Assembly: GCA_001516125.1 (NCBI GenBank) | Contig: LOEX01000132.1 | Location: 1-42,015, forward strand | Origin: Sphingomonadales bacterium BRH_c42 | Lineage (GTDB): Bacteria > Pseudomonadota > Alphaproteobacteria > Sphingomonadales > Sphingomonadaceae | Length of the DNA stretch: 42,015 nucleotides | Reading direction: 5' to 3' | In this document: piece after piece, positions 1 to 42,015 of the stretch | Layout: every line of letters begins with the position of its first letter | How positions within the stretch are numbered: the stretch's first letter is position 1 | Notes under the pieces: model-generated | Told to the model about the DNA's origin: nothing | Database searches by the model: none | What the model saw: only the letters and a program-made list of their open reading frames with translations | Position numbers and translations under genes: made by a program

Positions 1-252
1 CGTGGCGCGCTGGCCCGCATCGCCCTGCGCGCCTTCATCGACGGCGGGTTCGGACGGGGGCGGCTCTTCGAGAGCGGTGACGGTAACGGTGAAGGCGGCG
101 ACTACCTGGCGCTCGACCCCGGCGGTGAAATCGGGCGCCAGCGCGCGCGAAAGACCATAGAGCGCCGCCAGATGGCCCACGACGATCAGCGCAATCAGGC
201 CGGGGCGCGGCCTGCGCCGGTTTGCGGCAAAGCCCTGATCACTCGCTGCCAT
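1..252 (-). CDS. TonB-like energy transducer, N-terminal fragment (runs off left edge)
   Basis: Minus-strand frame from ATG at 252: MAASDQGFAANRRRPRPGLIALIVVGHLAALYGLSRALAPDFTAG...EEPPPSEPAVDEG; one N-terminal TM helix followed by a Pro/Glu-rich stretch, next to a TBDR. Confidence 0.5.
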   Translation of the reverse strand, partial: MAASDQGFAANRRRPRPGLIALIVVGHLAALYGLSRALAPDFTAGVERQVVAAFTVTVTALEEPPPSEPAVDEGAQGDAGQRAT

Positions 253-287
253 TCCTCGTCATTACCGCTCGTGCGCACATAAGCAAA

Positions 288-313
288 CGGCGGAACCCTA
301 TGGGGTCCCGCCG
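288..313 (-). terminator. Hairpin downstream of the Oar-like TBDR (candidate terminator)
   Basis: CGGCGGAACCC-TATG-GGGTCCCGCCG, 10 of 11 bp paired, just after the TBDR stop; only a weak T-run. Confidence 0.5.
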
Positions 314-343
314 CTCGCGTATTACAGACCTGACCCGTGTGGA

Positions 344-3300
344 TCAGAAATCGTAGCTGACGCCCACCTTGACCCGCCACACCGACGAGCTGACATTGAC
401 CAGATTGTCGTTGTTGAACGCATCTTCGCCCGCAAAGCCGGAGATGATGTAGCGCCCCTGAGCATCGATACCGGAAATTGTGGCAATGTCCTGCAGGCCG
501 GAGAAATTGCGGCGGCGCTGCACGTTCCAGCTGCTGTCGAGGAAGTTGAGGAAGTTGTCGAACGAGGCAAACAGCTTCAGCTTGTCGTCATGTCCGAACA
601 AACGGCCCGGCCCCGGAAGTTCCTGCGAGAACGACAGGTCCATGTCGTAATACCACTCGTTCGAGCAGGTATTGCGCGGGATCGAGGTGCCGATGTGCTT
701 GCTGGCACAGCCAAGGCCATTGGCAAAATCAACCAGGCCTTGCACAGCGGCCGCATTCGAGAAGCCCGCGCCGACACCAACCGGCGCGATGTTCGGATCG
801 CTTACTCCGGTCGGCAGATAGACCAGCGCATTATCGTTGCCCGAAACGCTGTCATTAAAGACTCCGCCGCCGGTGAAGGTCAGGCTGTAGGGCCTGCCCG
901 AGCGCGCGACGAACGAAATCGAGAAGCGTGTTGCCAGGTCGTCGAAGAACTCTTCCTTGAACGACAGTCGCGATGTGACGTTGTGACGAGAGCCGAAGAA
1001 GCCGCGCGAAGCATCGGGGTTCTGGCGGTCGAACGCTGCGGTCAGGTCGAAGTTTGATCCGGCGGTCGAGTTGAACATGTTGCGCCGGTCACGCGCGTCG
1101 GTGAAGGCATAGCCGACATTGAAATCGACTGAACCGCCTTCGGTGAAAACGCCGCCATCGAACTGCTTCGCGAGGATGAACGAGGCAATCTGGCTGTTGA
1201 AGCTGCCGGCATTGGTCAGCATCAGTTCGTCATCGCGCTGAGTGTTGAAGCAGGCCGCCGTGACGCCAGAGAACACTGGGCCGGGATTGAGATCGACCAG
1301 TTCTGCATTACAGTTCGCAACTGTAGGATCGATCGCGCGATAGATCGGGCGACCGTCAATGGTAAAGCCGTTGAGTCCGAGAGGAGTGCCATTCGGACCC
1401 GCTGCGATGGCCAATGTCTGCGACAGATCGACAATCGTGAACGGGTTACGCATGTGGCTGTAGATGTAATCGAGCGTCAGGTTCCAGCCGCTGAACAATC
1501 CACTGTCGGCGAAATCGAGATCGGCAGTGAAGCCGATATTGGCACGCACCACGCTGGGCAACTTGATATCGGGATTGACCGATTGCGTATCGCCCAAACC
1601 TGCCGCCGCGCGGCCAGTCGCCGCCGAAACGAAGCAATCGGGCAGGCCGGTGAACTGACCGTTGACGACGACGTCGATCTGGCCCGCAGGGCAAGGTGCA
1701 TCACCGGTCGTGCCTTGGGCAAAGCCTCGGCCATCGTTCTGGAAGGCATTGCCGAACCACACCAGCGGATCGCCGCCCGAGAATACACCGACACCGCCGC
1801 GCAATTGCGCGCGCGAGAACACCGCGAAATCGTCCATGTCATAGGTCAGCGCCAGGCGCGGCATCACGATCGGATCGAGCGAGCTGAAGCCGGTGTTGTT
1901 GCCGAAGCCATACCGCTCGACGAAATTGGGGTTGATCGCCGGGGCACCGCCATCATACCAGTCAACCCTGACGCCGATCACCGCGCTCAGCTGTTCGCTG
2001 ACACCCCATTCGTCCTGCGCGAACACCGAATAGATCGACCGGTTGAATTGGGCCGCTGCATCGTTCACGTCGCCAGTTGCCGAGAAGTTGCCGAACGCGC
2101 CCACGGTCCGCCCGTTGACGACGTTGACAGGGGTGGTGGTGGTAGTGCCCGTGGTGCCGGGCGAGAGCAGACCTGCCTCCAGATCGGCAATGTTTCTGAA
2201 CACCAGCGTGCCGGTGGCATTCTGGACGAACAGGTTGAACAGCGAGGCACGATTGTATTCGACGCCAACCTTGAACTTGTGTGCACCCGCCTCGAGCGTG
2301 GCAGCGGCGCGGAACTGGTCGACATCGGTCCGCAGGTCGTTGGCCGAGCGTGAATTGCCCGGGCCTGCCAGCACGGTGCCGTCGATCCCGGTGGGGTTGT
2401 CGATACCCACAATGATGCGTGGAATCGGATTGTCCGACTGCGCCTCGCCGCCGCCTATCGGATCCTGGAGATCCCGGATCTCGGAACGTGAATAGCGGAT
2501 TTCGGTCGAAAGCTCGTCGGTCCACTGCGAGAACAACCGGCCCGAATAGTAATTCGACTTGGTGCCACTGATGCGGAAGGTGTTCTCGCCGATGGCCTGC
2601 GGGCTGTTGCCCGTGAACAGGTCATCAGGCAAAGTCGAGCCTTCCTCGAGCCGCTGATAGGTCGTCTCGAGCCGGTGATCGTCCGTAATCTGCAAGTCGG
2701 CGCGAACAAAGTAGCGATTGTTCGTGAAAGGTCGGTTGGTGACGAGATCGCCCGTGTCGATCCCGTAAACACGATTTAGCACTTCGCGGATGGCATTGAA
2801 CTGATCGACCGAAATGCCGGTCTGTTCGTTCGGGAACCCGGCGCCGGTCGGGCCGTCATCCTGCGATTGCCCCGCTTCCTGGTGTTCGTAGGCGCCGAAC
2901 AGGAACAGCCGGTCCTTGATCACTGGACCGCCGAGATATGCACCCCAACGCTTGTCCGCCTTGATCGGCGCGACATCGCGGGTTTCGCCGTCGGCCACGA
3001 TCGTGTTGCCGCGAAGGCCGTTGGCCGAATATTCGAAGAAGCCGCCAAAGTGGTAATCATTGGTGCCCGATTTGGTGACGACATTGATCGCGCACCCGGT
3101 GAAATTTCCGTAATCGACGTCGAACGGTGCGAACTGGACCTGTGTTTCACGCACCGCGTCAAACGGGATCGGGGTCGAACTGCGCGAGCTGAAGCCGGTG
3201 TCGTTGAGCCCGTAGATGTCACCCTGGCTGATCCCGTCGACGGTGAAGGCATTGCCGCGATCGTTGCCGCCGAGGCAGCTGATACGGTCAACGCCAGCAC

Positions 3301-3820
3301 CGCTATCGTCGCGGTCAAGGCTGACTCGCGGATCAAGGCGGATGATGTCGCGGATGTCGCGGTTGAAGCTGGGCGAAGTTTCGAGCACTTCGAGCGAGAA
3401 GGCCGTGCCGGGACCAACCGCCAATTGCGTTGTCACCACGCGTGAGCCGGTTACCAGGATTTCGCCTGAACCCGATGCAAGGCTGAAGCCAAGTTCGGTT
3501 GCGCCTTGTAGCGAGATATGCACGCCTTCAAGCGACTGTCCTTCAAACCCCGGGGCGCTCGCTGCCACCGTGTAGGGCCCGCCGACGGTAAGGTTGACCA
3601 CGCTGAAGCCGCCGTTGTTTCCGGTGGTGAGGGTGCGCGATGCATTGGTGCGCGTGTCGGTCACAACAACCGTTGCGCCAACGATCGGTTTACCTTCTTC
3701 GTCGACCACAGTGCCCTGGATGCCCGAGGTGATCTGCTGCGCGGCGGCTGGCGTGGCGATGGTGGCGGCTGCGGCGGACAGGCTGACAACACTGGCAGCC
3801 AAAAGATATTTGATCTTCAT
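344..3820 (-). CDS. TonB-dependent receptor, Oar-like with N-terminal carboxypeptidase-regulatory-like domain
   Basis: Signal peptide MKIKYLLAASVVSLSAAAATIATPAAAQQ, then GIQGTVVDEEGKPIVGATVVVTDTRTNASRTLTT..., plug and barrel ending in SYDF; start placed at internal ATG 3820 rather than 3859. Confidence 0.88.
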   Translation of the reverse strand: MKIKYLLAASVVSLSAAAATIATPAAAQQITSGIQGTVVDEEGKPIVGATVVVTDTRTNASRTLTTGNNGGFSVVNLTVGGPYTVAASAPGFEGQSLEGVHISLQGATELGFSLASGSGEILVTGSRVVTTQLAVGPGTAFSLEVLETSPSFNRDIRDIIRLDPRVSLDRDDSGAGVDRISCLGGNDRGNAFTVDGISQGDIYGLNDTGFSSRSSTPIPFDAVRETQVQFAPFDVDYGNFTGCAINVVTKSGTNDYHFGGFFEYSANGLRGNTIVADGETRDVAPIKADKRWGAYLGGPVIKDRLFLFGAYEHQEAGQSQDDGPTGAGFPNEQTGISVDQFNAIREVLNRVYGIDTGDLVTNRPFTNNRYFVRADLQITDDHRLETTYQRLEEGSTLPDDLFTGNSPQAIGENTFRISGTKSNYYSGRLFSQWTDELSTEIRYSRSEIRDLQDPIGGGEAQSDNPIPRIIVGIDNPTGIDGTVLAGPGNSRSANDLRTDVDQFRAAATLEAGAHKFKVGVEYNRASLFNLFVQNATGTLVFRNIADLEAGLLSPGTTGTTTTTPVNVVNGRTVGAFGNFSATGDVNDAAAQFNRSIYSVFAQDEWGVSEQLSAVIGVRVDWYDGGAPAINPNFVERYGFGNNTGFSSLDPIVMPRLALTYDMDDFAVFSRAQLRGGVGVFSGGDPLVWFGNAFQNDGRGFAQGTTGDAPCPAGQIDVVVNGQFTGLPDCFVSAATGRAAAGLGDTQSVNPDIKLPSVVRANIGFTADLDFADSGLFSGWNLTLDYIYSHMRNPFTIVDLSQTLAIAAGPNGTPLGLNGFTIDGRPIYRAIDPTVANCNAELVDLNPGPVFSGVTAACFNTQRDDELMLTNAGSFNSQIASFILAKQFDGGVFTEGGSVDFNVGYAFTDARDRRNMFNSTAGSNFDLTAAFDRQNPDASRGFFGSRHNVTSRLSFKEEFFDDLATRFSISFVARSGRPYSLTFTGGGVFNDSVSGNDNALVYLPTGVSDPNIAPVGVGAGFSNAAAVQGLVDFANGLGCASKHIGTSIPRNTCSNEWYYDMDLSFSQELPGPGRLFGHDDKLKLFASFDNFLNFLDSSWNVQRRRNFSGLQDIATISGIDAQGRYIISGFAGEDAFNNDNLVNVSSSVWRVKVGVSYDF

Positions 3821-4072
3821 CGTGTACCCCTGGATCGAATCTGGATTGGGAAGGCTCAAGCCCTCGTGATCTGGCGATAAGCCCGATCAGCGTCGGTCAA
3901 AAGTCAGTTTGTTGACAAAATTGTGAAAGCCTTGGCCGCGTATCCTGCATTGCAGCATCAGGGCGCGAATTCACCCGGCCTAACGCTAGGGAATCCGCGC
4001 TTTCCGGCCATGTGTTGCGCCCTCGCAACAGCGCTCAGGAATCTTCATGAGGCGCGCAATAAGTGGGCAAAA

Positions 4073-5011
4073 TCAGGCGAGATTGATCTCGCGCAGCCGC
4101 TGCTGGAGGAACTCGTGACTCGATAACGGCTCAGGCGCCTCGGATTCGCGGCCCGGCTCGATGCACGACGGCAAAGTCTCGATCACATAGTCGGGCCGGA
4201 AGTGCAGGAAAAAGGGCATCGAATAACGCCCGCGCCTTGCCGCATCGCCGGACGGGTTGACCACGCGGTGCGTGGTCGAGCGCAGGCGCGAATTGGTCAG
4301 CCGGTCAAGCATGTCGCCGACATTGATGACGAGCGCGCCTTCGGGCACATCGACCGCCTTCCACACGCCTTCCTTGGTCAGGAGCTCGAGCCCGGCCTCT
4401 TCGGCGCCGAGCAGCAGCGTGATGGTATTGATGTCGCCATGCGCGGCGGCGCGGATCGCGCCTTGGGGCACGCCGTCGCCGAGCGGGGGATAGTGCAGCA
4501 GCCGCATCACCGAATTGCCGTCCCTGACCGTGTCGGTGAAAAAGTCCCGCTCCAGGCCCAGGTGCAGCGCGATTCCCTCAAGCACGCGCAGTCCCGCCTT
4601 TTCGAATGCCAGGTACAGTTCGTTGAAGGTCTCGCGGAAGCCGGGAATCTCCGCTGGCCAGACATTGGGCGCCATCAGAGCCGAAAACGGGTGTCCGTCA
4701 GGCAGGGTGCGGCCGATGTGCCAGAACTCCTTGAGATCCTGCACCAGTGCGTCCTTGGCCTTTTCGGTGCCGAACGGAGTATAGCCGCGCGCACCGCCCC
4801 CGCCGGGCTGATGATAGGCGCGCTTGGCCGCTTCGGGGAGCGCGAAGAACTCCTTCGACTTTGCCTCGGCCCGGTCGATCAGGTCCTGCGGAATGCCATG
4901 GTCGCGGATCACCGCGAATCCATATTCGGCAAAGCTGCGTCCCAACTCGTCGGCAATGCTTTCGAGCGGTCGGGCCAGCGAAACAACGGCAATATCGGTC
5001 ATGCGGTTCAT
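4073..5011 (-). CDS. 2-oxoglutarate/Fe(II)-dependent oxygenase, isopenicillin N synthase family
   Basis: DIOX_N-like start; H-x-D (AHGDINTITLLLG), distal His (STTHRVVNPSG) and R-x-S (RYSMPFFLHFRPD). Confidence 0.88.
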   Translation of the reverse strand: MNRMTDIAVVSLARPLESIADELGRSFAEYGFAVIRDHGIPQDLIDRAEAKSKEFFALPEAAKRAYHQPGGGGARGYTPFGTEKAKDALVQDLKEFWHIGRTLPDGHPFSALMAPNVWPAEIPGFRETFNELYLAFEKAGLRVLEGIALHLGLERDFFTDTVRDGNSVMRLLHYPPLGDGVPQGAIRAAAHGDINTITLLLGAEEAGLELLTKEGVWKAVDVPEGALVINVGDMLDRLTNSRLRSTTHRVVNPSGDAARRGRYSMPFFLHFRPDYVIETLPSCIEPGRESEAPEPLSSHEFLQQRLREINLA

Positions 5012-5026
5012 TTAGTACCTGCGGCG

Positions 5027-6268
5027 TCAATAGGGAAGAAAAACACTGGCGAGCGCAGCGCTCATCAGGTTGGCAAGCGAGCCCGCTGCCAGGGCCCTGA
5101 TACCCAGCCGCGCGATCACCGGTCTTTGATTTGGCGCAAGTCCGCCCGTCACCGCCATCTGGATCGCGATCGAGGAGAAATTGGCAAAACCGCACAATGC
5201 AAAGGTGACGATCGCCCGGCTGCGCGCGCTCAGCGTGGCAGCATCCATGGCGCCAAGGTCGATGAAAGCGACGAATTCGTTGAGCACGATCTTGGTTCCG
5301 AACAGACCGCCCGCGGTGCCGGCTTCCGACCACGGAATTCCGATCAGGAACATCACCGGTGCGAACAACCAGCCGAGCAACTGCTGGAATGAAAGATCCG
5401 GCTGACCGAACCAGCCGCCGATACCGCCAAGCAGCCCGTTGGCGAGCGCCACCAGCGCCACGAAGGCGAGCAACATTGCCGCCACCGCCACCGCCAGCTT
5501 GACGCCGGTCTGCGCGCCCTGCGCGGCAGCCTCGATCACATTGGCGGGCTGGCTGCCCTCCTCGAAGGTTTCCGAAACGGTGACGTCAACCCCGTCGTTC
5601 GCGTCATCACCCTCCTCGTCGGGCATGATGATCTTGGCCATGAGGATTCCGCCCGGTGCCGACATGAAGGCGGCGGCGAGCAGGAACGGTAGGTATTTCT
5701 CGCCCAGCAGGCCGGCATATGCCGCCAGTATGGTTCCCGCCACGCCCGCCATGCCCACGCTCATCAGCGTGAACAGGCGCGCAGGCGGAAGCGCGGCGAG
5801 ATAGGGCCGCACCACCAGCGGGCTTTCCGACTGGCCGACAAAGATATTGGCCGCCGCCCCCAGCGATTCGACCTTGCTGACACCTGTCACGAAGGCAATC
5901 GCGCCGCCCACCCAGCGCACCACGCGCTGCATCACGCCAAGGTAATAGAGGATCGCCACCAGCGAGGCGAAGAACACGATCACCGGCAGCGCTCCCAGCG
6001 CAAAAGTGTTCTTGAGCGGATTGTCCGCGCCGAACAGGAATGCGGTGCCCGCGCCCGCATAGGACAGCAGCGCCGCCACCCCGTCGGACATGCCCTGGAT
6101 CACCGCTCTGCCCCACGATGTCGCCAGCACCAGAAACGCCATCAGCGCCTGCAACGCAAAGGCCGCGCCCACTACCCGCAGCCTGATCCGCTTCTTCCCT
6201 GTAGAAAGCACGAAGGCGATGGCGAGGATCGCGGCGATCCCCAGTAAGCTCGAGAAGATTTGCGGCAT
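5027..6268 (-). CDS. Concentrative nucleoside transporter (NupC/CNT family)
   Basis: 413 aa polytopic protein with CNT-like segments VFVGQSESPLVVRPYL, SVGMAGVAGTILAAYAGLLG, NEFVAFIDL, FALCGFANFSSIAIQMAVTGGLAP. Confidence 0.9.
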   Translation of the reverse strand: MPQIFSSLLGIAAILAIAFVLSTGKKRIRLRVVGAAFALQALMAFLVLATSWGRAVIQGMSDGVAALLSYAGAGTAFLFGADNPLKNTFALGALPVIVFFASLVAILYYLGVMQRVVRWVGGAIAFVTGVSKVESLGAAANIFVGQSESPLVVRPYLAALPPARLFTLMSVGMAGVAGTILAAYAGLLGEKYLPFLLAAAFMSAPGGILMAKIIMPDEEGDDANDGVDVTVSETFEEGSQPANVIEAAAQGAQTGVKLAVAVAAMLLAFVALVALANGLLGGIGGWFGQPDLSFQQLLGWLFAPVMFLIGIPWSEAGTAGGLFGTKIVLNEFVAFIDLGAMDAATLSARSRAIVTFALCGFANFSSIAIQMAVTGGLAPNQRPVIARLGIRALAAGSLANLMSAALASVFLPY

Positions 6269-6401
6269 GGCCCCTCACTGCGATCGCGTTTGAATTATCG
6301 TTATCGGCAGCGTCTTGCCTGTTGCCGCGCAACAGTCAAACCCACAGCGCGATTTTGCCGGTGGCTTTCCTTTTGCCCGCCGCCGCAATAGTCACCTGGC
6401 G

Positions 6402-7097
6402 ATGAACGATTCCCGCCCTGCCGCCCCTGCCGCCAGCCCTGCCGCCGTCGCCGCCATGCCGCGCGCACTGCTTTCCTATCTGATGCTTTACGGCGGGATG
6501 ACCGTGCTCGCGGGCGTGCTCGCCTTCAAACAGGTGCAGCTGCCCCCCAGCCAACTGGCGGTGGAAGCCGGCATCTTCCCCTATCTGCTGCTGGTGGTGA
6601 TTTCGAGCACGGTGGCGCAGCTCTATGGCCAGGCCACCGCCAACCGGATCGTGTGGTGGGGGTTTGTGCCGCTGGGCATGTCGGCGCTGCTGATGCAGCT
6701 GGTGCTGGGCCTGCCCGCATCGACCGAGATGATCGCTTTTCGACCCGATGATCTGGCCGCCTTCGAGCAGGTGCATCATTCGACCTGGCGCGTGTGGATG
6801 GCTGGACCTGCGGCCTATATCACCTCGCTGCTGCTCAACGTCTGGATCTTCTCGCGGCTGCGCGGCAGCGGCGAGGCGACCACGCTGGGGCTGATGGCGA
6901 GGGGAGCGGTCGCCTCCGCGCTCAGCCAGGCGATCGATTCGGTGATCTTCATCAGCCTCGCATTCTACGGCGAGTTTGACATCACCAACCTGATGATCGG
7001 ACAGGTGCTGGCCAAGGTGGCGCTGAGCGTGGTGCTGGTGCCGTTCCTGATCACCGGCGGGGTGGCATTCGCCCGCTGGCTGGACGCGCGGGGATAG
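6402..7097 (+). CDS. VUT family / YhhQ-like queuosine precursor transporter
   Basis: Multi-TM protein; SNxxD-like SQAIDSVIFISLAFYGEF segment typical of YhhQ; start moved from 6315 to ATG 6402. Confidence 0.65.
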   Translation: MNDSRPAAPAASPAAVAAMPRALLSYLMLYGGMTVLAGVLAFKQVQLPPSQLAVEAGIFPYLLLVVISSTVAQLYGQATANRIVWWGFVPLGMSALLMQLVLGLPASTEMIAFRPDDLAAFEQVHHSTWRVWMAGPAAYITSLLLNVWIFSRLRGSGEATTLGLMARGAVASALSQAIDSVIFISLAFYGEFDITNLMIGQVLAKVALSVVLVPFLITGGVAFARWLDARG

Positions 7098-7141
7098 CGG
7101 CACGACCGCTACATCGGCGTTTGCCATCCTCCCATTCCGGA

Positions 7142-8230
7142 TCAATCGAGTAGCAGCGCCAGTTCCGGCGCGGGCACGGCGGCCGGATCGACGAAATTGG
7201 AGAGCGTTACACCGACGAGGCGGATGCCGCTGGGGGGCGGGAACACCGTGCGGATGAGGGTGAGGCTGACCGATTGCAGCGCCTCGCGGCTGGTGACGGG
7301 CGCCGGCAAGGTCCGGCTGCGGGTCGATTGCTGAAAATTCGTCCATTTGATCTTGACCGTGATCGTCCGCGCGCGGGCACCGGTCTTTTCGCACCATGCC
7401 CAGACATCGTCGGCCATGGCGAGCACGCCGGCCTCGATCTGAACGGGTTCGGTAAGGTCCTGGGTAAAGGTGGTTTCCGACCCCGAGGACTTGCGCGTGC
7501 GATCGGGATTGACCGGGCGATGATCCTCGCCCCGCGCGAGATGGTGGTACCAGGCCCCCGCCTTGCCGAAGTGCCGGACCAGTTCCTCACGACTACGGGT
7601 CTTGAGCGCGGCACCGGTGTGGATGCCGATCTCTGCCATGCGCGCGGCAGTCGCCGGGCCAACGCCGTGGAATTTCCCGATCGGCAGCGCGGCGATGAAT
7701 GCCTCGCCCTGGCCGGGCAGTATCGCGAATTGGCCGTTGGGCTTGTTCTGGTCGGAGGCGAGCTTGGCGAGAAACTTGTTATAGGAGACGCCCGCTGAGG
7801 CGGTGAGGCCTGTTTCCTCCAGAATGCGGGTGCGAATCGCTTTTGCGGTGGCCCAGGCAGAGCCAAGCCCGGCCTTGTCCACCGTCACGTCGAGATAGGC
7901 CTCGTCGAGCGCCAGCGGTTCGATCAGATCGGCGAAATCGGCAAAGATGGAGTGAATCTGGCGCGAAACGGTGCGATAGACGTCAAACCGCGGCGGCACG
8001 AAGACCAGATCGGGGCACCGCCGCAGCGCGGTTACCGATGGCAGCGCCGAGCGGACCCCGAAAGTTCTTGCCTCATAGCTGGCCGCTGCGACCACGCCGC
8101 GCCGCGCCGCATAGCCCACTGCCACCGGGCGCCCACGCAGGCTCGGATCGTCACGCTGCTCGACCGAGGCGTAGAAGGCATCCATATCGACATGGATGAT
8201 CTTGCGGATGGCTGCGTCGCTCACCCGCAA
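7142..8230 (-). CDS. dinB: DNA polymerase IV
   Basis: IIHVDMDAFYASVEQRDDPSLRGRPVAVG..., SYEARTFGVRSALPS, EPLALDEAYLDVT, GVSYNKFLAKLASDQNKPNG: Y-family catalytic motifs. Confidence 0.95.
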   Translation of the reverse strand: MRVSDAAIRKIIHVDMDAFYASVEQRDDPSLRGRPVAVGYAARRGVVAAASYEARTFGVRSALPSVTALRRCPDLVFVPPRFDVYRTVSRQIHSIFADFADLIEPLALDEAYLDVTVDKAGLGSAWATAKAIRTRILEETGLTASAGVSYNKFLAKLASDQNKPNGQFAILPGQGEAFIAALPIGKFHGVGPATAARMAEIGIHTGAALKTRSREELVRHFGKAGAWYHHLARGEDHRPVNPDRTRKSSGSETTFTQDLTEPVQIEAGVLAMADDVWAWCEKTGARARTITVKIKWTNFQQSTRSRTLPAPVTSREALQSVSLTLIRTVFPPPSGIRLVGVTLSNFVDPAAVPAPELALLLD

Positions 8231-8300
8231 AGCCTATCACGGCATGAACGAAAAGGGAACAAGGGCGCGATCCAAACTGCCGAAGACTGGCAGCTATCAA

Positions 8301-8327
8301 GGCGGCGTCGTATTGGACGATGCCGCC
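8301..8327 (-). terminator. Hairpin downstream of ferA (candidate terminator)
   Basis: GGCGGCGTCGT-ATTGG-ACGATGCCGCC, stem of 11 with one G/T pair, between the ferA stop and the dinB start. Confidence 0.4.
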
Positions 8328-8368
8328 GTAGCCAGCTACCGGCTAACCCTTATGACCCCGGCCGCCTG

Positions 8369-10501
8369 TCAGGCAGCGCCCAGCAGCATCAGCGCGTCGA
8401 GCGCGACGACGCCTTCACCCTGCGGATAGAGGATCACCGGGTTGAGGTCGATTTCGCGGATATTGTGATTGCCCTCGATGATCCGGCCAACGGTCAGGAC
8501 GAGCTCGGCCAGCGCTTCGACGTCGAGCGGCGGTGAGCCGCGCCAGCCGTGAAACAGCGGCGCCTGCTTGAGCCGCCCGAGCGCGGCGATGACGGCGGCC
8601 TTGTCCATCTCGGGCGTGACGAGTGCCACGTCCTTGAGGATTTCCGCCGTGACCCCGCCGAAACCGGCCAGGACCACGCCGCCCCATTCGGGATCGCGCT
8701 TCGCGCCGACGATCATTTCGACGCCGCGCGCGCCCATTCGTTCGATCAGCACACCGTCGAGGACAATACCGGCGTCGTAGGCGCTGACGCTGCCATGCAT
8801 TACCGACCAGGCGCTGCGCACCGCAGCTGCATCGGCAAGGTTGAGCGCGACGCCTCCTGCATCGCTTTTGTGGCCCAGCGCGGCCGCCTGCGCCTTCATC
8901 GCGACCGGATAGCCGAGCGCTTCGGCGGCTTCGACCGCGCCATCGATCGTCGTCGCAAAGCGCCCATTCGGGAAGGCGATGCCCGCTGGGGCCAGCAACT
9001 GCTTTGCCCGGTATTCGGGAACCATCCCGGCGATCCCGGCCAGGCCCGGAAGTTCGATTGGGTTGCCGCCGCTGCCTTGCCCGCCTTGCGAGGCAGCCGC
9101 GATCAAACGGGCCAACGCGCGCAAGGCGCGCTCAGTGCTGGGGAACCAGGGAACTCCGGCCGCGCGCAGCGCGGCAATCCGATCGGGCGGAATGTCAGCG
9201 CCTTCGTCGAGCCCCGCGAAGACAAGCGGCTTGTCGATCACTCTGCCTTCAAGCGCGGCCATGATCGGCGGAAACTTGATTGCGCAGGTGACGGGATCGG
9301 ACTGGATGATGCCCGCCACAATTGCGCCGACGCGGGGATCGTCAAGCAGGCTTGAAATCGTGCGGGTATAGATCGCCGGCTCGGACAGACCCTGCGCGGT
9401 TAGGTCGAGCGGATTGGATACCGGCACGAAATCGGGCAGGGCCGCGCGTAGCGCAGGTGAATCCGCGTCATGCAGGTCTGCGAGCGGCAGGCCCAGTTCC
9501 TCGGCCAGGTCCAGTGTCAGCGCCTTGAACGCGCCCGATTCCCCCAGCACCGCCGCCGCGCCGCGTGGCAGGGCCGGGGCCCGTAGCGCGATCTCGCTGA
9601 TGTCGCTGAGTTCTTCCAGCGTCTCGGCCATGACCACGCCCGCCTGCTCGACATTTACGCGCATCAGCCCATGGTCGCCGGCCATGGCGCCGGTATGCGT
9701 GGCCGCGCTCTCGCGCGCGGCGCTCGACTTGCCGGGGTGCAGCAGCACGACCAGCTTGCCCGCAGCACGCAACTTGCGCGCCGCCGCCAGGAAGTCCTGC
9801 GGACGCCGGAACTGTTCGACTATCATCGCGATGACGGATGTGTGCGGGTCTTCCGCGAGCCAATCGATGTAGTCCTCGACGCCGCTTGCCGCTTCGTTGC
9901 CCGTGGAGACCGAATAGCTCACGTCGAGGTCGCGCGAGAGCAGCATCGTCGCGAGGACGGCGGCCATGGCCCCACTTTGCGAGACGATGGCAACGCCGCG
10001 CTTGCCGCGTGGGGCGTTGGCCTCGGTCTCCACGAACGTCAGCGGTATGCCGTCGATATAGTTTACGCAGCCGAGGCAGTTGGGGCCTTCGATCACCATC
10101 GCATGCTCGGATGCGATCCGCGCGATTTCGCGCTGCTGGGCCAGCCCTTCCTCGCCGCCTTCGGCAAATCCGGCCGAGAAGATCACGACCGAACCGACCT
10201 TGCGCGCGGCGAGTTGCCGGACCGTATCGACAACCAGCGGTTTGGGCACGGCGAGCACCGCGCAATCGACGCCTTCGGGCAGTTCGGCGGGTGATTTCAG
10301 GCAGGCCAGCCCGGCAATCTCGTCACGGTTCGGATTGATCGGATAGAGCATGCCTGAAAAGCGGTTGCGTTGCAGGTTGGCAAGCAGCGTGCCGCCCAAG
10401 GCCCCCGGCTTGTCCGAAGCGCCGACAATTGCGATCGAACGCGGTTTCAGCAACCGCTCGATCTGAGCGCGGGTAAACGATTTCCTGCCCTGCACCTGCA
10501 T
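8369..10501 (-). CDS. ferA: Feruloyl-CoA synthetase-like acyl-CoA synthetase (NDP-forming)
   Basis: 710 aa; CoA-binding domain (LKPRSIAIVGASDKPGALGGTLLANL), succinyl-CoA ligase-like domain and C-terminal ATP-grasp; downstream of ferB as in Sphingobium ferBA. Confidence 0.85.
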   Translation of the reverse strand: MQVQGRKSFTRAQIERLLKPRSIAIVGASDKPGALGGTLLANLQRNRFSGMLYPINPNRDEIAGLACLKSPAELPEGVDCAVLAVPKPLVVDTVRQLAARKVGSVVIFSAGFAEGGEEGLAQQREIARIASEHAMVIEGPNCLGCVNYIDGIPLTFVETEANAPRGKRGVAIVSQSGAMAAVLATMLLSRDLDVSYSVSTGNEAASGVEDYIDWLAEDPHTSVIAMIVEQFRRPQDFLAAARKLRAAGKLVVLLHPGKSSAARESAATHTGAMAGDHGLMRVNVEQAGVVMAETLEELSDISEIALRAPALPRGAAAVLGESGAFKALTLDLAEELGLPLADLHDADSPALRAALPDFVPVSNPLDLTAQGLSEPAIYTRTISSLLDDPRVGAIVAGIIQSDPVTCAIKFPPIMAALEGRVIDKPLVFAGLDEGADIPPDRIAALRAAGVPWFPSTERALRALARLIAAASQGGQGSGGNPIELPGLAGIAGMVPEYRAKQLLAPAGIAFPNGRFATTIDGAVEAAEALGYPVAMKAQAAALGHKSDAGGVALNLADAAAVRSAWSVMHGSVSAYDAGIVLDGVLIERMGARGVEMIVGAKRDPEWGGVVLAGFGGVTAEILKDVALVTPEMDKAAVIAALGRLKQAPLFHGWRGSPPLDVEALAELVLTVGRIIEGNHNIREIDLNPVILYPQGEGVVALDALMLLGAA

Positions 10502-10543
10502 TCTCCAGCGTTTGGCCCAGCATTCGGCGATCCGGCTGCCGGA

Positions 10544-11404
10544 TCAGTCCTGCTTCAACTTGCTCTTGTCGAAAGCGCCAAGGCCCGGCTTGAACGTCTT
10601 CTGATCGAGGAACTGTTTGGTGGCCTCCTTGCGCGTAGCCCAGCCGCCGAAGTCGTTCAGCGCTTCCTGTGCGCGGATCAGATAATCCTCGGCGTTGTCA
10701 TAAGTCATTTCGCGCACCCGGCGAATGGCCCATTTGGTCGCGCGCAGGGCGTGGCCATCCTTCTTGGCCAGCTTCTGCGCCACTTCGGTGACACGCGCCT
10801 TCAGTTCGCCTGCCGGGACCGATTCGTTGACCAGGCCCTTGGCGGCAGCTTCGGGACCGCTCAGGTTCTCGCCCATCATCGCATGGTACATTGCATCGCG
10901 GAAATTGAGCAATTCGGCAGCCACTTTGGAGGCGCCGCCGCCTGGCAGGATCGCCCAGTTGATCTCCGACAGGCCGAACTGCGCATCGTCGGCGCAGAAG
11001 GCGAGGTCGCAAGCGAACAGCGGGCCATAACCGCCGCCGAAGCACCAGCCATTGACCATCGCGATGGTCGGCTTTTCGTACCAGCGCAGGCGTTCCCACC
11101 AGCCATAGGCTTCACGTTGCGCCTGACGGATCGCGCCCAGGCCCTTGTCCTCGTTCATGCGGAAATATTCGAGCAGGTCCATGCCCGCCGACCAGGCCGC
11201 GCCCTCGCCGGTCAGCACCAGCACGGCGACATCGTCACGGAATTCCAGCTCCTCGATCACCCGCTTCATCTGGCGGTTGAGCTTGGGACTCATGCAGTTC
11301 CGCTTGTCGGGGCGATTGAAATAGACCCAGGCGACCTGATCTTCGATCACATATCGGACAGTCTCTTCTTCCGGGCGGGGATCGGGCTGCGAAGGGGTTA
11401 CCAT
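10544..11404 (-). CDS. ferB: Feruloyl-CoA hydratase/lyase (p-hydroxycinnamoyl-CoA hydratase/lyase)
   Basis: VAWVYFNRPDKRNCMSPKLNRQM...GEGAAWSAGMDLLEYFR...VNGWCFGGGYGPLFACDLAF; crotonase fold with HCHL signature; start MVTPSQ at 11404. Confidence 0.9.
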   Translation of the reverse strand: MVTPSQPDPRPEEETVRYVIEDQVAWVYFNRPDKRNCMSPKLNRQMKRVIEELEFRDDVAVLVLTGEGAAWSAGMDLLEYFRMNEDKGLGAIRQAQREAYGWWERLRWYEKPTIAMVNGWCFGGGYGPLFACDLAFCADDAQFGLSEINWAILPGGGASKVAAELLNFRDAMYHAMMGENLSGPEAAAKGLVNESVPAGELKARVTEVAQKLAKKDGHALRATKWAIRRVREMTYDNAEDYLIRAQEALNDFGGWATRKEATKQFLDQKTFKPGLGAFDKSKLKQD

Positions 11405-11456
11405 GGTGCAAAATCTCCTGATGGGCATTGCGCGCCGCTGCTTTATGCTATGGGCC

Positions 11457-11476
11457 ATAGCAATGATCATTGCTAT
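11457..11476. promoter_or_regulatory. Perfect 20-bp palindrome, probable FerC-type operator
   Basis: ATAGCAATGATCATTGCTAT, self-complementary, in the ferB/marR divergent intergenic region. Confidence 0.8.
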
Positions 11477-11505
11477 ATGCAACAACACTTGATAGGACTT
11501 TCCGC

Positions 11506-11916
11506 ATGAAGGATCCCCTGCTCGAATTTCCGGGATATGCTCTGCGCCGGGCGGCCAACGCCGCCGGGGCGATCCTGTCCGAACGGCTCGGCGAACTGGG
11601 GCTGCGGCAGGCGGATGCCTCCGCGCTTATCCTGCTTGACGCGAACCCCGGCCTGACTTCGAGTCGATTGGGCGCGGCCTTGGGCATTCAACGCGCGAAC
11701 ATGGTACCGTTCCTCAACAGGTTGGAAACCGAGGGGTTTGTCGAACGTGTGCCGATCGACGGACGCACGCAGGGCATCCATCTTACCGACCAGGGCCGGG
11801 CGCGCCTCACCGATGCGCGCCGGGTGATCGAAACGTTCGAAGCGGAACTGATCGCGATGGTGCCGCGCGAACACAGGACGCACCTGCTTCCGGCCTTGCT
11901 GGCGTTGTGGAAGTGA
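11506..11916 (+). CDS. ferC: MarR family transcriptional regulator, FerC-like
   Basis: MKDPLLEFPGYALRRAANAAGAILSERLGELGLRQADASALILLDANPGLTSSRLGAALGIQRANMVPFLNRLETEGFVERVPIDGRTQGIHLTDQG; divergent from ferBA. Confidence 0.75.
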   Translation: MKDPLLEFPGYALRRAANAAGAILSERLGELGLRQADASALILLDANPGLTSSRLGAALGIQRANMVPFLNRLETEGFVERVPIDGRTQGIHLTDQGRARLTDARRVIETFEAELIAMVPREHRTHLLPALLALWK

Positions 11917-11963
11917 CAGGCGCCAGCACAGCACCGGCACCGCGCGAGCAGCAGGCAATCGGG

Positions 11964-12419
11964 CTACGTCAGCTTGCGATCGAGCGGCGAGTGCAACGCC
12001 TTTTCCAATAGCTGCAACAATGTGACGCGTTCCTGTTCGGCCAGGGCCGCGAGCGCAACCTTGTCCGATTCGGCAAGCTTCGCCAGCATCACCGGCAGAT
12101 CGGCCTTGGCCTTGTCCGTCAGGTGCAGCGCATTGGTGCGCAGGTCGCGGCCCGGGCGGCGCTGGACCAGGCCATGTTCTTCGAGGACATTGACGAGCTT
12201 CATCGCGCTCGCGCGGTTGATCGACAGCGCGCGCGCAAGCGCCGATTGCCCGCAGCCCGGATTGGCCGCGATGAGCCCGAGGGCCGTCACTTTCGCGGGC
12301 GAAATCCTGAATTCGTCCAGCGCTTCGCGGGCCGCGTCATTGAGCCGCAAGCTCATCATTCTGGCCTGGTAGCCAATGAGGCCGTCCATCGCGGGATTGG
12401 AGCGCAGAACCTTCTTCAT
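11964..12419 (-). CDS. MarR family transcriptional regulator (MarR2)
   Basis: MKKVLRSNPAMDGLIGYQARMMSLRLNDAAREALDEFRISPAKVTALGLIAANPGCGQSALARALSINRASAMKLVNVLEEHGLVQRRPGRDLRTNALHLT; C-terminal part of ORF 11964..13835, the rest of which is antisense to ALDH. Confidence 0.85.
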   Translation of the reverse strand: MKKVLRSNPAMDGLIGYQARMMSLRLNDAAREALDEFRISPAKVTALGLIAANPGCGQSALARALSINRASAMKLVNVLEEHGLVQRRPGRDLRTNALHLTDKAKADLPVMLAKLAESDKVALAALAEQERVTLLQLLEKALHSPLDRKLT

Positions 12420-12429
12420 CTTGTCAAAT

Positions 12430-12448
12430 AAGTATGCCTGGGATACAT
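12430..12448. promoter_or_regulatory. GTAT-N7-ATAC operator, site A
   Basis: AAGTATGCCTGGGATACAT between MarR2 and ALDH. Confidence 0.6.
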
Positions 12449-12506
12449 TAATTGCAAGCGAAGAAGATTCTGCACGGCGATTCGCTTGCATAAGGGAGAG
12501 AATTGG

Positions 12507-13928
12507 GTGGAACGCGAATTCAAGCTTCTCATAGATGGTGCCCTGGTTGACGGCGCATCGTGCTTCGAAGTGATCAATCCTGCAACCGGCGAAGCGTTTG
12601 CATCGTGCCCCAAGGCAGATGAGGCACTCCTCAATCGGGCGGTGGCAGCAGCCAAGGCGGCGTTTCCGGCCTGGTCGGCGACACCGATCGACCGGCGCGC
12701 GGCGCTGGTCGATATTCTGGCCGACAAGCTCGATGAGCGGGCGGACGAGTTCGCCGCCTTGTTGACCCGCGAACAGGGCAAGCCGTTGCCCCAGGCACAG
12801 TTCGAAGTGATGGCGAGTTCTGGCACCCTGCGCGCTTTCGCCCAGATGCGCCCCGAATCGCGCGTGCTGCGCGACGAGGGCGGCAACCGGGTGTTCGAAC
12901 ATCGCACGCCGCTGGGCGTTGTCGCGGCGATCACGCCGTGGAACTACCCGGTCATTCTGGCGATGAACAAGATCGGCCCGGCATTGGTGGCGGGCAATAC
13001 GGTCGTGCTCAAGCCGGCTCCAACGACGCCGCTGACTTCGCTGCTGTTCGGCGAAATCTGTGCCGAGGTGCTGCCGCCCGGCGTCATCAACGTGATCTGC
13101 GACCAGAACGACCTGGGGCAATTGCTGACCGGCCATCCCGACGTCGCCAAGGTGGCCTTCACCGGCTCGACCGCGACCGGCAAGAAAGTGATGGCTTCGT
13201 CGGCCGGATCGATCAAGCGGGTTACGCTGGAACTCGGCGGCAACGACGCGGCGATCGTGCTCGACGATGTCGAGCCTGCGGTTGCCGCCAGGAAGGTGTT
13301 CGACGGCGCCATGATCAACGCCGGGCAGGTCTGTGTCGCGATCAAGCGCGCATATGTGCCCAGGTCGATGTACGATGACTTCTGCGATGAACTGCAACAG
13401 CTGGCCGGACAGGCAGTGGTTGACGACGGTATGTGCCAAGGGGCCACGATCGGCCCGGTCCAGAACGCCGTCCAGTACGCGAAGGTCAAGGAACTGCTCG
13501 ACGATGCGCGCGAACGCGGAAATGTGATCGCCGGCGGTTCGGCACTCGACCGCCCTGGATACTTCATCGCGCCGACGATTGTGCGGGACATTCCTGATGA
13601 TGCCCGCATCGTGCGCGAGGAACAGTTCGGCCCCGTCCTGCCGGTACTGAGCTACGAAGACACCGACGAGGTGATCGCGCGCGTAAACGATTCCGAATAC
13701 GGCCTGGGCGGGACAATCTGGGGCAATGACGTCGCGCGTGCGACCGAGGTCGCGATGCGGATCGATTCGGGGACCGTCTGGGTGAACCAGCATATGGCGA
13801 TAGACCCTTTCATCCCTTTCCGCGGCGCGAAGCAATCAGGTATGGGCGGCGAGCTGGGGCAGGCCGGTCTGCATGAATATACGCAGGCGCATATCGTCAA
13901 CGCCGTGCCGTTGGAGCCGGTCGCCTGA
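12507..13928 (+). CDS. NAD(P)-dependent aldehyde dehydrogenase (candidate aromatic aldehyde/vanillin dehydrogenase)
   Basis: TPWNYPV, FTGSTATGKKV, VTLELGGNDAAIVLDD, INAGQVCVAIKR, EEQFGPVLPV; GTG start at 12507 chosen for preceding AGGGAGAG; ORF track starts at 12486. Confidence 0.9.
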   Translation: MEREFKLLIDGALVDGASCFEVINPATGEAFASCPKADEALLNRAVAAAKAAFPAWSATPIDRRAALVDILADKLDERADEFAALLTREQGKPLPQAQFEVMASSGTLRAFAQMRPESRVLRDEGGNRVFEHRTPLGVVAAITPWNYPVILAMNKIGPALVAGNTVVLKPAPTTPLTSLLFGEICAEVLPPGVINVICDQNDLGQLLTGHPDVAKVAFTGSTATGKKVMASSAGSIKRVTLELGGNDAAIVLDDVEPAVAARKVFDGAMINAGQVCVAIKRAYVPRSMYDDFCDELQQLAGQAVVDDGMCQGATIGPVQNAVQYAKVKELLDDARERGNVIAGGSALDRPGYFIAPTIVRDIPDDARIVREEQFGPVLPVLSYEDTDEVIARVNDSEYGLGGTIWGNDVARATEVAMRIDSGTVWVNQHMAIDPFIPFRGAKQSGMGGELGQAGLHEYTQAHIVNAVPLEPVA

Positions 13929-13954
13929 GCGCGCCGGTCTTCTTCTCGACACAG

Positions 13955-14842
13955 GTGGTGCCGCCCCAGCGGCGGCGCCAGTACTGGTGCGACGTACTGG
14001 CCGAATCGTTCCCCGGCATGACCACGATGGGCGCCCAGGACCTGCGCGCCGATCTGTCGCGGTGGAAACTCGGGCCGACCGGACTGGCGCGCGCGCGCAG
14101 CAGCCGCACCCGGGTCAGCAGGGTCGCCAATCAGGACGGCCACAACGTCGTGCTTCACCTGCTGCGCAAGGGCCGCCTTTCGCTTGAACACGATCGCCAT
14201 GTTGTGACCGCCGGGATCGGCGATATCGTGATCGCCGACGATTGCAGCCCCTATGCGATCGAGATATCCGACGCCAACGATTGCCTGATCCTGCAGATGC
14301 CAGCCGCGCTGTTTGGCGAGAGTTACCAGGCCGCGAGCTGGCACGGCCGAGTGCTGCGGGCCGGCGATCCAAACGTCGGGTTCTTCGATTACATACTGCG
14401 CGGCCTGTGGGGCCGGCGCGAACAATTTGGCGAGATCGACGACGGCATGGGCGATGTGCTCGCCCAGGCCGCGCTCATCGCCTGCCGTTCGGCAATCAAT
14501 GCGCCGTGCGAGGAGCAGTCTGGCAGCTCGCCGGTGGAATTCGCCCTGCGCCATTTCGACAATCCCGAGCTGGGCACCACGACCATATGCCAGGCCACCG
14601 GGCTATCGCATCGCGCGGTCCAGAAGGCATTCTTGCGCGAAACCGGGCAGACCCCCACCGCCTTTATCACCGAGCGGCGCCTCGAACAGTCCGCGCGGCT
14701 CATTGCGACTGCCGATGCGGCGACGATTACCGAGATCGCGCTCGATGTCGGCTTCAACGATCCGGGATTCTTCAGCCGCTGCTTCCGCCGCCGCTTTGGC
14801 CTCTCTCCGACCGAATGGCGCCAGGGTCGGCGCCCCTCTTAA
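13955..14842 (+). CDS. AraC family transcriptional regulator (exact start uncertain)
   Basis: C-terminal AraC HTH: LGTTTICQATGLSHRAVQKAFLRETGQTPTAFITERRLEQSARLI...ITEIALDVGFNDPGFFSRCFRRRFGLSPTEWR. Confidence 0.88.
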   Translation: MVPPQRRRQYWCDVLAESFPGMTTMGAQDLRADLSRWKLGPTGLARARSSRTRVSRVANQDGHNVVLHLLRKGRLSLEHDRHVVTAGIGDIVIADDCSPYAIEISDANDCLILQMPAALFGESYQAASWHGRVLRAGDPNVGFFDYILRGLWGRREQFGEIDDGMGDVLAQAALIACRSAINAPCEEQSGSSPVEFALRHFDNPELGTTTICQATGLSHRAVQKAFLRETGQTPTAFITERRLEQSARLIATADAATITEIALDVGFNDPGFFSRCFRRRFGLSPTEWRQGRRPS

Positions 14843-14981
14843 GTCACCTGTGCCATATTGCCGTCGCGGTGCGCATGAGTCCTTGTCACAGGTTCGTGCT
14901 GATCCAAGACACCGGCATGCCCCTCCGGTAGAATCTCACTCAAACGCCAGAATGGGTGTGATGGGATAAAGGGGAGTTCAC

Positions 14982-17612
14982 ATGAAAAATTCAGTCGCGA
15001 TTCTGCTGCTTGGTTCGACCATGTTGGCGACGGCTCCGGCCATGGCGCAAGATGTCGGCACCGATCAGGCGGTTGACGCCGAACAGGATACAGCCGGCAT
15101 CGCGGAAATCCTGGTGACCGCGCAAAAGCGCGCCGAAAACGTCCAGGATGTCCCCATCGCGATTTCCGCCTTTACTGCCGAAGCCCTGCAGGAACGCGCA
15201 GTTGGCAGCGTGGCGCAGCTTTCGGCAATCGCGCCCAATGTGAACCTCGATGCGGGCACACCATTCTCCGGATCGCCGTCGGTGCTGTCGGCTTATATTC
15301 GCGGGATCGGTTCGGACGATTTCGCCTTCAACATCGATCCGGGCGTCGGCATCTATCTCGATGGCGTTTATCTTGCGCGGACAGTCGGCGCGAACCAGGA
15401 CCTGATGGATGTCGAGCGGGTCGAGGTGCTCAAGGGCCCGCAAGGCACGCTGTTCGGTCGCAACACCATCGGCGGGGCTATCTCGATCGTCACGCGTGAA
15501 CCGGGCGACGTCTTTGCCGTGCGCGGGGACATCACCACCGGCAGCGGCAATCTGTTCAAGGCGCGCGGATCGGTCGATCTGCCGATCACCGACAGTCTTT
15601 CTTCGATCGTCAGCTTCGGCGTCCAGACGCGCGACGGCTATCTCAAGCGCATTCCCTTTCCCGATCAGCGCGCCAACAATGCACCGTCCTTTACCGCCTT
15701 TTCGGCGGCCGGCTTTGACAGCGCTTCGCGCGAGGGTGTCAACGACAACTGGAACCTGCGTGGCAAGCTCAAATGGGATAACGGCGGCGCGCTGCGTGTG
15801 ACCGTGTCGGGCGACTATTCGCGCGATAAGGGTACAACGGCCAACAAGCTGCTGGGCACGACCGAGTTCGTTCCGGGCAATTTCGCTGGCGACCCTGCGT
15901 TCAACCTTCCGGGCACCGCCTTCGATCCCACCGGCACCACCGGCTTCCTGTTCGCGGGCCTCTACAACTTCTGCATCGGCGCCACCTCGGCGGAAATCGC
16001 GGCGCGCTCTGCCGGTGCATTGTGCGGCGTCGCGGGCACCCAGTTCAATCCGCAATTCCAGCTGCCAAGCTATGCAAGCGTGAATGTCGATGGCAATCCG
16101 GCGAACGATCGCCTGCCGTGGGATAGCCGCTATCTGATCGCCGATCCCGATACCAGCTATGCCAGTGGCAACAGCTATTCGCACCTTGAGACCTGGGGGC
16201 TTGCCGGGGTGGTCGACTTCGACCTGTCCGACAGCATCGCGCTCAAGTCGATCACCGCCTATCGCGAACTGGCCTGGAATGCCGGCCTCGATGCCGACGG
16301 CTCCCCGCTCAATTTCCTCCAGCTCAGCTTCACCATGAACCAGTGGCAGTTGAGCCAGGAATTGCAGCTGCTGGGCAACGCGCTCGACGAGAAACTGAAC
16401 TTCGTGCTGGGTGGCTACTACTTCGAGGAGGCCGGTGACCTACACGATTTCGTGACCTTCGCCGAAGGACTGATCCAGGTTGACGGGCCGAACGATCTCA
16501 AGACCAAGAACTATGCCTTCTTCGGGCAGATCGACTATCGCCCGATTGATCTGGTCAGCTTCACCCTGGGTGGGCGCTACACGGATGAAAAGAAGCGCTT
16601 TGAAGGCGGTCAGCAGGAACTCAATGGTTTCAACTACAAGCTGTTCGGCTGCGCGGATGCCGATGGCAATGTCTTCCCGTTCGGCGATTTCCCGCTGGCA
16701 CCGCCGCAGGCCGCGGGCGGGCCGCCGTGCTTCGCGGCGCTCGGATACCCCGATCCGACCAATCCGGTCAGGGTCTATGTTCCCGGCGTCAACCGCAAGT
16801 CGTTCAGCAATTTCTCGCCAAAGGCGGGCGTGCAGATCCACCCGAACGACGATGTCATGCTCTACGCCAGCTGGTCCAAGGGCTACAAGACCGGTGGCTG
16901 GACCACACGCCTGACCAACCCGCAAGGTGCGGTTGCTCCCGACTTCGACGAAGAGAAGGCCACGACTTGGGAGGCGGGCGTGAAATCGACGCTGCTTGAT
17001 CGCCGCCTTCAGCTCAACGCCGCTGCCTTCACCACCGATTACACCGGGATCCAGCTCAACATCCAGATCGGCACATCGCCGACCATCGCCAACGCCGGTG
17101 ACGCGCAGATCAAGGGCTTCGAACTCGAGGCGATCGCGGCGCCGGTTGACGGGCTGACGATCAACACTGCGCTTGGCTATGTCGATGCCTATTACACGTC
17201 GGTGTCGGCGGCGGCTGCGGTGGTCGGTGGGGTGACCCCCTTCCAGGCGGGCACGCTGGTGGGCGGCGATCTGCCCAAGACGCCGGAGTGGAAGCTGAGT
17301 GTCGCGCCGCGTTACGAGGCGCCTCTGGCCAACGGAGCATCGCTGGTGTTTCTGGGCGACTGGAGCCACACCAGCAGCGCGTGGAACGATACCGGCCGCA
17401 CTTTCTTGTTGCGCCGTCCGGCCAGCGATCAGGTCAACGCCAGCGTCAGCTATCGCGAGCCCGAAGGCCGCTGGTCGCTGACCTTCGGGGGCACCAACCT
17501 GACCAAGGACCGCTATATCACATCGGGCGGCGCCAATGTCGCGGCGGGTGCAATCTTCGGAACCTATAATCGACGGCGCGAATGGTATGCGCGCTTCGGG
17601 TTCGAATTCTGA
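14982..17612 (+). CDS. TonB-dependent receptor
   Basis: Signal peptide; EILVTAQKRAENVQDVPIAISAFTAEALQERAVGSVAQLSAIAPNV plug, VERVEVLKGPQGTLFGRNTIGGAISIVT, terminal WYARFGFEF. Confidence 0.95.
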   Translation: MKNSVAILLLGSTMLATAPAMAQDVGTDQAVDAEQDTAGIAEILVTAQKRAENVQDVPIAISAFTAEALQERAVGSVAQLSAIAPNVNLDAGTPFSGSPSVLSAYIRGIGSDDFAFNIDPGVGIYLDGVYLARTVGANQDLMDVERVEVLKGPQGTLFGRNTIGGAISIVTREPGDVFAVRGDITTGSGNLFKARGSVDLPITDSLSSIVSFGVQTRDGYLKRIPFPDQRANNAPSFTAFSAAGFDSASREGVNDNWNLRGKLKWDNGGALRVTVSGDYSRDKGTTANKLLGTTEFVPGNFAGDPAFNLPGTAFDPTGTTGFLFAGLYNFCIGATSAEIAARSAGALCGVAGTQFNPQFQLPSYASVNVDGNPANDRLPWDSRYLIADPDTSYASGNSYSHLETWGLAGVVDFDLSDSIALKSITAYRELAWNAGLDADGSPLNFLQLSFTMNQWQLSQELQLLGNALDEKLNFVLGGYYFEEAGDLHDFVTFAEGLIQVDGPNDLKTKNYAFFGQIDYRPIDLVSFTLGGRYTDEKKRFEGGQQELNGFNYKLFGCADADGNVFPFGDFPLAPPQAAGGPPCFAALGYPDPTNPVRVYVPGVNRKSFSNFSPKAGVQIHPNDDVMLYASWSKGYKTGGWTTRLTNPQGAVAPDFDEEKATTWEAGVKSTLLDRRLQLNAAAFTTDYTGIQLNIQIGTSPTIANAGDAQIKGFELEAIAAPVDGLTINTALGYVDAYYTSVSAAAAVVGGVTPFQAGTLVGGDLPKTPEWKLSVAPRYEAPLANGASLVFLGDWSHTSSAWNDTGRTFLLRRPASDQVNASVSYREPEGRWSLTFGGTNLTKDRYITSGGANVAAGAIFGTYNRRREWYARFGFEF

Positions 17613-18700
17613 TGACGGACGCGATCGCCATTCAGGCGGCGATCATCGAACAACCGGGCGGGCCATTCCACTTCGCGCAGGTGCGGATGGACCCGCCCGG
17701 GCCGGGCCAGGTGCGGATGCGGATCGTCGCCTGCGGCGTCTGCCACACCGACATGGTCATGCGCGATGGTGGCTTGCCAGTGCCGTTTCCTTGCGTTTTG
17801 GGGCACGAGGGCGCCGGGATCGTCGAGGCGTTGGGGCAAGGCGTTGCGTCGGTTGCGCCGGGGGACGCCGTGCTGCTCAGTTTCGCATCGTGCGGTGCGT
17901 GTCCGGCCTGCGACGACCACCAACCGGGTTACTGTGCGGAATTCTTCCCTCGAAATTTTCTGGGTGGTCAGAGCCCCGGAGAGGGAGGCCTCTGGCGCGC
18001 GGATGAGCAGATTGGCAGCAACATATTCGGCCAGTCCTCCTTCGCCACATACGCGCTTGCCCATGAAGGCAACGTGGTGAAGGTCGATGCCGACCTGCCG
18101 CTTGCCATGCTCGCCCCGCTTGGCTGCGGGATCCAGACCGGCGCAGGCACTGTGCTCAAGACGCTGCAAGTGCAGGCGGGGCAATCGATCGCGGTCCTGG
18201 GTGCAGGGGCGGTGGGGCTTTCGGCGATAATGGCGGCCCGGATTGCCGGAGCTTCGCGTATCGCCCTGCTCGACCGGCATGCTCACCGGCTCGAGCTGGG
18301 CCGTTCGCTCGGCGCCACCGAAACTGCCTGCGCGATGGATGCACTGGCGGGGCCGTTCGATTACATTATCGATACGACCGGAGCGCCAGCGTTGTTGGCG
18401 CAGGCGGTGGACCTGCTCGCGGCAAGGGGTACGCTCGCGCTCGCGGCAGCATATCCCGACGGCCAGACCTTCCCGTTGGAGCCGGCCAGCGTGATGAGCA
18501 GGGGGCGCAGGATAATCGGCGTGGTCGAAGGCGGGATCGACCCGAAACGCTTCATCCCCGAACTGGTCGCCTATTACCGCGCGGGCCAGTTACCGCTGGA
18601 AAAACTGGTGCAAATCTATCCGTTCGGCGAGATCGAGCAGGCCGTCCATGCATCGGAAAGCGGGGCGGTGATCAAGCCGGTCCTGTTGATGGAGAGCTAG
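17612..18700 (+). CDS. Zn-dependent medium-chain alcohol dehydrogenase, aryl-alcohol dehydrogenase-like
   Basis: GVCHTDMVMRDGGLPVPFPCVLGHEGAGIVE, four-Cys structural Zn region CGACPACDDHQPGYC, VLGAGAVGLSAIMAA; ATG overlaps TBDR stop (TGATG). Confidence 0.88.
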   Translation: MTDAIAIQAAIIEQPGGPFHFAQVRMDPPGPGQVRMRIVACGVCHTDMVMRDGGLPVPFPCVLGHEGAGIVEALGQGVASVAPGDAVLLSFASCGACPACDDHQPGYCAEFFPRNFLGGQSPGEGGLWRADEQIGSNIFGQSSFATYALAHEGNVVKVDADLPLAMLAPLGCGIQTGAGTVLKTLQVQAGQSIAVLGAGAVGLSAIMAARIAGASRIALLDRHAHRLELGRSLGATETACAMDALAGPFDYIIDTTGAPALLAQAVDLLAARGTLALAAAYPDGQTFPLEPASVMSRGRRIIGVVEGGIDPKRFIPELVAYYRAGQLPLEKLVQIYPFGEIEQAVHASESGAVIKPVLLMES

Positions 18701-18734
18701 CCGGAAAAACGGGGTGTTCCATGATGGCTGCGGC

Positions 18735-19607
18735 CTAGCCATGCAGTTCATTGTAATCGACGATCCACCTGATCGTTCTGCCAATCCCGCCGAAGGGATA
18801 GAAATGCAGCCGCACCCGCCCATGTTCCTCGCCGAGATTGGCGGCATAGGCGTCAACCAGCCTGTCCGGCCCGGCGCTGCCGAGCAGATTGGTGATCGAC
18901 GCGCCATATTTCATCATGACGCTGGCAGATGCGCCAACGCCGCAGCGCGCGGCGAAGCGCAGTAATGTCTTGATCCCCGCAGGCCCCGGAATGCCGATGC
19001 GCACAGGCGTGTCGATCCCGCGCAGACGCGCTTCCTTGAGCCAGGCGAGGAAAGCGTCGGGGTCGAAACCGAACTGCGTCACCACCAGCGGCGCCATGCC
19101 GCGCCGCTCGATATCCGCCAGCTTGCATTCGAGCACGTCCCAGCATTGCTGACGCGACATCACCGGATGGCCTTCGGGGTGGCCGCCGACGCCGATCGCC
19201 TTGATACCTGCCCGCTCGAACGCTCCGGTTGCGATCAACGCGGAGGTGTCAAAGAACGGCCCCTGCGGTTCGGGCGGGTCACCCGCGACGATGAAACAGC
19301 GCCGCACCTCGGCCTCGCGCGCCACCGCCGCAAGATAGCTCTCAAATTCGTCGTGTGAGACGATCCGCCGCGCCGAAAAATGCGGCATCGGTTCGAAACC
19401 AAGCTCGCGCACAGCCACCGCCGCTGCGACGCGCGCGTGCGCTTCCTCGCCCGGTAGGAATGTGATCGCGACGGGCGTATCGGCGGGAATCAGCGGAGCC
19501 GCTTCGCGCAGCGCCGCGACATCTTTCGCCGTGATTTCGAGCGAATAGCCTTCGGTTATCCCGATCGGCGGGCGCGCCCAATTGGGGTGTATCAGCGGTG
19601 CGGCCAT
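18735..19607 (-). CDS. metF: Methylenetetrahydrofolate reductase (C1-catabolic paralog)
   Basis: YSLEITAKDVAALREAAPLIPADTPVAITFLPGEE...GVGGHPEGHPVMSRQQCWDVLECKLADI...VVTQFGFDPDAFLAWL...RIGIPGPAGIKTLLRFAARCGVGAS. Confidence 0.88.
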   Translation of the reverse strand: MAAPLIHPNWARPPIGITEGYSLEITAKDVAALREAAPLIPADTPVAITFLPGEEAHARVAAAVAVRELGFEPMPHFSARRIVSHDEFESYLAAVAREAEVRRCFIVAGDPPEPQGPFFDTSALIATGAFERAGIKAIGVGGHPEGHPVMSRQQCWDVLECKLADIERRGMAPLVVTQFGFDPDAFLAWLKEARLRGIDTPVRIGIPGPAGIKTLLRFAARCGVGASASVMMKYGASITNLLGSAGPDRLVDAYAANLGEEHGRVRLHFYPFGGIGRTIRWIVDYNELHG

Positions 19608-19636
19608 CCGGCCCTCCCCGTCAGAAAGGATCGGGA

Positions 19637-21998
<2,362 letters not shown>

Positions 21999-22009
<11 letters not shown>

Positions 22010-22739
22010 CTTCGCCCGGAATCGCCCCGATCAGCGCCGCCTCGAGATCGTGCGGACGCGACAGAAAGGGGGAATGGTCGGCATCGAGCGTGACCACATG
22101 CGCACCGGGAGACATCGCCTGCATCTTGCGCTGGCTGGCGATGGGGATGGTGCGATCTGCCGTGCATTCGACATATGTTCGCGGCAAGCTCCCCCAGCGT
22201 TCGGCGGTCAGCCGCAACTTTGTCGAGCGCGGACCATGCGGTTCGGCGACAAGCCGCGCCATCGCGCTTTCGACCAGCGCGGGCGGCGACAATTGCGCGA
22301 AGACGTTGCCCGCGCGCGAAGGGTCGACCACGGTCCCTGCGCCGTCATGCACTGCGGCGATGATCGCGTCGAAATTGGGGTTGGGCTCCTCCATCGCCTT
22401 GAAATCGGCGCGCGACACACCATCGGGCAGCATCATCGCGCAGATATAGACCAGTGCGTCGATGGCTTCGGGCGCGGTTTCAGCCGCCTGGCTCACGACC
22501 AGGCCGCCCCGGCTATGTCCGGCAAGGATCACCGGGCGCTGCGCCGCGCTGCGGCACAAGCTGACAGCGAAATCGGCCCACGCCTGTAAGGTTGCTGCGC
22601 GCAGCTCCGCCTCGTTGCCGCCCATGCCGGGTAGGTCGGGGGTGAGAACCTCGTGCCCTTCCGCTTCCAGCAAAGTGCGCACTTCATCAAAGCACCAGCC
22701 GCCGTGCCATGAACCATGAATCAGGACGAATGTAGCCAA
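21999..22739 (-). CDS. Alpha/beta hydrolase
   Basis: [17 protein letters not shown], nucleophile elbow GHSRGG, distal [12 protein letters not shown]. Confidence 0.88.
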
Positions 22740-22784
22740 GGTCTATCTTTCCGGTGTTTGAGTTTCGGTGGCCGGACGAATCAT

Positions 22785-23663
22785 TCAACCGAGACCCAGC
22801 AGTTTTGCCGCATTGTCCTTCATGATCGCCGGCAGCACATCGTCCCTGAAGCCGACAGCTTTGGCCGCCTCGATCCATTTCGCCGGGTGAATCAGCGGGA
22901 AATCGGAACCGAACAGCATCTTGTCGCGCAACTGGGTGTTGGCATACTGGATGATCTGCGGCGCGAAATACCTGGGGCTCCAGCCCGACAGGTCGATAAA
23001 CACATTTTCCTTGTGCAGCGCCATCGACAGGCTTTCATCCACCCACGGCCAACTGGGATGCGCGAGGATGATCTTCATGTCGGGGAAATCGACCGCGACA
23101 TCGTCGATCAGCATCGGGCGGCCCCATTTCAGCCGCACTCCGCCGCCGCCGCGCATCCCCGTGCCCATTCCCGAATGGCCGGTGTGAAAAATGGCGGGCA
23201 GGCGATGTTCGGCGATTACTTCATAGATCGGATAGGCGATTGGGTCGGAAGGGTCGATGTCCTGCATGATCGAGTGGAATTTGAACCCCCGCACGCCATG
23301 ATTTTCGACGAGGTCGCGCGCCTCGCGGGCGCCCAGCTTGCCCTTGCGCGGATCGATGCTGGCGAAGGGGATGCAGATATCGGCGTTCGCAGCCGCTATT
23401 TCCGCGATTTCGTAATTGGACACGCGCCGCGCGCCGAGGCTGCTCTCGCAGTCGACCGTGAACAGGCAGAACGCAATCTGCTGCTCACGATAAATTTCGA
23501 TTATTTCCGGGATCTTCGGCCGTTCGCGCGGGGCCTTGAAATAGGCGCTGGCAGCGTCGAAAAACCGGCCCATCACGGGGTCTTCGGGATCGTGGCATGA
23601 CACGTCGGCATGGACATGGACGTCAATCGCCCTGATCCTGGCGAGATCGATAGTCATGAGCAT
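22785..23663 (-). CDS. Amidohydrolase family protein (possible 4-hydroxyphenyl-beta-ketoacyl-CoA hydrolase-like)
   Basis: AIDVHVHADVSC, GFKFHSIMQDIDPSD, IFHTGHSG, KIILAHPSWPWVDE, LFGSDFPLIHPAKWIEA. Confidence 0.8.
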   Translation of the reverse strand: MLMTIDLARIRAIDVHVHADVSCHDPEDPVMGRFFDAASAYFKAPRERPKIPEIIEIYREQQIAFCLFTVDCESSLGARRVSNYEIAEIAAANADICIPFASIDPRKGKLGAREARDLVENHGVRGFKFHSIMQDIDPSDPIAYPIYEVIAEHRLPAIFHTGHSGMGTGMRGGGGVRLKWGRPMLIDDVAVDFPDMKIILAHPSWPWVDESLSMALHKENVFIDLSGWSPRYFAPQIIQYANTQLRDKMLFGSDFPLIHPAKWIEAAKAVGFRDDVLPAIMKDNAAKLLGLG

Positions 23664-23788
23664 GGCCCTCTCAAACCGGTGTTGGTCGGACCTGTCAAAT
23701 TGCTGCACGCCAGTCAACCGCAGACGCGAAGCGGAGTGTTGCGATTCAACGCTTGTCCCATTCCATAAGCATGGGCTAATTTAATGCG

Positions 23789-24934
23789 ATGGAGATATGG
23801 GCCTTCAACTTGCGCCACCTGGCAGCTTTCGCAGCCACAGTGCGGTTAGGTAGCCTCTCGGCGGCGGCGCAGGAAATCAGTTTGACGCAGCCCGCGGTGA
23901 CGCAGGCGTTGGCAAAGCTCGAGCGATTGATCGGTGAAACGATGTTCGAACGCAGCCAGGGCGGGATGGTCGCGACCGATGCGGCAAGGCTGTTCGCGCG
24001 GCGCGTAGAGGACGCGCTGCGCCATATCGCATCGCCGCGCGTCACGATGGCGCAAATGCGTGCGCTGATCGAACTGGCCGATGCCGGAAGCTATGCCGGG
24101 GCCAGCGCGGCAACGGGCCTGTCCCAACCGACGCTGCACCGCGCGGTCGGAGATCTTGCCATCGCGCTGCGCCGCGCTCTGGTCGAACGCAGGGGCAAGG
24201 GAGTTGCCATTACTCCAGGCGGGCGGCGGACGCTGCGCTCGTTCCGGCTGGCGCGGGCTGAGCTTTCTGCCGGATTGTCGGAAGTTTGCAGCCTGCGCGG
24301 CCGCGAAGTCGGTCGCATCACGATTGGAGCGATGCCGCTTTGCCGGGCCAGGCTGCTGCCGGCCGCCGTGATGGGATTTCACCGCGAATATCCCGGCGTG
24401 AAGATCCGGATCGTCGAGGGGTCGCACGCCGAATTGATAGAACCCTTGCGCGATGGCGACATCGACTTGTTGCTGGGCGCACTGCGCGAAGTGCCGCTGG
24501 GCGACGATGTCGAACAATGCAGATTGTTTGACGATCAGCCGGTCGTCCTTGCGCGCGCCGACCACCCGCTTGCCGGGGTGAGCCAGGTCGATATCAATGC
24601 GCTGTCTGCCTATTCGTGGACCATCTCGGCGCATGGCACGCCGCTGCGCACGCTTTGGGAAAAGATGTTCAGCCATAACTGCGTCGCGACTCCGCAGGTT
24701 CCGATCGAATGCGGATCGGTGATCACCATCCGCCAGATGTTGCTCGACAGCGACATGCTGACCATGCTGTCGCCGGACCAGGCGGTGCTCGAACTCGAGG
24801 CAGGCTGGCTCATCAAGATTGCCGCACCAACCCAAATGCTGCGGCGGACGATCGGCATGACTTCGCGCGCCAGGTGGCGACCGACCCCGGCACAAGCCCG
24901 CTTCGTCGAACTGCTTAAATCGTCGCTTAGCTAA
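23789..24934 (+). CDS. LysR family transcriptional regulator with two tandem HTH domains (LigR-like position)
   Basis: HTH1 NLRHLAAFAATVRLGSLSAAAQEISLTQPAVTQALAKLERLIGETMFER; HTH2 TMAQMRALIELADAGSYAGASAATGLSQPTLHRAVGDLAIALRRALVER; LysR effector domain follows. Confidence 0.88.
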   Translation: MEIWAFNLRHLAAFAATVRLGSLSAAAQEISLTQPAVTQALAKLERLIGETMFERSQGGMVATDAARLFARRVEDALRHIASPRVTMAQMRALIELADAGSYAGASAATGLSQPTLHRAVGDLAIALRRALVERRGKGVAITPGGRRTLRSFRLARAELSAGLSEVCSLRGREVGRITIGAMPLCRARLLPAAVMGFHREYPGVKIRIVEGSHAELIEPLRDGDIDLLLGALREVPLGDDVEQCRLFDDQPVVLARADHPLAGVSQVDINALSAYSWTISAHGTPLRTLWEKMFSHNCVATPQVPIECGSVITIRQMLLDSDMLTMLSPDQAVLELEAGWLIKIAAPTQMLRRTIGMTSRARWRPTPAQARFVELLKSSLS

Positions 24935-24955
24935 ATATTATAGCTGGATTGCTAA
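24927..24955. promoter_or_regulatory. Nested inverted repeats upstream of lig operon, candidate LysR site
   Basis: TTAGCTAAATATTATAGCTGGATTGCTAA: outer TTAGC/GCTAA, inner AGCTA-N7-TAGCT and TAGC-N6-GCTA. Confidence 0.5.
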
Positions 24956-24997
24956 TTCGATTTGCCGCCTGTTGTGCGGTGCCATAGTTCAAGTCGC

Positions 24998-25780
24998 ATG
25001 ATCGCGGCGACGACATTCATCGGCTTTGGGGAAGCGGGTTCGGCGTTCGCCGGTGCTATCTCGGCACCGCTGAACGCCTACGACAGCAAGACCGATGATC
25101 CGGCAACACGCGGCGCGATGCGCGCGGTCTTTGCTGATACCAGAGCGGCTGGCCACGACAGCGCCGCAGAGGCGCTTGCAGGGGCGCGGGCGGTGCTCAG
25201 CCTTGTGACAGCGTCAAGCGCCTTGCAGGCAGCAAGCGATTGCGCACGCTTCCTTGCGCCTGGCGCGCTGTGGATCGACATGAATTCGGTCGCGCCTGAC
25301 ACCAAACGCCGCGCTGCCGAGGTGATCGAGGCTGCTGGCGGGCGCTATGTCGATGCTGCCATCATGGCGCCGGTGCAGCCTGCAGTGCTGGCGGTCCCTG
25401 TGCTGCTTTCGGGTCCCCATGCAGACGATGCCGCCACGGTACTGAGCGTCCTGGGTTTTTCCAATATCCGCATTGTCGGCAGCGACGTCGGTCGCGCCTC
25501 GACCATCAAGATGCTCCGTTCGGTCATGGTCAAGGGCATCGAGGCGCTCACCGCCGAGATGGTACTGGCCGCCCGAAGTGCCGACGTTGCCGACGAGGTC
25601 CTGGCTTCACTGGGAGAGGATTGGCCGCAAAGGGCGGCATATAATCTCGAACGGATGGCCATGCATGGTCAGCGCCGGGCCGACGAAATGGAAGAGGTTG
25701 CGAAAACGCTGGAGGCGCTCGGCGTCGAACCCCTGATGACTCACGGCACAATCGTCCGCCAGAGGGGGTTGGCTCAATGA
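24998..25780 (+). CDS. NAD(P)-dependent oxidoreductase, 6PGDH/3-hydroxyisobutyrate dehydrogenase-like (DUF1932-type)
   Basis: TTFIGFGEAGSAFAGAI Rossmann motif, VDAAIMAPV, IVGSDVGRASTIKMLRSVMVKGIEALTAEMV; stop overlaps ligJ start. Confidence 0.8.
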   Translation: MIAATTFIGFGEAGSAFAGAISAPLNAYDSKTDDPATRGAMRAVFADTRAAGHDSAAEALAGARAVLSLVTASSALQAASDCARFLAPGALWIDMNSVAPDTKRRAAEVIEAAGGRYVDAAIMAPVQPAVLAVPVLLSGPHADDAATVLSVLGFSNIRIVGSDVGRASTIKMLRSVMVKGIEALTAEMVLAARSADVADEVLASLGEDWPQRAAYNLERMAMHGQRRADEMEEVAKTLEALGVEPLMTHGTIVRQRGLAQ

Positions 25781-26798
25781 CTTTGATCATCGATTGCCAT
25801 GGCCATTACACCACCGCGCCCGAAGCGCACAGCCTGTGGCGTGAGGAGCAGAAGGCAGCGTTCAAGGATGGACGCGATCCCCCGCCCTATCCCGACATTT
25901 CCGATGACGAAATCCGCCGGACGATCGAAGAAAACCAGCTCCGCCTGGTCCGCGAACGCGGCGCCGACCTGACGATCTTCTCGCCGCGCGCTTCGGCCAT
26001 GGCGCATCACGTCGGCGATCAGACGGTGAGCGCCGAATGGGCGCGGCATTGCAACAACCTCATCTACCGGGTCACGCAATTGTTCCCCGATAGCTTCGTC
26101 GGTGTGTGCATGCTGCCGCAATCGCCCGAGGCCGATCTGGCTGCGTCGGTGGCCGAGCTGGAGCGCTGCGTCACGCAGCTTGGATTTGTCGGTTGCAATC
26201 TCAACCCCGATCCTGGCGGCGGGCATTTCAAGCTGCCGCCGCTGACCGATCGCTACTGGTATCCGATATACGAGAAGATGGTCGAACTGGACGTGCCCGC
26301 GATGATCCACGTTTCGGGCAGCTGCAATCCCGGGCTGCATGCCACCGGCGCATTCTATATCGCCGCTGACACAATTGCCTTCATGCAACTGATCGAGGGC
26401 GATCTATTTGCCGATTTTCCCACGCTGCGTTTCATCATTCCGCACGGCGGAGGCGCTGTTCCCTATCACTGGGGCCGCTACCGGGGCCTCGCCGACATGC
26501 TGAAGAAGCCGGATCTGGCCGGGCACGTCATGAACAACGTCTATTTCGACACCTGCGTCTATCACCAGCCCGGCATCGACCTGCTGGCCGACGTGATCGA
26601 GACGAAGAACATCCTGTTCGGCAGCGAAATGGTGGGTGCGGTGCGCGGAATCGACCCGCAGACCGGGCATTATTTCGACGACACCAAGCGCTATGTCGAT
26701 GCGTTGGCGATCACCGCTGAGCAGCGCCATGCCATCTACGAAGGCAATGCAAGGCGTGTTTTTCCCCGCCTTGATACGCTGTTGAAGGAGAAGGGGTT

Positions 26799-26802
<4 letters not shown>
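25777..26802 (+). CDS. ligJ: 4-oxalomesaconate hydratase
   Basis: 341 aa amidohydrolase-superfamily protein MTLIIDCHGHYTTAPEAHSLWREEQ...SPRASAMAHHVGD, immediately upstream of ligAB. Confidence 0.92.
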
Positions 26803-28990
<2,188 letters not shown>

Positions 28991-28994
<4 letters not shown>

Positions 28995-30166
28995 CCATGC
29001 GTACGGATGTTGTCATCATCGGGGCAGGCCCGGCCGGTCTTCTGCTTGGCCATCTGCTGCGCGCCGAAGGGATCGCCTGCGTGGTGCTCGAGAGGCAAAC
29101 CCCCGATTATGTGCTGTCGCGCATTCGTGCCGGCGTGCTCGAAACGGTGGCGACCGACCTCATGACACGGCTTGGCCTGGACGCGCGCATGAATGCCGAA
29201 GGCCTGTGGCACAACGGCTTCAACCTGGCCGATGGCGAGCGGCTGGTGCGGATCGATCTTGCCGAACTTACCGGCCGCAAGGTGATGGTTTATGGGCAGA
29301 CCGAGATCACGCGCGATCTGATGGATGCGGCGCCCGGGCGCGGGCTTGAGGTCATCTATGAGGCGGAGGATGTCGCCCTACATGATATCGAGGGCGATGC
29401 GCCCTATATCACCTATTCCGCGGACGGCACGGGCCATCGTATCGACGCGCGCTTCATCTGCGGCTGCGACGGTTTCTACGGCCCCTCGCGCGCAGCGATA
29501 CCTGACAGTGTCGGCCGCCCGTTCGAACGGGTCTATCCCTTTGGCTGGCTGGGCATTCTGGCAGACGTTCCGCCGTGCAATCACGAGCTGATCTACACCA
29601 ATCATGAGCGCGGTTTTGCACTGGCATCGATGCGTTCTATGCAGCGCAGCCGCTATTATATCGACGTGCCGTTGACGGAAAAGATCGAGGATTGGCCTGA
29701 TGACCGCATCTGGGACGAACTGGCGATCCGCCTGGGGCCTGACGCCGCAGCAGGGATGACGCGCGGACCCTCGATCGAGAAAAGCATCGCGCCGCTGCGC
29801 TCGTTCGTGTTCGAGCCGATGCGTCACGGCAGCCTGATGCTGGCCGGCGACGCCGCGCATATTGTTCCGCCAACAGGCGCCAAGGGGCTCAACCTGGCTG
29901 CCTCTGACGTCCACTATCTGTGCGATGCCCTGACCGCCTATTTCCGGCACAATGACGCTGACGCGATTGCCGGTTATTCTGACAAGGCGTTGGCCCGCGT
30001 GTGGAAGTCCGAACGGTTTAGCTGGTCGCTGACCAATCTGATGCACCGCTTCCCCGACGATGGTCCGTTCGAGAGGCGGATGCAGGTTGCCGAGCTCGAC
30101 TATATCGCCTCGAGCCGCGCGGCGCAGATGGTGATAGCCGAAAACTATGTCGGCCTGCCGGTATGA
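28991..30166 (+). CDS. pobA: 4-hydroxybenzoate 3-monooxygenase
   Basis: TDVVIIGAGPAGLLLGHLLRAEGIACVVLERQTPDYVLSRIRAGVLE, FICGCDGFYGPSR, LAGDAAHIVPPTGAKGLNLAASDV. Confidence 0.95.
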
Positions 30167-30274
30167 CGGCAGAGCGGGCGACCGGGTCCTGACCATAATT
30201 GTGCATACCGTGACGCCCCCCGTTGCCCTTCCCTGCGCGAGATACTGCAAATAGGGGCTGGCGAGGTCCACTGA

Positions 30275-30301
30275 CATATTGTATGTAATACTTACAATAT
30301 G
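30275..30301. promoter_or_regulatory. GTAT-N7-ATAC-type operator, site C (27-bp near-perfect palindrome)
   Basis: CATATTGTATGTAATACTTACAATATG; only one mismatched pair (T/T). Confidence 0.75.
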
Positions 30302-30326
30302 TGGTTCTTGGGGATCTCGTGAAGGC

Positions 30327-31208
30327 ATGGCGAATATCATCGACGGGCGCGCCATGGCGGGGCGCCTGCTGGACAGTGTTGCAAACAATGTGTGCGAGCT
30401 GCGTGCCCGCCACGGCCTGCATCCCGCACTGGCGGTCGTGCTGATCGGCGATGATCCAGCCAGCGACATCTATGTCCGCAACAAGCTGAAGGCCTGCAAG
30501 AAGGTCGGCATTGCCTCGCGCGAGCACCGCTTGCCCGCGACTACTACCCAGCGTGACCTGATGGCGCTGGTCGACGCGCTCAATCGTGACGGCGATGTGC
30601 ACGGCATTCTGGTCCAGCTGCCGTTACCGAAACACCTCGATGCCCAGCCTGTCCTCGATGCTATCGCGCCGGAAAAGGACGTGGACGGTTTCCACCCGGT
30701 CAACGTCGGACGCCTGACGACTGCCGGCGGCGGCCTGGTTCCGTGCACTCCGCTCGGCTGCATGATGCTGCTGGATAGCGTGATCCCCGATTTTCGCGGG
30801 CTGGACGCCGTTGTCATCGGCAAATCGAACATCGTTGGCAAACCCGTGGCGCTGCTGCTGCTCGAACGCGAATGCACGGTGACGGTCACGCATATCGAAA
30901 CGCGGAACCTCGCCGATATCGTGCGCAAGGCCGATATTGTCGTCGTCGCGGCGGGGCATGCCGGGTTGGTGCGGGGGAGCTGGGTCAAGCCCGGTGCAAC
31001 CGTCATCGATGTCGGGATAAACCGGGTTGTCGATGCCTCGGGGAAAACCCGTATCGTCGGCGACACATGCTTTGGCGCGATGGACCATGCCGCCGCAGTC
31101 ACACCTGTGCCAGGCGGCGTCGGCCCGATGACGATTGCCTGTCTGATGGCCAACACTGCGCGTGCGGCGCAGATGGCGGCGATGGCGCGGGAATGTGAAT
31201 ATGGCTGA
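30327..31208 (+). CDS. folD: Methylenetetrahydrofolate dehydrogenase/methenyltetrahydrofolate cyclohydrolase
   Basis: [93 protein letters not shown]. Confidence 0.97.
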
Positions 31209-31560
31209 CACGCGCATCGTATCGCAGACCGTATCGGTCGACGATATCCGGGTCGAAGCCTTCATCGGAGTGCACGCGCATGAACGGCTGCATCGCCAGT
31301 CGCTCAACATATCCGTCAGGCTTACTATCGATCCGCCGCTGTCCGACGATCTTGCCGCGACGCTCGATTACAACCGGATCGTCGATGAATGCCGGGAGCT
31401 GGCGGATGAAGGCGTCGCGCTCATCGAGACGTTTGTGCATCGGCTGGCATACAGGTTGATCGGCTATGCCGGGGTTCGCCGCTCCGAGGTCCGCGTCGAA
31501 AAACGCGGCGCGCTGGCCAACGGCATGGCTGGAGCGGCGATCATGCTGGAACGTGGCTAG
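31201..31560 (+). CDS. folB: Dihydroneopterin aldolase
   Basis: [32 protein letters not shown]...[30 protein letters not shown]...[10 protein letters not shown]; start overlaps folD stop. Confidence 0.88.
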
Positions 31561-31632
31561 GGACTGATGCCATTACATAGACCTGCGGTGACGGACGCAG
31601 TGCCCTGGCCGACTCTTGCTCGACAGACGGAT

Positions 31633-31653
31633 ATTGTATGTTGTACCGACAAT
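31633..31653. promoter_or_regulatory. GTAT-N7-ATAC-type operator, site D
   Basis: ATTGTATGTTGTACCGACAAT, about 25 bp upstream of the marR start; 23-nt block ATATTGTATGTTGTACCGACAAT matches site C at 19 of 23 positions. Confidence 0.65.
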
Positions 31654-31677
31654 GACCGGCAATGCGTTGAGGCAGAA

Positions 31678-32151
31678 ATGAAAAGTGCACAAGAGACACT
31701 GGTGCCGACCACCCCGCATGTTGAGGGCGACGAGGACATCGGTGAAATCCGCAACATCGTGGGCTTTCATATCCGCCTGGCGCATGGCGCCGTCTATCGT
31801 CACTTTTCCGAGACGTTCGCCGCACTGGATTTGACGCAAAAGCAGGTTTCGGTGCTGTGGCTGGTCGACGATCATCCCAATATTGCCCAGACCGGACTCG
31901 CGCAGCGTATGCGGATGGACCGTGCGACCACGATGGCGATCATCAACCGGCTGGAGGGCCGCGGTCTTCTGGTCCGGGGCCGTTCGCCCGATGATGGGCG
32001 CAAGCAGACGCTCAATCTCACCGATTCCGGGCGCGCGATGCTCGGCACCGCCAAGGTGGCAATTGCCGAGCACGAAAATTGGCTGAAGGCGCGCTTCACC
32101 GATGCGGAAGTGGCGCACTTGATCGAGCTGCTCACCAGAATCCACGAATAG
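31678..32151 (+). CDS. MarR family transcriptional regulator, DesR-like by context
   Basis: LDLTQKQVSVLWLVDDHPNIAQTGLAQRMRMDRATTMAIINRLEGRGLLVRGRSPDDGRKQTLNLTDSGRAML. Confidence 0.88.
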   Translation: MKSAQETLVPTTPHVEGDEDIGEIRNIVGFHIRLAHGAVYRHFSETFAALDLTQKQVSVLWLVDDHPNIAQTGLAQRMRMDRATTMAIINRLEGRGLLVRGRSPDDGRKQTLNLTDSGRAMLGTAKVAIAEHENWLKARFTDAEVAHLIELLTRIHE

Positions 32152-32261
32152 CAAGAATGAATGGCGGCGCGCGATTCGCAATTAGGGCGCGCATGCAATT
32201 GGTGTAGCGATAGACGCTCGACTCGCGTGCGACGAGATCGATGTTTGGGGAGGGATGAGTG

Positions 32262-33578
32262 ATGGCAGGCGAGGCTATACGCCGCGATGCAAAATCCATT
32301 ATCGACGATGGACCGATGAACGCCTGGCAATGGGCGATCATCGCGGTCACCGTCGGGCTCAATGCGCTCGACGGATTCGATGTGCTGTCGATCAGCTTTG
32401 CCTCACCGGGGATTGCCAGCGAATGGCAGCTAGACAAGGCCACCTTGGGCTGGCTCCTGTCGATGGAACTGCTGGGCATGGCGTTAGGATCGGTCACGCT
32501 GGGCGGGGTTGCCGACAAGGCGGGGCGCAGACCCACGATATTGGGATGCCTGATCGCGATGACGGCGGGAATGTACGGTGCATCGCAAGCTGACGGGCTG
32601 ACTACATTGCTCAGTTGGCGGCTGCTGACCGGGCTTGGCATCGGCGGCATGCTGGCCGCCATAAATGCCGCGGCGGCAGAGTTTTCCAACATGCGCTGGC
32701 GCAATCTGGCGCTGGCTTTGATGGTCATCGGCTATCCCGTTGGCGGGGTTCTGGGCGGCCTGGCAGTGCAGCAATTGCTGGAAACGGGGACATGGCGTGA
32801 CGTGTTCGCTTTCGGCGCCGTGGCCACAGCCGTGTTCATCCCCATCGTATGGCTGATCGTACCTGAAAGCGTTGCCCTGCTTGACCGCAACCGGAAACCG
32901 CGCGCGCTCGAGCGGATCAACCGCACGCTTGCGCGCTTCGCCCTGCCGGCGGCGCAGGCTCTGAGCCTGGTCAGCGAAACCGAACCCAAGCGGTCGATCA
33001 TCGACATATTCCGGCCTGCGATGATCGCCACGACATTGCTCATCACCTTTGCCTATTTCGCGCATATCACCAGCTTCTATTTCATCCTGAAATGGGTGCC
33101 CAAGATTGTCGTCGACATGGGGTTCGAGGCAAAGCTGGCAGCCGGAGTGCTCACCTGGGCCAATGTCGGCGGGGCCACCGGCGGCGCGATATTCGGGTTG
33201 GCGGCCACGCGCGTGGGATTGCGCAAGCTGACCATCTTCACGCTGTTCGTTTCATCGGGCATGATCGTGTGGTTTGGCCGCGGGGCAGGCGATATTGTCA
33301 CGCTCTCGGCCATAGTGGCTATCGCGGGGCTGTTTACCAATTCGGCGGTCGTCGGCCTCTATTCGTTGTTCGCCAAGGTGTTTCCGACGCATGTTCGCGC
33401 GACCGGCACGGGCTTCGCCATTGGGGTCGGGCGCGGCGGCTCGGCATTGGCCCCGATACTCGCCGGTTATCTGTTCCAGGCCGGATTTGGCCTGCAATCC
33501 GTGGCGATCGTGATGGGCACTGGTTCGCTGCTCGCGGCGGCGGCACTGTTGATGCTCAAGGAACGCGCTGGCGATTGA
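32262..33578 (+). CDS. MFS transporter, aromatic acid:H+ symporter (PcaK/AAHS)-like
   Basis: LNALDGFDVLSISFASPGIASEW, LLGMALGSVTLGGVADKAGRRPTILG, FPTHVRATGTGFAIGVGRGGSALAPILAGYL. Confidence 0.88.
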   Translation: MAGEAIRRDAKSIIDDGPMNAWQWAIIAVTVGLNALDGFDVLSISFASPGIASEWQLDKATLGWLLSMELLGMALGSVTLGGVADKAGRRPTILGCLIAMTAGMYGASQADGLTTLLSWRLLTGLGIGGMLAAINAAAAEFSNMRWRNLALALMVIGYPVGGVLGGLAVQQLLETGTWRDVFAFGAVATAVFIPIVWLIVPESVALLDRNRKPRALERINRTLARFALPAAQALSLVSETEPKRSIIDIFRPAMIATTLLITFAYFAHITSFYFILKWVPKIVVDMGFEAKLAAGVLTWANVGGATGGAIFGLAATRVGLRKLTIFTLFVSSGMIVWFGRGAGDIVTLSAIVAIAGLFTNSAVVGLYSLFAKVFPTHVRATGTGFAIGVGRGGSALAPILAGYLFQAGFGLQSVAIVMGTGSLLAAAALLMLKERAGD

Positions 33579-33659
33579 GGGCTGGCGCCCGATGCGAAAA
33601 GGTGAAGCAATCCCGCCGCGTTCGCCGTTCCGCCGATAAGTCGATTACCGCAATGAAAT

Positions 33660-33689
33660 GGGGAGCGTGAAATCCGCTTCACGCTCCCC
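33660..33689. terminator. Intrinsic bidirectional terminator-like hairpin
   Basis: GGGGAGCGTGAA-ATCCGC-TTCACGCTCCCC, perfect 12-bp stem between convergent MFS and TBDR genes. Confidence 0.85.
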
Positions 33690-33730
33690 GTTCCAATTAT
33701 GCTCTTCGCACATCTCTGATGGTTGAGGCT

Positions 33731-36067
33731 CTAGAAGCGATGCCCCACCGTGACGCCATAGCTGCGCGGCGGCATCAGGGTTCCGCCGATGGCACGGCTG
33801 GTCGAGATCGAGAAGCTTCCCGAATAGACCAGCTCATCGGTCAGGTTCTTGCCCCACACATTGATGGTGAATGCCCGGTCAGGTGATTCATACAGGATGT
33901 TGGCATCGAGCATGATGTAGCCATCCTGCGACAGGCGGTCGTCGTTGAATTCGGTATGGAACTGCTTGCTTCTATAGGAGAAATTGCCGCCGAAGGTAAG
34001 CGAGCCGCCATTGTCCAGGTCCACCGTGTAAGCCGGGGCGAGATTGGTGCTCCAGTGCGGTGACATGCGCGTGGCATTGCCCGACAGGTCGAGGGCCGGC
34101 ACGCTATCCCCGCCCGGGCCGAACAGCGCCGGGTCGAGCGGATCGCGCGAGAAGAAGTCGGTGAACTCCGAATCGAGATAGGCGACCGTGGCATTGACGA
34201 CGAATGCCGGGGTTACCCGCCAACGAGCCTCAAGCTCGACGCCGTAAGCTTCCGATTGGGCAGCATTGGTCAGCGTGCTGGTGAAGAACGGAGGAGTCGG
34301 GATCGGACGTGTCAGGGAAAACTGCCCGTTCTTGAGCGTCTGGTAGAATGCAGCAAGGTTGAATTGCAGCGGTCCGCCCGATGTCTTGACGCCGACCTCG
34401 AATGCCTCGACCTTCTCCGGATCGACAAACGGCAACGGTTGCGTCAGCGAAAGGCGCCGGGTCGAACCGATTTCCGCGGTGCCGCTCTTGAAACCGCGCG
34501 ACCAGTTGGCAAAGAAGAGCAGGTCGGAATTCGGGCGGAATTCGAGCCCGAGCGAGGGCGAGAAGTCGTTCCATGACTTGCTCGCATCCCATTGCAGCGT
34601 ATCGAGAACGAGCATGTTGAGCGCTGCCGAACCCAGCCCGGTATTGTTGCGCAGTCGCCGCTCTTCCCAGCTGTAACGCGCCCCCGCCTTGATCGACAAT
34701 TGCTCGGACAGATCGAAGGTGAGATTGCCAAAGGCAGCCCATGTCTCGACATCCAGGCGGCCGTCAAACTGCACGCGGAACGGGTCGCTGTTGGTCAACA
34801 CATCGAAGCCGATGTGGTTTTCGACATTGATAGTTTCGTTGAGATAGAACAGTCCAAACACGCCGTGCAGCCGGTCGGTTTCAAGGTTCAGCTGGAGTTC
34901 CTCCGAAAACTGATGCTGGAACACTGGCTGCCAGTGGTTGGCGCTTTGTTGCAGCGCATTGGTTTGAGCCAGCGGAAACCCGAGATAAGACGACATGTCG
35001 AAATCGTGGAAGAAGATCGCTTCGAAATCACGGTAACTGGTCAGCGATTTGATGGTCAGCGCGTCGCCGGCCTCAAGCGTTACCAGCCCCGTCAGCGCCC
35101 ATTGATCGCGGTTGTTGATCGGGTCGAAATTGGTGCGCAGATTGCGCGGATTGCTGGAAAAACTGGCGGGCGAACCATCGGCGTTGGTGCGCTGGCCAAG
35201 CGCGCTCAGGCTGTCGTTTGCGGCAATGGCGTCATCCAGAACCCCGGGAAACGATACCTCGCGGAACTTGATCGCGTAGGAGCGATCGTCTTCGCTGTGA
35301 TATTCTCCGGTCAGCAGGATCGAGAGCGTCTCGGTCGGCAGGAATTCCAGATGTGCACGGGTGGAAAACTGATTGGCATTGTCGATGTCGTTGCCGGTCA
35401 ATTCGTTGATGCCATAGCCATCGCGCTTGACCGCCCGGAACGCCAGGCGCCCACGGATCTTTTCGGTCAGAGGCCCGCCTACGGCCGCCTCGCCAACCAG
35501 GTTGAGGTCGGGACCGCCAACGGTCAGGCGAGCATAGCCTTGGATTTCATCGGTAGGCTTGGCGGTAATCAGGTTGACCGCGCCGCCGGTCGCATTGCGC
35601 CCGTAAAGCGTGCCCTGCGGCCCGCGCAGCACCTCGACGCGCTCAAGGTCGAACATCGAGCCAAGCTGGGCCTGCGCCAGCGATACAACGGCTCCGTCGA
35701 CATGGAGTGCGACCGAAGGGTCAACGCCGGGCAGCGAGCTGTTGAGGCCGATACCGCGGATAAACAGCTTGGCGAAATTGAAGTCATTGCCGAAGCTGAT
35801 CGTCGGCACCAGATTTTGCAGCGATTCGATGCCGGCCGTATTCGAACTGGCGAGCGTTTCGGCGCCGACCGCTGAAACCGACAGCGAAACGTCCGATAGC
35901 GACTGGGCGCGTTTCTGTGCGGTAACGACGATCTCGGATTCAGTCTCGGTTTCGGCATCTGCATCGGCGCCCTGCGCCAGCGCCGGCGAGCCAATGCCCA
36001 GCAGTGCCAGTGCGGATACGCCCCACAGCGATCCCTTGAACGACTTCGTGTTGCTTAAGCTTTTCAT
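33731..36067 (-). CDS. TonB-dependent receptor
   Basis: EIVVTAQKRAQSLSDVSLSVSAVGAETLASSNTAGIESLQNLVPTISFGNDFNFAKLFIRGIG, LERVEVLRGPQGTLYGRNATGGAVNLIT; C-terminal VTVGHRF; start at ATG 36067. Confidence 0.94.
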   Translation of the reverse strand: MKSLSNTKSFKGSLWGVSALALLGIGSPALAQGADADAETETESEIVVTAQKRAQSLSDVSLSVSAVGAETLASSNTAGIESLQNLVPTISFGNDFNFAKLFIRGIGLNSSLPGVDPSVALHVDGAVVSLAQAQLGSMFDLERVEVLRGPQGTLYGRNATGGAVNLITAKPTDEIQGYARLTVGGPDLNLVGEAAVGGPLTEKIRGRLAFRAVKRDGYGINELTGNDIDNANQFSTRAHLEFLPTETLSILLTGEYHSEDDRSYAIKFREVSFPGVLDDAIAANDSLSALGQRTNADGSPASFSSNPRNLRTNFDPINNRDQWALTGLVTLEAGDALTIKSLTSYRDFEAIFFHDFDMSSYLGFPLAQTNALQQSANHWQPVFQHQFSEELQLNLETDRLHGVFGLFYLNETINVENHIGFDVLTNSDPFRVQFDGRLDVETWAAFGNLTFDLSEQLSIKAGARYSWEERRLRNNTGLGSAALNMLVLDTLQWDASKSWNDFSPSLGLEFRPNSDLLFFANWSRGFKSGTAEIGSTRRLSLTQPLPFVDPEKVEAFEVGVKTSGGPLQFNLAAFYQTLKNGQFSLTRPIPTPPFFTSTLTNAAQSEAYGVELEARWRVTPAFVVNATVAYLDSEFTDFFSRDPLDPALFGPGGDSVPALDLSGNATRMSPHWSTNLAPAYTVDLDNGGSLTFGGNFSYRSKQFHTEFNDDRLSQDGYIMLDANILYESPDRAFTINVWGKNLTDELVYSGSFSISTSRAIGGTLMPPRSYGVTVGHRF

Positions 36068-36407
36068 GATATTCCTCCCCGTTGTGCCGCATTCTTCCAC
36101 GTCCCAATGCGTGGAGCTGCGCGCTACGTTTCCCTCATTCGACCACTATAAGACCCGGTCCAAAACCGGAAATTGGAATCGCGACCGAGGCATAAGATGT
36201 ATCTAATTCATATTTTCGCATTTCGGTTCGCTCCTGAATGGGCCGAGTCCTGCGGGGTCGCGCCGGTCATGCCCGGAATGTCGGCCTTGCGCGATCCGGC
36301 CGGGTCCCGGAAATTTGGCCCAAGCAGGATCGCCGCCTGTCGTATCGGCCCGAATTGCCACGGGAAAGAAACGCGCCCGTCCGGGCCAGCAAGCCAGATT
36401 TCGTGCG

Positions 36408-37826
36408 TCAGGCCGCATCTGAGTTGCCGGAAATTGCTTTGGTGCGCCAACTGTCCGCATAAATAGTGCGCGCGACTTCCGAATAGGGCGCGGGCGAAAC
36501 GACAGCCCTGATCTTGACCTGTCGGTGCGGCTCAACCGTTGGCTTGGAAGTGCCGCCATCCGGTTCGCCCCACACCAGATCGACTTCGGTTCCTGGTACT
36601 GCAAGCGCTTCGTCGACCATGGCCAGGCTAAGCATCCGTCCTTCGTTGGCGCTATATCCGATCCATGTTGACAGGCCGACCAAGGCTCCTTCGACCTCGA
36701 CCCGGTCGAAGGGATGCATGGCGTAAACGGCGCTGGGAAATTCGATATATTTCGGGCGCAGGCCGGTTTTTTCGAATTGACCGTAGATTGCGTCGGTCAC
36801 CGATGCGCTGTCGAGCGCCAGCGTCACCTTTTTGCGGTGCGGACCTTGCGCCATCTTCTCCAGCGCACCGCGGCCGATGAACTCGTGGTCGAATTTGACG
36901 AAGAGGCCATACCCCAGGTCCCAGGGCGACAGATAATAGCCTTCGATGCTTTCCGGGACGTAGCTGCCGCCAATCGAAGCGCGTGCTTCATAGTGGTTTA
37001 CGGTCAACCATTCGCGATAAGGCTTCATCGCCTCGCCCGTGTAGATTGCGGGAAGCGGCGATGGAATCCATCCGCTTTCGAGCGTGTTCGATGAATAGGT
37101 TCGCCCGCCGACCAGCGCCATGCCATGCGCGCGTCCCGCCTCTACCAGCGCGCTGTGCACCGCATCGCAATCTTCCCATGGCCCCATCAGCTCATAGCCC
37201 GGCTGGCCCGCCATTCCGTGGCGTAGCGCGTGAACGCGTTTTCCGCCGATGGTCATCCAGCACATGTGGAAGAACTTGAGATCCGGCGCGGGAGCACCGG
37301 TTGCATCGGCGATAACCTTGGCGGCGTTCGGCCCCTGCACCTGAAACCGGTAGTGGCGCCTGTTCCCGGGATCGGGGCGGGCTGCGGTACGCTCGTCATA
37401 AGTGACTTTGACGTCACCGCGCCCTTCGGCGTGGAACATCAGCCAGTTGAGCGTGGGCGCGCGCCCGACCAGATTGAATTTCTGGTCAGCCAGGTAGAAC
37501 AGGATGACGTCGCCGATGACATAGCCATCGTGGCTGACCGGGACGAATTGCTTGGCGCGGTCGGGAACGAAGCCCTTGAAGCTGTTGATGCCCAGGCCGT
37601 TGAGGAATTCGAGCGCCCCGGGGCCTTCGACCATGAGTTCGGCCATGTGATAGCTCTGGTTGAACAGCACGCAGGTGTTCGCCCAGGCGCGTTGCTCGCT
37701 GCGCCAGTTGGAAAACTCGGCCGGGACGCCGGGGTAGACATTAGGCCCAACCTGCTGATTGCGCAGCATGGTCACAACGTCGCCGACTTCGTTCAATTTC
37801 GCTTCGAGCGATGCAGCTTTGCCCAT
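36408..37826 (-). CDS. Tetrahydrofolate-dependent aromatic O-demethylase (LigM/DesA family; GcvT-like), paralog 2
   Basis: 472 aa, [76 protein letters not shown]..., strongly similar end to end to ORF 19637..21037; start MGKAAS at 37826 after GGGAGAGG. Confidence 0.87.
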   Translation of the reverse strand: MGKAASLEAKLNEVGDVVTMLRNQQVGPNVYPGVPAEFSNWRSEQRAWANTCVLFNQSYHMAELMVEGPGALEFLNGLGINSFKGFVPDRAKQFVPVSHDGYVIGDVILFYLADQKFNLVGRAPTLNWLMFHAEGRGDVKVTYDERTAARPDPGNRRHYRFQVQGPNAAKVIADATGAPAPDLKFFHMCWMTIGGKRVHALRHGMAGQPGYELMGPWEDCDAVHSALVEAGRAHGMALVGGRTYSSNTLESGWIPSPLPAIYTGEAMKPYREWLTVNHYEARASIGGSYVPESIEGYYLSPWDLGYGLFVKFDHEFIGRGALEKMAQGPHRKKVTLALDSASVTDAIYGQFEKTGLRPKYIEFPSAVYAMHPFDRVEVEGALVGLSTWIGYSANEGRMLSLAMVDEALAVPGTEVDLVWGEPDGGTSKPTVEPHRQVKIRAVVSPAPYSEVARTIYADSWRTKAISGNSDAA

Positions 37827-37908
37827 GATGGCCTCTCCCAAACACATGCCCGCGGCCTGCGTGATGGCTGCGGAGAATCGGTAATTGATTACCTGATCCG
37901 GCCGATAG

Positions 37909-37929
37909 TTCGTATGTCAGGCATACGAA
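37909..37929. promoter_or_regulatory. GTAT-N7-ATAC operator, site E1
   Basis: TTCGTATGTCAGGCATACGAA: perfect 8-bp arms, 5-bp spacer. Confidence 0.75.
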
Positions 37930-37942
37930 TGTCAAGCGTATA

Positions 37943-37961
37943 TTGTATTCGAGGCATACAC
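37943..37961. promoter_or_regulatory. GTAT-N7-ATAC operator, site E2
   Basis: TTGTATTCGAGGCATACAC: TGTAT-N7-ATACA; centre 33 bp from site E1. Confidence 0.65.
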
Positions 37962-38103
37962 TCCTGCTCGGGCCTTGCCGCAGCGACGCCATGTTTTCGG
38001 GGATTCTGCGCTGCACGGCGCGCGGTTGTGGCCAAGCCCGGGCGTTGTCACCGTGCTGCAATCGGGTCAGGCCTTGCGGATGCGCGGGGATAGCGGAACG
38101 TGG

Positions 38104-38179
38104 TGGTGAGCCCTGCGCGGCTCGAACGCGCGACCTACTGATTAAAAGTCAGTTGCTCTACCGACTGAGCTAAGGGCCC
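38104..38179 (-). tRNA. tRNA-Lys (TTT)
   Basis: GGGCCCTTAGCTCAGTCGGTAGAGCAACTGACTTTTAATCAGTAGGTCGCGCGTTCGAGCCGCGCAGGGCTCACCA folds as a 76-nt cloverleaf with encoded CCA. Confidence 0.97.
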
Positions 38180-38223
38180 CCACGGGGTCGGCGCCGGGCA
38201 CATGAGCGCGGGGCGCGGGACGC

Positions 38224-38727
38224 TCACCTAGTGATGCCCTGCTGGCGGGTCAAGCGCGCATGTAGCTGGCGCAGCGTCAGCCCGGTCACCGGATCGCGCC
38301 AGGCGCCCGCGATCGTAGCCGCCGGGGCCAGCACAAAACCGCGCTTGCGAAACGGCAGATGCGGCACGATCAGGTCTGCGTCCTGCCAGCATCCGCCCGA
38401 CCACAGCACGATATCGAGGTCGATCACCCGTTCACGCCAGCGCTGCCCGCGCATGCGGCGGCCAAAGCGTGCCTCGACCCGCTTGAGCAGCGTCAGCAAT
38501 TCGGATGGATCAAGGCTGCATTCGACCAGCGCGGCGGAATTGGCAAAGCGCCTGTGCGAGGGGCCGAGCGGTGCACTGCGGACCACGCGCGAGCGTTCGA
38601 GCACCATGATCCCCGCGCGCTCCAACTCGCCCAGCGCGGCGCCGATCACCGCGCCCGGCTGGCCATAACGCGGGTGCCGCCGGTTCGATCCCAGCGCGAT
38701 GAGATAGCGGTGCGTGAACGCGTTCAG
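38224..38727 (-). CDS. folK: 2-amino-4-hydroxy-6-hydroxymethyldihydropteridine diphosphokinase
   Basis: YLIALGSNRRHPRYGQPGAVIGAALGELERAGI...RRFANSAALVE...RRMRGQRWRERVIDLDIVLW...VPHLPFRKRGFVLAPAATIA; conserved N-terminus lies upstream of the track's GTG (38649), so a CTG start at 38727 is proposed. Confidence 0.82.
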   Translation of the reverse strand: MNAFTHRYLIALGSNRRHPRYGQPGAVIGAALGELERAGIMVLERSRVVRSAPLGPSHRRFANSAALVECSLDPSELLTLLKRVEARFGRRMRGQRWRERVIDLDIVLWSGGCWQDADLIVPHLPFRKRGFVLAPAATIAGAWRDPVTGLTLRQLHARLTRQQGITR

Positions 38728-39587
38728 ATATCCTCGCAGATTCGTGAATAGAGCTGCGGGCGGCGATCGCGGAAGAAACCCATACCCGCACGGTGTTTCG
38801 CCGCGCGATCGAGATCGAGGCCGGCGAGCACCATTCCCGCCTCGCCCGCGCCCAGTTCGGCCACCACGTCACCCCATTCGTCGCAGATGAAGCTGTGGCC
38901 GTAAAAGGACTGATCTCCCTCCTTGCCGATCCGGTTGGCGGCGACAACCGGCATGCAGTTCGAAACCGCATGGCCCTGCATCGCGCGGCGCCACATCCGG
39001 CTGGTATCGAGGTCCGCATCATAGGGTTCTGACCCGATCGCGGTGGGATAGAGCAGCAGTTCCGCCCCCTTGAGCGCCATCACGCGCGCGCATTCGGGAT
39101 ACCACTGGTCCCAGCAGATCCCCACGCCGATCCGCGCAGTCCCCCCGGCCATTGGCACGTCCCAAACCTTGAACCCGTCATTGCCGGGGCGGAAATAGTA
39201 CTTCTCCTCATAACCCGGGCCGTCGGGAATGTGGCTCTTGCGATAGGTGCCCATCACCTCGCCATCGGAACCGATCATCGCCAGCGCATTGTAATAGTGG
39301 TGCCCGTCACGCTCGAAGAAGCTTGTCGGGATCGCAACCTTCAGTCCCCGCGCCAGCGCGCGCATGGCCGCGACCGAGGGATGCTCGGTCACCGGGCGCG
39401 CCAGCGCAAACAACGCCTCGTCCTCGGCCGCGCAGAAATAGGGGCCGGAGAACAGTTCGGGCGGCAGCACGATCTGCGCGCCGCGCGCCGCGGCCTGTTC
39501 GACCAGCGCACCGACCGCGGCGATATTGGTAGCCTCGTCCTCGTCCCCAAGGGCGAGCTGAAGGGCGGCGATGGTGATCTCTCTCAT
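38724..39587 (-). CDS. aguB: N-carbamoylputrescine amidase (carbon-nitrogen hydrolase)
   Basis: VLPPELFSGPYFCAAEDEALF, YRKSHIPDGPGYEEKYYFRPGNDGFKVW, RIGVGICWDQWYPECARVMALKGAELLLYPTAIGSEP. Confidence 0.93.
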   Translation of the reverse strand: MREITIAALQLALGDEDEATNIAAVGALVEQAAARGAQIVLPPELFSGPYFCAAEDEALFALARPVTEHPSVAAMRALARGLKVAIPTSFFERDGHHYYNALAMIGSDGEVMGTYRKSHIPDGPGYEEKYYFRPGNDGFKVWDVPMAGGTARIGVGICWDQWYPECARVMALKGAELLLYPTAIGSEPYDADLDTSRMWRRAMQGHAVSNCMPVVAANRIGKEGDQSFYGHSFICDEWGDVVAELGAGEAGMVLAGLDLDRAAKHRAGMGFFRDRRPQLYSRICEDI

Positions 39588-39602
39588 GCGCCGCCCATAA
39601 CG

Positions 39603-40451
39603 CTAAGGCCGCTTCCTGAACAGCAGCGTCATGCGGTCGGATTCGCCAATCGCCTTGAGCGTCTCGTCGCGCGAGGCCCAGCTCGGCGGAATCTGCCACA
39701 CTCCGCCGACATGGTTGGCCGGGTCCTTGGGATTGGCGTTGATCTCGCTGCGATCAACCAGCTCAAACCCATGCGCCTCGATCAGCTTGACCAGGTCTTC
39801 CTCGCGCAGATAGCCGTTGTTGCCATCGGCATAGGAGTATGGCGCATCGGGCTTGGCGCGGTGCTGGACAATCCCCAGCAGGCCATCGTCCTTGAGCAGC
39901 GTGCGAAAGTTCGTCAGTTCGGCATGGGCCACGCCCCAGCGCTGGATGTTGTGCATCATGCGGAAGACCAGCACGCGGTCGAGCGTACCTGCCATTTCGG
40001 GCGGGACGGCGGTGGTGTTGATTGCCCCTACACGAGCCGTGCCCTGCACCCCGGCCTGCGCGACAAGCTGCGCCATCTGCTGCGGATAGGTTTCGGGGAA
40101 GGCCTGCTGTGCCTCCTGCTGGCGCGGCGTTGCGAATGGCAGCGTGCGCGTCGCGCCGATATAGGCTCCATCGGGGCCCAGGTAGGGCAGCAGGATCTTC
40201 GCGTACCAGGTGCCGGGCGAATAATCGAGCACGCTCATCCCCGGTTCGATGCGGAAAAAACGGATTGTCTCGGCGGGATGGCGAAACTGGTCGCGCGCCT
40301 TGTCCTCCCCGCGCCACTCGGCGGCGACTGCGTCGGTGAGCGCCTGGGCATTGGCCGACTGGTCGCCCGCAGCGTGATGCTGGTGCTGGGCCAGCAATGC
40401 CAGCGGTGTGCCCAGCGCTAGCAGTGCGGCGGCGGTGAGAATCTTGCGCAT
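39603..40451 (-). CDS. Exported class I SAM-dependent methyltransferase-like protein
   Basis: Signal peptide MRKILTAAALLALGTPLALLAQHQHHAAGDQ, then MSVLDYSPGTWYAKILLPYLGPDGAYIGA and DRVLVFRMMHNIQRWG. Confidence 0.75.
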   Translation of the reverse strand: MRKILTAAALLALGTPLALLAQHQHHAAGDQSANAQALTDAVAAEWRGEDKARDQFRHPAETIRFFRIEPGMSVLDYSPGTWYAKILLPYLGPDGAYIGATRTLPFATPRQQEAQQAFPETYPQQMAQLVAQAGVQGTARVGAINTTAVPPEMAGTLDRVLVFRMMHNIQRWGVAHAELTNFRTLLKDDGLLGIVQHRAKPDAPYSYADGNNGYLREEDLVKLIEAHGFELVDRSEINANPKDPANHVGGVWQIPPSWASRDETLKAIGESDRMTLLFRKRP

Positions 40452-40564
40452 ATCGAATTTCCTGTTGGAGGGACCATCCCCGGTCGCGGATCATTCTAGG
40501 GACGTCTCATGTGATGACAAGCGCCCTCAAGCCACCTATTTGTTAGGCACAAAGGAGAAAATGC

Positions 40565-41107
40565 GTGGGTCAACTTGAACAGGCGATAATCGCGGGCGGG
40601 TGCTTCTGGTGCACCGAGGCGGTGTTCCGCGACGTGGTGGGCGTGAGCGAGGTCGAATCGGGCTATATCGGCGGCACGAAAGCGAACCCGACCTACAAGG
40701 AAGTGTGCAGCGGCGCGACCGGCCATGCTGAGGCGATCCGCGTCACCTATGATCCGGCCACGATCAGCTATGCCGATCTGCTCGACGTGTTTCTGGGCAC
40801 GCACGATCCCACGCAATTGAACCGGCAGGGCGGGGACGTGGGCACGCAATATCGCAGCGCGATCTTTGTGGCCGATGACGATCAGCATGCCGAGGCCGAA
40901 GCCGCCATCGCGCGCTGGAATGCGGATCATCCGGGCCAGCAGGCGGTGACCACGATCGAAGGTCCGGCTGAGTGGTATCCGGCGGAGGGCTATCATCAGG
41001 AATACTGGGAGGGGGAGGGCCAGCGCAATCCCTATTGCCTGGCGGTGATCCCGCCCAAGCTGATGAAGCTGCGCAAGAGCTTCCAGAACAGGGTGAAACC
41101 GGGCTGA
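40565..41107 (+). CDS. msrA: Peptide-methionine (S)-S-oxide reductase
   Basis: AIIAGGCFWCTEAVFRDVVGVSEVESGYIGG, GATGHAEAIRVTYDP, EYWEGEGQRNPYCLAVI; GTG start with upstream AGGAG. Confidence 0.95.
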   Translation: MGQLEQAIIAGGCFWCTEAVFRDVVGVSEVESGYIGGTKANPTYKEVCSGATGHAEAIRVTYDPATISYADLLDVFLGTHDPTQLNRQGGDVGTQYRSAIFVADDDQHAEAEAAIARWNADHPGQQAVTTIEGPAEWYPAEGYHQEYWEGEGQRNPYCLAVIPPKLMKLRKSFQNRVKPG

Positions 41108-41244
41108 TTCGCACACCAGAGCCCTACTGGATGGAACACATGGAACACGGTCCGCGATAGATGGCGAAATGGATGCTGAAACGAGTTCAGCATGACGATG
41201 CCTTTTGGGGCAACTCCGCTTTCCCCCACTCACAAACGCTGCGG

Positions 41245-42015
41245 CTACCTCCTCCACCGCGCCACGAAGAATCCGTCCATGCCGCCCGCTTCACCCAACA
41301 TGCCGGGATGCGTGCGCAGCCAGCCCTCAGGCGATGGGTGCAGGCCTGCGGGCAGTTCTTCCGCTTGGATCGGAAGCGGCTCCAGCGTGACCTGCGCGGC
41401 CTGATCCTCGCCCTCCTCGCGTTCGAGCGAGCACACCGCATAGACCAGCACGCCGCCCGGCCTCAGCCAGCCCAGCGCACGCGCCAGCAGCGCCGCCTGC
41501 AATTCAGCCATCTCGCCGATCTGGTGCGCACCGATCCGGTGGAGCACATCTGGATGGCGGCGGCAGGTGCCCGTCGCGGTGCAGGGCGCATCGAGCAGCA
41601 CCGCGTCAAAAGTCCCAGCAGGCTCCCACTCCAGTGCATCGGCGCGGACCACCTCCGCATCGAGACCCGTGCGCGCGAGGTTGTCGCGCAGCCGGGCGAG
41701 CCGCGTCTTGCTCGCATCGACCGAAGTGACCTGCCAGCCCGCCGCGGCAAGCTGCAAGGTCTTGCCGCCGGGCGCAGCGCACAGATCGAGCGCAAGCTTG
41801 CCCTCCTTTCCCTTGGCTTCTCCGGGCCCAAGCAGGCGCGCGGGCAATTGCGCCGCGAAATCCTGCACCCACCATGCGCCATCATCGAACCCCGCCAGGT
41901 GTTCGACCGGGGTGCCGCGCGCCAGCCGCAGATGGCCCGGCATCAGGCTCACCGCGCCCAGTTCAGCCGCCCAGCGTGCGGTTTCCGCCGGATCGCGCAG
42001 CGCCAGGTCGAGCGA
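41245..42015 (-). CDS. rsmB: RsmB/NOP family rRNA (cytosine-C5) methyltransferase, partial (5' end off right edge)
   Basis: ALDLCAAPGGKTLQLAAAG, DAVLLDAPCTATGTCRRHPDVLHR, VLVYAVCSLEREEGE; frame stays open to the window end. Confidence 0.9.
   Translation of the reverse strand, partial: SLDLALRDPAETARWAAELGAVSLMPGHLRLARGTPVEHLAGFDDGAWWVQDFAAQLPARLLGPGEAKGKEGKLALDLCAAPGGKTLQLAAAGWQVTSVDASKTRLARLRDNLARTGLDAEVVRADALEWEPAGTFDAVLLDAPCTATGTCRRHPDVLHRIGAHQIGEMAELQAALLARALGWLRPGGVLVYAVCSLEREEGEDQAAQVTLEPLPIQAEELPAGLHPSPEGWLRTHPGMLGEAGGMDGFFVARWRR

Follow-up and report, generated by a model that had tools for sequence, protein, structure and literature searches.

Introduction

In Sphingobium SYK-6, the MarR-family repressor DesR needs three inverted repeats, IR-B, IR-M and IR-R, as determined by EMSA with mutated probes, and its binding is inhibited by vanillate and syringate (PMC6888825). 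The published sites are GTTTGTGTAACATAC (ligM), GTTTGTGTCACATAC (desB) and GTATGCTACGCTTAC (desR; IR-R), and the SYK-6 desA gene is left unbound by DesR (PMC6888825); as cited in PMC10046596 and PMC10866074, desA is under the control of DesX, an IclR repressor. The 10-formyl-THF synthetase LigH is encoded in the SYK-6 ligM operon. In Novosphingobium aromaticivorans, Saro_0803 has been described as a resveratrol sensor of a single promoter, nov1 (lsdD) (PMC10046596), and Saro_0802 is LsdD (PMC11323797).

Here we compare with these systems a stretch of 42,015 nt from Sphingomonadales bacterium BRH_c42 (contig LOEX01000132.1, positions 1 to 42,015; hereafter the window), and find the known repressor-operator system with three lineage-specific target changes (desA, purU and folD), a known regulon that has been rewired and for which binding and induction are predicted from sequence. 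No report of DesR controlling purU, folD or desA was found in the literature searched, many subscription papers being outside its reach.

Five intergenic palindromes

A first-pass annotation of the window had listed six palindromic sites, A, B, C, D, E1 and E2, as operators of one O-demethylation/C1-folate regulon. The pattern TTGTATG-N5-CATACAA with up to three mismatches occurred at exactly five places in the window, which are sites B, C, D, E1 and E2 with the positions and sequences first given for them, against 0.38 expected by chance and a maximum of two in 100 shuffles. Each lies in an intergenic region, about 30-120 bp ahead of a start codon, and together they span no more than 17 kb (coordinates are given without strand). 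Site B (TTTGTATGCAACACAAACAAA; 21097..21117, palindrome 21098-21116; matrix score 29.0, p=1.8e-10 per site) lies between the divergent ligM-metF and purU genes, 60-80 bp ahead of ligM, with metF 3' of ligM. Site C (ATTGTATGTAATACTTACAAT; box 30278-30298 in the element 30275..30301, palindrome 30279-30297; 33.6, p=2e-12) lies upstream of folD-folB, is the best-scoring site and forms part of a longer 25-bp palindrome, ATATTGTATGTAATACTTACAATAT. Site D (ATTGTATGTTGTACCGACAAT; 31633..31653, palindrome 31634-31652; 23.8, p=6.7e-9) sits in the desR leader, and upstream of desA stand site E1 (TTCGTATGTCAGGCATACGAA; 37909..37929, palindrome 37910-37928; 18.7, p=1.2e-7), whose core is a perfect GTATG-N5-CATAC, and, 33 bp from it, site E2 (37942..37962, palindrome 37943-37961; 16.7, p=3.3e-7).

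The scores come from a 21-bp symmetric matrix built from the desR leaders of other genomes (24 sites), with the window excluded. This matrix placed the same five sites at the top (per-site p of 2e-12 for C to about 3e-7 for E2), and left site A at rank 10. Column-permuted palindromic matrices gave a mean of 0.08 matches in the window at the same threshold and never reached five in 2000 tries; in 2.35 Mb of related loci, the true matrix gave 214 matches at scores of at least 18 vs. a mean of one for permuted matrices. A genome-wide check, as proposed at the outset, was carried out as a pattern search, the matrix scan being applied to the window and the related loci. All five places with at most two mismatches in the assembly were sites B, C, D, E1 and E2; another five, outside the window, matched only at three mismatches, and no box with at most two mismatches was found outside the window in the 2.19-Mb assembly (147 contigs), which is 78% complete and from which additional boxes or a DesX gene could therefore be absent.

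Could the repeats be chance AT-rich palindromes, or promoter elements, and no regulator sites at all? A promoter-like element, CTGACA-N16-TACAAT (30271-30298; 10/12 match), has its spacer and -10 covered by the folD box (site C), and such an overlap with a -10-like TACAAT is what this explanation would have in its favour; at sites B, D, E1 and E2, inspection revealed no clear sigma-70-like promoter for the downstream gene. Set against the excess of five sites over 0.38 expected, the lack of a further match with at most two mismatches in 2.19 Mb and the conserved position of the box at more than 100 loci (below), we regard this explanation as having a negligible chance of being right.

Weak matrix matches at 2252 and 30369 were excluded (E of 0.2-0.4 in the window, both inside predicted genes), and a single further degenerate match in the genome, at 16168 of contig 131, scored 9.0, under the boxes. 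A matrix made solely from the three SYK-6 sites put B, E1, C and E2 first, but it had a high shuffle background and was set aside as too small. In the window's own genome, the looser class GTWWG-N5-CWWAC occurs four times per strand vs. 27 for a reversed control pattern; this rarity outside the window may be due merely to the scarcity of TA steps.

The remaining site of the original six, site A (12430..12448), does not hold up as a DesR box. Its 15-bp core differs at one base and the TTGT/ACAA flanks are missing, and cores with at most two mismatches are little enriched in the window (13 matches vs. 8.1 expected from shuffles); its matrix score of 2.8 gives rank 10, with about four equal scores expected by chance in the window (E about 4), and this rules it out. 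A second MarR gene, MarR2 (11964-12419), could in principle share the operator, so that two MarR proteins co-regulate the set with site A included, and site A, with its one-mismatch core, does lie in the MarR2/aldehyde dehydrogenase intergenic region. That arrangement is very improbable: site A is at chance under the DesR matrix, MarR2 scores 54.8 bits vs. a cutoff of 200 on the Saro_0803/DesR family, and no MarR2 counterpart was seen in related loci. The MarR2/aldehyde dehydrogenase pair, at first counted among the possible regulon members, is accordingly dropped.

The regulator and its operator

The MarR-family gene at 31678..32151 (+) encodes a protein above the cutoff of the Saro_0803 family (NF053777, 240.9 bits, cutoff 200) and 65-66% identical to SYK-6 DesR (SLG_12870; the protein of genome G146). 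In G146 it has a single match at E<=1e-25, adjoining the published site IR-R, and the published IR-B and IR-M occur once each, IR-M directly before ligM; since all three repeats are present and so placed, we infer that G146 is Sphingobium SYK-6 and its MarR DesR. Reversed, site B equals the SYK-6 ligM site IR-M at 13/15 bases, and by sequence the window motif is the published operator of SYK-6 DesR, of the same type in both (GTATG-N5-CWTAC flanked by TTGT/ACAA). As in SYK-6, an orthologous MarR repressor has ligM-metF and its own gene as predicted targets.

Among 251 sampled genomes of the family, DesR and LigM (orthologs called at >=69% identity for LigM) occur together in 37, DesR alone in two, LigM alone in two and neither in 210 (each protein in 39/251; Fisher p=2e-39, from counts that are not phylogenetically independent). 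A box with a score of at least 12 precedes ligM in 104/112 distinct loci, usually 45-120 bp before the start, and an equivalent box lies ahead of most desR orthologs; in several genomes without a desR-leader box, desR stands 3' of ligM. The operator sequence, the orthology of the proteins and the presence of the box at more than 100 loci thus support the initial proposal that the MarR at 31678, with a site in its own leader, is the local DesR. LigM, DesA and DesR orthologs are missing from four sampled genus-mates; therefore the cluster (18735-37962) was either gained by the window's lineage or lost in these genus-mates.

The window protein also falls in with Saro_0803 (PMC10046596), above the NF053777 cutoff as noted: the four aromatic pocket residues reported to bind resveratrol in Saro_0803, F30, F43, F47 and W61, are shared by the window protein and SYK-6 DesR without change, and so are the DNA-contact residues K55, D106 and R108. 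In 37 relatives, including SYK-6, an RPE65-type (lignostilbene/NOV1-like) oxygenase gene diverges from desR across one box (e.g. L166:8920-10386), which is the layout of saro_0803 and nov1/lsdD. Because these residues are identical and the oxygenase arrangement is the same, DesR and Saro_0803 are most likely orthologs, N. aromaticivorans being compared by its reported residues and gene layout. Unlike saro_0803, the window desR has no adjoining stilbene oxygenase gene, and folD-folB stands in that place. The literatures on a vanillate/syringate repressor and on a 'resveratrol sensor' would thereby concern a single ortholog group whose pocket residues are the same, a point of interest for biosensor use and for the engineering of lignin conversion.

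Targets in C1 metabolism

The regulon sites first predicted at ligM-metF/purU, at folD-folB and at a second O-demethylase gene (here desA) were all recovered as boxes. New relative to that prediction are that desA, unlike in SYK-6, appears to be under DesR, that purU appears to replace LigH, and that the boxed folD is, from its placement on the tree, an accessory copy.

The vanillate/3-O-methylgallate O-demethylase gene ligM (19637..21037, -; NF047885, 901 bits) is followed downstream by a metF-like gene (18735..19607, -; PF02219, 36 bits), whose product is 50% identical to the MetF of the SYK-6 ligM operon. The protein is divergent (39 bits vs. an equivalog cutoff of 294) and is perhaps a form specialised for methyl-THF oxidation. 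Such a MetF-like protein is commonly encoded beside ligM, although it is far from standard MTHFR.

Across site B lies a gene for a PurU-like formyltetrahydrofolate deformylase with ACT and formyl transferase domains (21149..22009, +; PF00551, PF01842); SYK-6 has ligH instead. In the window and in many relatives, ligM and a divergent purU have this box in common (52 loci in the cluster analysis; 70 of the 122 loci whose upstream sequence was long enough, counted without de-duplication). Among the 35 genomes whose ligM locus was readable, nine have purU at ligM, 22 have a gene for a 10-formyl-THF synthetase of the LigH type, four have neither and none has both (Fisher p=1e-5, uncorrected for kinship). 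As purU at ligM and the synthetase gene never coexist in these genomes, and LigH belongs to the SYK-6 ligM operon, PurU looks like an alternative exit for formyl-THF.

Downstream of site C, folD (30327..31208, +; PF02882/PF00763) overlaps a folB-like gene (31201..31560, +; TIGR00526, 52.6 bits, cutoff 45). This FolD falls outside the housekeeping FolD clade, which includes the copies of two genus-mates, and two FolDs are found in most of the DesR genomes examined. Boxed accessory folD genes also occur in G002, G052, G030 and L043, and no box was seen before folD among the housekeeping copies examined. The distribution of the folD box needs at least three changes on the tree, from which accessory folD copies are seen to have gained boxes repeatedly. 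The box of the window also covers the spacer and -10 of its promoter-like element, like the Saro_0803 site at nov1, so steric repression would be the simplest reading there.

The desA boxes

In SYK-6, desA lies outside the DesR regulon; our scan found no box at the SYK-6 gene, in agreement with the published absence of DesR binding. This is not so in the window, where two boxes precede desA, the syringate O-demethylase gene (36408..37826, -; NF047633, 838 bits, cutoff 800). Boxes are present at 5/38 desA genes (those of the window, G237, G002, G113 and G030), and the two nearest relatives of the window gene carry boxes scoring 25.6 and 30.3. The IclR gene next to desA in SYK-6 was taken to be DesX, and homologs of it were detected in 31/33 box-less genomes and also in G113 and G030; none was detected in the window's assembly (78% complete) or in G237 and G002 (both 100% complete).

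One might suppose that DesR reads B, C and D while E1 and E2 are read by an unrecognised IclR or MarR protein with a similar palindrome, leaving desA as in SYK-6, where DesR does not bind it. E1 and E2 are indeed the lowest-scoring of the five boxes, deviating at TTCG and in one half-site. The perfect core of E1, the strong boxes of the nearest two desA genes and the lack of a detected DesX homolog in the window's assembly and two complete neighbours all speak against such a split, which we hold to be unlikely, and we retain DesR as the probable reader of E1 and E2.

The boxed genes fall into two groups on the DesA tree, {window, G237, G002} and {G113, G030}, and the AU test speaks against a desA box that arose once (p=0.02, on a quick DesA tree). 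The association between desA box and DesX is suggestive at most, its Fisher p of 0.011 being nominal, since the DesA tree offers only two independent pairs. The DesX system of SYK-6, in the cited accounts, has the same target gene under a different repressor family, and we lean towards the view that control of the syringate O-demethylase passed from DesX (IclR) to DesR (MarR), both coexisting in the G113/G030 lineage and DesR alone remaining in that of the window, to give a methyl-to-formate circuit at one locus under one repressor, in which PurU takes the place of LigH and folD is a dedicated copy. SYK-6 has ligM, desA and desB at scattered loci, whereas the window sites fall within their 17 kb, and no desB target was seen in the box scan of this 78%-complete assembly. 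A tRNA-Lys gene (TTT; 38104-38179) upstream of the desA boxes is a possible integration landmark.

A predicted methyl-disposal circuit

O-demethylation of lignin aromatics consumes one tetrahydrofolate (THF) per methyl group; therefore folate recycling has to keep pace with demethylation. On the established sites, orthology, operator identity, conservation and gene content we base the following prediction of DesR binding and repression, of the inducer and of the direction of flux in this organism. Without inducer, a DesR dimer on the boxes would repress ligM-metF and purU (B), folD-folB (C), desR (D) and desA (E1/E2), and a methoxy-aromatic acid (vanillate or syringate in SYK-6) would release it. 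LigM and DesA would then transfer the O-methyl group to THF, MetF and FolD would oxidise the methyl-THF carbon to formyl-THF, and PurU would hydrolyse this to formate and free THF, which would resupply O-demethylation, a stoichiometric consumer of THF; the direction toward formate is deduced from known enzyme chemistry and the SYK-6 discussion. That the five palindromes are DesR operators, repressing these genes until a methoxy-aromatic acid releases them and so forming a methyl-disposal circuit, is in our judgement highly probable. The arrangement suggests that one repressor couples both processes, its operator being set before whichever C1-disposal genes a lineage has of its own (either LigH-type or PurU, and either the housekeeping folD or an additional one).

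Strong boxes in relatives also precede genes for an SDR, an MFS protein, a TonB receptor, an aldehyde dehydrogenase, a PQQ dehydrogenase, a ThDP-enzyme and LigA (L046:15163, L048:15324, L089:3191, L048:3159, L059:2434, L163:7846 and L071:2671), which suggests a wider DesR regulon. In the SYK-6-like genome G146, two more candidate boxes (L140:1498-1518 and L128:1498-1518, scores 14.0 and 15.2) lie at genome positions 4067460 and 1305126.
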